Shown here in pieces: positions 1 through 64,000 of a DNA stretch of 64,000 nt (its first letter is position 1; each line of letters starts with the position of its first letter). The position numbers and the translations under genes were made by a program. Below the pieces are notes generated by a model. That model saw only the letters and a list, made by a program, of their open reading frames with translations. It searched no databases and was not told the DNA's origin. The stretch comes from Selenomonadaceae bacterium (GTDB taxonomy: Bacteria > Bacillota > Negativicutes > Selenomonadales > Selenomonadaceae): contig JAFSOQ010000061.1 of NCBI GenBank assembly GCA_017446845.1, positions 1 through 64,000 on the forward strand, read 5' to 3'.

Positions 1-141
1 CATTGTCATAATCGTATCGAGCGGACGACCTGCGCCGTCAATCAACATGCCGAAGACGCTGGAAACGCCCAAACAAATTGCAATCGGCGTGCCGACCAGA
101 AGGAAGATCGCAAAGCTCAAGAAAATTACGGGACCAATCAT
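1..141 (-). CDS. dctM: TRAP transporter large permease DctM, N-terminus only
   Basis: Reading from ATG at 141 gives MIGPVIFLSFAIFLLVGTPI and then a second hydrophobic stretch, the usual start of the large (about 12-helix) membrane subunit of TRAP dicarboxylate transporters. Only 47 codons lie in the window; the rest is beyond its left edge. The start overlaps the dctQ stop as ATGA, which indicates translational coupling. With dctQ and dctP it forms a complete P-Q-M set. TRAP systems use ion gradients to take up organic acids or sugar acids; the substrate cannot be read from this piece. The family call rests on the N-terminus and the operon context. Confidence 0.85.
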   Translation of the reverse strand, partial: MIGPVIFLSFAIFLLVGTPIAICLGVSSVFGMLIDGAGRPLDTIMTM

Positions 142-614
142 TTTGCGTCACCCTCCTCGCCTTTTACCGTGTCAATCAGCATGAATAAAAATTCAACCGT
201 GATGAAAAATGCTCCTATCGGGACGAACGAACCGAAAATCCATTCGGGCCATTGCATACCCGCCGTAACTTGTCCGTGGAAAATTTGACTTTGCACCATG
301 CTTATTCCGTACCAGAACAGCGCGGCGGAAAAAAATGTTGCGAGCGTGTAACTCATTGTCTGAATTGACCGCTTAAGTCCTGCGGGGAAAAGGTCAAGTA
401 TTGCAGTAAAGCCCAAGTGAGCTTTTCTCCTTGCCGCCGCCGCCGAACCGATTAAGCTGAGCAAAACGAACAGATAAGTTGTAATTTCTTCGGAAAAGGA
501 AAACGACGCGCTGAAGACGTAACGGGCGATGACGTTTGCAAAAGTTAAAGCCGTCATGACAATCAGGCAGATAGCGCAGATTATGTCTTCGATTTTTCCC
601 AAAATATATCTCAT
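138..614 (-). CDS. dctQ: TRAP transporter small permease DctQ
   Basis: A 158-residue protein with four predicted membrane helices (about residues 12-32, 44-64, 86-108 and 126-148), the normal length and topology for the small TRAP subunit. The segment EEITTYLFVLLSLIGSAAAA followed by a basic turn and HLGF is the typical DctQ core. It lies between dctP (13-bp gap upstream) and dctM (4-bp overlap downstream). It should bridge the large permease and the periplasmic binding protein. The acidic C-terminal tail (KGEEGDAK) faces the cytoplasm by the usual topology. Confidence 0.9.
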   Translation of the reverse strand: MRYILGKIEDIICAICLIVMTALTFANVIARYVFSASFSFSEEITTYLFVLLSLIGSAAAARRKAHLGFTAILDLFPAGLKRSIQTMSYTLATFFSAALFWYGISMVQSQIFHGQVTAGMQWPEWIFGSFVPIGAFFITVEFLFMLIDTVKGEEGDAK

Positions 615-627
615 GCCGATTGCCCCC

Positions 628-1662
628 TTACTTCATGCGGAAGGCCTTGCAAGCCTCGTCGCCGTATTTTTCCATGAGTTCTTTGCGAACGCCTTGTACT
701 TTATCCTGGAAAGGTTTAAGTTGTTCGGGCGTCAACGTTACGACTTCCATGCCGCCCTGCTGGAATTTTACTTTAAGATTTTCTTCGTCGTTTTCTACAA
801 GGTCGCGACCCCACTCGCAAGCCTCTTTAGCTTTTGCGCGGATAAGTTCTTGCGTTTTGGGTTCCAAGCTCTCGAAAATTTTTGTGTTGGCTACGAACAG
901 ATAATTTTCGTAAGTGTAATTCCAAACGGTCATGTATTGCTGAATTTCATTGACTTTGGCGGAATTGGTGACTGAGAAACCGTTTTCCTGTCCGTCGATT
1001 GTACCTTGCTGAATCGCGGTAAAAGCTTCCGACCAACTCATAGCAACGGGGTCAGCTCCGAATGCTCTCCAAAACTTAAAATAAACCTCGCCGCCGGGCA
1101 CGCGGATTTTCAGACCGGCAACATCTTCGGGAACAATGACGGGGTGTTTGCCGTTGGTAATCTGTCTGAATCCGTTGTGCGCGGATGCGAGGAAAGTCAT
1201 GCCTTGTTGAGCGAGAATTTTTTTATAGTATTCGCCGCCCGTCGTGTCGATAATTTCACGAGCCTCTTGATAGTTGTTAAAAGTCCAAGGAATCGTGGCA
1301 ATCAAAAGATGTTCGTCCATAACCGCCATGACGCCCGCCGCGTACGCCGCCAAGTCAACTGCGCCGTCGGCAATCATTTCGATACCTTTTGAGGCGTTGC
1401 CGCCCGCAAGCTGGTCATTCGGGAAAACGTCGACTGTGATATTTCCGCCGCTCTCCTGCGAAACAAGCTCGGCAAATTTCATGGCGACTTTGGTATCCGT
1501 CGCAATGTTCGTGCCGTTGACGCTCATGACCAATTTAATTTTCTGATAGTCGCCCTCTTTGCGCGGACCTTCGGCAGCTTGTTCACCGCAACCGGTAAAC
1601 GCGAGCAAACTACAGACGAGCAGCACCGACATCAGAATTTTTTTCCACATCGGCATTTTCAA
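628..1662 (-). CDS. dctP: TRAP transporter solute-binding lipoprotein DctP
   Basis: A 344-residue extracytoplasmic solute-binding protein. The N-terminus is a lipoprotein signal peptide with hydrophobic core LMSVLLVCSLLAF and lipobox FTGC, so the mature protein should be anchored by lipidated Cys near residue 25. The body has DctP-family features, including the segment GLKIRVPGGEVYFKFWRAFG and then PVAMSWSEAFTAIQQGTIDG, which contains the ligand-binding region. The start at 1662 is TTG; an ATG two codons in (1656) is equally possible, and a GGGGGGAG ribosome site lies 4-10 bases upstream. First gene of the dctPQM operon, with a promoter just upstream. Confidence 0.9.
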   Translation of the reverse strand: MKMPMWKKILMSVLLVCSLLAFTGCGEQAAEGPRKEGDYQKIKLVMSVNGTNIATDTKVAMKFAELVSQESGGNITVDVFPNDQLAGGNASKGIEMIADGAVDLAAYAAGVMAVMDEHLLIATIPWTFNNYQEAREIIDTTGGEYYKKILAQQGMTFLASAHNGFRQITNGKHPVIVPEDVAGLKIRVPGGEVYFKFWRAFGADPVAMSWSEAFTAIQQGTIDGQENGFSVTNSAKVNEIQQYMTVWNYTYENYLFVANTKIFESLEPKTQELIRAKAKEACEWGRDLVENDEENLKVKFQQGGMEVVTLTPEQLKPFQDKVQGVRKELMEKYGDEACKAFRMK

Positions 1663-1734
1663 TTTGCTCCCCCCTTTTAAAAAACCCTCTGCACTCTTAC
1701 TTAACCAACATAGGACGTTGACTAAGTTTTGCGT

Positions 1735-1764
1735 ATAATAACATTGACAAAGTTAATCTGTCAA
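1735..1764 (-). promoter_or_regulatory. Predicted sigma-A promoter of dctPQM with overlapping inverted repeat
   Basis: On the reverse strand TTGACA (1759-1764) and TATTAT (1735-1740) are separated by 18 bases. The -35 box is the left arm of an inverted repeat TTGACA-N9-TGTCAA (1744-1764), which could be a repressor operator. No regulator gene is adjacent. The boxes are seen directly; activity is inferred. Confidence 0.55.
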
Positions 1765-1790
1765 CAGCTTGCAAGAATTTTTTTTTATGC

Positions 1791-3383
1791 TCAATCAAGA
1801 AGATAATCTTCATAGACGTGGCGCAGTTCTTTCAAGTTTTCGACGTTCAAATTTTCATGAAGAGTCCATGCCTCGGAATTAATTTCCATTGTCTCGCGGT
1901 CGTAAGTCGCGTAATTTTTCCAAGTCGGGATAAGAAAATTGTTCAGGTTGCCGGTCGTCGCGAAGGACACCCACGCCGCTTGAACTTGCTTGACCAATTT
2001 TGCGGACGGATTCGGCTCCAAGTATATGTCGGGATTGCCGAAGACGAACGACAAATCCGGCGAGTGACACGAGCCGAAATCTTCGACGGGCGACTTTTGA
2101 CTGAACAAATAAAAATACACGTCGTCGAACGCCGATTGATATTCCGCCATAAGCTCCTGACCGACACGCCAGTCAAGTTGATTGGCAAACTCAAAATAGC
2201 GTTCAGACTCGGCAAGCTTCGTGTAATTTTTCTGCCACGTTTGATAAAGTTCCCGTTCTTCCAAAAATTCACCTTCGTAGAGGACGGGCGTAAGTCTCGC
2301 GTGAAAATCCGACATCTGCTCAAAAATATTCTTGCCATAGAACAACGCCCAATAACGATATTCCTCTGCCATCGTGCCCGTCAAAACTTTAATGCCCTGC
2401 GCCGCACCGTCCTTGAGTGCTCTCAACGGGTGCAACGGCAAAAATTTTCCGTCGCACGTCGGAAGGTAATCTACTTCCGTCGAAAACATACGCGCCTTGC
2501 AAAGTTTTTCATACGTCGCGATTAATTTTAAGGCGGGAGTTTTCATAAGCTCTTGCATATTTTTATAGCCGCCCAGTTCCATGAATTCTTCGGTAAGTTT
2601 TGCTGAGGCTTCGGGCTTGTGATAGAAAGCCGGATGACCCGATTGCGCGATTGCTTTTTGAAATAAATTTTTCGCGGCGGGCGTAACCATTAATAACGTT
2701 GTGGAGATTGCTCCCGCGCTCTCGCCGAAAATTGTCACGTTGTCGGGGTCTCCGCCGAATTCGGAAATATTTTCCTTAACCCACTCCAAAGCCGCAACTT
2801 GGTCTTTAATGCCGAGATAGCCTGTGTCCTCGAAATAAGAATCAATCGCCGCGAAATTCATAAAGCCGAAAACATTCAAGCGATAATTAATCGTGACGAG
2901 AACAACATCGTGACTTGCCGCAAGATTTGAGCCGTTATAAAGCGGGTCGCTTGTGCCGCCTTCGATGAAACCGCCGCCATGAATGAAAACCATCACCGGC
3001 TGATTTTTTTCGGAATTGCGCGTCCAAATGTTGAGCGTCAAACAATCCTCGCTTTGCTTGGACAGCAGGTCGGAACTTTCGTATTGGTCTTGCATGGGCG
3101 CGGCTCCGAATTTTTTTGCGTTGAATTCTTTATCACTCGGCTCCAATTTTTCGGGCGCGTGCCAACGAAGATTTCCGACGGGCGGTTTGGCGTAGGGAAT
3201 GCCCAACCACGTTTGAACTCCGTTTTTGTCGACAAAGCCGTTGTAAATTCCGTAGCGAGTTTTTATCCTGCAATTTTTTTCAGCGGCGGCAACCTCATTG
3301 CCAAAAAAATTCATCGTCGCAAAAGTAAACATTGCCGTTGTACTTCCTTTTATAAAATTTCTGCGTGAAATTTTTTTAAACAT
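1791..3383 (-). CDS. Type B carboxylesterase with Tat-type signal
   Basis: A 530-residue alpha/beta hydrolase of the carboxylesterase/para-nitrobenzyl esterase family. The N-terminus has a twin-arginine motif (SRRNFIKG), a hydrophobic stretch and an AAA-type cleavage region near residue 34, so export in folded form is likely. Visible family motifs are the oxyanion-hole HGGGFIEGG near residue 135, the nucleophile elbow FGESAGA near residue 220, and a late His in CHSPDLSFVFG. The acidic residue is probably in TGTMAEEYRYW. The length is normal. It is transcribed alone, divergent from the GspC-like gene. The natural ester substrate is not evident. Confidence 0.88.
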   Translation of the reverse strand: MFKKISRRNFIKGSTTAMFTFATMNFFGNEVAAAEKNCRIKTRYGIYNGFVDKNGVQTWLGIPYAKPPVGNLRWHAPEKLEPSDKEFNAKKFGAAPMQDQYESSDLLSKQSEDCLTLNIWTRNSEKNQPVMVFIHGGGFIEGGTSDPLYNGSNLAASHDVVLVTINYRLNVFGFMNFAAIDSYFEDTGYLGIKDQVAALEWVKENISEFGGDPDNVTIFGESAGAISTTLLMVTPAAKNLFQKAIAQSGHPAFYHKPEASAKLTEEFMELGGYKNMQELMKTPALKLIATYEKLCKARMFSTEVDYLPTCDGKFLPLHPLRALKDGAAQGIKVLTGTMAEEYRYWALFYGKNIFEQMSDFHARLTPVLYEGEFLEERELYQTWQKNYTKLAESERYFEFANQLDWRVGQELMAEYQSAFDDVYFYLFSQKSPVEDFGSCHSPDLSFVFGNPDIYLEPNPSAKLVKQVQAAWVSFATTGNLNNFLIPTWKNYATYDRETMEINSEAWTLHENLNVENLKELRHVYEDYLLD

Positions 3384-3517
3384 AAATCAGCCTTCCCTCT
3401 CCGAAATCCTCCGATAAATTTTAAATTAAAGTCGCTTGAAAGTCTATGTGCAGTTGAAAACTTCAAAGGCTTATGATAAACTTCGCTAAAACTTTGTCGC
3501 TTTAATCGGAGGACAAA

Positions 3518-4111
3518 ATGCCCGAATGGCTCAAAAATATTTTGCAACGCGAGTTAGATGAGATTAAGCAAAATAAAGTTCGCGTGATTTTTGTCGGCGT
3601 ATGTTTTATAGTCGTACTGATTTTGTGGTTGACTGACGGCAGCTCCGACGACGAAGAAATTATTTTGAACGAACCGACCACACCTGTCGAAACTCCGCCC
3701 GCGACAAAAGATTTGCCCGTTAAAATTTTGCCCGTCGAAAAATCTTCAGACGGTGTTACGTTAGTCTTGGGAGCAAATGCCGACGAATTATTTATCGGCG
3801 ACCCGTTTGCGGTAAAAGAAAAACCTAAACCGCCGCCTAAAGTCGCAACGCCGCCCGTTCCTCCGATTGTAATTCAACCGCCGCCGACTCAGCCTCCCGT
3901 TCAGCCCAAGCCGCAACCGCAAGAAAAAATTATTTTGACCGGCACAGCTATCAGTGGCGATAAAAAAATTGCAATGTTCCTGCGTGAAAAGGAAACTTTA
4001 TTTTTGTCAATCGGCGATGAAATCGGCGGCAAAAAAATTTCGGACATAAATCCCGACTTCGTAATCTTAGAGGACGATGTGCGCGTTTTTATTCAAAAGG
4101 AGCTGAGGTGA
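3518..4111 (+). CDS. GspC/PilP-like inner-membrane assembly protein
   Basis: A 197-residue protein: a short basic-acidic cytoplasmic part, one membrane helix (about residues 25-41, VIFVGVCFIVVLILWLT), a proline-rich periplasmic linker (about 55-135, many PPKP/PPTQPP runs), and a small C-terminal beta domain beginning ILTGTAISGDKKIAMF. This layout matches GspC or PilP homology-region proteins that contact the secretin. The stop codon TGA directly abuts the TTG start of the secretin gene, so the two are surely coupled. Homology to a specific subfamily cannot be settled by eye. RBS GGAGG precedes ATG 3518. Confidence 0.65.
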   Translation: MPEWLKNILQRELDEIKQNKVRVIFVGVCFIVVLILWLTDGSSDDEEIILNEPTTPVETPPATKDLPVKILPVEKSSDGVTLVLGANADELFIGDPFAVKEKPKPPPKVATPPVPPIVIQPPPTQPPVQPKPQPQEKIILTGTAISGDKKIAMFLREKETLFLSIGDEIGGKKISDINPDFVILEDDVRVFIQKELR

Positions 4112-5461
4112 TTGTTTAAAAAATTTCTGTCGCTCCTTGCCTTAGCAATTTTTTTTATGCCCGCGCAGATTCATGCCGCGCCAATGACTTTGAGCGTGCA
4201 CGACGCCGATTTACGCGCAACGATAATGCTCGTGGCAAAAACCGGCGGTCTTAATGTTTCCGTCGACGATTCCGTTAAAGGAACAATTTCGATTTCTATT
4301 GATAACGTTGAGCCGATTAAGATTTTGGAAATTATTTCGCGGACAAAAAGTCTCCAATTCTTGCAGGAGGCGGGCGTTTATATAATGACGGCTTCAAGCG
4401 TCGAAGTCATGCAAAGTTACGTTTTCCCGATTCACTACGGCGACGCCGAAACTTTGCGCGACGCGGTGATTATGTCCCTTGACGCCGACACAGAACGTCT
4501 CCCGAACGCGACGACCCGAATTAGAAATTCCGACGGCTCCTACACCTATCGCTACACTTATCGCGACGACGACGGCGATTACCGCTCGAACGATTTTAAA
4601 AATATCACGCGCAAGGACAGAGTTTTTATCAATCCCGAAGTCAATGCGCTTGTCTTGTACGGGACGCCCGCCGAATATGAACGCGTTAAAAATCTTTTGG
4701 CGACTCTCGACGTTGAACTTAAGCAAGTTTCCGTTGAGGCAAAAATTTTGGCGATAACCAAAGAGGAAACTAAAAATCTCGGCGTCGAGTGGACTTGGTC
4801 GACGCTCCCGCAATATCCCGAACGTAGCGGCAATGCAATAATTCGCAATGAATCATATGGGGAAGAATATGGTTATGGTATCATAAAATTTGGTCGAACT
4901 TATACAGGTAATCCCTATGAATTTTATTACGGCGCGAAGATTAACGCGCTAATCACGAACGGCAAGGCGAAAATTTTATCCCGCCCGAATGTCACGACGA
5001 TTCAAGGGCGCGAGGCTGTGATTAACGTCGGAAGTTCGGTGCCCGTGCCGAAAATTTCTTCAACCAACACCGCCACCACAACTGAAATTGAATATCGCGA
5101 CGCAGGAATTATTTTAAGATACACGCCGCGAATCAACAGCGACGGCACGATTACCGCGAAAATTCACACGGAGGTTAGCACGCCGCAATATGTTGCCGAT
5201 ATGGGAGCTTATCGATTTAACACGCGTTCGGCTGATACGACGGTCACAGTGCGCGACGGCGAACCGATGATTATCGGCGGGCTTATCGGCGCGGAAGAAG
5301 AAAAATCCGTCAGCAAAATTCCTTTCTTGGGTGACTTGCCGATTTTGGGCGCGTTGTTTAGGAATCATCGCAAAAGCAAATCTGAATCCGAATTGATAAT
5401 TTTTTTGACGGCGCATGTTTTGGGTGGCAACTCAAATGAAATTTTATCCGTTAAACCTTGA
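4112..5461 (+). CDS. Secretin (GspD/PilQ family) outer-membrane channel
   Basis: A 449-residue protein with signal peptide (residues 1-23, ending HAA), a short N domain (SVHDADLRATIMLVAKTGGL and onward), a second N domain with KDRVFINPEVNALVLYGTPA, and a C-terminal secretin beta-domain with the hallmark VPVPKISSTNT, GIILRYTPRI, and IPFLGDLPILGALFR. It is short for the family, which suggests a minimal pilus or type II type secretin. TTG start at 4112 with a GAGG site 5 bases upstream that overlaps the preceding gene. It supports an outer membrane in this organism. No ATPase or pseudopilin gene lies nearby, so the rest of the machine is encoded elsewhere. Confidence 0.88.
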   Translation: MFKKFLSLLALAIFFMPAQIHAAPMTLSVHDADLRATIMLVAKTGGLNVSVDDSVKGTISISIDNVEPIKILEIISRTKSLQFLQEAGVYIMTASSVEVMQSYVFPIHYGDAETLRDAVIMSLDADTERLPNATTRIRNSDGSYTYRYTYRDDDGDYRSNDFKNITRKDRVFINPEVNALVLYGTPAEYERVKNLLATLDVELKQVSVEAKILAITKEETKNLGVEWTWSTLPQYPERSGNAIIRNESYGEEYGYGIIKFGRTYTGNPYEFYYGAKINALITNGKAKILSRPNVTTIQGREAVINVGSSVPVPKISSTNTATTTEIEYRDAGIILRYTPRINSDGTITAKIHTEVSTPQYVADMGAYRFNTRSADTTVTVRDGEPMIIGGLIGAEEEKSVSKIPFLGDLPILGALFRNHRKSKSESELIIFLTAHVLGGNSNEILSVKP

Positions 5462-6071
5462 CATAAAAAATAAAAATTGCGTCGTGATTGGCGGCGGAAA
5501 AGTTGCGTTCAGAAAAATTCGCGACTTGTTGGAGGCGGGCGCAACAGTCAAAGTCACAGCTCCCGAAATCTGCGCGGACGTCGAAGAACTTTTCCAACGC
5601 GGAGAAATTTCTTGGACGCGAGAAAAATTTTCGGAAGAATTACTCGGCGACGAAATAATTTTAATCGCGGCGACGGACAATCCCGAAGTCAATCGACAAG
5701 CTGCAGCGGCGGCACGAGCTAAAAAAATTCTCGTCAACGTCGTTGAAGGTGCGGACGGCAATTTTAATGTCCCGTCAAAAATTCGGCGCGGCGAACTTTT
5801 GCTTACAATCTCGACGGGCACAAATTCTCCTGCGTTCTCAAAATTTGTTCGGGAAATGTTGGAGTCAGAACTTGGAGAAAATTTTGGCGCGGGACTCGAA
5901 ATAATTTCTGCGCGGCGTCGGGAAGTCAAAAAACTTTTACCCGATTCAAAGGCACGAAAAATTTTTTGGCAGAAAATCTTTACGCAAGATACGTGGGAAC
6001 TTTTAAAGGACGGACAACTTGAAACATTAAAAAAACTTCTTGAAGGTGCAGTAAATTTGTTAAGGCAATAA
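5436..6071 (+). CDS. Precorrin-2 dehydrogenase / sirohydrochlorin ferrochelatase (siroheme synthase N-domain)
   Basis: A 211-residue CysG-N/Met8-type protein. MKFYPLNLDIKNKNCVVIGG begins the Rossmann fold, with GGGKVAFRKIRDLLEAGA following, and a dimerisation region around NVVEGADGNFNVPSKIRRGE. It oxidises precorrin-2 with NAD and can insert iron to make siroheme. ATG 5436 is chosen over an in-frame ATG at 5415 because family homology starts here. It overlaps the secretin gene by 26 bases. Followed by hemA and hemC, a usual Firmicutes grouping of tetrapyrrole genes; the methyltransferase cobA/hemD part is not in this window. Confidence 0.88.
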   Translation: MKFYPLNLDIKNKNCVVIGGGKVAFRKIRDLLEAGATVKVTAPEICADVEELFQRGEISWTREKFSEELLGDEIILIAATDNPEVNRQAAAAARAKKILVNVVEGADGNFNVPSKIRRGELLLTISTGTNSPAFSKFVREMLESELGENFGAGLEIISARRREVKKLLPDSKARKIFWQKIFTQDTWELLKDGQLETLKKLLEGAVNLLRQ

Positions 6072-6082
6072 AAATTATAAAG

Positions 6083-6170
6083 CTAGCAATGCGCAGCGTT
6101 GCGTACGAACGCGGCTACTTGGCTGAAAATTTTTTCAATGTTGAATCGCGACCGCTGGGTCAAGCTTCAA
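6083..6170 (+). repeat. Dispersed repeat, copy A (upstream of hemA)
   Basis: This segment shares GTTGCGTACGAACGCGGC (6098-6115), then ACT, GGCT and AAAAT at matching spacing, and later GCGACC-CTGG, with a second copy at 37161-37245. Both copies lie in the leader just upstream of a gene (hemA here, an exported protein there). Both can be read in the same frame (VAYERG), so it may be a remnant of a coding or mobile sequence. Origin unknown. Confidence 0.6.
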
Positions 6171-6209
6171 GCTTGCGCTTTTAAAGCGGGGTGGAGGATA
6201 AAATTAATT

Positions 6210-7481
6210 ATGCACTTAAAAGTTTTGGGACTAAACCACAGGACGGCTCCTATTGAAATCCGCGAAAAATTTTCCGTAAGCAAGGAGGCAATAAGGCGCG
6301 GACTTGAAAATCTCGACGGCTACGACGGCTTGAGCGAGGCGGTTATTTTGTCGACGTGCAATCGCAGTGAAATTTACGCGGTCACCGCCGAAGGTTGCGA
6401 GGAGAGCGTTTATCAATTTCTGAACGATTTAATCGGCGGCGTTGTCGACAAAAATTTTCTTTACGAATTCGACGACGAAACTTGCACGGAACATCTTTTT
6501 GAAGTCGCGGCGGGTTTGGATTCGTTGATTTTGGGCGAAGGGCAAATTTTATCGCAGGTCAAAGAGGCTTACTCCGTCGCAAAATCTGCGGCTGCGACGA
6601 GCACAATTTTAAACACGCTTTTTCATCGTGCGATAGCGGCGGGCAAACGCGTCCGCACCGAAACCAAAATCGCTTATAATTCGGTCTCGGTATCTTCGGC
6701 GGCGGTTGCCTTGGCGGAAAAAAATTTGGGCGGATTCACGGATAAAAGCGCGTTAATTTTCGGCGCGGGCAAAATGGCTCAGCTCACGGCACAACATCTT
6801 TTGTCGCACGGCTTGAAAAAAATTTTCGTGGCGAATCATCATTTGGAGCGTGCGGAAGATATGGCGGCGAAAATCGGCGGCCAGGCGGTCGCGTGGGAAG
6901 ATGCCTTCACGAGCGCGGCTCACGTCGACATAATCATAACTTCGACCGGCGCGCCGCACTACGTCGTTAAGCCGTGGCAAACTCAACAGCTCATGACGCG
7001 CAGGGAAGGTCGCGGAATTTTTTTTATCGATATAGCCGTCCCCCGCGACGTCGACCCCGAAGTCGGCAAGATTAAAGGCGTCACGCTTTACAACATTGAT
7101 GACTTGGAATCGGTTGTGGAAAAAAATTTGCAGGCAAGACAGCGCGAGGCTCAACTTGCAAAAAAAATAGTCGCCGAAGACGCAGCGGCACTCATGGAAC
7201 GATTTAAATATTTAAAATTCCAACCGCTCATGGCGAACTTGTCGGAGCGGGCGGAGCAAATTCGTGCTCGCGAACTGCGAAAATTTTCAAGCAAACTCCC
7301 CGACCTCACGAGCGACGAACAAAAAATTTTAGAACAAATGACGCGCCGAATTGTCCGAAAACTTTTGCGTATGCCGATGATGAAATTAAATGCCTCGGCG
7401 GGCACCGACGCCGAAAATTTTTATACTCAAGCCGTCAAAGCACTTTTCACGGACGAGGTGAACTTATTTGCGCAAAATTAG
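6210..7481 (+). CDS. hemA: Glutamyl-tRNA reductase
   Basis: Catalyses NADPH reduction of glutamyl-tRNA to glutamate-1-semialdehyde, the first step of the C5 route to tetrapyrroles. The 423-residue product opens MHLKVLGLNHRTAPIEIREK, has the catalytic Cys50 in STCNRSEIYAV, the tRNA-binding GLDSLILGEGQILSQVKEAY, a nucleotide-binding IFGAGKMAQLTAQHL, and a C-terminal helical dimerisation domain. ATG 6210 follows GGAGG (6193-6197) at a rather long 12-base spacing; an upstream in-frame start at 6099 would lie inside the repeat and is rejected. Overlaps hemC by 14 bases. Confidence 0.93.
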   Translation: MHLKVLGLNHRTAPIEIREKFSVSKEAIRRGLENLDGYDGLSEAVILSTCNRSEIYAVTAEGCEESVYQFLNDLIGGVVDKNFLYEFDDETCTEHLFEVAAGLDSLILGEGQILSQVKEAYSVAKSAAATSTILNTLFHRAIAAGKRVRTETKIAYNSVSVSSAAVALAEKNLGGFTDKSALIFGAGKMAQLTAQHLLSHGLKKIFVANHHLERAEDMAAKIGGQAVAWEDAFTSAAHVDIIITSTGAPHYVVKPWQTQQLMTRREGRGIFFIDIAVPRDVDPEVGKIKGVTLYNIDDLESVVEKNLQARQREAQLAKKIVAEDAAALMERFKYLKFQPLMANLSERAEQIRARELRKFSSKLPDLTSDEQKILEQMTRRIVRKLLRMPMMKLNASAGTDAENFYTQAVKALFTDEVNLFAQN

Positions 7482-8394
7482 AATCGGAACGCGGGCAAGT
7501 CGTCTGGCATTGTGGCAAGCCGAATTTGTCGCGGCAGAGCTAAAAAAATTTTTCCCCGAACTTGAAATTGAAATCGTCAAAGTGCGCACGACGGGCGATA
7601 AAATTTTAGACGCGCCGCTTGCAAAAATCGGCGGCAAAGGATTATTCACCAAGGAATTGGAATCGCAAATGATTCAAGGCGCGATTGATTTGGCGGTTCA
7701 CAGCTTAAAGGACGTGCCGACCGAATTGCCCGCAGGATTTAAAATCGCGGCGATAACTCGGCGGGCGCAACCTTTCGACGCCTTTGTAAGCAATAAATTT
7801 TCTTCGTTCGACGCACTGCCGAAAAATTCTGTCGTGGGAACTTCAAGCTTGCGGCGGGCGGCTCAAATTTTATCGTTGCGCCCCGACTTGCAAATAAAAA
7901 ATCTGCGCGGCAACGTCGAAACTCGGCTGAAGAAATTGGACGCGGGAGAATTCGACGCGATAATTTTGGCGGCGGCAGGTTTGGACAGATTAGGTTACTC
8001 GTCGCGAATCAACGAACTTTTAACGGAAATAATTCCGGCGGCTGGTCAAGGCGCATTGGCAATCGAAACCCGCGCAGATGATGAAAAAATTTTCTCCTTG
8101 GTGCAAGTGCTCAACGACGAAGAAACTTGCGCGGCTGTTAAAGTCGAACGGGAATTTTTGACGGAAGTCGGCGGCAGTTGTCAAATTCCCGTCGGAGTTT
8201 TCGCGACGATTGACGGCGGTCAAATTAAAGTTCGTGCGCTCATTGCCTCAATCGACGGTCAGAAAATCGTCAAGACTTCGGAAATTGCAACGCTTGAAAA
8301 AATTGACGGACTTGGAAAAAAAATCGCCGCCAAACTTTTGGACAGCGGCGGCAGAGAAATTTTGAACGAACTGATTTTAAAAGGAGCTGATTAA
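7468..8394 (+). CDS. hemC: Porphobilinogen deaminase (hydroxymethylbilane synthase)
   Basis: Polymerises four porphobilinogen units to hydroxymethylbilane. The 308-residue product has IRIGTRASRLALWQAEFV at the N-terminus, DLAVHSLKDVP, the arginine-rich GTSSLRRAAQI and NLRGNVETRL substrate-binding loops, and the dipyrromethane-cofactor Cys238 in GGSCQIPVG. TTG start at 7468 inside the end of hemA implies coupling. Length is normal. The pathway continues with hemD/hemB in relatives, but here only a short orphan gene and then decayed sequence follow. Confidence 0.93.
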   Translation: MRKIRIGTRASRLALWQAEFVAAELKKFFPELEIEIVKVRTTGDKILDAPLAKIGGKGLFTKELESQMIQGAIDLAVHSLKDVPTELPAGFKIAAITRRAQPFDAFVSNKFSSFDALPKNSVVGTSSLRRAAQILSLRPDLQIKNLRGNVETRLKKLDAGEFDAIILAAAGLDRLGYSSRINELLTEIIPAAGQGALAIETRADDEKIFSLVQVLNDEETCAAVKVEREFLTEVGGSCQIPVGVFATIDGGQIKVRALIASIDGQKIVKTSEIATLEKIDGLGKKIAAKLLDSGGREILNELILKGAD

Positions 8395-8395
8395 A

Positions 8396-8578
8396 ATGAT
8401 GGCGTATAGCGAATCTGAATTGGCAAAAATTTCGATGGAAGATTTTTGGAAATACGCTATCTTCGACGAGTGGGGAATAATTATCGGCGTCAAAGAGGAT
8501 GCGCCTGCCGAATTCAAAGAAGCGTATGAGCACGATAAAAAAATTGAGGAAGAAGCATGGGCAAAAGGAATAGATTAA
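8396..8578 (+). CDS. Small acidic protein of unknown function
   Basis: A 60-residue product, MMAYSESELAKISMEDFWKY and on, rich in Glu, Asp and Lys, without a signal or membrane segment. A strong AAAGGAG site lies 9 bases before ATG 8396, within the last codons of hemC, so it is probably translated from the hem transcript; the second ATG (8399) is equally usable. I do not recognise the family. Base composition is like its neighbours. It may be a haem-operon accessory or a simple rider gene. Confidence 0.55.
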   Translation: MMAYSESELAKISMEDFWKYAIFDEWGIIIGVKEDAPAEFKEAYEHDKKIEEEAWAKGID

Positions 8579-8610
8579 TGATTTACAGCGACGATTAATG
8601 CAAAACAAAT

Positions 8611-8636
8611 CCCCGACGAATGCGGCGTTTTTTTAT
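8611..8636 (+). terminator. Weak terminator after the hem genes
   Basis: CGACG-AATG-CGGCG (one mismatch in the stem) followed by seven T residues and TATTT. It lies directly after the small gene and before reverse-strand remnants. The stem is short, so support is modest. Confidence 0.35.
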
Positions 8637-8941
8637 TTAAAAAGATTTTTATTTTTGCTGATGAGTTCTCCGATTAACATTTTGCCGCGAATGTCGGGAT
8701 GAATGCCGTCGACTGAAAAGCCGTAATCCATTGCGCCTTGCGTGTCGTAAAAATATGGCTCAATGTCAATAAAAAATTCTTGCCGCTTAATGTACTCGTT
8801 TATCTGCTGAAGTTTCGCGTACCAATTCGGGTCGCTCGGCGTGTGAAAGGCGTTCTGAAGATTGGCGGGATAAACGCTCCGCTCGTCGTTTTCGACTGCG
8901 TAAGTTAAATGCAAAAGATATATTACACGTTCAAAATTTCT
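8633..8941 (-). pseudogene. SGNH/GDSL hydrolase C-terminal fragment
   Basis: About 102 codons open on the reverse strand, containing NFERVIYLLHLTYAVENDER and near the end FSVDGIHPDIRGKMLIGELI. The DGIHP part is the Asp-x-x-His catalytic block of SGNH hydrolases. The nucleophile GDS block and the whole N-terminal half are missing. The reading frame enters directly from the stop codon of the HxlR remnant, so two unrelated gene ends are joined here by deletion. No start codon with a ribosome site is present; expression is unlikely. Confidence 0.65.
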
Positions 8942-9103
8942 TCAAGGTTTATGCTTTTCGCCCCAAGCACACAGACCGTCGAGCAACGGAATTAAAGATT
9001 TCCCGCGCTCGGTCAAAGAGTACTCCACTTTCAGCGGAATTTGGTCGTACTCTTTTCTTTTTATCAAATTATCCGCCTCAAGTTCTTTTAACGTGCTGTC
9101 AGA
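8942..9103 (-). pseudogene. HxlR-type regulator C-terminal fragment
   Basis: Reverse-strand translation gives [20 protein letters not shown], then [19 protein letters not shown] and [11 protein letters not shown] before TGA (8942-8944). This is the recognition helix, wing and C-terminal helix of an HxlR winged-helix regulator. The first half of the domain is missing at the 9103 end. It is a decayed remnant, joined at its stop to the SGNH-hydrolase remnant. The surrounding 8.6-9.5 kb looks like a site of repeated deletion. Confidence 0.65.
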
Positions 9104-9299
9104 TTGTCAAAGATACATTACAAAAAATCAGAAAGGACTTGAAGAAGGGATTTAAAGTCCAAAGAGCACATCGGCGGTAAAGTTATTCCAAATCACCAGC
9201 CTAAGCTTAAAGTCTTCAAAAAACGAAAAATTGCCGATTGACTTGATATCTAAAAACTTCTTGCCTAAAAATTTTTTTTTGTGCTATTCTGTCTATCGT
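9104..9299 (+). other. Gene-free decayed stretch, possible HU-like remnant
   Basis: Forward translation in one frame gives [19 protein letters not shown] (about 9107-9165) and, in another frame, GGKVIPNHQPKLKVFKKRKI (about 9171-9233). Their order and spacing recall the two halves of an HU/IHF DNA-binding protein, but the match is loose and the frames differ. I see no intact gene. Treat as weak. Confidence 0.2.
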
Positions 9300-9350
9300 A
9301 AGCTCCTTTGCTCTGTGCTAATTCAATCATAACATAAAGGAGCTTTTTTC
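9300..9350 (+). terminator. Hairpin followed by a T-run
   Basis: AAGCTCCTTT (9300-9309) pairs perfectly with AAAGGAGCTT (9336-9345) across a 26-base loop and runs into TTTTTT. It could end transcripts from the decayed stretch or act as a small structured RNA. No gene directly precedes it. Confidence 0.45.
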
Positions 9351-9482
9351 ATATCTATTTTTGTGTCATTTCTATTGTAATCCTATATGAAGCATTTTTG
9401 CTGCTGTGCAACGTTGCATTCCAATCAGTAAAAAAATATTTGTCGATTGATTGTTGGAATAGTATAATGCGGGAAATTTAGC

Positions 9483-9548
9483 TGTCAGGTGTCAGCTGTC
9501 AGTTGTCAGGAAAAGTTATTCTGAAAGCCGGAAGCTGAAAGCTGAAAG
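9483..9548. repeat. Heptamer arrays upstream of the CNNM gene
   Basis: Two adjacent 7-bp arrays: TGTCAGG, TGTCAGC, TGTCAGT, TGTCAGG (9483-9510), and CTGAAAG, CCGGAAG, CTGAAAG, CTGAAAG (9521-9548). They end 7 bases before the GGAGG site of the next gene. Part of the dispersed heptamer family of this window. Confidence 0.85.
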
Positions 9549-9569
9549 CTCCCAACGGAGGTTTTTTAA

Positions 9570-10889
9570 TTGGACATCGTGCCCATATTGCTTAATACGT
9601 TCCTCGTCTTTTTTCTGATTGCCATGAACGGCTTTTTCGTCGCGGCAGAATTTTGTTGCGTGAAAATGCGTCCGTCGCGATTGGAAACTTTAATTCAAGA
9701 GGGCAACACGCGGGCTAAGTATGCAAAAAAATTAATCGACGAACTTGACGAAGCATTATCCGTTACACAGCTCGGAATAACTTTGGCGTCGTTGGGCTTG
9801 GGCTGGGTCGGCGAACCGTTCGTAGCAAAATTAATCGCGCCCGCAATTCACGCCCTGGGAATCGGCGAAACTTTGGGGCATACAATTTCATTTGCGCTGG
9901 CTTTTTCGCTGATAACTTCAATGCACATAATTTTGGGCGAGTTGACGCCGAAATCAATGGCAATCGCCGCGAGTGAAAAAATTTTGCTCAACATCGCCTT
10001 GCCCATGATAATTTTTTGGAAAGTCATGTACCCGTTCGTCTGGCTGCTCAACAAGACCGCAAGCTTTGTAAGTCATCATTTGGGCTTGAGTATTTCGGAA
10101 GGCGAAGTCGCGCACAATCCCGAAGAAATTCGACTGCTCATGAAGGAAAGTCGCAAGCAAGGACTCGTTGACGATACCGAGGTTGATTTTGTCGATAATG
10201 TCTTTGACTTCACCGAGCGCAATGTCCGAGAAATTATGGTGCCGCGTCTCGATATGGTTTGTCTTTATCTGAACAAGAGCTACGAAGAAAATCTCGCGAC
10301 GATTTTGGAAGAGGAAATGACGCGCTATCCGATTTGCGACGAGGATAAAGATCATATCATCGGCTTCTTGCACATAAAAGATTTGACCAAAGTTTTGATT
10401 CAAGGCAAGCGCAAACCGAGTTTAAAAAAATTGGCGCGAAAAGTTTTCTTCGTGCCGGAAAGTATGGACGTAAGTGTTTTGCTTGAGACCATGCAAAAAA
10501 ATCGTTCGCAGCTGGCGATAGTCGTCGACGAATACGGCGGAACTGCCGGCATGGTCACGATTGAAGATATTATCGAAGAGATTGTCGGCGAGATTCAAGA
10601 CGAATTCGACGAGGAACGACCCGATTCCGAAAAGCGCGACGACAATCTTTATTCGATTGATGCCAAGATGTTGCTTGAGGAGTTGGAAGACGAATTCGAG
10701 ATTAAAATTGAGGACGAGAACGTTGACACGGTCGGCGGCTGGCTCAATGACAAATTGGGCGGCGAGCCGAAGGTCGGGCAGTCTGCTTCTTGTGAGGGAA
10801 ATATTTTTTACGTTGAGGAAGTCGAAGGCTTGAGAATTACCCGCATTTTGATTCGCCTTGCTGCTCCGAAAAAATTTTCCGACGATTAA
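9570..10889 (+). CDS. CNNM/CBS-domain transporter-like membrane protein (HlyC/CorC family)
   Basis: A 439-residue protein with an N-terminal DUF21/CNNM membrane domain (about 1-190, including VTQLGITLASLGLGWVGEPF), a CBS pair (about 205-325, with REIMVPRLDMVCL and RSQLAIVVDEYGGTAGMVTI), and a C-terminal CorC_HlyC domain (about 345-430). Family members are implicated in magnesium or cobalt transport and were formerly annotated as haemolysins. TTG start at 9570 with GGAGG 8 bases upstream. Preceded by heptamer arrays and followed after 23 bases by a small gene that may share its transcript. Confidence 0.9.
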   Translation: MDIVPILLNTFLVFFLIAMNGFFVAAEFCCVKMRPSRLETLIQEGNTRAKYAKKLIDELDEALSVTQLGITLASLGLGWVGEPFVAKLIAPAIHALGIGETLGHTISFALAFSLITSMHIILGELTPKSMAIAASEKILLNIALPMIIFWKVMYPFVWLLNKTASFVSHHLGLSISEGEVAHNPEEIRLLMKESRKQGLVDDTEVDFVDNVFDFTERNVREIMVPRLDMVCLYLNKSYEENLATILEEEMTRYPICDEDKDHIIGFLHIKDLTKVLIQGKRKPSLKKLARKVFFVPESMDVSVLLETMQKNRSQLAIVVDEYGGTAGMVTIEDIIEEIVGEIQDEFDEERPDSEKRDDNLYSIDAKMLLEELEDEFEIKIEDENVDTVGGWLNDKLGGEPKVGQSASCEGNIFYVEEVEGLRITRILIRLAAPKKFSDD

Positions 10890-10912
10890 TGTTATTAAGG
10901 AGAAATGTTTTC

Positions 10913-11194
10913 ATGAATGAAAAGGATTACTTTAATTTTAACTTGCTCGGCATGTACGATAAGCGCATGAAAAAAGCAGTGAAGAAAGCCAAAAAACGCG
11001 GAACAATTTCGTCGGCAGAAGCACAAGAATTAAGTCAAATGAACTTCGCAGACATAGCATCTGTAATGGCACTTATGCTTGGCGAAACAGATATGGCGCG
11101 AGACTTTCAAAAATTCGGAACGGTAAAAGTTCCGGAAGAACAGCTTGACGAATTAAAACGAAAACAGGAAGAGCAAAAAAAATCCGATAAGTAA
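10913..11194 (+). CDS. Small charged protein of unknown function
   Basis: A 93-residue product starting MNEKDYFNFNLLGMYDKRMK, very rich in Lys, Glu and Gln, with a helical basic stretch (KKAVKKAKKRG) and a C-terminal KRKQEEQKKSDK. No signal peptide or membrane helix. AAGGAG lies 10 bases before ATG 10913; an earlier ATG at 10889 overlaps that ribosome site and is less likely. It is downstream of the CNNM gene and ends back to back (no gap) with the convergent def gene. I do not recognise the family. Confidence 0.55.
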   Translation: MNEKDYFNFNLLGMYDKRMKKAVKKAKKRGTISSAEAQELSQMNFADIASVMALMLGETDMARDFQKFGTVKVPEEQLDELKRKQEEQKKSDK

Positions 11195-11674
11195 TTATTT
11201 TTTTTCCGGTCTGCCCTTAGTGATGTTTTTGGCAATGTCGATAAAAAGTTGACCGTCAAGATGGTCGATTTCGTGCTGAATGCAACGGGCAAGCAAACCT
11301 TCCGCTTCCAAAGTTTTTTTCTTGCCGAAACGACTTGTGTACTCGACGTGAATTTTTTCTGCGCGCTCCACGTCGCCGAAAAGGTCGGGGCAAGAAAGAC
11401 AACCTTCATTGTCGACAACCGAACCTTCGCGGAAAGTTATGACGGGATTAATCAAGTCGTAGCGATTATTCCGATCTTTCCTGTCCACGTCGACGACACA
11501 AACGCGAATTGATTTGCCGATTTGCGGCGCGGCAATTCCGATGCCTTCGCTTGCGTACATTGTTTCAGCCATATCGTCCAAAAGTTTTCTCAAGCGTTTG
11601 TCGATTTTTTCGACCGGTTTACTGATTTCTTTCAAGACGGGGTCGCCCGCCGTTTTTATTTCAAGCAATGCCAT
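11195..11674 (-). CDS. def: Peptide deformylase
   Basis: Removes the formyl group from nascent chains. The 159-residue product shows all three metal-site motifs: GIGIAAPQIG, NEGCLSCPD (Cys ligand) and QHEIDHLDG (two His ligands and catalytic Glu). Start at ATG 11674 with GGAGG 7 bases upstream. The gene is convergent with the small gene on its right-hand stop side, the two stop codons being adjacent. Its leader contains a heptamer array. Not coupled with fmt here, unlike many Firmicutes. Confidence 0.93.
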   Translation of the reverse strand: MALLEIKTAGDPVLKEISKPVEKIDKRLRKLLDDMAETMYASEGIGIAAPQIGKSIRVCVVDVDRKDRNNRYDLINPVITFREGSVVDNEGCLSCPDLFGDVERAEKIHVEYTSRFGKKKTLEAEGLLARCIQHEIDHLDGQLFIDIAKNITKGRPEKK

Positions 11675-11689
11675 AGATAAGCCTCCGGT

Positions 11690-11768
11690 TTAGGATTTAG
11701 GATTTAGGAATTAGGATTTAGGAGTTAGGATTTAGGGTTTTGAATTTTTAATTCCTACTTCCTAATTG
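11690..11768. repeat. Heptamer array between def and cbiE
   Basis: Seven consecutive 7-bp units from 11690: TTAGGAT, TTAGGAT, TTAGGAA, TTAGGAT, TTAGGAG, TTAGGAT, TTAGGGT. The opposite sense follows (AATTCCTACTTCCTAATT, about 11750-11767), so the transcript could fold on itself. The array occupies the divergent def/cbiE gap and starts about 4 bases from the def ribosome site. Confidence 0.9.
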
Positions 11769-11817
11769 CCTTTTCGACGTCGCGCAGATTTTTTCCTATC
11801 AAATTTTGGAGGGCAAC

Positions 11818-12456
11818 ATGAACAAAAAAATAATCGTGGCGGGTATCGGACCCGGCAGTGAAGATTTTATTTCGCCCGCCGCGCTCAAAAAAATTCGCTC
11901 GGCTGAATTTTTGGTCGGCGGAAGACGCGCACTCAATCAATTTGCTTCGGCTAATCAAACAATCTTTCCAATAACTCGCGACTTGGACGCGGCGATTAAT
12001 TTCATCAGAGAAAAAATTTTGCTCGGCAAAGTCGTCGTAATGGTAAGCGGCGACCCCGGCTACTATTCCATGCTCGACTTGCTGAGAAAAAATTTTCCGC
12101 CGTCGTCAATCGAAGTCATTCCGTCAATCAGTGCAATGCAACTTGCTTTTGCAAAAATTTCTTTGCCTTGGCAAGAAGCGACGCTTCTAAGTTTTCACGG
12201 GCGACAACCTGCGCGCGAAGCATTAAAATATTCGGAAGGAAAAATCTTGGGCTTATTGACGGACGCCGAATTTAATTCCGCAACTGTCTCAAAAATTTTG
12301 CTCGAATGCGGCTGGGATAAAAAATCCTCCGTCACTGTCTGTGAAAAACTTTCCTATCCCGATGAAAAAATTTCTGTGACAACACTCGCCGACGCCGCCA
12401 AAGCCGAACCCGTCAAACATTGTATCTTAATTGTTCGCCGGTCAATTCAAAGTTAA
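11818..12456 (+). CDS. cbiE: Precorrin-6Y C5,15-methyltransferase, CbiE-type subunit
   Basis: A 212-residue SAM-dependent tetrapyrrole methylase of cobalamin synthesis. IIVAGIGPGSEDFISPAALK is the N-terminal SAM-binding loop, VVMVSGDPGYYSMLDLL the second, and EVIPSISAMQLAFAKISLPW the substrate region. It methylates the corrin ring at C5 (and C15 with CbiT). ATG 11818 follows GGAGG by 6 bases; an ATG at 11806 overlaps that site. No other cob/cbi gene is adjacent, which is unusual because cbiE normally sits in a cbi operon; the partner CbiT must be elsewhere. Confidence 0.85.
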   Translation: MNKKIIVAGIGPGSEDFISPAALKKIRSAEFLVGGRRALNQFASANQTIFPITRDLDAAINFIREKILLGKVVVMVSGDPGYYSMLDLLRKNFPPSSIEVIPSISAMQLAFAKISLPWQEATLLSFHGRQPAREALKYSEGKILGLLTDAEFNSATVSKILLECGWDKKSSVTVCEKLSYPDEKISVTTLADAAKAEPVKHCILIVRRSIQS

Positions 12457-12548
12457 TAATCGCACCACAACCGCAAATTTAAACGCTTCGCACCTGCCAA
12501 GAAGGGACTCCTTCCGACAACTTTTAAGAAATTTTTAACACTTAATAC

Positions 12549-12577
12549 TTGACAAAAATCCTTTCGTAGGTTATTCT
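12549..12577 (+). promoter_or_regulatory. Predicted strong sigma-A promoter for the RTX-protein leader
   Basis: TTGACA (12549-12554), a 17-base spacer and TATTCT (12572-12577). Transcription from about 12584 would give a leader of about 545 bases before the ATG of the large protein, crossing a mini-ORF, the TnpB/omega-RNA-like element and a heptamer array. Confidence 0.7.
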
Positions 12578-12638
12578 GCGCGCGACGGTCAAGCGTTTGG
12601 TGGACGCAGATTCGTCGTAGTAAAGGGGGGTCTTCGCC

Positions 12639-12695
12639 ATGAGTTGGGGAACGAAAGGCGGACGATCTGAATCTGTGGCGTTTGGACTTGTCTAA
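12639..12695 (+). CDS. Possible leader peptide, 18 residues
   Basis: ATG 12639 opens a frame MSWGTKGGRSESVAFGLV and a stop. AAAGGGGGG lies 9 bases upstream and would serve as ribosome site. It is in the long leader downstream of the predicted promoter. No family recognised; it may be a regulatory upstream peptide or chance. Confidence 0.3.
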   Translation: MSWGTKGGRSESVAFGLV

Positions 12696-12779
12696 TCGTG
12701 TGTAGGGTTTACGAGTTCAACGCTGTTTTGGTTTTTTTGGGATTGTTCCAAAAAGGGGTTCGCAACAGTTAAAAGAAAC

Positions 12780-12925
12780 TTAAGACAAAATGCAGGAGCT
12801 TCCACGAACACGGAAACCTGCATGTGTACCCGTTCGTTAGCGGGGAATTCAAGCCTGTGGAGCGTCGAAAAAACGTCAGTAGCTTCGGCAAAAGCGGACG
12901 CGCTGAAGCAGGAATGAGACAGAAA
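12780..12925 (+). ncRNA. TnpB 3'-end / omega-RNA-like element, copy 1
   Basis: The 25 bases at 12825-12849 recur exactly at 41082-41106. The segment forms a stem GCAGG/CCTGC (12792-12796 with 12817-12821, plus inner TTCC/GGAA), then CCCG/CGGG around TTCGTTAG, then a third part ending GAAGCAGGAATG. In one frame it reads YPFVSGEFKPVERR, then KSGRAEAGM and a stop, like the C-terminus of IS200/IS605 TnpB proteins, whose 3' end doubles as the omega (guide) RNA scaffold. No tnpB body is present upstream. It lies in the leader of the RTX-type gene. Family assignment is inferred. Confidence 0.5.
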
Positions 12926-12928
12926 AGC

Positions 12929-12963
12929 AATTAGGAATTAGGAATTAGGAAGTAGGAATTAGA
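12929..12963. repeat. Heptamer array 3' of the omega-RNA-like element
   Basis: AATTAGG, AATTAGG, AATTAGG, AAGTAGG, AATTAGA. It starts directly after the TnpB-like reading frame and its stop codon lies in the first unit. A complementary-sense stretch (TTCCCTTGTCCCTAATCA, about 12982-12999) follows. Confidence 0.85.
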
Positions 12964-13127
12964 AATGAAAAACTTTTCCCGATTCCCTTGTCCCTAATCA
13001 CTTTTTACAAGTTCTCAGTAACGGCAATTTGTTTCCGGCTTGCTTTTCACAGCGAGCAATTCAAAAATCTTTTTTCAGTGAGCCGTAACTCAAAAGAGGC
13101 ACGGCACAAGAAGGGAGTACTTTTTAC

Positions 13128-16100
13128 ATGAATGATTTTTTCAACGTCCTCGACGATTTCGAGCTTGAGGATTTTGTTTTGGCAGACGATTCTTCATCCA
13201 CCAGTTCAAGCATTGTTTCCATGGATGTTGCAAGCGACGCAACGCCCGATCCCGGTCCTGCAGAAATCGATCCGGAAGATGCCGAATACAGCGATGAATT
13301 AGTCGATAACGTCAAGGGCGATAAGGCTGAGGTTACAGAAAACGGACAGTATGTCTGGAGAAACGGCACAAATCCGTTCGCTAATACTACCGGTAAAGGC
13401 GTGTACTTTGCCGGAACGGGCATTGAAAAGACCGACGGCGGCGGCGAAGGCGACAACTTCACTTACACCGAAATCGGCATAAGTGATATTAAAGGTATTT
13501 CGCTTACTCAAAAGATTCTTTCGACTGCTAAGGCTATCTTCGAAAGAGGAACCGGAAGTGGCTTCCAGTTCTCCGGCAGCGCGGGTCTTTCTCTTAAATT
13601 GAATAACGGCTATGTCCAAGGCGGCAGCTTCGCCAGCGGCAATGCTCAATTCTCGCTCGGCAGCTATACCGGCAATGCGGCAACTTACACCAACGGCAAC
13701 GACATAGTCGTTACGATTCAAGGCTTTGAAGATCCTGCAGACGACACCGATTTAATTGAGTGGACCGGCGACGAAACCAGCTTCGACGGAATCACAACAA
13801 CTCAAGACGAGGGCGCGTCCGTTACTGTAACGAACGATTACAACTTCGAAATCGACGGTCACGAAGTCAAGATTAAGAACGTCGCAGCAGGTTCTGTTGT
13901 ATTTACCTACAACGAAGACGGCGGCATTGATCTCGACCTCAGCGGTCTCACTGCAGCTGCCAACGAAGTTATCAATGTTGTTTCCGCAGCAGATGCCGAT
14001 AACCTCATTCCTCCGACTGATCCCGATGACGGCGTTGGCGTAAAAGCTAATGCAGAGATTAAGATCGGCAACAGCACGTTCACTTACACCAACCACGGCG
14101 ATGCTCACTTCACGCTCAACGACAACGGCTCGGTTGAAGGCTTTGTTTTGGCAACCGTAAACGATGCAATCACAGTAACCAAGAGCCAAAATATTGCTGT
14201 CTATGACGAAGAAGATACCGATAACGCAATCATCGACGTCAACAGCGGCAACAATTACACAATCACCAAGCTTGCAAACAACTACAGGCTCACGATTACC
14301 GAATCGGCAGATGTCGTAATCGGCGACACCGAAATGAACTTCAACATCAGCAAGGCAACCAAAGCTGCTCTCGCTACCACCCCGATTACCGTTATCTTCG
14401 ACGAAGACGGCACAATCGAAAGTGTTGACGGTCTCTACAGACTTACAAGCACGAGCGACGCCTTGACTGTTACCGGTGCGGATGTAACGAGCGAAGAAGA
14501 CGGACTGCCTGTTCGTACAAGCGGCGGCGTCCTTAACTACATCTCCGTTTCCAACGGCGACTTCACCCTCACGGGCGGCGTAGCAGGTGAACAACAAATC
14601 GCAGTTGCTTCGGGTAAAACTGTCTATGGAGTTTATGACAATGCTCGCCTTGTCACCACTGAAGGCGCAGGCACAATCGTCGACGGCGTCAACAACATTA
14701 CCTATACTCACGACGGCGGCTACTTCAATGCAGACGAAGCCGATGGCATTCTCAACTTTGTCTTCACCAATGCAGGCGATTCTGTAACGTTGCCCAAGAA
14801 CGGCGAAGGAATTGACCTCTTCTACCTCGATGAAACCACTGCTCACAAGCTTCCGCTTCCTGCTATTGCTCAGCAAGACGGCTTCAAGGTCACTCTTACC
14901 GATGTCAGCACTCCGACCGATCCGCAATTCACAATCAGCAACATCGAAGAAGGCGCAACCATTCCTGCAATCGAACCTTTGAGGAATCCGATTATCGCGG
15001 ATGCAGATGACACCATTACTTTCAATCTCGAAGGTAACGTTACGGGTCTCGGCGGTCTGGAAGGTTCTGTCGTTCTCCGTGACATGGAAGGCGCCTACAC
15101 CATTGACATCAACGGTGACACACTTACTTACAACACCTCAGGCGACATTACGGTTACGGGCGACACCAGCACCGGTCTTGCACAAGTCAGCGGTCTCGTC
15201 GACGGCGATGCAGTCAGCAGCTCCGACGACAACACGGTATTTGTCTTCGCAACCGACGGCGATGATACATTCACTGTCAATGACAAAGTCTACACTATCA
15301 CAGGCGACACCAACGGCGTTTCAATCACTGCAGGCGGCGTAGTCACGGGTCTTGACGAAGATGCTCACCTCCAGGTCAGCGCAGGTCCGGTCACTGTCAA
15401 CGGCGTAACATACTCTGCAGATGATGTTGCAACAGCCAACCTCACCGGCGAATCAATTATCAGCTACAAGACCAAAGCAGGCGACGACAGCTCCTTCATC
15501 GAAGATTACAATTATCCGTTGTTCCACTCCTCAACTAAAGCCGATGAAATAATGTACGCTAACAACTGGCTGAATCTCGACTATGTAAACGGAAAAGAAT
15601 TCACTACCGAAAATACCTTCTATGAATCTACTGTTACAAACGTCAGCGAACTGAATCGTGCCTCCGACACAACTCCGGCTCTGGTAGTCTTCGACACCAA
15701 AGGCACTGTCAGCGGCGCACTCAGCACCACCGCAGGCAAGAGCGTTGCTTGGATCACCGACACAGCTGAAGGCGAAAAGAACATTGTCCTCGGCAACCAC
15801 GGCGACGCAGTCATCATGCAAGGTGACGACGAATACGGTTCAGTCCACATCACTGTTGGCGGCGGTCACGATACAATCTTCGTCGGCGGCTATCCGGGCA
15901 CTGATAAGGTTGTCCACCAGGCCAACATGAAGACTTACATCGACATGGGCGGCGCGTCCGACGGCAGCGTTGACAAGATTCACACCTACGCAGCAGCAAA
16001 TGCCAACATCGTCCTCGAGAACTACGACGAGACGGCTATCTCCGGTGTTGTTCTCCACGATCCTGAAATTCCGTACGCTGATAACATCGTCGATGCAATC

Positions 16101-17945
16101 CAAGACAATCTGTTAGTCTTCGAAGACGGCGGAATCACTGCAATTGACCGCGACGAGTTCGATAAGAACCAGTCCCTCAAAGAAGGTACCGACCGCAAGA
16201 CCAGAATCACTGTTGACAACATCAACGACGCTCACCAGAACATGATTCGCTTGTTCGGCTACAAAGACAGCAAAGACACCTACGGCGACGACTATGGTCA
16301 GTTGGTCGGCTTCACCGATAACGCAGGCGGCGTTCTCGACGCAAGCGATCTTGCTGAAGACCTCATCCTTGTCGGCAATAAAGACGGCAACAAGGCTGCA
16401 GGCTCCTACCTCAAGACCGGTGCAGGCGACGATACTGTCTTCGCAGGTGCTCAAGACACAATCGACACCGGCGACGGCGTAGACCTCATCATCATGGACG
16501 ACGATACGGGTCGTGAAGGTGCAACGATTGTTGTCGGAGCAGGCGCAGGCGACGCTGTCATGAACCTGCAGAGCGGCTTCAACGGCGATGTCTTCGATGT
16601 TACCTCGTACGACGGCAAGTTGGATTACACGTTCGAAGACGGCGTCCTCGCCATCATTGACAAGTCCAGCAAGTCCTCGTTGGTTGCGGATACCACCGTT
16701 ACCGGAGACTTTGTCGAACAGACCTTCATCAACGGCAGCGATACCCTCTATGCAGCTGTTGCCAAAGAAGAAGGCATAATTTCCGTCACCGACGACAACG
16801 ACATCGTTCCCAACTACTATCTCGCTAAAGACGGCGGCATTGACTTCAGCGCTTACAGCGGCAATGTCGGACTCGACGTAGACGGTCTTGACGGCGATTG
16901 GACCGGCGACAACTATGTCGGCAGCTCGAATGTAACTCTTGGCAGTGCTGTCAGCAGCCTCATCGGCGGCAAGGGCGACACTATCTTCAAGGGCGGCGCA
17001 GCTGACGAAGTTCTTATCGCAGGTACCGGCGAAGGCTCGCTCTACGGCGGCGGCGGCAAGAACCTCTTGGTAGGCAACATCACCGAAGACAAGTTCGGCT
17101 CCACCGAATTCTTCAACATCGGTATCCACAACGGCGCACAGAACACCATCACCGGATTCGAATTCATTGCAGACGGCGGCACCAACCAAGCTACCTTCGA
17201 CGCATTGAACCTCGGCTTGAGCGACAACAATGATGTCACCGCCATCGAAACCAATGCAGACGGCTCCGTCAGCGTTGCAATCAAGGGCGTTGAGAGTGGC
17301 GCAACCGAGACAGTCACAATCGTAGACGCGGCAGGCAAAGAATTCCTCATCGACCGCGGCACGCAGACCGAAACTGTTGCTCAGATTGCTGCAACGGAAG
17401 TCACCGTCAACAACTCCTATGTTGACTTCTACTGCGCAACCGACGATGCCAACGGCGCAACTGTCAAAGTCGGCAACATCGCTTCGACCGAGATTTGGCT
17501 CGATGCTCCGGATTACGGCAACGGCGTAGACTACAGCAACAGCAGATTCACGGTCGTCGACGCACGCGGCTCCAACGCGGAAGTCCTGATTGCAGGTAAC
17601 GATATTGCCAACACAATCTACGGCGGCGCAGGCAATGCAAGCATGTGGGGCGGCTCCGGCATCGTCAACGACGTGATGTACGGCGGCACCGGTCACAACG
17701 AGTTCTACTTCGAAGCATACAACGGCAACGATACTATCATGAGCGCGAATGACGGCGACGTTATCCAGCTCGGCGTAACGCTTGACCAGATTAACTTCGA
17801 CGGCACGAACATCACCGCGACCGGCATCGACATCAAACTCAACGACGGCAGCTCGCTCACAGTCAACAGCACTGCTGAAGTCAACATTGTCCTCGACGAC
17901 GGCACGACTGCAAAAGTCAACCGCCAGACCGGTCAATTTGAATAA
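13128..17945 (+). CDS. Very large acidic RTX-type calcium-binding surface/secreted protein
   Basis: A 1605-residue, strongly acidic, Gly/Asp/Asn/Thr-rich protein with almost no cysteine and no Sec signal; the N-terminus (MNDFFNVLDDFELEDFVLAD) is acidic and Ser-rich. The middle is a series of irregular beta-rich repeats. The C-terminal part carries degenerate RTX nonapeptides, such as GGKGDTIFKGGAADEVLIAG, NTIYGGAGNASMWGG and YNGNDTIMSANDGD, which bind calcium and are typical of type I-secreted proteins. Codons are C-ending (GGC, GAC, AAC) much more than in neighbours, suggesting high expression. GGGAG site before ATG 13128. Likely an adhesin or surface-layer component; export genes are not nearby. 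Confidence 0.8.
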   Translation: MNDFFNVLDDFELEDFVLADDSSSTSSSIVSMDVASDATPDPGPAEIDPEDAEYSDELVDNVKGDKAEVTENGQYVWRNGTNPFANTTGKGVYFAGTGIEKTDGGGEGDNFTYTEIGISDIKGISLTQKILSTAKAIFERGTGSGFQFSGSAGLSLKLNNGYVQGGSFASGNAQFSLGSYTGNAATYTNGNDIVVTIQGFEDPADDTDLIEWTGDETSFDGITTTQDEGASVTVTNDYNFEIDGHEVKIKNVAAGSVVFTYNEDGGIDLDLSGLTAAANEVINVVSAADADNLIPPTDPDDGVGVKANAEIKIGNSTFTYTNHGDAHFTLNDNGSVEGFVLATVNDAITVTKSQNIAVYDEEDTDNAIIDVNSGNNYTITKLANNYRLTITESADVVIGDTEMNFNISKATKAALATTPITVIFDEDGTIESVDGLYRLTSTSDALTVTGADVTSEEDGLPVRTSGGVLNYISVSNGDFTLTGGVAGEQQIAVASGKTVYGVYDNARLVTTEGAGTIVDGVNNITYTHDGGYFNADEADGILNFVFTNAGDSVTLPKNGEGIDLFYLDETTAHKLPLPAIAQQDGFKVTLTDVSTPTDPQFTISNIEEGATIPAIEPLRNPIIADADDTITFNLEGNVTGLGGLEGSVVLRDMEGAYTIDINGDTLTYNTSGDITVTGDTSTGLAQVSGLVDGDAVSSSDDNTVFVFATDGDDTFTVNDKVYTITGDTNGVSITAGGVVTGLDEDAHLQVSAGPVTVNGVTYSADDVATANLTGESIISYKTKAGDDSSFIEDYNYPLFHSSTKADEIMYANNWLNLDYVNGKEFTTENTFYESTVTNVSELNRASDTTPALVVFDTKGTVSGALSTTAGKSVAWITDTAEGEKNIVLGNHGDAVIMQGDDEYGSVHITVGGGHDTIFVGGYPGTDKVVHQANMKTYIDMGGASDGSVDKIHTYAAANANIVLENYDETAISGVVLHDPEIPYADNIVDAIQDNLLVFEDGGITAIDRDEFDKNQSLKEGTDRKTRITVDNINDAHQNMIRLFGYKDSKDTYGDDYGQLVGFTDNAGGVLDASDLAEDLILVGNKDGNKAAGSYLKTGAGDDTVFAGAQDTIDTGDGVDLIIMDDDTGREGATIVVGAGAGDAVMNLQSGFNGDVFDVTSYDGKLDYTFEDGVLAIIDKSSKSSLVADTTVTGDFVEQTFINGSDTLYAAVAKEEGIISVTDDNDIVPNYYLAKDGGIDFSAYSGNVGLDVDGLDGDWTGDNYVGSSNVTLGSAVSSLIGGKGDTIFKGGAADEVLIAGTGEGSLYGGGGKNLLVGNITEDKFGSTEFFNIGIHNGAQNTITGFEFIADGGTNQATFDALNLGLSDNNDVTAIETNADGSVSVAIKGVESGATETVTIVDAAGKEFLIDRGTQTETVAQIAATEVTVNNSYVDFYCATDDANGATVKVGNIASTEIWLDAPDYGNGVDYSNSRFTVVDARGSNAEVLIAGNDIANTIYGGAGNASMWGGSGIVNDVMYGGTGHNEFYFEAYNGNDTIMSANDGDVIQLGVTLDQINFDGTNITATGIDIKLNDGSSLTVNSTAEVNIVLDDGTTAKVNRQTGQFE

Positions 17946-17969
17946 GAACAGACAAATCACAATCTATTT

Positions 17970-18038
17970 TAGCGATTAGCAAGCAGTTGTTGGCGGTTAT
18001 GGTTGTAAACACTAACCGCTAACCGCTAATCACTAAAA
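17970..18038. repeat. Heptamer-type repeats after the RTX gene
   Basis: AGCGATTAG at the left and AACCGCT, AACCGCT, AATCACT at the right (about 18013-18035) face each other with opposite sense. They lie between the stop codon and the terminator. Confidence 0.65.
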
Positions 18039-18040
18039 AG

Positions 18041-18073
18041 CACCTCGGCAAAAATTGTCGGGGTGTTTTTTTA
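18041..18073 (+). terminator. Terminator of the RTX gene
   Basis: CACCTCGGC (18041-18049), short AT loop, then GTCGGGGTG and TTTTTTT. Stem pairs over 8-9 positions with one mismatch. Good intrinsic terminator. Confidence 0.8.
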
Positions 18074-18174
18074 TTGGAAATTGGAAACGATTCATTGTTG
18101 ATAACTGCTTTTCGGCTGCAATGATAAAAAATCTTTTGAGGAGTTTATCAAGAATTTTTGTAGTCTGCCGACGT

Positions 18175-18205
18175 AAAAAAAACTCCTCCTCAATCAAGAG
18201 GAGAA
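18175..18205 (-). terminator. Terminator of the oligopeptide permease genes
   Basis: On the reverse strand CTCCTC-TTGATT-GAGGAG followed by GAGTTTTTTTT. Lies about 60 bases past the dppC-like stop codon. Confidence 0.75.
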
Positions 18206-18264
18206 GTCAACTTGCAGACAAGTTCGTTTCAGAAAGTTTGGAATCGACGGAGCCTTTGAGTTTG

Positions 18265-19059
18265 TCAATCGGTATGTCCGAGGAAATCGCGGAGTTTGTC
18301 GCCCAAAAGATTGAACGTCGCAACCGTTATGAAAATCGCTGTGCCCGGTGCGAGAATCACCCACGGCGCAGTTTGCAACATCGACCGCCCGTTATTCATC
18401 ATCGCGCCCCATTCGGCAGTCGGAGGCATTGCGCCGAGTCCCAAAAACGATAAGCCCGCCAATTCCATTATGATTGTCCCGATGTCCAGAGCCGCCGTCA
18501 CGAGAACAGGTCCGGCAATGTTCGGCAAGACGTGTGCAAATAAAATTGCCGTCGAACTTGAGCCTGCCATTTTTGCCGCGTCGAGGTAAGGCATTGAACG
18601 AATCGACAAAACTAAGCCGCGCGAAATTCTTGCGTACTTCGGCCAACCGATTATCGCCAAAGCCGCCGCCGCATTCAATAAGCCGCCGCCCAAAGCTCCC
18701 GCCGCCGCGATTGCGAAAATCATTTGCGGAAATGCCAAGAACACGTCCGACAACCGCATTAAGAACGTATCGAGCCTTCCGCCCTTGTAGCCGCAAATTG
18801 CTCCGATTAAACTGCCGACGATTGAAATTGTTGCCAGCAATAACAGCGACGCGCACAAAGTCGTTTGAGAGCCGACGATAACGCGCGACAAAACATCTCG
18901 TCCGTAGCGGTCGGTGCCCAAAAGATTTTCCGAATTCGGCGGAGTCAATGCGCCTTCCAAATCTTGGACGTAAGGATCGTAAGGCGTCAAGAAATCCGCG
19001 AAGATTGCGATAAAAATTAAAAGTCCCGCCGCCGCGAGGTAAGGGGCTAATTTTTTCAT
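18265..19059 (-). CDS. ABC transporter permease, DppC/NikC type
   Basis: A 264-residue membrane permease of the peptide/nickel ABC importer family. It has an N-terminal helix, ENLLGTDRYGRDVLSRVIVG (family signature), about five further helices and the cytoplasmic coupling loop around MAGSSSTAILFAHVLPNIAG. Its start overlaps the stop of the DppB-like gene by 4 bases (ATGA). No ATPase or substrate-binding protein gene is next to it: a terminator follows and unrelated genes lie upstream, so the transporter must be completed from another locus or be non-functional. Substrate (peptide or nickel) cannot be decided. Confidence 0.88.
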   Translation of the reverse strand: MKKLAPYLAAAGLLIFIAIFADFLTPYDPYVQDLEGALTPPNSENLLGTDRYGRDVLSRVIVGSQTTLCASLLLLATISIVGSLIGAICGYKGGRLDTFLMRLSDVFLAFPQMIFAIAAAGALGGGLLNAAAALAIIGWPKYARISRGLVLSIRSMPYLDAAKMAGSSSTAILFAHVLPNIAGPVLVTAALDIGTIIMELAGLSFLGLGAMPPTAEWGAMMNNGRSMLQTAPWVILAPGTAIFITVATFNLLGDKLRDFLGHTD

Positions 19060-19979
19060 GAGGTTTCACCGTAACGGACGCGCGGGTCAAGCCAATGATA
19101 AAGCAAATCCGCCGCGAGATTCATCACCACATAAATTATCGCCATCCACACGACGTAAGCTTGAATCAGCGGATAATCGCGCGTTAAAATTGCGTCGACT
19201 GCCATTTTCCCGACGCCGTCCCACATGAAAATTGTTTCGACAATCGCCGTGCCGCCGAGCAGCGAACCCATTGACAGCGCAAGCAACGTGATAATCATGA
19301 TTAGCGTCGAGCGCAGGACGCTTTTAATTAAAATTGTCCACTCCGGAACGCCGCGACTTCTTGCGCCGATTACGTAAGGTTTGTCGAGTTCTTCCAAGAC
19401 GACCGCGCGAATTTGTCTGGTGTACTTCGCGCCCATTGCGATTGTCAAAGTCAGCGCGGGCATTATCACGCTTTGACCGATTATCGGCAAGAGATTTAAT
19501 TTCAGCGCGAGGAAGTAAATCAGCAAAAGTCCGACGAAAAAATTTGGCATGGAATTTCCGACAAAACTCAACGCGCGTATCAAATAATCGAGCGGGCGAT
19601 TTTGATTGACGGCGGTAAGAATTCCGAGCGGCGTCGCAATAAAAATCGTCAGCAAAATTGACACGAGCATTAACTCAATCGTCGCGGGCAATTTTTCGGC
19701 GAAGGTTTCAAAAACCAATTTGCCGCTGATAAACGAAGTCCCCATATCGCCCGTCAAAACTCCGCCGAGCCAACGTCCGTACTGAATCAAAAACGGTTGG
19801 TCAAGTCCGAGTTCGGCGCGTTTGGCGGCTTTGATTTCTTCGGCGACCGTTCCCGCCTGTTCATAAATTATGTCGACGGCGTCGTCTCCCGCGAACTGCA
19901 TCATGCCGAACGTCAGAAAAGTTATTCCAAATAAAATCGGCACGAGCTGGACGAGCCGCGCTAAAAAATATTTTTTCAT
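19056..19979 (-). CDS. ABC transporter permease, DppB/NikB type
   Basis: A 307-residue permease with the family start LVQLVPILFGITFLTFGMMQ, an extracytoplasmic segment AELGLDQPFLIQYGRWLGGV, about six helices and a coupling loop containing LDKPYVIGARSRGVPEWTIL. It forms the heterodimeric channel with the DppC-like protein encoded by the next gene (4-base overlap). ATG at 19979. Upstream, a terminator of the preceding reverse-strand gene separates it from that unit, so it has its own promoter in the short gap. See the partner entry for the missing ATPases. Confidence 0.88.
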   Translation of the reverse strand: MKKYFLARLVQLVPILFGITFLTFGMMQFAGDDAVDIIYEQAGTVAEEIKAAKRAELGLDQPFLIQYGRWLGGVLTGDMGTSFISGKLVFETFAEKLPATIELMLVSILLTIFIATPLGILTAVNQNRPLDYLIRALSFVGNSMPNFFVGLLLIYFLALKLNLLPIIGQSVIMPALTLTIAMGAKYTRQIRAVVLEELDKPYVIGARSRGVPEWTILIKSVLRSTLIMIITLLALSMGSLLGGTAIVETIFMWDGVGKMAVDAILTRDYPLIQAYVVWMAIIYVVMNLAADLLYHWLDPRVRYGETS

Positions 19980-19999
19980 GCTGCAAATTTTAAATCAGA

Positions 20000-20036
20000 C
20001 GCGTAAAAAAAATAAGCCCCTTGCGGGGATTATATG
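20000..20036 (-). terminator. Terminator after the 174-residue paralogue
   Basis: Reverse strand: AATCCCCGCAAGGGGCTTATTTTTTTT. CCCC and GGGG pair around GCAA, followed by a U-rich run. Ends the paralogue group transcript before the permease pair. Confidence 0.7.
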
Positions 20037-20071
20037 AGTTAAAATTTTTTTAGCGATATTTTATCGGTCGA

Positions 20072-20596
20072 TTATTTTTCTTCTTTTATGACATCGACGG
20101 TAGCTGCTTCCGGATTTTGTTTGATTTCATTATCCGAGCCGGCAGGTTCGCCCAAAAGTTTTTGATGTTCAGCCTCGCGATATTCCTCAAGCTTCTTGTC
20201 CTTCTGCAAAACTTCATCGTCTTTGGATTGGGCTTTTTCAATAGGGAACGTGATAATTTTCAAAGCTTTAATCGTCTTCCACGCGCCCGCCTCCAAAAGG
20301 GTGTAGTCGCGCAATTCGCTTTCATTAGCGCATTTATGCCACTTGCCCTCTTCGTCGCGAAAGTACATCTCAAATTCCAGTTGGAAATGTTTTTCGTCGG
20401 CGTACTTGATATGGAACTTGCCCGCGCTGTATTCGAGACCGCGCTCCTCGTATTTTCTAATCATATCGTCGAGACGCGGCGATACAACGTCAGAAATTTT
20501 TTCCAACGTCATGTCGGGGCGGAACAGGTCAACAAAGAATTTCTTAGCCGCCTCAAGCAAATCGGCGACCATTTCAATTTTATTTTCCAATGCCAT
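20072..20596 (-). CDS. Unknown protein, member 3 of a paralogous trio (domain A)
   Basis: A 174-residue soluble protein. Residues 1-120 (ENKIEMVADLLEAAKKFFVD, SPRLDDMIRKYEERGLEYSA, KFHIKYADEKHFQLEFEMYF) are very similar to residues 1-120 of the upstream 374-residue protein; I call this domain A. The C-terminal 50 residues are a charged, low-complexity tail (KDDEVLQKDKKLEEYREAEH). No signal or membrane helix. GAGGTG lies 7 bases before ATG 20596. Probably one transcript with the next two genes. I do not recognise the family; the alternation of charged helix and beta strands with aromatic residues suggests a small globular binding domain. Confidence 0.7.
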   Translation of the reverse strand: MALENKIEMVADLLEAAKKFFVDLFRPDMTLEKISDVVSPRLDDMIRKYEERGLEYSAGKFHIKYADEKHFQLEFEMYFRDEEGKWHKCANESELRDYTLLEAGAWKTIKALKIITFPIEKAQSKDDEVLQKDKKLEEYREAEHQKLLGEPAGSDNEIKQNPEAATVDVIKEEK

Positions 20597-20611
20597 TAAA
20601 TTTCACCTCAC

Positions 20612-21736
20612 TCAAATTGTAACCCGGAAATTTTTTTCGTAACGAGCGGTGACGTCTGATTCTTTTTCCGATAAATTTTTCGTCGCCCAAGTCGGGGCTT
20701 GCAATTCGTTTAAATCGCAGAAGGTGTTGTACTCGACCCATTTGCCGTCTTCTTTGTAATACATTCTGTGGATAACGCGCAAGGTATCGCCTTCGACAAA
20801 GGAGAAAAGTTTTGCCCCGTAATCGTCATGACTGATTTTTTTCAGCACGAACGGTATCATAATCGAAAATTTTTTCAAGCGCGTTTCAAAGTCATTCCAA
20901 TTTTTTGCTCCATGCAGATACGACGACAATTTTTTAAGCGACGGAATTTCGTCCAAGCCGGCAATATGAAAATTTTTTTCGTAGCGAGCGGTGACATCAA
21001 TAAATTCTGCCGATAAACTCTTCGTCGCCCAAGTCGGCGCGGCAGATTCATCAATCTCGCAAAAAACAGACCGCTCAATCCATTCGCCGTTTTCTTTGTA
21101 GTAGAGTTTGTAGATGACGCCGAGAGTGTTGCCTTCGACGAACGAAAAAATTTTCGCAACGTAATTTTCAACGCCTTGATCCTTCAGCGCGAACGGAACT
21201 TTATCCAGAAAATCTTTCAAGCGGATTTCAAATTCTTGCCAATTTTTCGCGCCGCGCAGATAAGCTGCCAATTCATTGAACGCGGGAACCTCTTCGCCGT
21301 CGGGAGATTTTTTCGGGCGAATCGGAGCAACACCTTTATTGACGCTGAATTTTTCTTTCAAGTCGTCGGCAGTCGGTTTTTCAATCGGGAACGTGACAAC
21401 TTTTAAAGATTTGATAGTTTTCCACGCGCCCGCCTCCAAAAGATTTACGTCGCGTTTATCGCTCGTGTCGGCGCATTTATGCCATTTGCCCGCGTTGTCT
21501 TGAAAGTACATTTCAAATTCAAGTTGGAAGTGATTTTCGTCAGCGTATTTTATGCTGAACTTGCCCGCGCCGTATGTTAATCCGCGAGCCTCGTAATTTT
21601 TAATCAAGTCATCGAGTCGCGGCGAAACGATTTCGGAAATGTTTTCAATCGTCATATTCGGGCGAGACAAGTCGACAAAAAAATTTTTAAGGGATTCAGC
21701 CAAACTGATAACCATATCGGTTTTTTTTATCGGCAA
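20612..21736 (-). CDS. Unknown protein, member 2 of a paralogous trio (domains A-B-B)
   Basis: A 374-residue soluble protein. Residues 1-120 are domain A (FVDLSRPNMTIENISEIVSP, GKFSIKYADENHFQLEFEMY). Then two copies of a domain B of about 100 residues, each with KNW-x-x-FE-x-RLK, a K(I/L)FSFVEG(N/D)TL core, a (L/M)YYKE-(N/D)G(E/K)W motif and ATRYEK-type end (AWATKSL/TWATKNL, then VTARYEKNF). The B copies are separated by about 105 residues. TTG start at 21736 with GAGGTGA upstream, the same junction sequence as before the next gene. Function unknown. Confidence 0.7.
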   Translation of the reverse strand: MPIKKTDMVISLAESLKNFFVDLSRPNMTIENISEIVSPRLDDLIKNYEARGLTYGAGKFSIKYADENHFQLEFEMYFQDNAGKWHKCADTSDKRDVNLLEAGAWKTIKSLKVVTFPIEKPTADDLKEKFSVNKGVAPIRPKKSPDGEEVPAFNELAAYLRGAKNWQEFEIRLKDFLDKVPFALKDQGVENYVAKIFSFVEGNTLGVIYKLYYKENGEWIERSVFCEIDESAAPTWATKSLSAEFIDVTARYEKNFHIAGLDEIPSLKKLSSYLHGAKNWNDFETRLKKFSIMIPFVLKKISHDDYGAKLFSFVEGDTLRVIHRMYYKEDGKWVEYNTFCDLNELQAPTWATKNLSEKESDVTARYEKNFRVTI

Positions 21737-21751
21737 GAAAGATCACCTCGC

Positions 21752-22099
21752 TCAAACAGTAAGCTCCAGTTCTTTTTCGTAGCGGTCGGTAACGTCTTTT
21801 TCTTTGGCGGTCAAACCTTCCTTAGCCCACGCGGGAACTTCGGATTCGTCAATTTCGCGGACGGTGGTTTTCTCAACCCATTTGCCGTTTTCTTTGTAGT
21901 AAAGTTTGTGGACGAGACGCATGACGTTGCCTTCGACGCTGGAGAAAAGTTTCGCCGCATAATCGACAATGCCGGTTTCTTTGAGTGCGCTTTGAAGTTT
22001 CGGTAAAAAATCTTTCAGCCAGCCTTCAATCTCTTCCCAGTTCGTCACGAGCAAATAGCCGCCGACCAGGGTTCCCAATCCAATTAAAAGCGGAATCAT
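21752..22099 (-). CDS. Unknown protein, member 1 of a paralogous trio (membrane anchor plus domain B)
   Basis: A 115-residue protein: a membrane helix at residues 2-18 (IPLLIGLGTLVGGYLLV), an NWEEIEGWLKDFLPKL segment, and one domain B (AKLFSSVEGNVMRLVHKLYY, KENGKWVEKTTVREIDESEV, then VTDRYEKELEL). AGGAGG lies 10 bases before ATG 22099. The single helix suggests that this member holds the group at the membrane. First gene of the trio in transcription order; 15-base gap to the next. Family not recognised. Confidence 0.7.
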   Translation of the reverse strand: MIPLLIGLGTLVGGYLLVTNWEEIEGWLKDFLPKLQSALKETGIVDYAAKLFSSVEGNVMRLVHKLYYKENGKWVEKTTVREIDESEVPAWAKEGLTAKEKDVTDRYEKELELTV

Positions 22100-22163
22100 C
22101 TAATATCAACCTCCTATAAAAAATATGCACTTATTCTAAATGAAAACTCTTTTGCAAGCAAGT

Positions 22164-22529
22164 TTAATTTTCCAGAGGATCTTCGCCGTATTGATTCCAA
22201 CCGACATTTCCCTCTGCAAAGAAAAGATAAACCAGGAAAATTAATCCGACGACCGGAATAAAACTCACGAGGAAAAGTGCGCCGCTTCTGTTCAAGTCGT
22301 GCAGACGACGTGTCATGAGCATGCAAGCACCGGCAGTAGCGAGGACTGCCCAAGTTACGGTTATCATTTTAACTAAACTTCCGTTCGGGTCGCCCGTCAA
22401 AAATGTCGCCATGCACGAGGTCACAAAAGTTGCCGTCGCTCCCATTAACGTAACCAGAATGTAGTACTTAAAAAATTTCCCGCGATTGATTCTGCCTTTT
22501 ATCGTAAAAATTTCTTGGATTATCGACAT
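22164..22529 (-). CDS. DUF805 family membrane protein
   Basis: A 121-residue integral membrane protein with about four helices and DUF805 marks: GRINRGKFFKYY near the start, the central RRLHDLNRSGALFLVSFIPV, and a C-terminal GNVGWNQYGEDP. DUF805 proteins have no settled function. ATG 22529 is preferred over an in-frame ATG at 22598, since GGGAGA lies 7 bases upstream and the longer form would be translated from a repeat. That ribosome site is inside a small hairpin shared with the gene at 61767-62171 (see regulatory entry). Confidence 0.85.
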   Translation of the reverse strand: MSIIQEIFTIKGRINRGKFFKYYILVTLMGATATFVTSCMATFLTGDPNGSLVKMITVTWAVLATAGACMLMTRRLHDLNRSGALFLVSFIPVVGLIFLVYLFFAEGNVGWNQYGEDPLEN

Positions 22530-22562
22530 AAAAAAATCTCCCTTCGGTCGATTTTTAGGGAC
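22530..22562 (-). promoter_or_regulatory. Shared leader hairpin covering the ribosome site, copy 1
   Basis: On the reverse strand TCCCT (22561-22557) can pair with AGGGA (22543-22539), which contains the Shine-Dalgarno AGGGAG of the DUF805 gene. The whole 33 bases (CCCTAAAAATCGACC-AAGGGAG-T run) recur almost exactly before an unrelated membrane protein at 62172-62202. A 5-bp stem is short; conservation is the main argument. Confidence 0.45.
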
Positions 22563-22607
22563 TGGGAACAAGGAACCAGAGATTTGTTCACTAATCACTA
22601 ATAAATC
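22556..22607. repeat. Heptamer-type repeats upstream of the DUF805 gene
   Basis: GGGACTG, GGAACAA, GGAACCA (22558-22578), then CACTAAT, CACTAAT (about 22590-22603). Degenerate but in 7-bp phase. They touch the shared leader hairpin. Confidence 0.6.
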
Positions 22608-22617
22608 GTCAAAAAAT

Positions 22618-23592
22618 TCAGAGCAACTTGGATTTTTCCGTCGCCGCGAGTACCGCTTCGATTAGTGAACTGCGAACTGCGCCGCGCTCCAAAATTCGGA
22701 CGCCTTCAATCGTCGTGCCCGCCGGACTTGTAACTTTATCGCGCAAAACATCGGGGTGTTCGCCGGATTGCAAAACCATTTTCGCCGCGCCGAGTAAAGT
22801 TTGTGCCGCAAGTTCAATCGCTTGTGCTCGCGATAAGCCCGCCGCAACTCCGCCGTCAGATAAAGCGTCAATCATCAAGAAAGCATAAGCCGGACCAGAA
22901 CCGCTCAAACCGGTAACCGCGTCCATTAATTTTTCTTCGACTTCGACGGCTCGTCCCAATGTCGACCAAAAATTTTTTATCGTCTCGCCGACCTGCGAGG
23001 CATTTTTATTTAAAGTGTAAGCCGTCATGCTCTCTCCGACCGAAACCGCTACATTGGGCATGATTCGCACGATTTTGTTTTCGGGGAAAAATTTTTCGAC
23101 CTTCGCAAGTTTTAAGCCCGCGACCGTGTAAGTTATAATCGTCGTCGCGGGAATTTTATTTTGCAACTCGGCAAAAGTTTTCTCGGCATCTTTGGGCTTG
23201 ACCGCGATAATCAACAAGTCAACCTTGTCCAAAAAATTTACGTCGACCGAAACATTTACTCCGTAGCGCGCGATAAGTTCCTCGCAACGGGCGGGACGAA
23301 TCTCAGAAATAAAAATATCGCTCGGAGCAAAAATCTTGCCGCTGATACCGCGAACGATTGATTCGGCAAGCGCACCGCCGCCGATAAATCCGACTTTATT
23401 CATTTTTTTTGCCTCCACATCAACAATTTCTATGCTGTCGAGTAAACTCGTCATTTGTTCTCGTATCGCCGCCAAATAAATTTTGTAAAGTTCTTTTTGC
23501 TCGGCAAGTTCTTCTTCCGTCAAGCCGACTGTGCGTTTCTTGCGCGCCAATTCATTTATCCGCGCCAAAAGTTCCGGCGTTATCAATTTCAA
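22618..23592 (-). CDS. proC: DUF896 domain fused in frame to pyrroline-5-carboxylate reductase
   Basis: One open frame of 324 residues. Residues 1-63 are a DUF896/UPF0291 (YnzC-like) domain (ITPELLARINELARKKRTVG, LTEEELAEQ, then LLDSIEIVD). From Met64 (23403) comes a full ProC: MNKVGFIGGGALAESIVRGI, the NADP site, VRIMPNVAVSVGESMTAYTL and the C-terminal GLSGSGPAYAFLMIDALSDG dimer domain; the reaction is the last step of proline synthesis. A good internal site GTGGAGG lies 8 bases before Met64 and an A8 run precedes it, so ProC may be made separately (22618-23403). Start overlaps the fliB stop by 4 bases. Confidence 0.85.
   Translation of the reverse strand: MKLITPELLARINELARKKRTVGLTEEELAEQKELYKIYLAAIREQMTSLLDSIEIVDVEAKKMNKVGFIGGGALAESIVRGISGKIFAPSDIFISEIRPARCEELIARYGVNVSVDVNFLDKVDLLIIAVKPKDAEKTFAELQNKIPATTIITYTVAGLKLAKVEKFFPENKIVRIMPNVAVSVGESMTAYTLNKNASQVGETIKNFWSTLGRAVEVEEKLMDAVTGLSGSGPAYAFLMIDALSDGGVAAGLSRAQAIELAAQTLLGAAKMVLQSGEHPDVLRDKVTSPAGTTIEGVRILERGAVRSSLIEAVLAATEKSKLL
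23404..23420 (-). promoter_or_regulatory. Internal ribosome binding site for ProC
   Basis: Reverse strand GATGTGGAGGCAAAAAAA then ATG at 23403. GGAGG is 8 bases from the start codon and inside the DUF896 reading frame. The run of eight A (including the start) is also a possible slippage site between DUF896 and ProC. Confidence 0.6.
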
Positions 23593-24740
23593 TCGCTCCC
23601 CTCAAGCAAACTTTCCATCAACGTAAACGGCTCGTCTTTATCTTCGATAAACAAAAATATATTCCGCTTGTGTTCTTTAGTGTGGTCAAAACGCGTCGTG
23701 AACCAGCCCGCCAGCTCAATCAAATCTTTTTTTTCAGCAAAACCTTTAAGCGACACGGAAAAAGCTGTCAGCTCAAAAAATTTATACTCCGTCACGAAGG
23801 CGGCAAAATTTTGCGCGATACTCCCGTCGAACTTCCAAGGGAAAATATTCAAGAACAATTCGTTGACAAGAAAATTTTCAAAGAAAATCAAATGCGCGGC
23901 GACAAAATTTTTTTTATCGGACAAGAGCGGAAAAGCTTCGTTGACAGTCTCCGAAAAATTTTTGTTATCGGCAAAAGCCTTTTCGCCGAAAACTTTTTCC
24001 GAAAAGTCGCGCATAATTTCGATAAATTTTTTCTCGTTATATTCAACGCTTTGAATCATGAGCGGCACTTGTTCCGCCAAAAATTTTTTAGACTCGTAAG
24101 CCGCGATTAATTTTGTCAGCGCGTCTTCGTCGAAGTCCGAAAAAATTTCTTCGAGCCTGTCGACAAAAAATCCCAACACAATTAATCTTTGGTCGATTGA
24201 AAGCGTGCGCTCCTGCAAAATCGAAATCATCGCGATTTGAATTTCTATCAAATGTTTTTTCAAGTCTTCCGTCGCTTGTATCTTCTGGAAGAAAAATTTT
24301 CCGTCGAGTGAATGAATTTTTTCGGGCACTTGTACAAATTCAAATTTCATCGGCTCGCATTCAAACAAAATCATTTCCGCCGCAACGGGACAACTTAAAA
24401 TCAATGACCGCTCAAAAAAATATTCAAAACTGTTCGTGATACGCGGATAAGTCGCGCAAGTCATCGATAAAAATTTTTCGCCGTGCTCCAGTTGCAGTCG
24501 ACATAATTTGTTTTCCGTCAGGAACGGACAAAATTTTTTCTCGCCGAAGTCAATAAAATATTCATCTTTATCGGAATTAAATTTTATGTGGGAAGTTATT
24601 TCCTGCGAATAAAGCTTGTAAGTTTCTTTGTCGATAGAAATATTCCACATTTCATTACAACAATGCGCGTCGCATTTCGAGCCGTCGCATTTAAATTCGT
24701 TCACGTACTGCGGCTGAAAGTAAAAATATTTTTTTTCCAC
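23589..24740 (-). CDS. fliB: FliB-type (flagellin) lysine N-methylase
   Basis: A 383-residue protein with the cysteine-rich N-terminal FliB/YkgJ region: FKCDGSKCDAHCCNEMWNIS, FCPFLTENKLCRLQLEHGEK and FLSMTCATYPRITNSFEYFF, then SLILSCPVAAE. These cysteines probably bind a metal cluster. FliB methylates lysines on flagellin in enterobacteria; homologues are common in Negativicutes and may have other surface-protein targets. No flagellar gene is in the window, so the target is uncertain. GAGCTTTCG-type weak ribosome site before ATG 24740 (AGGTGAGC). Stop overlaps the next start (ATGA). Confidence 0.8.
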   Translation of the reverse strand: MEKKYFYFQPQYVNEFKCDGSKCDAHCCNEMWNISIDKETYKLYSQEITSHIKFNSDKDEYFIDFGEKKFCPFLTENKLCRLQLEHGEKFLSMTCATYPRITNSFEYFFERSLILSCPVAAEMILFECEPMKFEFVQVPEKIHSLDGKFFFQKIQATEDLKKHLIEIQIAMISILQERTLSIDQRLIVLGFFVDRLEEIFSDFDEDALTKLIAAYESKKFLAEQVPLMIQSVEYNEKKFIEIMRDFSEKVFGEKAFADNKNFSETVNEAFPLLSDKKNFVAAHLIFFENFLVNELFLNIFPWKFDGSIAQNFAAFVTEYKFFELTAFSVSLKGFAEKKDLIELAGWFTTRFDHTKEHKRNIFLFIEDKDEPFTLMESLLEGSD

Positions 24741-24859
24741 GAAAGCTCACCTGCAAAATTTTTCTCGGCGAAGTATATCACGCAGAAAAATTTTTGTCAC
24801 TTAAGCGCGAAAAATTTGCAGTAAAAAAATTTTGTGGTATTATACGGCGCGGGAGTTTA

Positions 24860-24896
24860 GTGATTAGTGGTTAGTGATTAGTGGTCAGTGATTATG
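24860..24896. repeat. Heptamer array abutting the dprA start codon
   Basis: GTGATTA, GTGGTTA, GTGATTA, GTGGTCA, GTGATTA (24860-24894) followed at once by TGAATGG. The array fills the place where a ribosome binding site is expected. Confidence 0.9.
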
Positions 24897-24897
24897 A

Positions 24898-26187
24898 ATG
24901 GAAAAATATTTTATGGCGGCCATGGGCGGCGCGGACGGTTTCGGCAACAAAAGTATTGAAAAGCTCATAAATTTTTGCGGCAGTGCCAAAGCTGCATGGT
25001 CGTCCGACATTGACGACATTGTCCATGCGGGAATTCAATCAAGACACCTTGAAGCTTTCGTCGCCTTCCGCGGCAAGCATCCCAACGCGCCCGAAAATCT
25101 CGTCAAGTATTGCGAGCGGCACGAATTTAATTTGTGCTCAATCAACGACGAAGATTATCCGCCGATTCTCAAAGAAATTGATTCGCCGCCTATGTTTTTC
25201 TATTATCGCGGAAAACTTCAGCCGCATGTGCAGAGGATTGGCATTGTCGGTTCTCGTCACAATACGCCATACGGACAAAATGTCGCGTTGCAACTCGCCG
25301 AAGAACTTGCGGCGGCAGGTTTGACTGTCGTAAGCGGCGCGGCTCGCGGCATTGATACTTTTGCGCATCGCGGCGCATTGAAGTCAGGGCGTACTGTTGC
25401 TGTACTCGGTTGCGGAATAGATATTGCCTTCCGCAGCGGCAAAAGAAAATTTTTGGAGGAGATTGCCGAAACCGGCGTTGTCCTCAGCGAATTTCCTCCG
25501 CAACTTCCGCCGAACACCGGAACTTTTCCGACACGCAACAGAATTATTGCGGGGCTTAGTCTCGGAATTGTCGTCGTGGAAGCCGATTTCAAAAGCGGCG
25601 CGTTGATTACGAGCACTTACGCCGGCGATTACGGTCGCGATGTTTTTGCAGTTCCGGGGCAAGTTTACGCTCAGATGAGTCGCGGTTGCAATGAATTGAT
25701 TCGCGACGGCGCAACCTTGATTAAAAGCGCGCAAGATATTTTAAACGAATACGATATTGCCGTCAAAGATAAACCTGAATCCGAGCCGATTTCTTTGGAC
25801 GACGCGGAAGCTAAAGTTTTGGAGGTCATTCCGTTCGATAATTACATTACGAGCGACGAAATTTTAATGAAACTCGACGACCTTGACCTTGACGAGATTG
25901 ATAATATTTTGATAAATCTTGAGATGAAAAAATGCATAGAAGATAATTTCGGACGATACAAACGCAATGCAATCAAATCTAAACCCGCAAAGAAAATTTC
26001 TTTGGACGACACAGAGGCTAAAGTTTTGGAGGTCATTCCGTTCGATAATTACATTACGAGCGACGAAATTTTAATGAAACTCGACGACCTTGACCTTGAC
26101 GAGCTTGATAATATTTTGATAAATCTTGACCTAAAAAAATGTATAGAGGAAAATTTGGGAAGATACAAACGCAAGATTGGAGGTTGA
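24898..26187 (+). CDS. dprA: DNA processing protein DprA with duplicated C-terminal domain
   Basis: A 429-residue DprA/Smf protein that loads RecA on incoming single-stranded DNA in transformation. The Rossmann core has IGIVGSRHNTPYGQNVALQL, VVSGAARGIDTFAHRGALKS, GCGIDI and FPTRNRIIAGLSLGIVVVEA. At the C-terminus the winged-helix domain is present twice: residues about 298-355 and 367-424 are nearly identical (KVLEVIPFDNYITSDEILMK; LDDLDLDE). Start 24898 is ATG without a clear ribosome site, because a heptamer array abuts it; Met at 24913 is an alternative. Followed by the topA-like gene, the usual Firmicutes order. Confidence 0.92.
   Translation: MEKYFMAAMGGADGFGNKSIEKLINFCGSAKAAWSSDIDDIVHAGIQSRHLEAFVAFRGKHPNAPENLVKYCERHEFNLCSINDEDYPPILKEIDSPPMFFYYRGKLQPHVQRIGIVGSRHNTPYGQNVALQLAEELAAAGLTVVSGAARGIDTFAHRGALKSGRTVAVLGCGIDIAFRSGKRKFLEEIAETGVVLSEFPPQLPPNTGTFPTRNRIIAGLSLGIVVVEADFKSGALITSTYAGDYGRDVFAVPGQVYAQMSRGCNELIRDGATLIKSAQDILNEYDIAVKDKPESEPISLDDAEAKVLEVIPFDNYITSDEILMKLDDLDLDEIDNILINLEMKKCIEDNFGRYKRNAIKSKPAKKISLDDTEAKVLEVIPFDNYITSDEILMKLDDLDLDELDNILINLDLKKCIEENLGRYKRKIGG
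25788..26174 (+). repeat. Tandem duplication of the dprA C-terminal domain
   Basis: Two copies (25788-25967 and 25995-26174) repeat with a period of exactly 207 bases (69 codons). Differences are few (for instance GATTGAT against GCTTGAT), so the duplication is recent or maintained by conversion. Confidence 0.85.
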
Positions 26188-26191
26188 ACGC

Positions 26192-27829
26192 GTGGCAGAA
26201 AAAAATTTAAAGTCATTGATATTGGTCGAGAACGCGTCCAAAATGCGAACGCTCAAAAAGTTTATCGGGCGAAATTATACGGTGGAATCGACGGACGGTT
26301 TCTTGAAAGATTTGCCCAAAAGTCGAATCGGTGTAAGCGACGATTATCAGCCCGACTATATCACGGTGCGCGGCAAAGGTTCTCTCTTCGCCGAACTTCG
26401 ACGCAAAACTTTGAACGCCCGCAGAATTTTTATCGCGACCAATCCCGACACGCAGGGAGAATTTTTGGCGCGGCAATACTGTGAAATTTTCGGCATCAAT
26501 CCGAATTCGCATTGCAGAATTTCTTTGAACGAACTCACCAAGGAAAATTTCAAGACGGCGTTCGAGGCGGCACGACCGATTGACGAAAATTTGGCGGAGT
26601 CTTTTCAAGCCAAGCAGTTGATTGACAAATACGTCAGCCACAAAGTCGGGGAATATCTCGCCAGAAAAATTTGGCAAGGCGTAAAAGTTGGCAGATTCCG
26701 CGCAATGCTCTTGAAATTAATCGCCGCTCCGCCCGCGCAGAAAAATTTGACGGTCAAGAAAAATTTGACGGCGGCGACGCTTCAGGAACTCGCATTCAAG
26801 GAATTAAATTTTTCGGTGGCGTGGACCAGATTTATCGCCGACCAACTTTACGACGGAGTAACTTTAGCCAAAAGAGATTGCACGGGCTTGATTACTTATC
26901 CTCACGGCGGAGAAATTTTCTTGACGAGTGAACATCGCGAGCCGGAATCCGTTAAAGAATTTTTGACCGAACATCAATTCAAACTCTACGATTTAATTTA
27001 CAATCATCAAGACAAGAAAAAAATTTTCAAACTCGACGGCACGACGAACGACGCGGCTTTGATGGCTGCATTCGACGCGCTCGGCGTGGAGTGGGCAGAA
27101 TTTTATTCTGTGGGGATTGCCAGCCTTATCAAACGCAAATACATCACGGCGGAGGATTCCGTTTACAAAGTCACTGCGCTCGGCGAACGTGTCCTTGACG
27201 CGCTGAACGGTTTCTTCGACGACGTGTTCAGTGCAAAATCTTATAATGAGGTCACCGCGCAGGTTAAGGAAATTGCGGCGGGCAATGCTCAAAAAATTTC
27301 CGTCATAGGAAATTATTGCGCGAAGTTCAATGAAAAATTTGATGAGGCGATGAATTCGCTCGGCGAAGATGCTCAACCGCAAAAAGAACCCGTCGTTGAG
27401 TCCGATAAAATTTGCGACAAGTGCGGGCGCAAAATGTTGATTAAGCATGGTCGCTACGGAGGATTTTTGGCGTGTTCGGGCTATCCCGATTGCAAAAATA
27501 CAAAGCCGCTGCTTGAGCCGACAAATAAAAAATGTCCGAAGTGCGGCGGGCATTTGGCTAAGCGGTCATTTAATTTCAACAGAGCTTTTTACTGCTGTGA
27601 GTCGTGTGATTTTTCGACTTGGGACGAACCTCAAGCAATGACTTGCAAAACGTGCGGCTCGACGATGTTTGCACACAAATTCAGAGGACGTGCGCCGATG
27701 TTCTATTGCGGCAATGAAAATTGTTCGACGCGAACGAATCACCCGATAAATAAAATTTTGGAGCAGATAAAGAATCGCGCCGAAACTCGCAAAAAAAAAT
27801 CGGCGGCTAAGAAAAATGACAACAAATAA
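26192..27829 (+). CDS. Topoisomerase IA (TopA)-like protein with altered catalytic motifs
   Basis: 545 residues in the normal topA position between dprA and trmFO. The Toprim domain begins [20 protein letters not shown] and keeps the first Glu, but the usual DPDREGE block reads NPDTQGE (residues 84-90), so two of the three acidic metal ligands are amides. The tyrosine block GLITYMRTDS reads GLITYPHGG (Tyr236 kept, the following Arg lost). Three C-terminal zinc ribbons are intact ([36 protein letters not shown]). It is shorter than TopA (about 690-870). GTG 26192 is preferred, 8 bases after GGAGG; TTG 26177 overlaps it. It may bind DNA without normal relaxation activity. Confidence 0.75.
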
Positions 27830-29129
27830 AAAAGTTCACGTTATCGGCGCGGGCTTGGCAGGTTCGGAGGCGGCGTGGCAAATCGCAAAATGCGGCGTCG
27901 AAGTCGTCTTGCACGAGATGCGCCCGACTAAAAAAACTCCCGCGCACAAAACCGGAAACTTCGCCGAACTCGTCTGCAGCAATTCATTGCGGGCGGCGGG
28001 CTTGTCAAATGCTGTCGGCGTTTTAAAAGAGGAAATGCGCCGGTTGGATTCGTTGATAATGTCGGCGGCGGACGCAACAAAAATTCCTGCGGGCGGCGCG
28101 TTGGCTGTCGACAGAAATGAATTCGGGCGTTTCGTCACGGAAAAAGTTAAATCGGTCGTTCAATTCGTCGAAGAGGAAGTTACGAGCCTCGACTTTGACG
28201 ACGTGTTGATTGTCGCGAGCGGACCTTTGACGGCGGGCGCACTTGCCGACGAAATTAAAAAAATCACGGGCGGCGACGATTTTTATTTTTACGATGCGGC
28301 GGCTCCGATTGTCACGCTTGATTCGATTGATTTTTCCAAAGCGTTCAAAGCCTCTCGCTACGACAAGGGCGCGGACGATTCTTACATAAATTGTCCCATG
28401 ACCCGCGAAGAATATTTGAATTTCCGCGCAGAATTGATTGCCGCCGAAAAAACCAAGCCGCATGATTTTGAGCAAGAAATTTTTTTTGAAGGTTGCTTGC
28501 CCGTGGAAGTTTTGGCGGCGCGCGGAGAAGATACGATGCGTTTCGGAAATTTAAAACCTGTCGGCTTGACTGACCCGCGCACCGGAAAAATTCCTTATGC
28601 GGTCGTTCAACTGCGGCAGGACAATCGGGAGGCGACGCTTTATAATTTGGTCGGCTTTCAAACGCATTTGACTTGGGGCGAACAAAAACGCGTTTTCAAA
28701 ATGATTCCGGGACTTGAGGCGGCGGAATTTGTAAGATTCGGCGTCATGCACAGAAACACTTACATAAACTCGCCGAAAATTTTATTGCCGACGTTTCAAC
28801 TTAAAAACTCGCCGAAAATATTTTTCGCGGGACAAATCACGGGCGTCGAAGGTTACGTAGAATCGGCGGCATCAGGATTGATGGCGGGCATCAACGCGGC
28901 GCGATTGGTAAAAAATTTGGAGCCGATAATTTTCCCGCCGACGACTTGTCACGGAGCACTTGCGAATTACATAACGACGGCGGTCGCGAAAAATTTTCAG
29001 CCGATGAATATAACGTTCGGATTGTTGCCGCCGCTCGAAACTCGCACGAAAAAAAATCTCCGCAAAGAAAAATTATCTGCGCGGGCGTTGGAGACAATTG
29101 GGAATTTGGAATTGGGAATGGGGAATTAA
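27816..29129 (+). CDS. trmFO: Folate-dependent tRNA (uracil-54-C5) methyltransferase TrmFO
   Basis: Makes ribothymidine at tRNA position 54 using methylene-tetrahydrofolate and FADH2. The 437-residue product has the FAD-binding [40 protein letters not shown], and the C-terminal [20 protein letters not shown]. Start overlaps the topA-like gene by 14 bases. The last ten residues ([10 protein letters not shown]) are coded by a 7-bp repeat array, so the C-terminus is an added tail rather than family sequence. The usual next gene xerC is missing; hslV follows directly. Confidence 0.92.
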
Positions 29130-29130
29130 T
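29096..29130. repeat. Heptamer array forming the trmFO end and hslV leader
   Basis: AATTGGG, AATTTGG, AATTGGG, AATGGGG, AATTAAT in perfect 7-bp phase. It codes for the last residues of TrmFO, supplies its TAA stop, and its GGGG may serve as the hslV ribosome site. Confidence 0.85.
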
Positions 29131-29131
29131 T

Positions 29132-29668
29132 ATGGAATTTCATTCGACGACGATAGTTGCCGTCAAACGCAACGGCAAAGTTGCTCTCGCGGGCGACGGG
29201 CAAGTTACATTCGGAAACAGCACGGTCATGAAGTCGACGGCAAAAAAAGTTCGCCGCCTTTATCACGACAAAATTATTGCGGGCTTTGCAGGTTCGGTAG
29301 CCGACGCCTTTACGCTGTTTGAAAAATTTGAAGAGAAACTCGAATCGACGCACGGACATTTAATGCGGGCGGCAGTCGCACTTGCCAAAGATTGGCGCAC
29401 GGATAAAATTTTGCGTCGGCTGGAAGCGTTATTGCTCGTGGCGGACAAGGACAAGATTTTACTTTTGTCGGGCAACGGCGAAGTCATTGAGCCGGACGGA
29501 GACATTGCGGCGATAGGTTCGGGCGGTTTCTACGCTTTGGCGGCGGGTCGAGCATTAATCGCGCATACCGACATGACGGCGGCGGAAATTGCCAAAGAGT
29601 CGTTGTCAATCGCGGCGGACATTTGCGTTTTCACGAATCAAAATATAATCATTGAAGAACTCGAATAA
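29132..29668 (+). CDS. hslV: HslV/CodW-type protease subunit
   Basis: A 178-residue threonine/serine protease of the proteasome-like HslVU complex. [20 protein letters not shown] has the Firmicutes-type short extension before the catalytic STT/TT region; [20 protein letters not shown] and [20 protein letters not shown] are family marks. Normally hslU, the ATPase that unfolds substrates, follows at once; here the next gene is terD after 121 bases, so hslU is absent from this locus. ATG 29132 lies 8 bases after a GGGG in the repeat array. Confidence 0.9.
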
Positions 29669-29789
29669 AATCCGGCGAGAAGTCGGAAAATTTTTTCTTA
29701 ACGGGTCAGGTTGCTTAATGACTTGAAATTATTTTCATAGTATGCTAGATTATGCGCCGGTAAAAAAATTTTTGGGAGGTTTTATTCTA

Positions 29790-30368
29790 ATGGCAATCAG
29801 TTTGAAAAAAGGACAGAAAGTTGACCTCACGAAGACAAACCCCGGCTTGAAGGAAGTTTTAATCGGACTCGGCTGGGACGTAAACAAATATGACGGCGGC
29901 AAGGATTTTGACTTGGACGCGTCGGTTTTCCTGCTCAACGGCAGCGGCAAAGTTAATTCGGACGACGATTTTGTTTTCTACGGCAATCTCAAGCACGTGT
30001 CCGGCTCCGTCGAACATCTCGGCGACAACTTGACGGGCGAGGGCGAGGGCGATGACGAGGAAATTAAAATCGACCTCAGCAAAGTTCCCGAAAACGTTGA
30101 GAAGATTGACTTCACCGTTACGATTTACGAAGCGGAAGAACGTAAGCAAAACTTCGGGCAAGTCGAGAACGCTTTTATCCGCGTGATGAATTCGGCGACC
30201 GGCGAAGAACTTATCCGCTACGACCTCGGCGAAGATTTTTCTATCGAGACTGCGGTTGTTATCGGCGAACTTTATCGCAACAAAGGCGAATGGAAATTCA
30301 ACGCTATCGGTTCGGGCTTCAGCGGCGGCTTGGCATCGCTCGGCAAAAACTACGGCGTTAATGTGTGA
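29790..30368 (+). CDS. TerD-family protein 1
   Basis: A 192-residue TerD/CABP-domain protein: [20 protein letters not shown], then [43 protein letters not shown] and a C-terminal [19 protein letters not shown]. The acidic loop [13 protein letters not shown] is a calcium site in this family. TerD proteins are linked to tellurite and general stress resistance and to phage inhibition, mechanism unclear. ATG 29790 follows GGGAGG. Paired with a second TerD gene. No terB, terC or terZ gene is adjacent, so this is not a full ter operon. Confidence 0.92.
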
Positions 30369-30369
30369 T

Positions 30370-30449
30370 AACTGGGAACTAGTAATCAGGAACCGGGAAC
30401 CGGTAGGGAATAGGGATTAGTCTAGTCCCTGGTTCCCGGTTCCCGGTTG
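30370..30449. repeat. Heptamer array with inverted arm between the terD genes
   Basis: AACTGGG, AACTAGT, AATCAGG, AACCGGG, AACCGGT, AGGGAAT, AGGGATT, AGTCTAG, TCCCTGG, TTCCCGG, TTCCCGG: eleven 7-bp units. The second half is the approximate reverse complement of the first, giving a possible long hairpin. It starts 1 base after the terD1 stop and ends before the terD2 ribosome site. Confidence 0.9.
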
Positions 30450-30477
30450 CTTTTTGCTTTGAAAGGAGAATTTTAGA

Positions 30478-31077
30478 ATGGCGGTTAATCTTCAAAAGGG
30501 ACAAAAAATTTCGCTCAAAAAATCCGACGGCAAAGAACTTACTCATTTAATGGTTGGACTCGGCTGGGACGCGGCGGAACAAAAGGGAGGTTTCTTCGGC
30601 AAATTGTTCGGCGGCAAAAAAGATTTTGACTGCGATGCCTCTGTTTTTGTCTGCCAAGATGGAAAATTCGTCGACCATGACGACCTTGTTTATTTCGGCA
30701 ATCTCGAACACAGAAGCCACGCGATTAAACACATGGGCGATAATTTGACCGGCGAAGGTGAAGGCGATGACGAACAAATTTTTATCGACCTTCAACAAAT
30801 TCCGAATCGCTACGACAAATTGATTTTCGTCGTGAATATTTATAAAGCTGTCGACCGCAAACAACATTTCGGCATGATTAAGAACGCTTACATCAGAATT
30901 ATCGACAACGACACGCACGAGGAGCTTTGCAGGTTCAATTTAAGCGATGATTATACCGATATGCTCTCGATGATTGCCGGCGAAGTCTACAGGCGCGGCA
31001 ACGAATGGAAATTTAATGCGGTCGGCACCGGCACGAAAGACACGGGACTTAACGACTTGGCTAAGAGGTTCAGATAA
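30478..31077 (+). CDS. TerD-family protein 2
   Basis: A 199-residue TerD protein, paralogous to the preceding one: GQKISLKKSDGKELTHLMVG, an insertion GGFFGKLFGGKKDFDCDASV, the calcium loop [20 protein letters not shown] and GEVYRRGNEWKFNAVGTGTK. The insert with GGFFGKLFGGKK is typical of one TerD subgroup. AAAGGAG precedes ATG 30478 by 8 bases. It is 3 bases from the next gene, which suggests one transcript with terD1 and the exported nucleosidase. Confidence 0.92.
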   Translation: MAVNLQKGQKISLKKSDGKELTHLMVGLGWDAAEQKGGFFGKLFGGKKDFDCDASVFVCQDGKFVDHDDLVYFGNLEHRSHAIKHMGDNLTGEGEGDDEQIFIDLQQIPNRYDKLIFVVNIYKAVDRKQHFGMIKNAYIRIIDNDTHEELCRFNLSDDYTDMLSMIAGEVYRRGNEWKFNAVGTGTKDTGLNDLAKRFR

Positions 31078-31080
31078 GGC

Positions 31081-32004
31081 ATGAAAAAATTTTTTGCGCT
31101 TTTAATCGCGGCATTGTTATTTGCGACGACGCCCGCGCAGGCTGCAGAACATATTGACAATGCTGACAATGCGGCTGATTTGGCGGGAGCATCTGCCGAA
31201 AAATTTTATGCCACATTGCCGAAAGCTAAAGGCGAGTATAAAAGTCGTCAACGTCCGATTTTGATTGAAGGTGCAATGAATACCGAGACTGAAGTTTTGG
31301 TTCGCGCCTTGAAAAATCCCGTGGTCTATCGCGAGCTGAATTATCTGTTCGTGGCGGGCACTTACAAAAATTATCCCGTCGTGATTGCGCGCACGGAGCA
31401 AGGTCTGACAAATTCGGCGGCGTCCACAACTTTGGCGATAAAAAAATTTAATCCCGTCGCAGTCATCAATCAAGGTACGGCGGGCGGTGTAATTCCTTCT
31501 TTGCCAATCGGCAGCGTTGTCATCGGCGAAAAAAGTATTCCGGCTTCCGCGCTCAAGTCCGAATATTCAGCGGCAGGCGCGGGCGTCGATTTCACAAAAC
31601 AGGAAATGCGCGGCACTTACGCTTACGACGAGACGACAAAAAATTTTCAACCTTACAAAGAATATTTCGCCGATAAAACTTTGCTGAACGTTGCCAAAAA
31701 AGTTGCCGCCGCTCACAAAGAATTTAACGTTACGACCGGGACAATCGGCTCGGCTGATTGGTGGATGTGTTGGGTTGATTATACGAACTTGTTGCACGAA
31801 AGACACGGCATGACGAGCGAGGAAATGGAAACTGCTTCCGTCGCGCAGATTTGTCAAAATGCGGGCGTTCCGTTTATAGGAATCCGTGTCATTTCGGACA
31901 ACATTACCATTACCGACGAATACAACCCCTATTCGGCGAAAATCGCGCAGGATTTTGTTTTGCTCGTCGTTGAAGATTATATCCGCGACGTGCTGAAAAA
32001 ATAA
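31081..32004 (+). CDS. Exported nucleosidase of the MTA/SAH nucleosidase (Pfs) family
   Basis: A 307-residue protein with a Sec signal peptide (KKFFALLIAALLFATTPAQA, cleavage after AQA). The mature part is a phosphorylase-fold nucleosidase: PILIEGAMNTETEVLVRALK, VAVINQGTAGGVIPSLPIGS, EEMETASVAQICQNAGVPFI with the catalytic Glu, and VISDNITI with the catalytic Asp. Family members cleave methylthioadenosine, S-adenosylhomocysteine or related nucleosides; the cytoplasmic form is usual, so export suggests scavenging of outside nucleosides. It lies 3 bases after terD2 and is probably co-transcribed with it. Confidence 0.82.
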   Translation: MKKFFALLIAALLFATTPAQAAEHIDNADNAADLAGASAEKFYATLPKAKGEYKSRQRPILIEGAMNTETEVLVRALKNPVVYRELNYLFVAGTYKNYPVVIARTEQGLTNSAASTTLAIKKFNPVAVINQGTAGGVIPSLPIGSVVIGEKSIPASALKSEYSAAGAGVDFTKQEMRGTYAYDETTKNFQPYKEYFADKTLLNVAKKVAAAHKEFNVTTGTIGSADWWMCWVDYTNLLHERHGMTSEEMETASVAQICQNAGVPFIGIRVISDNITITDEYNPYSAKIAQDFVLLVVEDYIRDVLKK

Positions 32005-32065
32005 GTGATTAGTGGTTAGGGAAAAAATCCCTAAATCCTAAATCCTAACTCCTAATCCCTAAATT
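32005..32065. repeat. Heptamer array with inverted arm before the P-type ATPase gene
   Basis: GTGATTA, GTGGTTA, GGGAAAA, then the opposite sense AATCCCT, AAATCCT, AAATCCT, AACTCCT, AATCCCT. It starts with the base after the stop codon and ends at the GGAGG of the next gene. Confidence 0.85.
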
Positions 32066-32077
32066 GGAGGTATCAAG

Positions 32078-34750
32078 TTGAAAATCACAGGTTTGACTGA
32101 TGCGCAAGTTCAAGAAGCTAAGGCGAAGTTCGGCGACAACAGCATAACCGAACAAGCCCGCGAAGGTTTTTGGGACAAGCTCAAAGGAAATTTCGATGAC
32201 CCGATAATAAAAATTTTAATCTTCGCGCTGGTGCTCAACGTGTTCTTTGCGTTCATGGGAAAAGCGGAGTGGTATGAATCAGTCGGTATCGCAATGGCGG
32301 TTTTGCTGGCAACGCTCGTATCAACTTTTTCCGAGTACAGGAACGAAAGCGCATTCCAAAAATTGCAGGGCGAGGCGTCGCTTATCAAGTGCAAAGTCTA
32401 TCGCAACGGAGTCGTCACTGAAATTCCGATTAATGATATAACTATGGGCGATTGCGTCCTTTTGCAGACGGGCGATAAAATTCCCGCCGACGGCGTGATT
32501 ATCGACGGCTCAATCAATGTCGACCAATCGATTTTGAACGGCGAGGCTAAAGAAGAGGCTAAAACTCCCGCGCCCGACCAAGCAACCGACGCCGAATCTG
32601 CGCAGAGCACAGACTTTTTAAATCCGCACAAAGTTTTTCGCGCGGCAGTCGTTGCAGGCGGTTCAGCCGTCATGAGGACAGTTACACTCGGCGACAACAC
32701 TGTTTACGGAAAAATTGCGGGTGAACTTCAAATCGACGAAGACCGCGACACTCCGTTGAAAATAAAGCTCACCGACCTCGCGGGACAAATTTCCAAGTTC
32801 GGTTATATCGGCGGTGTTGCGATTGCCGTTGCGTTCATGTTCGAGCGAATTGCCATTCAACACAATTTCGATTGGGCGCAAATGTCCGCGTTCTGTTCCG
32901 ACTGGATGAACATTTTAAACAGCTTGGTCGAAGCTGTCATGCTCGCCGTCATAATTATCGTCATGGCGGTTCCCGAAGGTTTGCCGCTGATGATTGCTAT
33001 CGTCTCCGCGCAGAATATGGGCAAGATGTTAAAAGATAACGTCCTCGTCCGAAAAATTTCCGGTATCGAAACGGCGGGCAGTTTGAATCTTTTGTTCAGC
33101 GATAAGACCGGCACGATTACCAAAGGTTTGCTGGAGGTCGTCACGTTCATTGACGGCACCGCAAATTTCACGGAAACTTTTGACAAGCTCAGCAAAAAAC
33201 TTCAATCGCTGGTTTCGCTGTCAATCCGATTCAATAACGGCGCAGTCATCACGGGCGATAAAATCGTCGGCGGCAACATGACGGACAGGGCGTTGCTCGG
33301 TTTCCTTATCGGCAAGGACACCGCCCCCAACGTCACGATTGTTGATACCGTTCCTTTCGACAGCGCAAAAAAATATTCCATGGCAAAAGTCAGCGGCGAT
33401 TTTAATCTCTGGCTGATTAAAGGCGCGCCCGAAAGACTTTTGGATAAATGCTCCTACTACTACGACGCCAACGGCACTAAACAAAAACTCGATTCGACCG
33501 TCGCGATTAACTCCAAGATTGACGAACTTGCAAACCGCGCGATAAGAACGCTTGCGCTTGTCACTTACGACGGCGAAGTTACCGACGGAAATATCCCCGA
33601 CAGCGGTTTGACTTTCGTTGGCGTCACGGGTATTCGCGACGACGTTCGCCCCGACGCTATCAAAGCTATCGAACAAGTTCACTCAGCGGGCGTGCAAGTC
33701 GTCATGATTACCGGCGACAGAAAAGAGACCGCGCAGGCTATCGCTAAAGAGGCGGGCTTGATTGAGATTGACGACGCTATTGTTATTACCAGTGCCGAAC
33801 TCAACGAGATGAGTGACGATGAAGTTAAAAAAGCTCTCCCGAAACTCCGCGTCATTGCCCGCGCTTTACCGACCGATAAAAGTCGTCTGGTGAGATTGGC
33901 TCAAGAATTAAATTTGGTCGTCGGCATGACGGGCGACGGCGTAAACGATTCGCCCGCGCTCAAAAAAGCTGACGTCGGTTTTGCAATGGGCGGCGGTACC
34001 GAAGTCGCCAAAGAGGCAAGTGAAATTGTTATCCTCGACGACAACTTTAAATCTATCGGCAAGGCGATTCTCTACGGTCGCACAATCTTTAACTCGATTC
34101 GCAAATTTATCATCTTCCAGCTGACAATCAACGTCGGCGCAGTTTTAATTTCGTTCGTGTGTCCTTTGCTCGGTTTGGAAAATCCGCTGTCGATTACGCA
34201 AATTTTATGGGTCAATCTCGTCATGGATACTTTGGCGGCTTTGGCATTCGGCGGCGAGCCTGCGCTTGACAGATACATGGAAGAGGCTCCGAAACGTCGC
34301 GACGAAAAAATTATCAACAATTACATGTACTCGGCGATTGGCACGGGATCTTTGTGGGGATTTGCAATGGGCTTGGTCTTCCTGCTCACGGATTTTTCCA
34401 GAGACCATTTCCGCGACGTGAATCCCGAAGGCGTCAACATTACTTTCGGCGGCGACAGCGTTTACGTGCTGACAGGTTACTTTGCGTTCTTTATCTTCCT
34501 GGCGGTGTTCAACGCCTTCAACGCTCGCACCGACAGAATAAATCTTTTTGACAATATCGGCGGTAATCCCGGTTTCTTGAAGGTTATGGCAATGATAGTT
34601 GTCGTTCAGATTGGAATGACTTATCTTGGCGGCGCAATCCTTCGTTGCTACGGTTTGACGGCTTCCGAATGGGTTTTCGTGCTGGCTATGGCGTTCACGA
34701 TTATTCCCGTCGACATTGTTCGCAAATTAATTGTCGGCGGTTCGACTTGA
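32078..34750 (+). CDS. Calcium-type P-type ATPase
   Basis: An 890-residue P2-type cation ATPase, most like plasma-membrane Ca pumps. Visible: actuator loop with LNGEAKEE in place of TGES (the Glu kept), VPEGLPLMIAIVSAQNMGKM in helix 4, phosphorylation site SDKTGTITKG (Asp342), nucleotide-binding region, VVGMTGDGVNDSPALKKADV hinge, and six C-terminal helices. It should move Ca (or Mn) out of the cell. TTG 32078 lies 8 bases after GGAGG. Monocistronic apart from the upstream terD-nucleosidase group; a terminator follows. Confidence 0.9.
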   Translation: MKITGLTDAQVQEAKAKFGDNSITEQAREGFWDKLKGNFDDPIIKILIFALVLNVFFAFMGKAEWYESVGIAMAVLLATLVSTFSEYRNESAFQKLQGEASLIKCKVYRNGVVTEIPINDITMGDCVLLQTGDKIPADGVIIDGSINVDQSILNGEAKEEAKTPAPDQATDAESAQSTDFLNPHKVFRAAVVAGGSAVMRTVTLGDNTVYGKIAGELQIDEDRDTPLKIKLTDLAGQISKFGYIGGVAIAVAFMFERIAIQHNFDWAQMSAFCSDWMNILNSLVEAVMLAVIIIVMAVPEGLPLMIAIVSAQNMGKMLKDNVLVRKISGIETAGSLNLLFSDKTGTITKGLLEVVTFIDGTANFTETFDKLSKKLQSLVSLSIRFNNGAVITGDKIVGGNMTDRALLGFLIGKDTAPNVTIVDTVPFDSAKKYSMAKVSGDFNLWLIKGAPERLLDKCSYYYDANGTKQKLDSTVAINSKIDELANRAIRTLALVTYDGEVTDGNIPDSGLTFVGVTGIRDDVRPDAIKAIEQVHSAGVQVVMITGDRKETAQAIAKEAGLIEIDDAIVITSAELNEMSDDEVKKALPKLRVIARALPTDKSRLVRLAQELNLVVGMTGDGVNDSPALKKADVGFAMGGGTEVAKEASEIVILDDNFKSIGKAILYGRTIFNSIRKFIIFQLTINVGAVLISFVCPLLGLENPLSITQILWVNLVMDTLAALAFGGEPALDRYMEEAPKRRDEKIINNYMYSAIGTGSLWGFAMGLVFLLTDFSRDHFRDVNPEGVNITFGGDSVYVLTGYFAFFIFLAVFNAFNARTDRINLFDNIGGNPGFLKVMAMIVVVQIGMTYLGGAILRCYGLTASEWVFVLAMAFTIIPVDIVRKLIVGGST

Positions 34751-34784
34751 TGATTATTCATTGACGTTAAATAAAATTTAATCG

Positions 34785-34814
34785 GCTTGTCGAAAATTTC
34801 GGCGAGCTTTTTTC
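34785..34814 (+). terminator. Terminator of the P-type ATPase gene
   Basis: GCTTGTCG-AAAATTT-CGGCGAGC with two wobble pairs and then TTTTTT. About 35 bases after the stop codon. Confidence 0.8.
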
Positions 34815-34929
34815 TTGTCGTTTTACATGAAGCTGAGGTACTTGACTTTTCATAGCCGGTCTTAAAAATTTGAATCATTATAAACTTTTATTTTAAGATT
34901 TTCAGCACATATTTAATGGGGAGGTTAAG

Positions 34930-35160
34930 ATGACTCAAGGCAAAGCGGACATCTTTAATCGTCGGGCATTTTATACCTGTGTCCGAACGGAAAAAAATGA
35001 TTACATTAAGCCCAACAGCGTGGCGCGCTTTTATCGAGATGTGGCGCGGGCGATGTGGGCAAATATACCAAACAATTTTGCGAGTGGTAACTTAATCGTT
35101 TTTCATGAAGAAATTGCCGAAGAGTGGAAGAAAAATTTTTTACTCCTACGGCAGATTTAA
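34930..35160 (+). CDS. Small protein of unknown function
   Basis: A 76-residue product starting MTQGKADIFNRRAFYTCVRT and containing ARFYRDVARAMWANIPNNFA. Balanced charge, several aromatic residues, no signal or membrane helix. GGGGAGG lies 6 bases before ATG 34930, a strong site, and a terminator follows, so it looks like a real single gene rather than chance. It lies between the P-type ATPase and recA. I do not recognise it. Confidence 0.55.
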   Translation: MTQGKADIFNRRAFYTCVRTEKNDYIKPNSVARFYRDVARAMWANIPNNFASGNLIVFHEEIAEEWKKNFLLLRQI

Positions 35161-35169
35161 AAATTTTTT

Positions 35170-35205
35170 AGGACAGTCCACGTGGATTGTTCTTTTTATT
35201 GCCCG
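35170..35205 (+). terminator. Palindromic terminator before recA
   Basis: GGACAGTCCAC-GTGGATTGTTC (11 pairs including wobbles, no loop bases) followed by TTTTTATT. Centre is CACGTG. It closes the small gene; it could also be an operator near recA, though it is upstream of the promoter. Confidence 0.6.
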
Positions 35206-35212
35206 ACGAAAT

Positions 35213-35241
35213 TTTACAAGCCCGCGAATTTTTGGTATAAT
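35213..35241 (+). promoter_or_regulatory. recA promoter
   Basis: TTTACA (35213-35218), 17-base spacer, TATAAT (35236-35241). Transcription would start near 35248. No clear LexA box of the Bacillus type (CGAAC-N4-GTTCG) is visible around it. Confidence 0.75.
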
Positions 35242-35276
35242 TTCCACCGATACTGACATTGCAAAGGAGAGCAACT

Positions 35277-36323
35277 ATGACTAAACAAGAAGCATTGGCG
35301 GCAGCAATGAAACAAATCGAAAAAGATTTCGGGAAAGGTTCAATAATGCGTTTGGGCGACGACACGGCAAGAAAGGATGTAACGGCAGTGTCGACCGGAA
35401 TTTTGCCGCTGGACGTGGCGTTGGGAATAGGAGGACTTCCGCGCGGCAGAATAACCGAAATTTACGGACCCGAAGCCGGCGGTAAGACGACAGTCGCCTT
35501 GCACATGATAGCCGAGATGCAACGGCAAGGCGGCACGGCTGCTTTTATAGACGCCGAACACGCGCTTGACCCGACGTATGCAAAACGGCTGGGCGTCGAC
35601 GTGGATAATCTTTTGCTTTCCCAACCCGACACCGGCGAGCAAGGACTGGACATTGCCGAGGCTCTGATTCGTTCTTCGGCGATTGACATGGTTGTTATCG
35701 ATTCGGTTGCCGCACTAGTTCCGAAATCCGAAATCGATGGCGAAATGGGCGATGCAAATGTCGGACTTCATGCGCGAATGATGAGTAAGGCAATGCGTAA
35801 ATTGACTGCGGTTATCGGCAGAACAGATACAATCGCGGTGTTTATCAATCAAGTTCGCGAAAAAGTCGGTGTCCTGTTCGGCAATCCCGAAATAACGACG
35901 GGCGGTCGCGCTTTGAAGTTTTATTCGTCAGTTCGTCTTGAAGTTCGCAAAGGTGAGCCGATTAAACAGGGCACGGATATTGTCGGCAATCGCGTAAAAA
36001 TTAAAGTTGCCAAAAATAAAGTTGCGCCGCCGTTCAGAATTGCCGAGTTCGATTTGATTTACGGCGAAGGTTATTCGCACGTCGGCAGCATTTTGGATAT
36101 GGGAGCGGCTTATGACATTATCACGCGGGCAGGAGCATATTTCTCCTACAACGGCACGAAACTCGGTCAAGGCAAAGATAATGCCAAGAAATTTTTGATT
36201 GAGCACCCGGAAATTTCTCAAGAGATTGACGCCAAAATTCGTGAAGCCGTTATAACTTCGGCTAAACCAATCGCGACGGAAGATGTTGACGAAGTAGAAG
36301 ACGCGGAGAATTTTGATGATTAA
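35277..36323 (+). CDS. recA: Recombinase RecA
   Basis: A 348-residue Rec[21 protein letters not shown], Walker [10 protein letters not shown], the MAW-like [32 protein letters not shown] Walker B, and IFINQ-type loop ([18 protein letters not shown]). The Walker A has AG where GPESSGKTT is usual; the consensus GxxxxGKT is kept. C-terminus is acidic as in other RecA proteins. AAAGGAG lies 7 bases before ATG 35277; an upstream in-frame start is less likely. Overlaps recX by 8 bases. Confidence 0.96.
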
Positions 36324-36756
36324 AAAAAAGACCGCACTCCAAAAGGCGGCGGACTTGTTGGCGAATCAAGAACAAAGCTCGACGATTTTGCGGCGGAAGT
36401 TATTGGCTCGAAATTATGACGCGGCGGAAGTCGACGAGGCACTTGCCAAACTTAAAAAACATAATTATCTGGACGACGAGGAAACTTGTCGGCGGCAATT
36501 TGAAAATTTTTACGCGGAAGGCAAGCTGAGTGTTCGTCAGATTGTCGTAAAGTTAATGCAACGCGGCTTCGACAAAGATTTTATCGAACAACTTATCCCC
36601 GACGATTTTGAAGAACATGAACGATTTACGGCAGAAAAATTGCTCGCGAAAAAATTTCCTGCCGATTTCGATAAAGTTAAGGCTTGGCAATTCCTCGCTA
36701 CTCGCGGCTTTGACGGAGAAATTATTTCTTCAGCAATTGAAAAGTTTTTATATTAA
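36316..36756 (+). CDS. recX: Regulatory protein RecX
   Basis: A 146-residue RecX: repeated three-helix units such as [40 protein letters not shown] and [20 protein letters not shown]. It binds inside the RecA filament and limits its activity. It begins inside the recA 3' end (TTG 36313 or ATG 36316), the standard recA-recX arrangement, so it is made in coupled, low amounts. Length is within the family range. Confidence 0.9.
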
Positions 36757-37139
36757 TCCGGTGAGTAAAAATTCCGGAAATGTGGTAAGATGAAAGTAAA
36801 AAAGAATAGATATGAAAAAAGCTGGTCCGCAAGTTCGAGTTTATATCCGAACCGAGATTATTAATCTTGAATGTACAATGTAAGTGCAACAGATAGAAAA
36901 GCCGAATGGTCGAAGAACATAAAGAGCGAATTGAATTATTTCTTCGGCAGGAGGGTGCGAACAAAAAATCGGACTCCGAAAAGAGTGCAAAAAATATTCA
37001 CGCCGCAAGAAAAAGAAGATGCCTTGATATAAGGAAGTAAAGTCGGTGACCGCAGTCATACAAAACCACCCCCTTGCAGCCGTCACCCGAATTGAAATTG
37101 GAAACGCTCCGTCGTTGCTTTAAATGCTGTGATTTATCA
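36757..37139. other. Gene-free region after recX
   Basis: No gene is evident. Short open pieces (for instance EEHKERIELFLRQEGANKK in one forward frame) lack starts with ribosome sites and resemble no family I know. A C-rich patch ACCACCCCCTTGCAGCCG lies near 37065. Possibly decayed sequence. Confidence 0.4.
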
Positions 37140-37161
37140 ATTAGGAATTAGGAATGATTAG
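37140..37161. repeat. Short heptamer array
   Basis: AATTAGG, AATTAGG, AATGATT, AGG. It immediately precedes repeat copy B. Confidence 0.7.
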
Positions 37162-37279
37162 GCTGGCAATGGTTGCGTACGAACGCGGCGACTCGGCTAA
37201 AAATATTGAGTGGCACGGCGCGACCACTGGATGCAACGTCACGTTGCCGGGTCACGTTGCAAAACTTTTTCGTGATTAA
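37161..37279 (+). repeat. Dispersed repeat, copy B, with small open frame
   Basis: Shares GTTGCGTACGAACGCGGC (37172-37189) and flanking blocks with copy A at 6083-6170. Here a 41-codon frame runs from ATG 37154 to TAA 37279 (MIRLAMVAYERGDSAKNIEW and on) without a clear ribosome site. The end holds a near-palindrome GCAACGT-C-ACGTTGC (about 37233-37247). Nature unknown: mobile remnant or structured leader. Confidence 0.55.
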
Positions 37280-37330
37280 TGCGGTTTTAACAAAGGTATG
37301 GTAAATTTTGCGGAAAGGAGCGTGATTGAG

Positions 37331-38488
37331 ATGAAGGTGCCAAAAATTTTTTCGGCAATCGCGGCGGCGGCAGTTTTGCTCGCGACGAGTATGGGCGTTT
37401 CCGCCGAACCTCAAGCGGTTAAATTTGTCGACGGCGTTGATTGGAAAAACAGAGTTATCACCGTGACGGGCGAAGGCGTTGCCCCGGCTGATGCCGTCAA
37501 TTACACGCAGGCAAAAGGACTGGCGTCCAAAGCTGCCACGGCTGATGCTTATCGCAAGCCCGCCGAAATTGTCAACGGCGTGCGCGTCGAGGGTGAAACG
37601 ACCGTTGAGAAAATGCTGACGGTTCAAGACCAGATTAAACTAAAAGTCGCTGCGACGATTAAGGGCGCCAAGATTGTCAACGAAACTTTTCTAAGCGACG
37701 GCGGTTATCGTGTGACGATACAACTGCCGCTGTTCGCCTCGTCGAATTCATTGGCGGGAGCCGTCTTTGAAAGAACTTCATCAGTCGAACCTTTCCCGAA
37801 TCCCGTCCTTGAAGTCGAGCCGTCTTTTGTTCCCTACAATTCGTCGACACCCGTCAAACAGCGAATCGAAATCACGGCAAATGTAACGGTCGAACAAAAA
37901 GAAAGTTTTACGCCTGTGCAACCGACGCCTTATCGTTCGCCGCTGTCAAGAATGTCGGTGCAGTCGCTTGACTCAATCATCTTGCAAAATTTGCAAGCGA
38001 ATTATCCTACATGGCAAGAGCCGACTTATCAACAGCCGACCTATCAACAACCGACTTATCAGCAACCGGTTCCGAGTTCGCAAATTCCTTACGATACGCC
38101 GACGACAACTCAACCCGTGAGAAGATCCGTTACGGAATATGCGTCGCTGGCTGAAGGCGATTACACCGGTTTAATCGTCGACTGCCGCAACTTGGGACTT
38201 CAGCCCGTTATGAGTGCAGTTATTAAAAATACCAACGGCACGAAAATTTATGGGCACAAAAATCTTGACATTGACAAAATTATTTCCATGGGCATGGCGG
38301 ACTATGTAAGCGATACGGAAAATGTGGAGCGCGCAGGAGATAATCCGCTCGTCGTCAAAGCGGTCGCCGTGGAAAATTTCAACAGCAATCCCGTCTTGAC
38401 CATTCCCGATTCAAATCGTGTGCTGATTGAAAATTACGCAACGAAATTTTTAAAGGACATGAAAGTTGTTTTCCTGTTCGATGATTAA
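37331..38488 (+). CDS. Exported protein with Gln/Pro-rich tandem repeats
   Basis: A 385-residue protein with a Sec signal peptide (KIFSAIAAAAVLLATSMGVS, cleavage near SAEP). The first mature part (VKFVDGVDWKNRVITVTGEG and GLASKAATADAYRKPAEIVN) resembles LPP20/LPP-type bacterial surface proteins that begin with a ITVTGEG-A block. A middle linker repeats TYQQP four times (about residues 228-247). A second globular part near residues 280-385 ends with a conserved-looking VLIENYATKFLKDMKVVFLF. AAAGGAG site 10 bases before ATG 37331. Function unknown; envelope location is likely. Confidence 0.75.
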   Translation: MKVPKIFSAIAAAAVLLATSMGVSAEPQAVKFVDGVDWKNRVITVTGEGVAPADAVNYTQAKGLASKAATADAYRKPAEIVNGVRVEGETTVEKMLTVQDQIKLKVAATIKGAKIVNETFLSDGGYRVTIQLPLFASSNSLAGAVFERTSSVEPFPNPVLEVEPSFVPYNSSTPVKQRIEITANVTVEQKESFTPVQPTPYRSPLSRMSVQSLDSIILQNLQANYPTWQEPTYQQPTYQQPTYQQPVPSSQIPYDTPTTTQPVRRSVTEYASLAEGDYTGLIVDCRNLGLQPVMSAVIKNTNGTKIYGHKNLDIDKIISMGMADYVSDTENVERAGDNPLVVKAVAVENFNSNPVLTIPDSNRVLIENYATKFLKDMKVVFLFDD

Positions 38489-38555
38489 ATCTGATTTTCC
38501 AAACTTTTCGCCGTCAATTATGACGGCGATATTTTTTTGTTTTTTTCAAGTTTTG

Positions 38556-39137
38556 TTATTCAAAGTCTCGGCAGTAACGCCGCACATCGTCCAATTTTTT
38601 ATAAAGATTATCTCCGGGGCATTTCGTGTCGTTCAAGTCTCTGTGCCCGACGATTACACCCTTGCCCATGGGATTGAGTTTGTATTTTTGACAGAGCCAT
38701 GCTGTTAAAAGTTTCAACGAATCCATTTGAATTTTTGGCGGCTTGACTAAATCAAAATTTCCCGCGACGCAAATGCCGACAGAATTTTTATTGTGCTGAT
38801 AAGCGTGCGCACCGACCGCCAAAGGTTTTCTGCCCTGCTCAATCCTTCCGTCTTTGCGAATCACGTAATGATAGCCGATACCCGCCCAGCCGTTGACTTC
38901 CTGATGAAATTTATGAATTTCCTCGGCGGAAGAATCTTTATCGCCGTCGGGGAAGCCCGCGTGATGAATTACAATCACTTCAGTCGTCGGACGTTCCTCG
39001 TATTCCGTGAAGTTTAAAAATAATTTTCTTATCGGCGGCTCCCAAGTCTCCAAGATGTACGCGGCGGCTTTTTCGTCGCTCAAAAATAATCCCGCAATTG
39101 CCATTGCCATTGTGCTCAAAAATTTTCTTCTGTCCAT
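38556..39137 (-). CDS. N-acetylmuramoyl-L-alanine amidase (Amidase_2/PGRP fold)
   Basis: A 193-residue peptidoglycan amidase, cutting the MurNAc-L-Ala bond. N-terminal MDRRKFLSTMAMAIAGLF is a Tat-like or Sec signal. The zinc site is visible: VIHHAGFPDG (first His), AHAYQHNKNSVGICVAG, and IVGHRDLNDTKCPGDNLYKK with the second His and Cys ligands. Normal length. Convergent with the exported protein gene on its left. Start ATG 39137 with GGAG upstream and a TATAT region about 40 bases further up that may be the -10. Confidence 0.88.
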   Translation of the reverse strand: MDRRKFLSTMAMAIAGLFLSDEKAAAYILETWEPPIRKLFLNFTEYEERPTTEVIVIHHAGFPDGDKDSSAEEIHKFHQEVNGWAGIGYHYVIRKDGRIEQGRKPLAVGAHAYQHNKNSVGICVAGNFDLVKPPKIQMDSLKLLTAWLCQKYKLNPMGKGVIVGHRDLNDTKCPGDNLYKKLDDVRRYCRDFE

Positions 39138-39494
39138 AAAATTTTCTCCTTTGAATTTTTCTGGCGCTATTATATCAAAAAATCCCGCCGAATTTTTATC
39201 GAAGGGATTAAATTTTTCTGAGAAGAATTTATTTACGATTTAAATCTCTTTTGGTATTTTTACAATTTCACAGTGAAAAGTAACGTTGCTATAGAAAATT
39301 TTCTCAATATCATAAATCTTCTTCATGCTGCTCTGAAAAAAATTTTTTGAGACTTGAAGTCAATTAATTCCGGCTGATTTTATTTTTCCACGTCTTAAGC
39401 ACTCGTGCCAAAAATATCACGAATTCAAACTCCATTTTAAAAGCCTTTTTCGGGCTTTATGTTTAATTTTTGTAAACTGCCGCTGAAAATAATT
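39138..39494. other. Gene-free region between amidase and permease pseudogene
   Basis: No gene is evident. AT-rich. AAAGCC-TTTTT-CGGGCTTT (39441-39461) is a hairpin that may terminate the reverse-strand permease remnant. A reverse frame reading KKIYDIEKIFYSNVTFHCEI (about 39240-39330) has no ribosome site and no recognised family. Confidence 0.4.
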
Positions 39495-39932
39495 TTATAA
39501 GGCAAAATTAAACGCGCAACCCGTAATAATCGCCACTGCAAAAACACAAGTCACGGACGTGGCAAGCGTTTTCTTTTGAAACATAGAACTGAGCAATATC
39601 AATTCGGGGAGTTGTACCCGCGCCGCCGTTTATATCAGCGCAATAGCGCCGCCCGATACAACGCCTTTAGCCATTAAAATATTCGCAACGAGAATCATAG
39701 TTTCAGTGCGAATGTACATGGGAATCTCGACGACTGCCGCGAGCGAAATTGCCAAAAAGTTGTCAAGGTCCGCAAAGTTCGTTAAAAAATTTTCGGGAAT
39801 ACCCTCATAAATGATCTCGCCGATACCCGCGCCAATCAACATATACGGGAAAACATCTTTGAAAAGTTCTTTCGAATTTTCGGCGACAATCTTAATACCC
39901 TTGACTTGCTTTTGAAAAAAATTACCATTCAT
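39495..39932 (-). pseudogene. UPF0718/ArsP-type permease remnant with internal stop
   Basis: Reverse-strand reading ELFKDVFPYMLIGAGIGEII, PENFLTNFADLDNFLAISLA and IPMYIRTETMILVANILMAK matches the predicted permease (UPF0718) family. An in-frame TAA near 39630 interrupts it; beyond the stop the same frame continues with LPELILLSSMFQKKTLATSV and ends VAIITGCAFNFAL at 39495. The N-terminal half is also missing upstream of 39932. Hence a truncated and nonsense-mutated gene, at the edge of an insertion-sequence graveyard. Confidence 0.75.
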
Positions 39933-40084
39933 TGTGTCCCACGTCCTGCCAAATGACCAACAGTCTCAACTTTCACTTTTAATTTCCTTAATTTCTTCAT
40001 AGCAGTTTCATAAAGTATTAGGAAAGAAACCAATGAAAAACAACCCTGACAATCATACGAATTTTCCATTCCGCAAGTAGGATT

Positions 40085-40330
40085 TCATTTTCGACCACAT
40101 CAGCTCTCTATGGGGCTAAACCGATATTGACGCCACTTTCGTCTGTAAAGACTAATTTTTCAACGATTTTGCTCGGCGGCGTATATTTAACCGGCAGATT
40201 TAATTGCTCAAGTCAGGAACTTCTTCTATTTTATGCTTTATCATCTCAAGCATATCATCGGAAAGCAGAAGTTTCCTGCCGCGTTTAGAGGTTTGCGCAG
40301 CCAAAGAGCCGATACTCACTTAAAAATTTT
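40085..40330 (-). mobile_element. IS630-family transposase remnant
   Basis: Reverse-strand pieces SLAAQTSKRGRKLLLSDDML (about 40250-40320) and, in another frame, KLVFTDESGVNIGLAP (about 40115-40170) correspond to the HTH region and to the first catalytic block (DESGV) of IS630 transposases. Stops and frame changes break it, and the rest of the gene is gone. Confidence 0.6.
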
Positions 40331-40394
40331 TTAGTCATTTTTTTCATTATTGATATTTCATGTAATTTCTATAAGAGTTTCGTAATGCCGAATT

Positions 40395-40608
40395 ATTCCT
40401 AATTGATGACGGCGGTTCCGGATATTTGCGTTGGGATTTATTCACAGCTGCTCATCTTGTTGGCAGATATTCAAAAACTTTTGCTGCTTACTTGAAGAAA
40501 AAGCTCGACGAAGGCAACCATTATTTTGTTGCTCTTTCTCATGTCGCTAAAAAGCTTGTTCGCGTTAAACCGGAGAACCTTTTTCTGATTTTGCTTGACT
40601 CTTTATAG
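40395..40608 (+). mobile_element. IS110-family transposase C-terminal remnant
   Basis: Forward reading GSGYLRWDLFTAAHLVGRYS followed by AYLKKKLDEGNHYFVALSHV and AKKLVRV is the conserved C-terminus of IS110/IS1111 transposases. The DEDD catalytic domain is missing, and the frame ends SL-stop at 40608. IS110 elements carry a bridge RNA in a non-coding end, but no such end can be identified here. Confidence 0.75.
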
Positions 40609-41039
40609 TCAGTCTCTAAAAAGAATTAACAGGCAACATTCTTATTCGATTACTTTGATTTATTCAAGACTCCCTAATCTGTTATTACCAGGCCTGCGAT
40701 TGGGAGATGGCGATTTTTTTTGTTCAATTTCGGAGCGCGAATTATTTATCCGACGTTGCAGGAATTTTTTTCAGCGCGGCAAATATTCAAGCCAAGTGAC
40801 GAAAAAATTTTTTGAACCGCAATTATATTTCAGGAGGGTGATAAAAGATAAAAGCCTTATGGAGTGATAAGGTCGGTGCTTCAAATAGCAGTTCATAAGA
40901 CGTCGCTGCAGTCGTTAAATCGACGAGAACGGGAGCTGCCACCGTCACTCGGTGTGAATTCGAGCGAGAGCCAAGCGATGACAATTTGCACGTCGGACAG
41001 TCAGACTTTTTTGCTGAATATTACGAAAGGACAAAACGT
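40609..41039. other. Gene-free region between IS110 remnant and TnpB-like element
   Basis: No intact gene. A 90-codon open frame (40595-40867) has no recognisable family. From about 40880 (AAATAGCAGTTCATAAGACG and on to TCGAGCGAGAGCCAAGCGAT) the sequence may belong to the lost tnpB 3' region, but the protein cannot be reconstructed. Confidence 0.35.
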
Positions 41040-41180
41040 TGCTGGCATTGCAAGCGCGTCACGAAAAAGACACTTGCAATATGTACCCGTTCGTTAGCGG
41101 GGAATTTACGCCTGCGGAGAGTTACAGCAAACGTGATTAGCGAAGGCGAAAGCGGACTCGTTGAAACAGGAATGAAACAT
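41040..41180 (+). ncRNA. TnpB 3'-end / omega-RNA-like element, copy 2
   Basis: Perfect 8-bp stem ATTGCAAG (41047-41054) / CTTGCAAT (41073-41080), then the 25-base block identical to copy 1 (41082-41106) with its CCCG/CGGG hairpin, then GAAAGCGGAC and GAAACAGGAATGAAACA as in copy 1 with changes. One frame reads YPFVSGEFTPAESYSKRD and a stop. The first stem differs in sequence from copy 1 but keeps pairing. It lies just upstream of the fumarase gene. Confidence 0.5.
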
Positions 41181-41225
41181 AAGAGTTTTTATAACTCTTT
41201 GTTGGTTTTCAGTAACGGGATTACT

Positions 41226-42068
41226 TTGAGAGAGCTTAACGTTAAACTCATAACCGAGAACGTCGCCGAAATGTGCAAGGAGGCGGCGTATTATCTGCCG
41301 GACGATGTCTATCGTGCACTCAAGCGCGGGCGCGAGACTGAGCAATCGCCCGTCGGTAGAATTGTCCTCGACCAAATTATCAAGAACGCCGAGATTGCCA
41401 AGGCGGAAGATCGTCCCTATTGTCAAGATACGGGCATGACGATTGTTTTCCTCGAAGTCGGACAGGATTTGCACATTGTCGGCGGCGATTTGGAAGAAGC
41501 TGTCAACGCGGGCATTGCCAAAGGTTACACCGAAGGTTATTTGCGCAAGTCTGTCGTCGGCGAACCGCTGTTCAATCGCGTAAACACCAAGAACAATACG
41601 CCCGGCGTCATCTACACCAAAATTGTGCCCGGCGACAAACTCAGCATTACAATCGCGCCAAAAGGTTTCGGCTCCGAAAACAAATCGGGAATTAAAATGC
41701 TCGTGCCCGCCGACGGTGTTCGCGGCGTTAAAAAAGCCGTCATGGAAATTATTCTTCATGCGAGTATGAATCCTTGTCCGCCTATGGTCGTCGGCGTCGG
41801 TATCGGCGGAACTATGGACAGAGCAGCCCTCCTTTCCAAAAAAGCTCTGACTCGTTCAATCGACGAACGCAATCCCATGCCCGAATATGCAAAACTTGAA
41901 CAGGAACTTCTTGACATGATTTACGCGACGGGTATCGGACCTCAGCTCGGCGGCACGACTTCTGCGCTTGCAGTTAATATCGAATGGGCACCGACACACA
42001 TTGCGGGCTTGCCGGTTGCCGTTACCATTTGCTGTCACGCTATGCGCCACGCTCACCGCGTCCTTTAA
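41226..42068 (+). CDS. Class I fumarase, alpha subunit
   Basis: A 280-residue N-terminal subunit of the heterodimeric iron-sulphur fumarase (fumarate to malate). Family homology begins at [20 protein letters not shown]; cluster cysteines are in [18 protein letters not shown] and the late [15 protein letters not shown] 41226 is taken as start; the frame is open further upstream through the TnpB-like remnant, with an ATG at 41172 as alternative, and no strong ribosome site supports either. Followed after 39 bases by the beta subunit and by the succinate dehydrogenase genes, so the C4 branch of the citric-acid cycle is encoded together. Confidence 0.88.
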
Positions 42069-42107
42069 TCAAGCGTAAAATTTTCTTGCAAAGGAGAGAC
42101 TGATAGA

Positions 42108-42680
42108 ATGGCTGAAAGCATAAGAATTACAACGCCGTTCACCGAGGAAATGTCGCGCAAACTCAAAGCAGGCGACAGCGTCCTTATTACCGGCACGATT
42201 ATCAGCGCAAGAGACGCCGCCCATAAAGTCATGACGGAAGCTCTTGCACGCGGCGAAAAATTGCCCGTCGATTGGAATAATCAAATTGTCTACTATCTCG
42301 GTCCCACACCCGCCAAGCCGGGCGACCCGATTGGTTCTTGCGGTCCGACGACTTCGGGCAGAATGGACGCTTATACTCCGACTATGCTTGACCAGGGAAT
42401 TAAAGGCATGGTCGGCAAAGGTTCGCGCACAAAAGAAGTCGTTGAGGCTATGAAGAAAAACGGCGCAACTTATTTTGCGGCTGTCGGCGGCGCGGCAGCT
42501 TTAATCGCCAAATCCGTTAAAAGTTACACCGTGCTTGCTTATCCCGAACTCGGTCCGGAGGCTGTGGCGGCTTTGGAAGTCGTCGATTTCCCCGCTATTG
42601 TCGTTATCGATTGCCAAGGAAATAATTTCTACGAAATCGGGCAAAAGGATTATCGCCACTTCGACATTAATCAAATCTAG
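42108..42680 (+). CDS. Class I fumarase, beta subunit
   Basis: A 190-residue C-terminal subunit: ITTPFTEEMSRKLKAGDSVL, SARDAAHKVMTEALARGEKL, LGPTPAKPGDPIGSCGPTTS and a late PAIVVIDCQGNNFYEIGQKD. These are swivelling-domain motifs of class I hydrolyases. AAAGGAG lies 9 bases before ATG 42108. The partner alpha subunit precedes it. Could also act on tartrate in some homologues, but the fumarase-SDH clustering favours fumarate. Confidence 0.9.
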   Translation: MAESIRITTPFTEEMSRKLKAGDSVLITGTIISARDAAHKVMTEALARGEKLPVDWNNQIVYYLGPTPAKPGDPIGSCGPTTSGRMDAYTPTMLDQGIKGMVGKGSRTKEVVEAMKKNGATYFAAVGGAAALIAKSVKSYTVLAYPELGPEAVAALEVVDFPAIVVIDCQGNNFYEIGQKDYRHFDINQI

Positions 42681-42749
42681 GATTTGGGAGTTAGGATTTA
42701 GGAGTTAGGGGGTTTCCTCTAAATCCTAAATCCTATATCCCAAATCCTC
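42679..42749. repeat. Heptamer array with inverted arm before sdhC
   Basis: AGGATTT, GGGAGTT, AGGATTT, AGGAGTT, AGGGGGT and then the opposite sense AAATCCT, AAATCCT, ATATCCC, AAATCCT. It overlaps the fumarase beta stop codon and fills the gap to sdhC. Confidence 0.9.
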
Positions 42750-42767
42750 ATAAACAAGGAGGTCAAA

Positions 42768-43391
42768 ATGGTGCACACAACTTTTTATTTGCGGCGTTTG
42801 CATTCGTTGTGCGGCTTACTCGTCTTGGGCATGGTGCTTATCGAACACATCTTCACAAACTCAACGGCGATTCTCGGTCCTCAAGGTCTTAACACCGCGC
42901 TTGAAATGATGGAACTCATTCCCAAACCGATTTTTATGGGATTGGAAATCGGCGGCATTGCAGTTCCGCTTTTGTTCCACGGCATTTATGGTATTTACAT
43001 TGCCCTGCAAGCGAAAAACAATCCCGGAAATTACCCCTACATTCGTAACAGAAATTTTGCCCTTCAACGCTGGACTGCCTGGTTTCTCGTACCGTTCCTG
43101 ATTTGGCACATCGGTTATCTGCGTTTCTACGTCAAAGGCGTCACGGGCACTCCGATTTCCTTTGAACTTCTGCAGAACTTCTTCCAAAATCCGATTGTCG
43201 TTGTTCTTTACGTCTTGGGCATGTGGGCGGCGATTTTCCATTTCTGCAACGGCATTACGACTTTCTGCATGACTTGGGGCATTACCAAAGGTCCGCGTGC
43301 GCAAAGTGCCATCAGTATTATCAGCATGTTGCTCTGCGCGGCTATGTGCGTTATGACGCTCGTTTTCATGGGCAGTTATTTCGTTTACTAA
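42768..43391 (+). CDS. sdhC: Succinate dehydrogenase/fumarate reductase cytochrome b558 subunit
   Basis: A 207-residue membrane anchor with five helices of the b558 (Bacillus/Wolinella) type. Haem-ligand candidates are the histidines in LHSLCGLLVLGMVLIEHIFT, FHGIYGIYIALQAKN, HIGYLRFYV and AIFHFCNGITTFCMTWGITK. It carries electrons between menaquinone and the iron-sulphur subunit. AAGGAGG site before ATG 42768. First gene of the C-A-B order used by this type; whether the enzyme works as reductase or dehydrogenase cannot be read from the sequence. Confidence 0.9.
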   Translation: MVHTTFYLRRLHSLCGLLVLGMVLIEHIFTNSTAILGPQGLNTALEMMELIPKPIFMGLEIGGIAVPLLFHGIYGIYIALQAKNNPGNYPYIRNRNFALQRWTAWFLVPFLIWHIGYLRFYVKGVTGTPISFELLQNFFQNPIVVVLYVLGMWAAIFHFCNGITTFCMTWGITKGPRAQSAISIISMLLCAAMCVMTLVFMGSYFVY

Positions 43392-43409
43392 TAATTAGGA
43401 GATTTTGTT

Positions 43410-45221
43410 ATGGCTAAAGATATGACTAAGAAACAAATTATAATCGTCGGCGGCGGAATTTCGGGTTTGCTCGCTACGATTAAGGTTTGCGAACTTGGCG
43501 GCGAGGTCTTGCTGTTCTCCTATTGTCCCGTCAAGCGTTCGCACTCTCTTTGCGCTCAAGGCGGCATGAATGCCTGCATGGACACCAAAGGCGAACACGA
43601 CAGCATTTACGAACATTTCGACGATACGGTTTACGGCGGCGACTTCCTTGCCGACCAACTCGCGGTCAAAGGCATGGTCGAGGCGGCTCCGAAATTAATT
43701 AAGATGCTCGACCGTATGGGTGTCACATTCACGCGCACGCCTGAAGGCAATTTGGACTTGCGCAACTTCGGCGGACAGAAAAATAAGCGTACATGTTTTT
43801 CAGGCTCCACGACAGGTCAGCAAATTCTCTACGCACTTGATGAGCAAGTTCGTCGTTGGGAAGTCAAAGGTTCCGTCAAAAAATATGAGTTCTGGGAATT
43901 CATCAAGATTATAAAGAATAAAGAAGGCATTTGCCGCGGTATCGTCGCGCAGAGCATGAACAGCATGGAAATTAAATCGTTCCGCGCAGATACGGTTATT
44001 CTCGCGACGGGCGGTCCCGGTCAAGTGTTCGGACGTTGCACGGCGTCGACGATTTGTAACGGCTCGGCAGTCAGCGCAGTTTATCAGCAAGGCGCGGAAA
44101 TTGCCAATCCCGAATTTATCCAGATTCACCCGACGGCAATCCCCGGTTCCGATAAAAATCGTTTGATGTCGGAAGCATGTCGCGGCGAAGGCGGTCGCGT
44201 TTGGGTTTATAAAGACGGTAAGCCCTGGTACTTCCTTGAGGAAATGTATCCCGCTTACGGCAACCTTGTTCCGCGTGACGTTGCAAGCCGCGCAATTTTC
44301 AAAGTCTGTGTGCACATGGGACTTGGCATTAACGGCGAGAACAGAGTTTATCTCGACCTGTCACACATCGACGGCGATTATCTCTTGAGAAAACTCGGCG
44401 GCATTTTGGAAATGTATTCGGAATTCGTCGGACAAGACCCGCGTAAAGTTCCCATGGAAATTTTCCCCAGCGTCCATTACTCCATGGGCGGCATTTGGGT
44501 TGACAGATTCCACTTTACAAATATTCCGGGGCTTATGGCGTCGGGCGAGTGCGACTATCAATATCACGGCGCGAATCGTCTCGGTGCGAATTCACTTTTG
44601 AGCGCGGCTTATTCGGGAACTGTTTCCGGTCCCGAAGCTATGAAGTGGGCTAAAAGCGGCAAGAACGGTTCCGAACTTTCCGACGACGAATTGGAAGCGG
44701 CTCGCAAGGAAGTTCAGAACGAATACGATAAAATTTTGCAGATGAACGGCTCCGAAAATGCTCACAAGCTTCATCACGAAATGGGCGACTTAATGTATAA
44801 ATACGTCGCTATCGAACGCGATAACAACGGTTTGGATATTTGCCTCGGCGAGCTGAAAAAATTGCTCAAGCGTTGGGACGACATAGGCGTTACCGACAGA
44901 GGCAACGTCGCCAATCAGGAGGCAATGTTCGTTCGTCAGCTGCGCAATATGATTCTTTACGCAATGGCTATCACGAAAGGTGCTCGTTGCCGTGATGAGT
45001 CTCGCGGTGCTCATGCAAAAATCGTTCTCGAAAACGGTCAGCGTAAACACGACGAGAACGGCGACCTTGTCTTCATGGGACGCGACGATAAAAACTTCAT
45101 GTTCACGACGATTATCAACTACGACCCCAAGACCGAGGAGCCGATTGTTTCTTATCGTGAGTTCGACCACTCGTTGATTAAGCCGCGTGCCCGCAACTAC
45201 GCCGTCGCCAAGAAGGAGTGA
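43410..45221 (+). CDS. sdhA: Succinate dehydrogenase/fumarate reductase flavoprotein subunit
   Basis: A 603-residue FAD subunit. IIIVGGGISGLLATIKVCEL is the dinucleotide fold; the FAD-binding His region reads KRSHSLCAQGGMNACMDTKG; the active-site arginines and His lie in IQIHPTAIPGSDKNRLMSEA, RGEGG and YHGANRLGANSLLSA. Its length fits the epsilon-proteobacterial/Bacillus-type class. ATG 43410 follows a TAGGAG site. Closely spaced with sdhC (18 bases) and separated from sdhB by a heptamer array. Confidence 0.94.
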   Translation: MAKDMTKKQIIIVGGGISGLLATIKVCELGGEVLLFSYCPVKRSHSLCAQGGMNACMDTKGEHDSIYEHFDDTVYGGDFLADQLAVKGMVEAAPKLIKMLDRMGVTFTRTPEGNLDLRNFGGQKNKRTCFSGSTTGQQILYALDEQVRRWEVKGSVKKYEFWEFIKIIKNKEGICRGIVAQSMNSMEIKSFRADTVILATGGPGQVFGRCTASTICNGSAVSAVYQQGAEIANPEFIQIHPTAIPGSDKNRLMSEACRGEGGRVWVYKDGKPWYFLEEMYPAYGNLVPRDVASRAIFKVCVHMGLGINGENRVYLDLSHIDGDYLLRKLGGILEMYSEFVGQDPRKVPMEIFPSVHYSMGGIWVDRFHFTNIPGLMASGECDYQYHGANRLGANSLLSAAYSGTVSGPEAMKWAKSGKNGSELSDDELEAARKEVQNEYDKILQMNGSENAHKLHHEMGDLMYKYVAIERDNNGLDICLGELKKLLKRWDDIGVTDRGNVANQEAMFVRQLRNMILYAMAITKGARCRDESRGAHAKIVLENGQRKHDENGDLVFMGRDDKNFMFTTIINYDPKTEEPIVSYREFDHSLIKPRARNYAVAKKE

Positions 45222-45281
45222 TTAGCGATTAGTGATTAGCGATTAGTGGTTAGAATTTCTAGTCCCTAGTTCCTAGTTCCT
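45220..45281. repeat. Heptamer array with inverted arm between sdhA and sdhB
   Basis: GATTAGC, GATTAGT, GATTAGC, GATTAGT, GGTTAGA, then TCTAGTC, CCTAGTT, CCTAGTT, CCTA. It begins at the sdhA stop codon and ends before the AAAGGAG of sdhB. Confidence 0.9.
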
Positions 45282-45308
45282 AAAAATCGACTGAAAGGAG
45301 ATTTTTTC

Positions 45309-46055
45309 ATGGCTGAAAAAGTCAGATTTGTAATAGAGCGGCAGGACGGACCGAACGATAAGCCTTACACGCAAGAATTTGACGTGGATTATCGTCCAGG
45401 CTTAAACGTCGTTGCCTCGCTCATGGAGATTCAAAAAAATCCCGTAACTGTCGACGGCAAAAAAGTTCCGCCGGTCGTGTGGGAATGTAACTGTTTGGAA
45501 AAAGTTTGCGGCGCGTGCATGATGGTTATCAACGGCAAAGCTCAACAAGCATGCTGCGCACTCGTCGACAACCTCACCAAGCCGATTAAACTTCAACCTG
45601 CGCGGACATTCCCCGTTATTCGTGACCTGTTGATTGACCGTACGAGAATGTTTGAAGCTCTCAAGAAAATTCAAGGTTGGATTGAATTGGACGGCTCGTG
45701 GGAAGTTCGTGACGCCCCGATACAAAATCCTTACACCGCCCGCACCGCTTACGAAATTTCTCGTTGCATGACTTGCGGCTGCTGCTTGGAAGCTTGCCCG
45801 AATGTCGGACCGCAATCAGACTTCATAGGACCTGCACCGACTGTTCAAGCTTACCTGTTCAATTTGCACCCGTTCGGAAAATTCGACGCGCCAAAACGTC
45901 TCAACGTCCTAATGGAAAAGGGCGGCATTACCAGTTGCGGCAACAGCCAAAACTGCGTCGAAGTCTGTCCGAAGTCAATCAAGCTCACGACTTATCTCGC
46001 GCAACTCAATCGCGACGTTAATATCCAAGCTTTGAAAAATATCTTCGACAATTAA
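45309..46055 (+). CDS. sdhB: Succinate dehydrogenase/fumarate reductase iron-sulphur subunit
   Basis: A 248-residue protein with a [2Fe-2S] domain (WECNCLEKVCGACMMVINGK and later QQACC) and a C-terminal ferredoxin-like domain with CMTCGCCLEACPN and CGNSQNCVEVCPKSI for the [4Fe-4S] and [3Fe-4S] clusters. It links the flavin to the cytochrome b subunit. GAAAGGAG site 9 bases before ATG 45309. A strong terminator follows. Confidence 0.94.
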   Translation: MAEKVRFVIERQDGPNDKPYTQEFDVDYRPGLNVVASLMEIQKNPVTVDGKKVPPVVWECNCLEKVCGACMMVINGKAQQACCALVDNLTKPIKLQPARTFPVIRDLLIDRTRMFEALKKIQGWIELDGSWEVRDAPIQNPYTARTAYEISRCMTCGCCLEACPNVGPQSDFIGPAPTVQAYLFNLHPFGKFDAPKRLNVLMEKGGITSCGNSQNCVEVCPKSIKLTTYLAQLNRDVNIQALKNIFDN

Positions 46056-46072
46056 ATTCAACGCAAAAAAAT

Positions 46073-46117
46073 ATTCGGGACACTGCAGAAATTCTGTGGT
46101 GCCCCGATTTTTTTGTT
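46073..46117 (+). terminator. Terminator of the fumarase-SDH operon
   Basis: TCGGGACACTGCAG-AAATT-CTGTGGTGCCCCGA, a stem of about 12 pairs with one mismatch, then TTTTTTT. Confidence 0.88.
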
Positions 46118-46190
46118 AAGCAAAAAGTTAGCTGTTGAATTTATCGAAAACTGTGGCAAGTGCAAGTAATCAATAATTGTTAAAAAATTT

Positions 46191-46529
46191 TTACGCGAAA
46201 TATTGCTGATAGACGACGAACGCGAACAAGACGATTGCGCAACCCATCGACACCATTCCCGCGCGTTCTATCCATAAATCTTGCGTCTCGGTGAAATTGT
46301 AATGTCGTCTCGCGTAAGTCGTCGACAACGACACCAGCAATGCCAGATAAAGTCCGCGATTCAACGCCGTGAAATTTTCCCAGCCGACAAGTAAAAATAC
46401 GATTGTCAGCGCGAGGACGAATATCAAGAGATAATCTTTGCCGACTTTTTCTTTGGGCTTTTTATTTTCCGGCTCCGATTTTTTCTTGGGCTGAATTTTT
46501 TTTGCAATTTTTTTTGATTGCCGCGCCAT
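46191..46529 (-). CDS. Small membrane protein with Lys-rich N-terminus
   Basis: A 112-residue protein. Residues 1-32 are Lys/Pro-rich and soluble (ARQSKKIAKKIQPKKKSEPE); three helices follow (about 33-52, 57-72, 90-108). The middle loop YARRHYNFTETQDLWIERAG is conserved-looking. Found alone on the reverse strand after the SDH terminator. GGGGAA-type ribosome site before ATG 46529. I do not recognise the family. Confidence 0.6.
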   Translation of the reverse strand: MARQSKKIAKKIQPKKKSEPENKKPKEKVGKDYLLIFVLALTIVFLLVGWENFTALNRGLYLALLVSLSTTYARRHYNFTETQDLWIERAGMVSMGCAIVLFAFVVYQQYFA

Positions 46530-46558
46530 GAAGATTCCCCTTTCTGTTTAATTAAAAT

Positions 46559-46921
46559 TTATCTCAACAGCGAATAAATCACTGCGAGCGCAATTCCGAT
46601 TGTCGAGATATTTGCTATCTGCCCGTGATTGGCTGATGATTTCATTTCTTTGTGCATATCGTCAATTTTATCTGCGAGCTTGTCAATTTTTTCGTCAGTC
46701 TTATCTATTCGCGAATTTAATTCTTTGCGCACGGATTCGATTTTTTCTTCCAGTTTATCCATGCGTACATCTTGTTTGTCCATGCGATTTTCTAAGCGGT
46801 CAAGTCTTTTTTCAATCTGCTCAAGTTGTTTTTGTGTTGATTGAAAATCAGACAAAACTTTTTCGTTAAAGGTAAGTCTTTCGGTTTGTCTTGAATTTTC
46901 TCTAAATGCTGGTCTCGGCAT
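46559..46921 (-). CDS. Coiled-coil protein with C-terminal membrane helix, paralogue 2
   Basis: A 120-residue protein. Residues about 25-85 form a heptad coiled coil (LDRLENRMDKQDVRMDKLEE, KIESVRKELNSRIDKTDEKI), then HGQIANISTIGIALAVIYSL as a single C-terminal helix in the membrane. The last 80 residues are nearly identical with the next upstream paralogue. GGAGG precedes ATG 46921 by 6 bases. The architecture recalls small holin-like or XhlA-like proteins, but no lysis or phage genes are near. Confidence 0.65.
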   Translation of the reverse strand: MPRPAFRENSRQTERLTFNEKVLSDFQSTQKQLEQIEKRLDRLENRMDKQDVRMDKLEEKIESVRKELNSRIDKTDEKIDKLADKIDDMHKEMKSSANHGQIANISTIGIALAVIYSLLR

Positions 46922-46955
46922 TTTTAATTCCTCCTTTGCAGCGCAATCTAAAAAT

Positions 46956-47348
46956 TTATCTCAACAGCGAATAAATCAGCGCGAGCGCAATTCCGATTGT
47001 CGAGATATTTGCTATCTGCCCGTGATTGGTCGAAGATTTAATTTCTTTGTGCATATCATCAATTTTATCGGCGAGCTTGTCAATTTTTTCGTCAGTCTTA
47101 TCTATTCGCGAATTTAATTCTTTGCGCACGGATTCGATTTTTTCTTCCAATTTATCCATGCGTGCATCTTGTTTGTCCATGCGTGCATTGAGTTCTTGAC
47201 GCGTGGTTTCCAATTTTGTTTCAAACTTGTCCATGCGATTTTCTAAGCGGTCAAGTCTTTTGTTTGTTTCTTGTTGTTGCGCCCAAAGCAATTCGTTGAA
47301 AGAAAATCGCTCCGAACGATTTTCTTCTCTCAATAAAGGTTCTGCCAT
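46956..47348 (-). CDS. Coiled-coil protein with C-terminal membrane helix, paralogue 1
   Basis: A 130-residue protein starting MAEPLLREENRSERFSFNEL. It has one more coiled-coil unit than its neighbour (FETKLETTRQELNARMDKQD is extra) and the same C-terminal helix. The two genes are tandem duplicates 34 bases apart. GGAGGG lies 7 bases before ATG 47348. Probably oligomeric and membrane-bound; role unknown. Confidence 0.65.
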   Translation of the reverse strand: MAEPLLREENRSERFSFNELLWAQQQETNKRLDRLENRMDKFETKLETTRQELNARMDKQDARMDKLEEKIESVRKELNSRIDKTDEKIDKLADKIDDMHKEIKSSTNHGQIANISTIGIALALIYSLLR

Positions 47349-47436
47349 TTTTAATCCCTCCTCACGGCGTAATTTTATCAAAGGGGCTTTTAAGCGTCAA
47401 TTTTTTCTGCTACAATCGGCGCGGGAGGTGTTGACG

Positions 47437-47958
47437 ATGCTTGAGAATTTATTTATCGACAGCCCGCTGAACGGCACATTGATTCCGCTGAACAAAGTCG
47501 ATGACAAAATTTTTTCCGGCGGCGCGGCAGGTCGAGGAGTCGCAATTAAAAATCCCGACGGGAAAATTTTCGCGCCCTTTGACGGCGTGATAAAATTTTT
47601 TGCCTCGCCGGGAGTTATCGGCTTGGAATCTTTTGGCGGCGTCGAACTTTTGATTCACGTCGGCTTGAATACCTGCAAGCTTATCGGCGAAAGTTTTCAG
47701 CCGCAAGTGACTGCGGGCGACACGATTAGGCGCGGACAAATTTTGTTGACGTTCAATCCTCAAGAAATGATTCGCAACGGTTTCGAGACTACTACGCCGA
47801 TTGTCGTGACCAATCCCGAAAATTTCGGCGACATCGTATTTAAACTCGGCGAACAAAAAATTTTCGCTCAACGTGTCAATCAATTTACATTCAAAAACTT
47901 TTTCCGATTCAATCTGTGCGGAGGTGTTGACTATGGAAAATTTATTGCGGCAACGTGA
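47437..47958 (+). CDS. PTS EIIA (glucose-type) domain protein
   Basis: A 173-residue EIIA-Glc/Crr-type protein: FIDSPLNGTLIPLNKVDDKI, KIFAPFDGVIKFFASPGVIG and VELLIHVGLNTCKLIGESFQ. His74 in IHVGLNT corresponds to the phosphorylated His. The second, auxiliary His (in the block PTKHAIGI) is replaced: ASPGVIGL has Gly59 there. This may alter phosphotransfer to a permease and suggests a regulatory use. No EIIB/EIIC gene is near. GGGAGG lies 7-8 bases before ATG 47437. Overlaps the next gene by 26 bases. Confidence 0.8.
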   Translation: MLENLFIDSPLNGTLIPLNKVDDKIFSGGAAGRGVAIKNPDGKIFAPFDGVIKFFASPGVIGLESFGGVELLIHVGLNTCKLIGESFQPQVTAGDTIRRGQILLTFNPQEMIRNGFETTTPIVVTNPENFGDIVFKLGEQKIFAQRVNQFTFKNFFRFNLCGGVDYGKFIAAT

Positions 47959-50008
47959 TGAACTGCTCGAAAAAATTCAGCGCATCGCCGAGACTTGCGA
48001 GGGCATTGAAAATAAAGAAAACGCCCGCCGAATCACTGAACTTAACGGACGGCAAGCCGAATTGCTCGCGCAAAAGGACGAACTCAAAGCTAAACTGTCC
48101 GCGCTCGACGGCGAACTCGGCTCTATCGGCAAGAACATTCAAGACTTGTCCGGCTCCGGTCTCGAAAAAATTTTACAGGCGATTAAAAATCAGCGGTGGT
48201 TTTTCTTCGCGAACAAGCCTAAAATTTTGATGGACAGAGACACCGCGCTCCTTTGGGCTGATTTAAATTATTTCCCTTACGGCAAGAATAACAACAGCTA
48301 TGATTATTCAAATTCCAATTCCTACGGTGAAGTAAGAAATTTAATCACGCAAATAAATTCGGAGAGTTGGGGAAGCTTTAACGATTGGCAAATTCCGACG
48401 ACATTCGAGTTGTGGAAAATGATTGAAGATATATCTTTTCCATTTAAGCATGGAGATTATTGGCGCATAAGAGATGATCGTAACTGTTGGTGTGTGAATA
48501 ATAATGGCTATCTTATTGCAAAAAGTCTTTGTTATAATGGAGCAACAAACGGTCTTAGTGAAAGTTGGACTTGCGCAGTGATTCCCTGCAGTCATGTTTA
48601 TGTGCCGACCGATTACGAAAATAATATTTCGCCGTCGAATAATTTCTACACGGAGACGGAGAAACTTCAATTCACGCTTAATGTCTTTGTACAGAATGAT
48701 TTGATTCCGATGTTCAAAGACGAGGCGATAACTCAACTGTACAGAAAAATTTTCGTCGACAAGCCTGCGCTAATGAAAGAACTCGCCGAAGTCGAAGCGC
48801 AAATCGCCGAAGCCGGTCAGATAAAGTTGACGGCGGATTTCAATTACAAGCCGCTCCTCGCGAAATATGACGTTGCGGCAACCGCGAAGTCGCCGATAAA
48901 ATACTTTGACGCGGTATTGAACTTGACGGACGAATTTTTGGATATTCTGCAGGATTACGAATCAGCGCAATCGGAGACAATCGCGGAGTTTTTAAAAATC
49001 GCGCCCAAGCTCAAGACAAACTACACGGACAGCCCTAATCTCACTGAGGAAGAAAATTCGTTGCTCGCCGAACGTCAGAACTTTTTGGCGCAACGTCTGG
49101 AACTCGGCACCGATGAACCCAAGCGAAAAATTTTATCCGTCAAGGCGCAGGCAGAAAGATTTTTTGAACGTCTGGATATGATTAACAGCGGTGAAAAATC
49201 GATTCGCGAACTTGCTATCCTTCAAGCAGAAACCCGCGCCGATTTTGAATTGCTGGCAGAAAATTTGGCGCGCATCATTCTCGACACGCAACACAAAGTT
49301 GATTTCTTCATCGCGAACAAAGATTTTGTTTCAAACGTCGTGGAGGCACAGGCGGTCTGGAGTGACGATTATAAAGCGTTCAAGACCGGCAGGCGCGAGG
49401 AGTTGAAGTCAATCTGCGACGAGGAAGGTATCGACGAGGAAATTTTTGACGCGTGGTATGACGATTGGCAGAGAAGTCGTTTTGCGATTGAACAAAAATT
49501 TTTGCCGCTCGTCAAGTTTGCTTTGGACGGACATTTTTTGAACGCCGTTTACGATATTCTTGGGAACTTGCAAGTTTATCGCGATTCGGTCGACAAATTT
49601 TATCTGCACGAGCGGAAGAATATTTATCAGAAGTTCGCGTTCACGTCGGGCGGCGATTTGCAAGAAAAGTTCGAGACGGAGAACGAGCTTTATAAATTGG
49701 CGGAAAAACTTCAGCGCAATTTGCAGACGATAATTTTTTTCTGCGACAAGACCGAGGAACGAGTTTTCCTGCTCAAATGGTCGGAGACGCTTTTGAATTT
49801 GCCGCTTGACGAGATAAGCTATTTCATCAGCGACCGCGAACTTAAATCAATTTCGGAGGAAAATTTGACACAGTTCGCCGAGTTGCGTCAACAAAATTTT
49901 GCAACGTATCTTTACGACGGCAAAGCTTACGGCGAGGCAATTCAGCGGCGCGAACAAGAATATAATGCGCTGATTTCCCGTATGCGCGAGGATTTGCATA
50001 AATCATAA
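47933..50008 (+). CDS. Unknown 691-residue protein: coiled coils around an Lcl/DUF1566-like domain
   Basis: A protein of 691 residues (from ATG 47933 with GGAGG 7 bases upstream) overlapping the EIIA gene by 26 bases. Residues 1-70 are coiled coil (RQRDELLEKIQRIAETCEGI; RRITELNGRQAELLAQKDEL). Residues about 85-220 (DRDTALLWADLNYFPYG, WGSFNDWQIPTTFELWKMIE, YWRIRDDRNCWCV) look like an Lcl/DUF1566 lectin-like domain. The remaining 470 residues are mostly helical with several coiled-coil stretches (EVEAQIAEAGQI; EENSLLAERQNFLAQRLELG). No signal peptide. Family and role unknown. Confidence 0.7.
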   Translation: MENLLRQRDELLEKIQRIAETCEGIENKENARRITELNGRQAELLAQKDELKAKLSALDGELGSIGKNIQDLSGSGLEKILQAIKNQRWFFFANKPKILMDRDTALLWADLNYFPYGKNNNSYDYSNSNSYGEVRNLITQINSESWGSFNDWQIPTTFELWKMIEDISFPFKHGDYWRIRDDRNCWCVNNNGYLIAKSLCYNGATNGLSESWTCAVIPCSHVYVPTDYENNISPSNNFYTETEKLQFTLNVFVQNDLIPMFKDEAITQLYRKIFVDKPALMKELAEVEAQIAEAGQIKLTADFNYKPLLAKYDVAATAKSPIKYFDAVLNLTDEFLDILQDYESAQSETIAEFLKIAPKLKTNYTDSPNLTEEENSLLAERQNFLAQRLELGTDEPKRKILSVKAQAERFFERLDMINSGEKSIRELAILQAETRADFELLAENLARIILDTQHKVDFFIANKDFVSNVVEAQAVWSDDYKAFKTGRREELKSICDEEGIDEEIFDAWYDDWQRSRFAIEQKFLPLVKFALDGHFLNAVYDILGNLQVYRDSVDKFYLHERKNIYQKFAFTSGGDLQEKFETENELYKLAEKLQRNLQTIIFFCDKTEERVFLLKWSETLLNLPLDEISYFISDRELKSISEENLTQFAELRQQNFATYLYDGKAYGEAIQRREQEYNALISRMREDLHKS

Positions 50009-50210
50009 AATCAACGATGTAAAAACGTTTTCTTAACCTGAAAATCATCATTAAACTCAATCTGAATGAAGAGGTTCTGCGCAGTCCATACTGTCAAGAG
50101 AGAACGCTCCGCAAGCAAAAGAAAGTATGAGAAAACAACGCAACGCCTTGACGATAATTGAAAAATGATTTACTATTCCTTAAGCAGATAAAAAGTTTTC
50201 GCGTTCCGGA

Positions 50211-52016
50211 ATGGAGTTGAAAGACTTGCACAAATTATTTTTGAAATTATTTTTAGCCGTCGTGCTGATGTTATTGGTCACACCGCGCACGACATTGGCA
50301 ATGCCCGAAATTTATCCCTTCGACCAATTAAGGAGCGGCATGAGCGGCAAAGCTTATACGGTCGTCGACGGCTCCGGCAAGATTGAAAATTTCGATGTAA
50401 ATATTATCGGCTTGACGGACGAAGGCAAAGGCTCCAAACGCATGATTATGGCGCAGGCGTCGGGCGAAGTCATAAAACGGACGGGCGGTATCTTGCAGGG
50501 CATGAGCGGCAGCCCCGTTTACATTAACGGCAAACTCGTCGGCGCACTCGCTGCCACGCTTAAGGAAATGGACCCTTACACCGTTTTTATCACGCCGATT
50601 GAAAGTATGATTGAACTTTGGACGCTCCCCGACCCCAAAGCCCAAGTAAATCATTTTAAAACCGTCAGAGTAATCAAAGAAGAAAATAAATCCGACGAAT
50701 CCGAAATGGAAGACGAATCAGCAGCTGAAGAAATTGACGAAGGCAACGAACCCGAAGAACTCGGCGCAATTTATTTGAGCGGTTTTGATGCGAACGGCGC
50801 AAAATTTTTACAGCGGGAATTGGGCTTGAAAAAATTGCAAGCACCGCCCGTTATACCCGAACGCGGCATTCAACTCGACGCAACCGTTGAACCCGGCTCG
50901 GCTTTGGGTGTAGCAATTATTTACGGCGATTTTTCTTTGGGCGCGACGGGTACTGTTACCGCCGTCGACGGCAAGAAAATTTTGGCGTTCGGACATTCCT
51001 TCACACACGGCGGCAACGTCAATTATTTCATGACGGATGCCTCGGTTATCGGCTCGGTGAGCGGTGCCATGGGTAACGGCGTCAAACTCGCGGGAATCGG
51101 TCACATTATCGGGCGCGTCAATCAAGACAGAGAATCGGGCATTGCAGGCATTTTGGGAACGTTCCCTGCCGTCGTGCCAATCACCGTCACGGTTAGAGAC
51201 AACTCGCTTGAAAAGCAGGAAACTTACAACGCGACGATTGCTTACAATGAAAATCTCGTTCCCAAGCTCGGCGCGTCGATTGCTTACACCGCATTGAGCA
51301 AAATGGCTGACTCGCTCGCCGAAAGCACTGTTGAAATTGATTTTAACGTCAAGACCAATGCTGTTGACGGCGGCGAATTGACTCGGAAAAATATGTTCTA
51401 TAATCCTTCGGACGTCGGTCAAGTTGCCGTCCTTGAACTCATGCAAGCTCTTAATCTCGTTTGCTCCAACACCAAGGAAGAGTCAAATATTTTCGGCGTC
51501 GACGTAAATATTTCTTTTGAGACGGAGCGGCGCACGGCGTCGATAATTTCCGTCACGCCCGACAAAAAAAGGGTTAAGCCCGGCGAAACGATTAACTTGA
51601 CTGTCGAGTTGCAACCCTATCGCAAGCCGACGGAAAAAGTTATCATGCCTTACACCGTACCTTTGACGGCGCGTCAAGGAAATTTGGCTTTGGAAATTCA
51701 CGGCGGCGCACTCGTTCCCGTCAATCAGGCAATGGCTAACGCGGGAATTATCACGGCTGATTCAAACAAAAGCTACGAAGAAAAAATTAAAGATTTCCTC
51801 AAGACCGGCAAAAATAATCAGCTCGTCGTTGAAGTCGGCGGCTCCAATGAAGTCAAAACCGATAAGCAAATTCGTCAAGAAATTGCTCAAGCCAAACGCG
51901 CTCAGGCTCGGCTGAAAAAGGAAGGTGTGACTTCCAAGAAAGTGGACAGCAAAGTTGACACGAACTATATAATTGATAACGTCATGCGCACTACTTTAAG
52001 CGTCGAAAAAGTTTAA
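50211..52016 (+). CDS. SpoIVB-type (S55) peptidase-domain protein
   Basis: A 601-residue protein with a signal anchor (residues 8-24, LFLKLFLAVVLMLLVTP; cleavage possible after TLA). The S55 domain follows (PFDQLRSGMSGKAYTVVDGS, then GGILQGMSGSPVYINGKLVG with the nucleophile region Ser99-Ser101 and IYGDFSLGATGTVTAVDGKK, LAFGHSFTHGG with His). SpoIVB cuts SpoIVFA in spore formation; homologues occur outside sporulation. The C-terminal 200 residues are beta-rich. GGAATG site close to the start, so the ribosome site is weak. Monocistronic before murA. Confidence 0.82.
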   Translation: MELKDLHKLFLKLFLAVVLMLLVTPRTTLAMPEIYPFDQLRSGMSGKAYTVVDGSGKIENFDVNIIGLTDEGKGSKRMIMAQASGEVIKRTGGILQGMSGSPVYINGKLVGALAATLKEMDPYTVFITPIESMIELWTLPDPKAQVNHFKTVRVIKEENKSDESEMEDESAAEEIDEGNEPEELGAIYLSGFDANGAKFLQRELGLKKLQAPPVIPERGIQLDATVEPGSALGVAIIYGDFSLGATGTVTAVDGKKILAFGHSFTHGGNVNYFMTDASVIGSVSGAMGNGVKLAGIGHIIGRVNQDRESGIAGILGTFPAVVPITVTVRDNSLEKQETYNATIAYNENLVPKLGASIAYTALSKMADSLAESTVEIDFNVKTNAVDGGELTRKNMFYNPSDVGQVAVLELMQALNLVCSNTKEESNIFGVDVNISFETERRTASIISVTPDKKRVKPGETINLTVELQPYRKPTEKVIMPYTVPLTARQGNLALEIHGGALVPVNQAMANAGIITADSNKSYEEKIKDFLKTGKNNQLVVEVGGSNEVKTDKQIRQEIAQAKRAQARLKKEGVTSKKVDSKVDTNYIIDNVMRTTLSVEKV

Positions 52017-52092
52017 TTTAGGAATAAGGAATCAGGAACCGGGAACTGGTTTAAACTCTTCCGGTTCCCAGTTCTTGGTTCCAAGTTCCTAA
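52017..52092. repeat. Heptamer array with inverted arm before murA
   Basis: TTAGGAA, TAAGGAA, TCAGGAA, CCGGGAA, CTGGTTT and the opposite sense CCGGTTC, CCAGTTC, TTGGTTC, CAAGTTC, CTAAGG. It starts at the S55 gene stop codon and its last unit ends in the murA ribosome site AAGGAGG. Confidence 0.9.
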
Positions 52093-52106
52093 GGAGGATT
52101 GAGATT

Positions 52107-53372
52107 TTGGAAATACTTGTAATAAAAGGCGGTAATCGATTGCGCGGCACGGTAAAAATCAGCGGCGCAAAAAATGCCGTCCTGCCTGTCATAGCGGCGA
52201 CGCTCCTCGGTCAAGACAAGGAGACTTGCTTGGACGAAGTGCCTAACCTCGACGACGTGCGAACTATCAGCGAAGTTTTGCGCACGCTCGGCGTCAAGGT
52301 TCGTCACGAGCCGGAAAACAATAAACTTTATGTCGATGCCTCGTCGATTGAAAATATAACTGCTCCTTATGATTTGGTCAGAAGAATGCGCGCTTCATTT
52401 TTGATAATGGGACCTTTGTTGGCTCGTTTGGGTTCGGCGAAAATTTCTTTGCCGGGCGGTTGCGCTATCGGAACTCGTCCGATTGATTTGCACTTGAAAG
52501 GCTTTGAGGCACTCGGCGCGAAAATTTCAATCGGGCACGGCTACATTGAAGCGGTTGCCCCCGACGGATTGAAGGGCGCACAAATTTATCTTGACTTCCC
52601 CAGCGTCGGCGCGACCGAAAATATTTTAATGGCGGCGTCGATGGCTCAAGGTCAAACGATTATCGAAAATCCCGCGCAGGAGCCGGAAATTGTCGACTTG
52701 GCAAATTATCTGAACATCATGGGCGCGAACATTCGCGGCGCGGGCACCAACGTCATAAAAGTTGAAGGCGCGAAAAAATTAATCGCTCGCGACTACACTA
52801 TTATTCCAGACCGAATCGAGGCGGGAACTTACATGATAGCCGCCGCAATGACGCGCGGTGACGTTTACATTGCCAACGCAATCAGCGAACACCTTAAACC
52901 CGTCATTGCCAAGCTCAAGGAAGCGGGCGTTAAAGTTATCGAGGACGTGGACGGTATCAGAGTTATTTGCGACCGTCGTCCGCGAGCCGTCGACATAAAA
53001 ACTTTGCCCTATCCCGGTTTCCCGACCGATATGCAAGCGCAATTCATGGCTATGCTTACAATTTCGCAGGGCACGAGCATGGTGACCGAAACTGTTTTTG
53101 AAAATCGATTTATGCACGTCGACGAACTGCGACGCATGGGCGCACGGATTAAAATTGACGGACGCACCTCGGTCGTCGAAGGTCAAGAAAAATTGACGGG
53201 CTGTCAAGTCAAAGCGACTGACCTCCGTGCAGGTGCTGCGATAGTTTTGGCGGCTCTCGTTGCCGAAGGTGAAACTCAAGTCGGTTATATTCACCACATT
53301 GACCGCGGCTATGATAATTTGGTTCAAAAACTTGTAAGCTTGGGCGCGGACATAAAACGTGTCGAACGATAA
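52107..53372 (+). CDS. murA: UDP-N-acetylglucosamine 1-carboxyvinyltransferase
   Basis: First committed step of peptidoglycan synthesis, transfer of enolpyruvate to UDP-GlcNAc. The 421-residue product begins [20 protein letters not shown], has the catalytic Cys119 in [17 protein letters not shown] (the fosfomycin target), [20 protein letters not shown] and the C-terminal [23 protein letters not shown] 52107 with AAGGAGG 10 bases upstream. Cys at the active loop means the protein should be fosfomycin sensitive. Confidence 0.95.
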
Positions 53373-53378
53373 AAAAAT

Positions 53379-53413
53379 CGGCTGTCGATACCGGCAGTCA
53401 TTTTTTTTTTTTT
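53379..53413 (+). terminator. Terminator of murA
   Basis: GGCTGTCG-ATA-CCGGCAGTC with wobbles, followed by more than ten T residues. Seven bases after the murA stop. Confidence 0.8.
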
Positions 53414-53440
53414 GACAATATCGTTGTCATTTGCTACAAA
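53412..53440 (+). promoter_or_regulatory. Predicted promoter of the DUF4127 gene
   Basis: TTGACA (53412-53417), 17-base spacer, TACAAA (53435-53440). The spacer contains the right arm of an inverted repeat TGACA-N7-TGTCA. It begins in the T-run of the murA terminator. Confidence 0.65.
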
Positions 53441-53470
53441 AGGTTTGAATTTTATTAAGGAGGAATCTTT

Positions 53471-55030
53471 ATGCTGAAAAAATTTTTCTTGACGCTCGCT
53501 GTAATTTTTTTCCTCATGCCGAGCGTTTACGCTGAAAGAATTTTATTCATTCCGCACGACGACCGCCCTGTTTCTTCTCAACATCCCGCTGATGTCGTCG
53601 CTCAGCTCGGTTACGAAGTTATTTCGCCGCCGACCGAACTTTTGACGCAGCCCGAAGAACTTTGGGCTTGGTTTTTCGAGAACGCACCTTTCGCGAATGC
53701 CGCAGTTGTCTCCTCTGACGCGCTGCTTTACAAAGGTTTGATTCCTTCGCGCTCTCACGAAATTCCCGCGGAAGTTTTAAATTCTCGCGTCGAAAATTTT
53801 AAAATCCTCCGTGAAAAAAATCCGAATCTCAATTTATATCTTTTCGGCTCGCTTATGCGTACTCCTCATGTCGGCACGCCGGGTGACCGCGAAGAACCTG
53901 CCTATTACGGGCAATACGGCACGCAAATTTTCCAACTCACCAGGCTTTTGGATAAGCAGGAAATTTCCAAACTCAGCGGCGCGGAGAAAAAATATCTCGC
54001 CGAACTTGAAAAGGCAATTCCCGACGAAATTTTGGACGATTGGTTCGCTCGTCGGGCAAAAAATCTTGCCGCCACGAAAAAACTTTTGGACTTCACGCAC
54101 GACGATATTATTAACTTTTTTATCATCGGTCGCGACGATAACGCCCCGCTCAGTCAAACTCACCGCGAAAATCGTCAGCTGCTCGAATACATGAAAAATA
54201 TTCCGAAGACTAAGGCTCAATCGCACGCCGGCATTGATGAATTTGCCATGTTGCTTTTAACTCGCGCCGTAAATGATTTAAATTGCGACCTGCCCTTCGT
54301 AAATGTTCAATTTAATCGCGGCGTCGGCGCAAAAACTATCCCGCATTACTCCGACGAGGAAATTGGGCAGTCAATTCGCGACGAAATCGTAATTGCGGGT
54401 GGCATGTTCGTTCCCAAGCCCGAACGCGCCGATTTTGTCCTCTACGTCAATACCGACCCTAAAGGCAATAATTACGAGCCGCACAATTCCTGCCCGCCGG
54501 TACCTTTGAGTAAAAAAATGGAAAAATATTTTGCTCGCAACGCTGAATATTTCTCCGCAATGGTTGAGGACGCCGTTAATAAAAATTTGCCCGTCGGTAT
54601 CGCCGATATTATTGACGCGAACGGCGCAGATAATTTTTTGATGGAGCAACTCTATGAGAAAAATTTGCTCTTCAAGCTGCAGGCTTACGGCGGCTGGAAT
54701 ACTGCGACCAATACTTCGGGCTTTGCAATCGGCACGGGAATTCTCGCAAAAAAAATGAGCCGTCACTCGATTGACAGACTCCTTGCCACGCGCTACCTCG
54801 ACGATTGGGCTTATCAGGCAAACGTCCGCACCCAAATCGCCGATTACCTTACGAAATATCCGAATCCCTATTCAATTTTCTTGAACCTTAGAGAATATGA
54901 GCCGGAAGTCGTCAAGCGCAAAAATGTTCTTATGCACGAGTTCGCCGTCAAGTATTTTCCTCAGTGGAATAATTTTGTTGTCTCGAATCCGTGGCACAGA
55001 ATGTTTGAGTGCCGAATTGACTTTGACTAA
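53471..55030 (+). CDS. DUF4127 family exported protein
   Basis: A 519-residue protein with a Sec signal peptide (FFLTLAVIFFLMPSVYA, residues 5-21). ILFIPHDDRPVSSQHPADVV is the hallmark beginning of DUF4127; SSDALLYKGLIPSRSHEIP, FIIGRDDNAPLSQTHRENR and YGGWNTATNTSGFAIGTGIL are further conserved blocks. The family is of unknown function, found in Firmicutes, and the Asp/His-rich blocks suggest a hydrolase. AAGGAGG site 7 bases before ATG 53471. Its 3' end overlaps the convergent hypF by 83 bases. Confidence 0.85.
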   Translation: MLKKFFLTLAVIFFLMPSVYAERILFIPHDDRPVSSQHPADVVAQLGYEVISPPTELLTQPEELWAWFFENAPFANAAVVSSDALLYKGLIPSRSHEIPAEVLNSRVENFKILREKNPNLNLYLFGSLMRTPHVGTPGDREEPAYYGQYGTQIFQLTRLLDKQEISKLSGAEKKYLAELEKAIPDEILDDWFARRAKNLAATKKLLDFTHDDIINFFIIGRDDNAPLSQTHRENRQLLEYMKNIPKTKAQSHAGIDEFAMLLLTRAVNDLNCDLPFVNVQFNRGVGAKTIPHYSDEEIGQSIRDEIVIAGGMFVPKPERADFVLYVNTDPKGNNYEPHNSCPPVPLSKKMEKYFARNAEYFSAMVEDAVNKNLPVGIADIIDANGADNFLMEQLYEKNLLFKLQAYGGWNTATNTSGFAIGTGILAKKMSRHSIDRLLATRYLDDWAYQANVRTQIADYLTKYPNPYSIFLNLREYEPEVVKRKNVLMHEFAVKYFPQWNNFVVSNPWHRMFECRIDFD

Positions 55031-57248
55031 CGTAAACCGCTTGACCGAGACAAATTCCGCCGTCGTTGGGCGGGATAAGTTCATGACGTAAAATTTTTAA
55101 ACTTCGACGACGCAATTTTTCAATCGTCAACGAAGTCAGCAACGAATTTTGAAATACGCCGCCGCTCAATGCGACGGTTTTTATTTTTGTTAGCTCGCTT
55201 ATCTCAAAAACTTTTTGCGCAGTCATTTCGGCAAGTCGTTCGTGAAATAATCTTGCCAAGTCGCAAATATTTTCTCCGTTCATGCGTCGAGTTAAAATCT
55301 CGTCAAAAATTTCGTTTGTCGTCATGTAGGAACCGGGAACCGGGAACTGGGAACTAGATTTTTCGGCGGCGGCTTGAAGTTTCATCGCGGCTTCACCTTC
55401 GTAGCTCGAAACTTTGCAAATATCCAAAATCGCGGCTACTGCGTCGAAAATTCTGCCGACACTCGTCGAACGCACGCAATTTATATTTTTATCAAGCAAA
55501 AATTTTTGTCCGAGTAAATTTTTTTCGTCGGCAAGATTTAACTCGCGGGCAAGCTCAAAATTTTTCATCAGCGCAACGGCAATGCGCCAACCTTCGCGCG
55601 AAGATTTATCGCCGCCCGCTTGAGTAAACGGTTTAATCGACGCGACGCGCTCAAAATTTTTCGTGTCGCAAATAAAAAATTCGCCGCCCCAAATCGTGCC
55701 GTCAAGTCCGTAGCCCGTGCCGTCGAACGCAACGCCGATAACTTCGCCGTGAAAATTATTTTCCGCCATGCAACTCAAAATGTGCGCGTAGTGATGCTGA
55801 ACTTTAATCAGCGGCAAGTCAAATTCCTTAGAAATTTTTTCGGCAAGTGCGGTCGTCTGATAGCGCGGGTGTAAATCGCAGGCAATGACTTCGGGATTAA
55901 TCTCAAGCAAATTTTTCATGCGGGCAATCGATTTTTCCAAAACTTCAACGGTGCGCAGGTCGCTGACGTCTCCGATATACGGCGAGGCATAAAATAAATT
56001 GTTCTTCGCGAGGCAAAAAGTGTTCTTGAGTTCGCCGCCAATCGCCAAGACGGATTTTTTATTTGAATCGTAAAAAATCGGGAGCGGAGCAAATCCTCGA
56101 CTGCGCCGAATCATCGACGGTCGGTCGTCTATAAAGTCCATGACGGAATCATCTGCGCGGAGTAAAATTTTTCTGTCGTGACTTAGAATCGCGTCGCAGT
56201 AATCAAAATTTTTCTGCGCGTCATCGTCATCAATCGTAATCGGCACGCCCGAAGGATTTCCGCTCGTCATAATCAGCGCGTCGGGAAAATTTTTAAGCTC
56301 GTCCGGAAAATCAAAGATTAAAAGATGTAACGGCGTATAAGGCAGCATGACACCGAGTTTATTTATATCGGGCGCAACGTTTTCAGCGATTGAGCCGATT
56401 TTTTTTCGCAAAAGTACGATTGGCTTTTGAGGACTGTCCAAAAAAGATTTTTCTACGTCGGATAAAAAACATTCGCGTTCGACGGCGGCAATATCTTTGA
56501 ACATGACGGCAAAAGGTTTTGTCGGACGAGTTTTTGAATCGCGCAACTTTTGAACGGCTGAAAAATTTCTCGCGTCGCAAGCCAAATGAAAGCCGCCGAT
56601 ACCTTTTATCGCGACAATTCCGCCGTCCGCCAAAATTTTTCTGACGTGACGAATCGCATCCCAATTCCTAATTCCTAATTCCTCATTCCCAATTAAATAA
56701 ACTTCGGGACCGCAATCGTTGCAACAAATCGGCTGAGCGTCAAAGCGTCGGCTGTTCGGATTAAAATATTCTTCGGCGCAAGAATCGCACATGGGAAAAT
56801 CACTCATGGAAGTGCGTTCGCGGTCGTAAGGCATATTTTTTAAAATGGTCAAGCGCGGACCGCAAGCCGTGCAATTTATAAACGGGTGCAGATATCGGCG
56901 GTCATTCGGATTAAAAAGTTCTTCCTTGCATTTTTCGCAGATTGCAATGTCGGGCGAAACGAAAATATCTCCCGCCTCGTGAACGCTGTCGATAATTTGG
57001 AAGTCGGAAAATTTTTTATCGGGCAAATTATTCACGTCGACCTTTAAAATTGCCGAGCGCGGAGGATTTTTAGTTTGGAGCGCGTCTAAAAAATTTTTCA
57101 AGTCAAAGTCGGAACCTTGAGCAAAAATTTCGACGTAAGAGCCGCGATTGGCGACGGTGCCGACGATTTTAAATTCATTGGCGATTCGGCTGACGAACGG
57201 TCGAAAGCCGACGCCTTGCACAATCCCGAAAATTTTTATGTTGAGCAA
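54948..57248 (-). CDS. hypF: Carbamoyltransferase HypF, with repeat-derived insertions
   Basis: Makes the thiocarbamate used for the CN ligands of NiFe hydrogenase. The 766-residue product has an acylphosphatase domain (residues 1-90, GIVQGVGFRPFVSRIANEF), two zinc-finger pairs (CEKCKEELFNPNDRRYLHPF, CDSCAEEYFNPNSRR, CCNDCGP), a YrdC-like domain (GIGGFHLACDARNFSAVQKL) and a Kae1-like domain (VQHHYAHILSCMAEN). Two 7-bp arrays lie in frame and code NEELGIRNW (about 187-195) and SQFPVPGS (about 632-640). The C-terminal 30 residues past GGICLGQAVY overlap the DUF4127 gene. No other hyp gene is near. Confidence 0.9.
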   Translation of the reverse strand: MLNIKIFGIVQGVGFRPFVSRIANEFKIVGTVANRGSYVEIFAQGSDFDLKNFLDALQTKNPPRSAILKVDVNNLPDKKFSDFQIIDSVHEAGDIFVSPDIAICEKCKEELFNPNDRRYLHPFINCTACGPRLTILKNMPYDRERTSMSDFPMCDSCAEEYFNPNSRRFDAQPICCNDCGPEVYLIGNEELGIRNWDAIRHVRKILADGGIVAIKGIGGFHLACDARNFSAVQKLRDSKTRPTKPFAVMFKDIAAVERECFLSDVEKSFLDSPQKPIVLLRKKIGSIAENVAPDINKLGVMLPYTPLHLLIFDFPDELKNFPDALIMTSGNPSGVPITIDDDDAQKNFDYCDAILSHDRKILLRADDSVMDFIDDRPSMIRRSRGFAPLPIFYDSNKKSVLAIGGELKNTFCLAKNNLFYASPYIGDVSDLRTVEVLEKSIARMKNLLEINPEVIACDLHPRYQTTALAEKISKEFDLPLIKVQHHYAHILSCMAENNFHGEVIGVAFDGTGYGLDGTIWGGEFFICDTKNFERVASIKPFTQAGGDKSSREGWRIAVALMKNFELARELNLADEKNLLGQKFLLDKNINCVRSTSVGRIFDAVAAILDICKVSSYEGEAAMKLQAAAEKSSSQFPVPGSYMTTNEIFDEILTRRMNGENICDLARLFHERLAEMTAQKVFEISELTKIKTVALSGGVFQNSLLTSLTIEKLRRRSLKILRHELIPPNDGGICLGQAVYVSQSQFGTQTFCATDSRQQNYSTEENT
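55328..55357. repeat. Heptamer array inside hypF (second insertion)
   Basis: AGGAACC, GGGAACC, GGGAACT, GGGAACT, AG on the forward strand; coding on the reverse strand for SQFPVPGS between KLQAAAEKS and YMTTNEIF. Confidence 0.85.
56660..56694. repeat. Heptamer array inside hypF (first insertion)
   Basis: CCCAATT, CCTAATT, CCTAATT, CCTCATT, CCCAATT on the forward strand; coding on the reverse strand for LIGNEELGIRNW between the last zinc finger and the YrdC-like domain. Confidence 0.9.
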
Positions 57249-57369
57249 AATAATTCGCCTCCCGCGCAGATTTTAGCAAAAAAATTTTCACCATGCCATA
57301 AACGCGGTGAGAAGCTTAAAAATTTTATAATGTTGGACGCGACAGCTGTTCCGTCGCTTTTAAAGCGAC

Positions 57370-57400
57370 AAAAAATCCCGCCGCATTGACGGGAGAAAAT
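57370..57400 (-). terminator. Terminator of plsC
   Basis: Reverse strand TCCCGTC-AATGC-GGCGGGA and TTTTTT. Separates plsC from hypF downstream. Confidence 0.75.
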
Positions 57401-57403
57401 TTT

Positions 57404-58000
57404 TTATGACGCACTTGCTTTAAGCTTGGCAATTTCTTTCATGATTTCTTGCGCGAAATTTTCCAGAGCCTCTTTATCTTTGGTCGAGCCGGAAAATTTA
57501 ATCGGCGTGCCGTAGACGACGGCAGGTCTCGGAAAAAATTTTTCTTTGGAAAAAATTTTCTCGGTGTTGATAATGGCGGCGGGAATAATCGGAGCTTTGG
57601 TCATAGCCGCAATCAAACTGACACCCGACGCCGCTTTTCCGAGCTTGCCTGTTTTCGAACGCGTACCTTCAGGGAAAATTCCGAAACATTTGCCGTCCTT
57701 TAGAATTTTAATCGCAGTTTTAATCGCAGCTTTATCGGCGGCACCGCGCTTGACGGGGAAGACGTAAAGGCCGCGACAAATCGCAGCCATAATCGGATTT
57801 TTAAAAAGTTCTTCCTTGCCCATGTAACAAATTTCGCGGTCAATGAACGTTCCGAGGAAGGGCGGGTCCCAGTTGCTCACGTGATTGGCAGCCAAAATAA
57901 ATGCGCCGTCTTCGGGAATATTTTCCGTGCCGATTATTCGCGTCCGCAAAATTGTTCCGAACCAAAAACGACACAATACTTTAAAAATTTTATAGAACAT
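57404..58000 (-). CDS. plsC: 1-acyl-sn-glycerol-3-phosphate acyltransferase
   Basis: A 198-residue membrane-associated acyltransferase making phosphatidic acid. Motif I NHVSNWDPPFLG (HX4D type with His and Asp), motif II around KRGAADKAAIKTAIKILKDG, motif III FPEGTRSKTGKLGKAASGVS, and IIPAAIINTEKIF. Usual length. ATG 58000 with TTGGAGGAA upstream (the site lies in the end of a possible tiny ORF). A terminator ends it before hypF. Confidence 0.9.
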   Translation of the reverse strand: MFYKIFKVLCRFWFGTILRTRIIGTENIPEDGAFILAANHVSNWDPPFLGTFIDREICYMGKEELFKNPIMAAICRGLYVFPVKRGAADKAAIKTAIKILKDGKCFGIFPEGTRSKTGKLGKAASGVSLIAAMTKAPIIPAAIINTEKIFSKEKFFPRPAVVYGTPIKFSGSTKDKEALENFAQEIMKEIAKLKASAS

Positions 58001-58009
58001 GAAAGTTAA

Positions 58010-58123
58010 TTATTCCTCCAAAAAAATTTTACAAAAAGCTTCGGATTTTTGCGCCAATTCCTTTTTGTCGTAAAGGTCGGGAAGCAGCTTGCAAGGTTTT
58101 CCTTTAGATTTTAACAGAAACAT
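58010..58123 (-). CDS. Possible 37-residue small ORF upstream of plsC
   Basis: Reverse-strand ATG 58123 opens MFLLKSKGKPCKLLPDLYDK and runs to TAA at 58010, whose last codons hold the plsC ribosome site GGAGGAA. No clear own ribosome site. It may be a gene end left over from deletion. Not recognised. Confidence 0.25.
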   Translation of the reverse strand: MFLLKSKGKPCKLLPDLYDKKELAQKSEAFCKIFLEE

Positions 58124-58258
58124 TTCAGGCGTTCAATATTTTTTCCCGCTGAGTTTTCGACGCGGAAATTATTCGCGCGACGGCTTACAATTTATTACTC
58201 GAGGCTTAAAATATATGATAAAATATTTGCAACTCAAAATGAAAAGTGGAGATGACTT

Positions 58259-58981
58259 ATGAGCAAAATCAACCGATATCCTACCGATGAGGAAGCAAAA
58301 AAAATGATTGTGGAAATCGGGCGGCGCATGTATATGAAGAATTTCGTAGCTGCCAATGATGGAAACATTTCCTGCAAGGTTGACGACGAAACAATTTGGA
58401 CAACACCTACCGGGGTTTCCAAAGGATTTATGTCCGAAGATGAGATGGTCAAAATGCATCTGGACGGAACAGTTATTCGTCAAGGGGAACGGGCTCCTTC
58501 CAGCGAAGTAAAAATGCATCTGCGAATTTACAATGAAAGAAAAGACGTTATGGCGGTATGCCATGCACATCCGCCCGTTGCCACGTCTTTTGCAATCGCC
58601 GGGATGGCTCTTAATCAAGCAATTTATCCGGAAGCAATCGTAAACTTGGGAATTGTTCCTTGCGTTCATTATGAAACGCCCGGCTCTCATAAACTCCCTG
58701 ATTCCATTGCACCATATGTTCGGGATTACAATGCCCTGTTGCTGGCAAATCATGGCGCGGTCAGTTGGGGAACTTCACTCATGGAAGCTTGGTACCGACT
58801 GGAATCCACGGAGCATTATGCCATGATTATCATGTACAGCATCAATGTTATAGGAAAGGCAAATGTGCTTTCTTGCAATCAGATAAACGAGCTGATTCAA
58901 TTAAGAAAAAAAATGGGTATCACTTCCGGCGGCGTCCCTTACGGCAATACAAAATCCTGTAATCTTACAGACGAGGTTTAG
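58259..58981 (+). CDS. Class II aldolase (L-fuculose-phosphate aldolase-like)
   Basis: A 240-residue zinc aldolase/epimerase: MIVEIGRRMYMKNFVAANDG, NISCKVDDETIWTTPTGVSK, SSEVKMHLRIYNERKDVMAV (catalytic Glu), CHAHPPVATSFAIAG (two zinc His), YNALLLANHGAVSWGTSLME (third His). Cleaves a phosphorylated keto-sugar to DHAP and an aldehyde; the exact sugar is not known. Its bases are less AT-rich in the third position pattern and lack the AAAATTTT strings that mark neighbours, suggesting later acquisition. GTGGAGA site before ATG 58259. No sugar kinase or isomerase gene is adjacent. Confidence 0.85.
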   Translation: MSKINRYPTDEEAKKMIVEIGRRMYMKNFVAANDGNISCKVDDETIWTTPTGVSKGFMSEDEMVKMHLDGTVIRQGERAPSSEVKMHLRIYNERKDVMAVCHAHPPVATSFAIAGMALNQAIYPEAIVNLGIVPCVHYETPGSHKLPDSIAPYVRDYNALLLANHGAVSWGTSLMEAWYRLESTEHYAMIIMYSINVIGKANVLSCNQINELIQLRKKMGITSGGVPYGNTKSCNLTDEV

Positions 58982-59180
58982 CTTGGAAAAGCATTTACCC
59001 TCGCGTCGAAAATATTTCGCCTCGGCTGAAGTCAGGGTTTAGTGAGGTGGATTTTGTCTCGCCCGAATATCTGCCTCGTTGGTCTAACTGTTTATATAGA
59101 TTAGAATAAGATTTACGATTCGTCTCCTCAGCCTTAAGAAATTTGAAAAAATCGAAAGGACAACCTTTGGCAGAAAAAGA

Positions 59181-59432
59181 TTGCAAAAAGCCTTCCGGAA
59201 TGTGTCAGATAGTGGCATTAGTGATTTCGCCGGTCCAAATTCTGTAAAGTTTGTGTCCACTTTTACATCATTATATATCCATGAGGCAGATACCCTGAGC
59301 GTTGCAGCAGGAAATGTAACTGTCAGCAGCGGTGCCGGCGACGATACTTTGTCGGGCGGCAAAGTTATTTTCAGTAATGTCATTAACGGTACGACTCATA
59401 CGATAAGCGGCAAAAACTCAAATAGACGTTAA
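59181..59432 (+). pseudogene. RTX-type fragment
   Basis: About 83 codons from TTG 59181. The part SVAAGNVTVSSGAGDDTLSG is an RTX-like calcium-binding repeat, similar in style to the large protein at 13128-17945. No ribosome site, and no complete domain. It may be a remnant of a second RTX gene lost by deletion. Frames around it are broken. Confidence 0.5.
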
Positions 59433-59619
59433 GCTTTTAACCACATTACGCGAGAATTCTAATGAGATGAATCGCGCTTTTGTAGGGATTACGGGAAGTA
59501 AAGCCGGCAGTAAATAAGACGCAACAAAAGGTGCTACCTCGATGATTCAGGAAGCTCTTATGAGTAGTTCACATTAAATGATTCAGCGATAAAGCTTGAA
59601 TTTCTTTTAGAAAATCAAA
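59433..59619. other. Gene-free region after the RTX fragment
   Basis: No intact gene. Forward reading gives TTLRENSNEMNRAFVGITG-like pieces broken by stops (about 59447-59515), possibly remnant. Nothing recognised. Confidence 0.3.
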
Positions 59620-59658
59620 AAGTGGTTTGCTCCGTAACGGAGTAACCACTTTTTTTAT
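59620..59658. terminator. Strong hairpin terminator downstream of the PBP gene
   Basis: AAGTGGTTTGCTCCGT-AACGGAGTAACCACTT, about 15 pairs with a mismatch, then TTTTTTT on the forward strand and A/T-rich on the other. It can end transcription from either side. It lies about 85 bases past the reverse-strand PBP stop. Confidence 0.8.
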
Positions 59659-59742
59659 CTGTTGTTGAATTTCTTTTTCCAATGCCGACCGGACTTCCTC
59701 CCGAATTTTTTCGGCTGCCGGAATCCATTCAAGCAAATTTAT

Positions 59743-61770
59743 TTAAGGACTGAATATAACTTTAACGGTCGTGCCTCTGTCGACGATTTCGCCCGCACCG
59801 ATACTCTGACTGACTGCGAAACCGGAACCTTCCGCCGCGAAGGAAATGCCCGCCTCATTGGCAAGCCGTGCCGACTCACGAATACTTTTGCCGTAAAAGT
59901 TCGGGACGCGAGCCGCATCAGGTGCAACTTGCTCTTGATAAGTATCAATTTTCGGTTCGGGTTCTCTCACAACTTCTCTGCGCGGGAGTTCTTGAATGGA
60001 GGCATCACCTTCGCCGACATCCGCGCCGAGTTCGTCCGCGTCAATGCCAAGCGGTGCATCACTCGGCTCAATCCTCATGTAGCGGAAAATTTGAGAAAAA
60101 ATTCTTCCGGCAACAGGAGCCGCAATTTGTCCGCCGTAAAAAATTCCGTAAGGTTCATCAATCACGACAAGCAAAGCAATCTGCGGACTTTCCACGGGCG
60201 CGAAGCCGCAAAATGATGCAATATATTTTCCCTCGTCGTAGCCCAAGCCGTATTCGCTGACCTTCTGCGCGGTACCGGTCTTGCCCGCCACACGATAGCC
60301 GCGAACAGTCGCTTTACGACCGCCGCCCGCCGCAACGACTTGTTCCAACAATCCGACCAAAGTTTTATCCGTCGCCGAATCAATCGTCCGCCGAACTTCC
60401 TCAACGTGCGTTTCCGCATAGGTCGAGCCGTTCGCATTCTTTATCGATTTGACAATGTGCGGCTTGAGTAAAATTCCGTCGTTGGCAATCGCGCAAAAAG
60501 CCGTTATCAGTTGCAGCGGCGTGACCGCGATACTCTGCCCGATTGACATCGTTGCAATATCCGAATCAACCATATCTTGCGGCTCGTATAAAATTCCTGC
60601 CTCTTCGCCGGGCAATTCAATTCCCGTCGGTTCGCCGAAACCGAAAAGTCTTGCGTAGTCGATTAATTTGGTCGCGCCCAAGTCGTAGCCGAAAATTGCA
60701 AAGCCCGTGTTCAACGATTGCTTAACAACATCAGCAAAAGTTACCGTTCCGAAACTCGCGCCATTCCAGTTCTGAATTTTTTTGCCCGAAAACATCACGT
60801 AGCCGGGGTCGACGAAAACTTGATTGGGCGCGACGATTCCTTCCTGCAACAAAGCTCCGGCAACCACCGCTTTGAACGTCGAGCCGGGTTCGTAAATGTA
60901 GGAAACGGATTTATTCTTCCAAACTTCCTGGTTGTAATCCCAAAAGCGATTCGGGTTGTAAGAGGGACGATTTGCCATAGCCAAGACTTCACCCGTGCGC
61001 GGGTCCATGACAATGCAAGTTATCGCGACGGGATCATTTTCCGCCATAGCTTTATCAAGTTCCTGCTCAACGATAAATTGGATTGCGCTGTCAATCGTCA
61101 GCTGAATCGTCTTGCAACGGTCGCCCTGGTAGCCGTGCGGAGTAAAAATTGATTCCAAAATCGGTCGCTCCTGCGTATCGGCGTAGATGAAAGATTCGGT
61201 GACTTCGCCCTTGATATATTTATCCAAAGCCTGCTCAATGCCGTCGAGTCCTTTATCGTCCGTGCCGACGAATCCCAGAACATTTGCCGCAAGAACGTCG
61301 TTGGGATAGTAGCGTTTTGCCTCGTCGCGAAAACCTAAACACACGGCGTAACCTTTGCTGCGAATCAGCGCGCGAACTGCCTCATATTCCGATTGCTCCA
61401 ATCGACGCTTAACCCAAGAAAATCCGCCGCCGACTGCTATATCTTCCAAAATATCTGCCTCGCTCTTGTCGATTAGCGGCGACAAATCTTTTGCCAATTC
61501 TTGAGGATTTTCGACGTGATTGGGGTCGACGAACAGAGATTTTGTCATGGTGCTCACTGCCAGTTCGCGTCCGTTGCGGTCGACGATTGTGCCGCGCGGC
61601 GATTGAACAGAATAATCGTGCCCGACTTGATAGCGCATTCTTTCGGCGAGTTCGCTGCCCTGCACGAGTTGCAACCACGCATAGCGGAAGACGACGACGC
61701 CCATTAACGCAAGCAAAGCCAAGACGAGTTTTGTAATTCGCCTTTGAATAAATTCGCGGTCTTTATTCAT
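59743..61770 (-). CDS. Class B penicillin-binding protein (FtsI/SpoVD type) with PASTA domain
   Basis: A 675-residue transpeptidase: N-terminal anchor helix (about 13-30, LVLALLALMGVVVFRYAWLQ), dimerisation region (PRGTIVDRNGRELAVSTMTK), transpeptidase domain with GSTFKAVVAG (SxxK near residue 293), SLNTGFAIFG (SxN near 352) and KTGTAQ (near 497), and a C-terminal PASTA domain (PNFYGKSIRESARLANEAGI). It makes septal or spore-cortex peptidoglycan. Its start overlaps the stop of the next upstream gene by 4 bases, though that gene is not ftsL. The presence of a PASTA domain fits the SpoVD/PBP2x branch. Confidence 0.92.
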   Translation of the reverse strand: MNKDREFIQRRITKLVLALLALMGVVVFRYAWLQLVQGSELAERMRYQVGHDYSVQSPRGTIVDRNGRELAVSTMTKSLFVDPNHVENPQELAKDLSPLIDKSEADILEDIAVGGGFSWVKRRLEQSEYEAVRALIRSKGYAVCLGFRDEAKRYYPNDVLAANVLGFVGTDDKGLDGIEQALDKYIKGEVTESFIYADTQERPILESIFTPHGYQGDRCKTIQLTIDSAIQFIVEQELDKAMAENDPVAITCIVMDPRTGEVLAMANRPSYNPNRFWDYNQEVWKNKSVSYIYEPGSTFKAVVAGALLQEGIVAPNQVFVDPGYVMFSGKKIQNWNGASFGTVTFADVVKQSLNTGFAIFGYDLGATKLIDYARLFGFGEPTGIELPGEEAGILYEPQDMVDSDIATMSIGQSIAVTPLQLITAFCAIANDGILLKPHIVKSIKNANGSTYAETHVEEVRRTIDSATDKTLVGLLEQVVAAGGGRKATVRGYRVAGKTGTAQKVSEYGLGYDEGKYIASFCGFAPVESPQIALLVVIDEPYGIFYGGQIAAPVAGRIFSQIFRYMRIEPSDAPLGIDADELGADVGEGDASIQELPRREVVREPEPKIDTYQEQVAPDAARVPNFYGKSIRESARLANEAGISFAAEGSGFAVSQSIGAGEIVDRGTTVKVIFSP

Positions 61771-62171
61771 TTAGTCAGCGTCCAAAGCGCGAGTACGACG
61801 GAAATTCCTGCGCATATTTTTGAGTTCCACACAGCCTCTACCAACTCCTTAAAATGTTCCATGCCCTTTGAACCGTGTTCGCCGCCGCTAAGAAAATCAA
61901 ATAACTGTTCTGCTCCGCTGAAAAAATCTACGCCCAAAGATGCCATCCAAAACATTGCAATCATTACGCCGACGATTTTAACGCCCGCTTCGTTGGAAAA
62001 ACATCCGACTGCCGCGCAGGTGACTTTAAAAGAAATTATCGCAATCACCGCCGTGATATACGTCGACCAATGTTGCGGCGCGGCGAATGTAACTTGAACT
62101 GCGATTAGTAATATGACCGTCGATACCAGGTAGACCAAAAAGCCCGCCGGTAATCCTACAGCTTCCCGCAT
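61767..62171 (-). CDS. Small membrane protein of unknown function upstream of the PBP gene
   Basis: A 134-residue protein with about four hydrophobic segments (about 11-28, 36-57, 62-79, 114-130) and a soluble stretch SGAEQLFDFLSGGEHGSKGM. It has none of the FtsL features expected in this place (no coiled coil). ATGA overlap with the PBP gene implies coupling. Its ribosome site lies in the leader hairpin shared with the DUF805 gene. Not recognised. Confidence 0.65.
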   Translation of the reverse strand: MREAVGLPAGFLVYLVSTVILLIAVQVTFAAPQHWSTYITAVIAIISFKVTCAAVGCFSNEAGVKIVGVMIAMFWMASLGVDFFSGAEQLFDFLSGGEHGSKGMEHFKELVEAVWNSKICAGISVVLALWTLTK

Positions 62172-62202
62172 AAAAAATCTCCCTTTGGTCGATTTTTAGG
62201 GA
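62172..62202 (-). promoter_or_regulatory. Shared leader hairpin covering the ribosome site, copy 2
   Basis: Reverse strand: TCCCT (62202-62198) pairs with AGGGA (62184-62180), the latter part of the Shine-Dalgarno. The 31 bases match the leader at 22530-22562 with one change. Confidence 0.45.
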
Positions 62203-62281
62203 AGTAGCAGTTAGGGAAGTAGGGAATTAGCTTTATACTACTTCCCTATTTCTCTACTAACCTAATTCCCTGCTAACCTAT
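62198..62281. repeat. Heptamer array with inverted arm between telA and the small membrane gene
   Basis: AGGGAAG, TAGCAGT, TAGGGAA, GTAGGGA, ATTAGCT and opposite sense TACTTCC, CTATTTC, TCTACTA, ACCTAAT, TCCCTGC, TAACCTA. Degenerate but mostly in 7-bp phase; fills the gap. Confidence 0.75.
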
Positions 62282-62286
62282 TTTTG

Positions 62287-63456
62287 TCAAGCGCGTTGAG
62301 CATTTTTAAGCAGCGCATCTTTTAATCTTCCTTCGATTGCGACGAGTTCTTTTTCTGCCGCCTGACGTCTTTGGCGTCCTTCATGTTGGATACGGAGCGT
62401 TTCTTCAATCGTCGAGATTAAATCTTCGTTGACTTTCTTAACGGTATCAATGTCGACAATGCCGCGCTCGTTAGCTTGAGCCGTGTCGATTGAGTTTTGT
62501 TTGAGCATTTCGGCGTTACGTTTCAAAAGGTCGTTGGTTGCGTCGCTGACTGCCCGCTGAAGTTCAATAACTTCTTTTTGGCGCGTCAAGCCGAGTGCGA
62601 TGACCATTTGATTTTTCCAAAGCGGTATCGTGTGATAAATTGCGGATTGCACGCGGTCGATTAAAACTTTGTCGTTGTTTTGAATCAGACGGATTTGCGG
62701 CGCGGTTTGAATTGCCAAAGTTTTGCTTAGTTTAAGGTCGTGGATTTTTTTCTCGAAACGGTCGACGCTCTGTTCAAAATCGTTGACGACTTGCACCGCC
62801 ATCGGGTCACCGGACGCCGCCGCTTGTTCACGGAGTTTTGGCAAAGTTATCGAGTGCATTTCCTCAAGTTTTTCCTCGCCCGCGCGGATATAAAGTTGCA
62901 GGTCTTTGAAGTATTCGAGATTTTTTTGATAAAGCGTGTCGAACATGACGACATCTTCCATCATCTTGACTTTGGCATTTTCCAAACCGGCCTGAATTTT
63001 TTCAACCTGCGTCGAAAGTTTTTCGTAGCTATTCATGACATCACTTTCCATGATAGCTTCTGTCTTTTTGATTAGCGAACCGATTATCGGCACGTTGCTA
63101 AAGAAGCTGTCGTTCTTTTTTGTCACGTCGAAGCCTTTAACTTTGCTTACGAGATCATTTAAAAGCGTTCCGACTTCGCCCGAATCTTTTGTACGGACTT
63201 TGGCGAGTATGCTGTCGGAGAATTGCGCAATTTCCTTCTGCGCGGGCGCACCGAAACTTAGCGGCGTGCTGGAATCGGTTAAATCTATTCCGTCCTTTAT
63301 CGATTGGACTTTAGCTTTTTCTTCGGGCGTGAGCGTTTCGATTTGCTGAGTGACTTTGGCAATTTCCTTGGCGGGTTCAACGGGAACGATTGCTTGCTCC
63401 GTCGACGCGGACGCTTTTTTCTTTGCCATCAAGTCGTTAAGATTTATCTCTGCCAT
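62287..63456 (-). CDS. TelA/KlaA-family toxic anion resistance protein
   Basis: A 389-residue, mainly helical, soluble protein of the TelA family. Conserved blocks visible: SIKDGIDLTDSSTPLSFGAP, VPIIGSLIKKTEAIMESDVM, the LQLYIRAGEEKLEEMHSITL segment and WKNQMVIALGLTRQKEVIEL. The family is associated with tellurite, bacteriocin or envelope stress tolerance; a biochemical role is not known. GGAGAG site before ATG 63456. It is followed upstream (reverse sense) by a TM2-domain gene 23 bases away, so the two are probably one transcript. The TerD genes lie 32 kb off. Confidence 0.88.
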   Translation of the reverse strand: MAEINLNDLMAKKKASASTEQAIVPVEPAKEIAKVTQQIETLTPEEKAKVQSIKDGIDLTDSSTPLSFGAPAQKEIAQFSDSILAKVRTKDSGEVGTLLNDLVSKVKGFDVTKKNDSFFSNVPIIGSLIKKTEAIMESDVMNSYEKLSTQVEKIQAGLENAKVKMMEDVVMFDTLYQKNLEYFKDLQLYIRAGEEKLEEMHSITLPKLREQAAASGDPMAVQVVNDFEQSVDRFEKKIHDLKLSKTLAIQTAPQIRLIQNNDKVLIDRVQSAIYHTIPLWKNQMVIALGLTRQKEVIELQRAVSDATNDLLKRNAEMLKQNSIDTAQANERGIVDIDTVKKVNEDLISTIEETLRIQHEGRQRRQAAEKELVAIEGRLKDALLKNAQRA

Positions 63457-63478
63457 TTTTTATCTCTCCTCTGAAAAT

Positions 63479-64000
63479 TTATTTGTGTCGACCGTTTTTA
63501 TTGCGGCGATTATTTTTTTTGATGTATTGCTCGTAAAAATCTTCGACGGGCATGAACAGATAGCGAATTCCTTCGACGAGACTGACCCACATCGGCAACG
63601 TCGTCCAAGACAGCAGGAAATAAATTATGCCTTGAAATGTTTTGCCCTGATAAAATTTGTGCGCGCCGAATGAGCCGAGGAAAATTGCCAACGCCGATTG
63701 GATTAATTTTGTTTGAACGATTTGCGGGCGGTCTTCTTCCGGGAAGGGTAAATCAATCGGGCTTGCGTCGACTTCACCGCGTCGACGTTTTTGCATACCT
63801 TGCGGGAAAAATTTTCTTTGCGGCTCCAATTCCATAGGTTGGTTGAGCAAATCGGTATCAATCCGAACGTTGCCGTATTTGTCGACCGCTCCGACGTCGA
63901 TTGTTTTGGTTTTGATTCCTTCGGCGTTTAGCTGCTGTTCCATGACTTTCAGCTCGGCGTCGGCGGAAATAATTTGGTCGTTTAAAATATGCTCGAATTG
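63479..64000 (-). CDS. TM2-domain protein, 5' end outside the window
   Basis: The frame is open to the window edge (QFEHILNDQIISADAELKVM precedes the internal Met at 63943), so the true start is probably beyond 64000. The C-terminal part has the TM2 domain: ALAIFLGSFGAHKFYQGKTF and GIIYFLLSWTTLPMWVSLVE, two helices with a short loop, then a basic tail KKNNRRNKNGRHK. The middle is Arg/Pro-rich. TM2 proteins are small inner-membrane proteins of unknown job. Adjacent to telA, a common pairing. Confidence 0.75.
   Translation of the reverse strand, partial: QFEHILNDQIISADAELKVMEQQLNAEGIKTKTIDVGAVDKYGNVRIDTDLLNQPMELEPQRKFFPQGMQKRRRGEVDASPIDLPFPEEDRPQIVQTKLIQSALAIFLGSFGAHKFYQGKTFQGIIYFLLSWTTLPMWVSLVEGIRYLFMPVEDFYEQYIKKNNRRNKNGRHK

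Follow-up and report, generated by a model that had tools for sequence, protein, structure and literature searches.

The window analysed here, 64,000 nucleotides in length, comes from a 2.19-Mb metagenome-assembled genome (G000) whose close relatives include Quinella, a group of large rumen bacteria of the Selenomonadaceae, and the host of the array described below was placed in this genus. The window contains a hypF gene, for which Pfam returned an acylphosphatase domain, two zf-HYPF domains, YrdC (residues 204 to 382), HypF_C and HypF_C_2. Five tandem units of 7 nt (site 1) occupy the stretch that joins the second zinc finger to the YrdC domain; they read CCCAATT CCTAATT CCTAATT CCTCATT CCCAATT on the forward strand and ATTGGGA ATGAGGA ATTAGGA ATTAGGA ATTGGGA on the coding strand. 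The array is flanked by the TTA codon of L184, begins at codon 185 in frame 0 and encodes IGNEELGIRNW plus two bases of D196. Tandem Repeats Finder called it at 56659 to 56694 with period 7 and 5.1 copies. Both the sequence and this call confirmed the original prediction, which had placed five 7-bp units within the hypF coding strand and had stated that they keep the reading frame.

In the AlphaFold model of HypF, site 1 forms a loop with locally lowered pLDDT (77 for residues 181 to 190, against a mean of 90), and the alignment with the HypF of known structure, 3VTH, is gapped at this position. CCYAATTCCYAATT occurs 5 times in the window, where 0.01 is expected; the genome contains 145 copies of it and none of the reversed control. 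An assembly artefact is an unlikely origin of the array, which is also present in other metagenome-assembled genomes of the genus (L070 and L053). A further in-frame array in hypF, absent from the original prediction, was located at site 5; its units read GGAACCG on the forward strand, and in the model it falls in the coil formed by residues 628 to 642. These and the other features of the window are listed in Table 1.

Table 1. Positions of hypF and of period-7 and period-8 arrays in the window
Feature	Position	Strand	Source
hypF (hydrogenase maturation carbamoyltransferase), 766 aa, complete	54948..57248	-	ORF + Pfam
Site 1, five-unit heptamer array, HypF residues 185-196, zf-YrdC linker	56660..56694	-	Sequence, Tandem Repeats Finder, AlphaFold loop
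Site 5, second in-frame hypF array (AGTTCCC/GGTTCCC units), residues ~631-639, Kae1-like domain loop	55329..55355	-	
Array forming the C-terminus of the GidA/TrmFO-like ORF (27816-29129)	29096..29126	+	
Intergenic heptamer hairpin between two genes	42678..42748	.	Tandem Repeats Finder + G063 comparison
Intergenic heptamer hairpin	45217..45282	.	Tandem Repeats Finder + G063 comparison
Intergenic heptamer array + inverted partner (TTTAGGA units)	11689..11764	.	Tandem Repeats Finder
Heptamer array, same word as hypF (AATTAGG)	12929..12966	.	Tandem Repeats Finder
Inverted array pair, period ~8 (TAGGGAAG / CTTCCCTA type)	62197..62283	.	Tandem Repeats Finder

A pure AATTAGG array of at least 3 units contains an unavoidable TAG in every frame. 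At site 1 the TAG phase is reached by units 2 and 5 only, and both deviate from ATTAGGA (TGAGG and TTGGG, respectively). Restoring ATTAGGA creates a stop in unit 2 or 5 and none in units 1, 3 and 4; unit 1 also carries TTGGG, without any coding need. The stop-avoiding words are common minor words of the G000 arrays (GGAATGA, 10, and GGAATTG, 18, versus 41 for GGAATTA). Since these variants are common throughout the genome, a fitting variant could have been copied ready-made instead of arising by mutation.

Alignment of close HypF proteins, the check proposed with the original prediction, showed that the array residues are missing from array-free relatives, which have GKN---LRGH in their place, and no repeat-free homologue with identical residues was found in this comparison. 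More than 25 HypF genes of the genus are array-free and encode YLLGKN---LRGHDAI or a similar sequence, where the window HypF has YLIGNEELGIRNWDAI; the array-free linker is different in sequence and 3 residues shorter. Outgroups share the array-free length, which is probably the ancestral one. The clean insertion boundary that had been expected was not seen. The site 1 array measures 35 nt but the gene has grown by just 9 nt, which rules out a clean 35-bp insertion and indicates that approximately 26 nt of resident sequence was overwritten. The other HypF sites behave likewise, with arrays of 27 to 36 nt and net gains of ~6 to 21 nt, the gain being smaller than the array everywhere.

The repeats belong to a dispersed family. 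We sampled 442 kb of G000 (~20% of the genome) on contigs with pattern hits and found 103 arrays of period 7, compared with 0 to 2 for each of periods 5, 6, 8 to 11 and 13; the resulting density, ~233/Mb, is approximate and, like all densities from such sampling, may be biased upward. The commonest words in these arrays are GGAGTTA, GGATTTA and GGAATTA, and the presence of at least three common words rules out concerted evolution towards one word per genome. A rough gene caller, which called 81% of the sequence as coding, placed 85 of the 103 arrays in intergenic spacers, a count that includes both hypF arrays by mistake because the caller failed to call that gene. Stems scoring at least 12 were present in 62 of the 85 intergenic arrays, versus 1 of 103 shuffled arrays and 1 of 13 genic arrays. 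Most intergenic arrays are hairpins made of inverted pairs, and genic arrays are single arms, of 25 to 58 nt; the best stem at hypF site 1 scores 6, with no hairpin.

Array content varies widely within the genus, from 139 to 316/Mb in six sampled genomes to 0 to 10/Mb in six others. One heptamer 16-mer ranged from 0 to 281 copies over 66 genus genomes, with a nearly empty reversed control, and was almost absent from the class beyond the genus. The Y1 transposase (PF01797) was absent from the 74%-complete G000 and present in 7 of the 66 genus genomes; its presence did not correlate with arrays, and a Y1/REP transposase was rejected as the driver. The orthologous spacers of G063 also carry hairpins at the positions of 42678-42748 and 45217-45282, built from other words, while the flanking genes are ~86% identical; at the former locus the words differ in both arms. 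One hairpin was found in G063 only. Broken synteny limited the number of orthologous intergenic loci that could be compared with relatives in this way. Period-8 arrays (TTCCCTAx) coexist with the heptamers, as in the hairpin at 62197-62283.

Arrays recur in hypF itself. A panel of 88 HypF coding sequences (189 kb) contained 24 arrays of period 7, 2 of period 8 and none of periods 5, 6, 9, 10 or 11. The period-7 arrays are confined to four sites, at residues ~183-186, ~278-282, ~393 and ~630, and the two of period 8 (TTCCCTAx, in L054 and L045) lie in frame at residue ~313; all of these sites are loops in the AlphaFold model. The HypF of L107 has a 28-residue insertion or duplication at residue ~393, ending in a second KFSVLAI. 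The words at a given loop differ between species: AATTAGG, AGTTAGG and AATTAAG at site 1; GGGACAA, GGGACTA and GGAACTA at site 2; and GTTCCCG, AATGCGT, AGTGGTC, CTACTCA and AGTCCCA at site 5.

Site 2 (residues 279-287) is occupied in six alleles (L041, L042, L050, L052, L054 and L107), which differ in their words. Grouping its carriers as one clade was rejected (AU p 6e-125), which rules out shared descent of these arrays, and the tree needs at least 5 changes at this site. At site 1 the tree needs six changes, and carriers of the window type (WIN) and of the L060 type are separate, with one clade not rejected (p 0.07). Comparison of carrier flanks at sites 1 and 2 revealed no excess similarity and no signal of shared flanks or recombination. 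Because its carriers are not a single clade and lack a shared-flank signal, the site 2 array has been gained repeatedly. The same six alleles have one common array length and 7-nt register.

We compared the words in HypF with the vocabulary of each genome. Of 22 genomes, only the two with ACTACTC in HypF had tandems of that word (89 and 48 copies), and AGTGGTC was commonest (51 copies) in the genome of L061, whose HypF carries it. AATTAAG tandems were most frequent in G065 (137) and G062 (65), which likewise bear the word in HypF, and the genomes of GGGACWA and AATGCGW carriers ranked 2 to 5 of 22 and 3 to 4, respectively. The hypF arrays are included in these counts but contribute only a few. 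Summed over four words, the match was reached in 0 of 200,000 random assignments and in 208 of 200,000 when shuffling was restricted to carrier genomes, figures that serve as a guide rather than as exact probabilities because the panel was built around carriers and its genomes share ancestry. The match of HypF words to the vocabulary of their own genome argues that the repeats spread within genomes into genes, and the simplest reading of these sequences is that each HypF array derives from the same genome.

HypF is not the only protein affected. About a dozen further ORFs in the 20% genome sample have in-frame arrays, and the carriers include HisD, an ABC-F ATPase, DUF512 and radical-SAM-DUF2344 proteins, a peptidase U32 and a GidA/TrmFO-like protein. 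In the last of these, the final 11 codons and the stop lie inside the array. In histidinol dehydrogenase (HisD; L131, 17075-18409, minus strand) the array occupies residues 79-89, within the Pfam domain. Together with the match between words and genomes, these ORFs back the original claim that the repeats spread into genes and generate new protein segments. Separately, ORF 24898-26187 contains a 207-bp tandem repeat (25789-26174, 1.9 copies, 93%) corresponding to a 69-residue protein repeat.

We consider that site 1 is probably one arm of the dispersed Quinella heptamer family, a copy from its own genome that overwrote a HypF loop in frame. A gap or stalled fork (break) in the gene would be filled by copying from another of the hundreds of chromosomal arrays, possibly primed by microhomology such as a TTA or CTA codon matching the word. 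Some 13 to 28 nt of resident sequence would be lost on copying, and the copied array could then be tuned by slippage. Selection would retain copies that have a frame-restoring length, units off the TAG/TAA phase and a location in a surface loop, and the HypF segment would be a tolerated by-product rather than an evolved linker with a known task. We infer the copying step, since no array was traced from donor to recipient among close strains; own-genome words, overwriting, repeated gain and the constraint imposed by frame and loops are observed. The common register and length of the six site 2 alleles need a fixed anchor or another rule and count against ectopic copying. Existing arrays may in addition undergo in-register conversion, as is suggested by the sequences of L041 and L053, which are distinguished at site 1 by one A-to-G change that recurs, at an unchanged position, in each of the four available units (for 4 of 5 random changes, P is about 1.6e-4). 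Simple point mutation and slippage do not give such a change, whereas in-register conversion would. The minor words of L041 (GGAGGTA and GGAGTGA) are typical of its own genome.

Plain replication slippage of a chance heptamer inside each gene, with no copying between loci, is an unlikely alternative: tandem repeats usually arise in this way, and among repeats of 5 to 11 nt the heptanucleotide class is the most frequent in many genomes (Mrazek et al., cited by PMC4679880), but slippage from local seeds predicts neither a word match to the other arrays of the genome, nor differing words at one loop, nor the overwriting of unrelated sequence. Exchange of hypF array alleles among Quinella species through homologous recombination, followed by divergence, is also improbable. 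The 35-nt length and the stop-avoiding units that WIN, L070, L053 and L041 have in common at site 1, and the single clade left standing there, are what such exchange would give, whereas the carrier flanks without excess similarity and the own-genome words at sites 2 and 5 are not. The identical length in these four species, together with impure units, also speaks against a phase-variation (contingency) locus in which gain and loss of 7-nt units switches HypF and hence hydrogenase activity. One unit more or less would indeed put the gene out of frame, and other bacteria are well known to use repeat-driven switching, but the frame is open at site 1 in every HypF examined and most arrays are intergenic hairpins, and we regard this explanation as very unlikely. 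Protein-level selection for a special linker peptide of the ELGIRN type, with the DNA periodicity incidental, is extremely unlikely: WIN, L070 and L053 do have a common peptide, yet other carriers encode unrelated peptides at the same loops with words that follow the genome, and array-free relatives manage without it.

A dedicated enzyme or RNA-templated process that writes heptamer words and rewrites them in place would agree with the strict period of 7, the genome-specific vocabularies, the same-phase change in all units of L041 relative to L053 and the other words found in both arms of orthologous hairpins. A check of the Y1 transposase, which is absent from G000 and from 59 of the 66 genus genomes, yielded no candidate gene, however, and ordinary ectopic gene conversion could account for much of the same evidence; as a rival account of site 1, such a process has little likelihood. 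We see a slim chance that a specific process, carried out by an enzyme and perhaps templated by a nucleic acid, writes a 7-base vocabulary particular to each genome into the chromosome and rewrites arrays word by word in register, coding loops included. Readers of these proteins should note that ELGIRNW-like sequence in them is repeat-derived.

Among known systems, the Rickettsia palindromic elements (RPEs) form a dispersed palindromic family of ~100-150 bp and conserved sequence, found in frame at tolerated surface positions of conserved proteins. Like RPEs, the Quinella arrays occupy conserved protein genes in frame at tolerated positions, in loops of HypF and also in HisD, ABC-F and other proteins. 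Unlike RPEs, the HypF arrays are 27-36 nt long, change their words and overwrite resident sequence, and there is no conserved palindrome of ~100-150 bp. They differ from REP/RAYT elements in that G000 lacks, as far as its 74% completeness reaches, the REP-associated Y1 transposase.

The P6b element of the Nostoc trnL (tRNA-Leu UAA) intron has heptamer repeats in both arms of a hairpin, and whole arrays there were swapped between two motif classes several independent times (PMC4476775). The intergenic Quinella arrays similarly place complementary heptamer arms in stems, and the Nostoc motif TDNGATT resembles Quinella words. However, the Nostoc repeats concern one cyanobacterial group I intron locus, no protein genes and only two word classes, whereas the Quinella arrays are located in hypF and intergenic spacers and not in a group I intron. 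The TAACTGA direct repeats, patchily distributed in Beggiatoaceae, cyanobacteria and Bacteroidetes, are dispersed, short and mostly intergenic, with a few copies inside ORFs, at protein ends (MacGregor 2015, PMC4679880). The Quinella arrays are likewise short, dispersed, mostly intergenic and patchy. In contrast to TAACTGA, which is present as one word per genome, with related heptamers rare and the repeats direct only (one indirect), they comprise many words in mostly inverted pairs, with mid-protein copies in conserved enzymes, and TAACTGA is not their dominant unit. Heptanucleotides are also the dominant unit in the survey class of long simple sequence repeats (5-11 nt; Mrazek 2007, cited in PMC4679880), which lacks hairpin anatomy, genome vocabularies and recurrent overwriting of loops. 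The Quinella genome paper makes no mention of the repeats, and a description of the present combination, in which genome-specific vocabularies of many words have repeatedly overwritten the same loops of one enzyme, was not found in the literature searched. The Quinella arrays offer a recurrent experiment of nature in the conversion of non-coding repeats into protein sequence, with the vocabulary as a label of origin, and comparison of many Quinella genomes makes the origin of protein loop insertions, the spread of heptamers and the reason for period seven testable.
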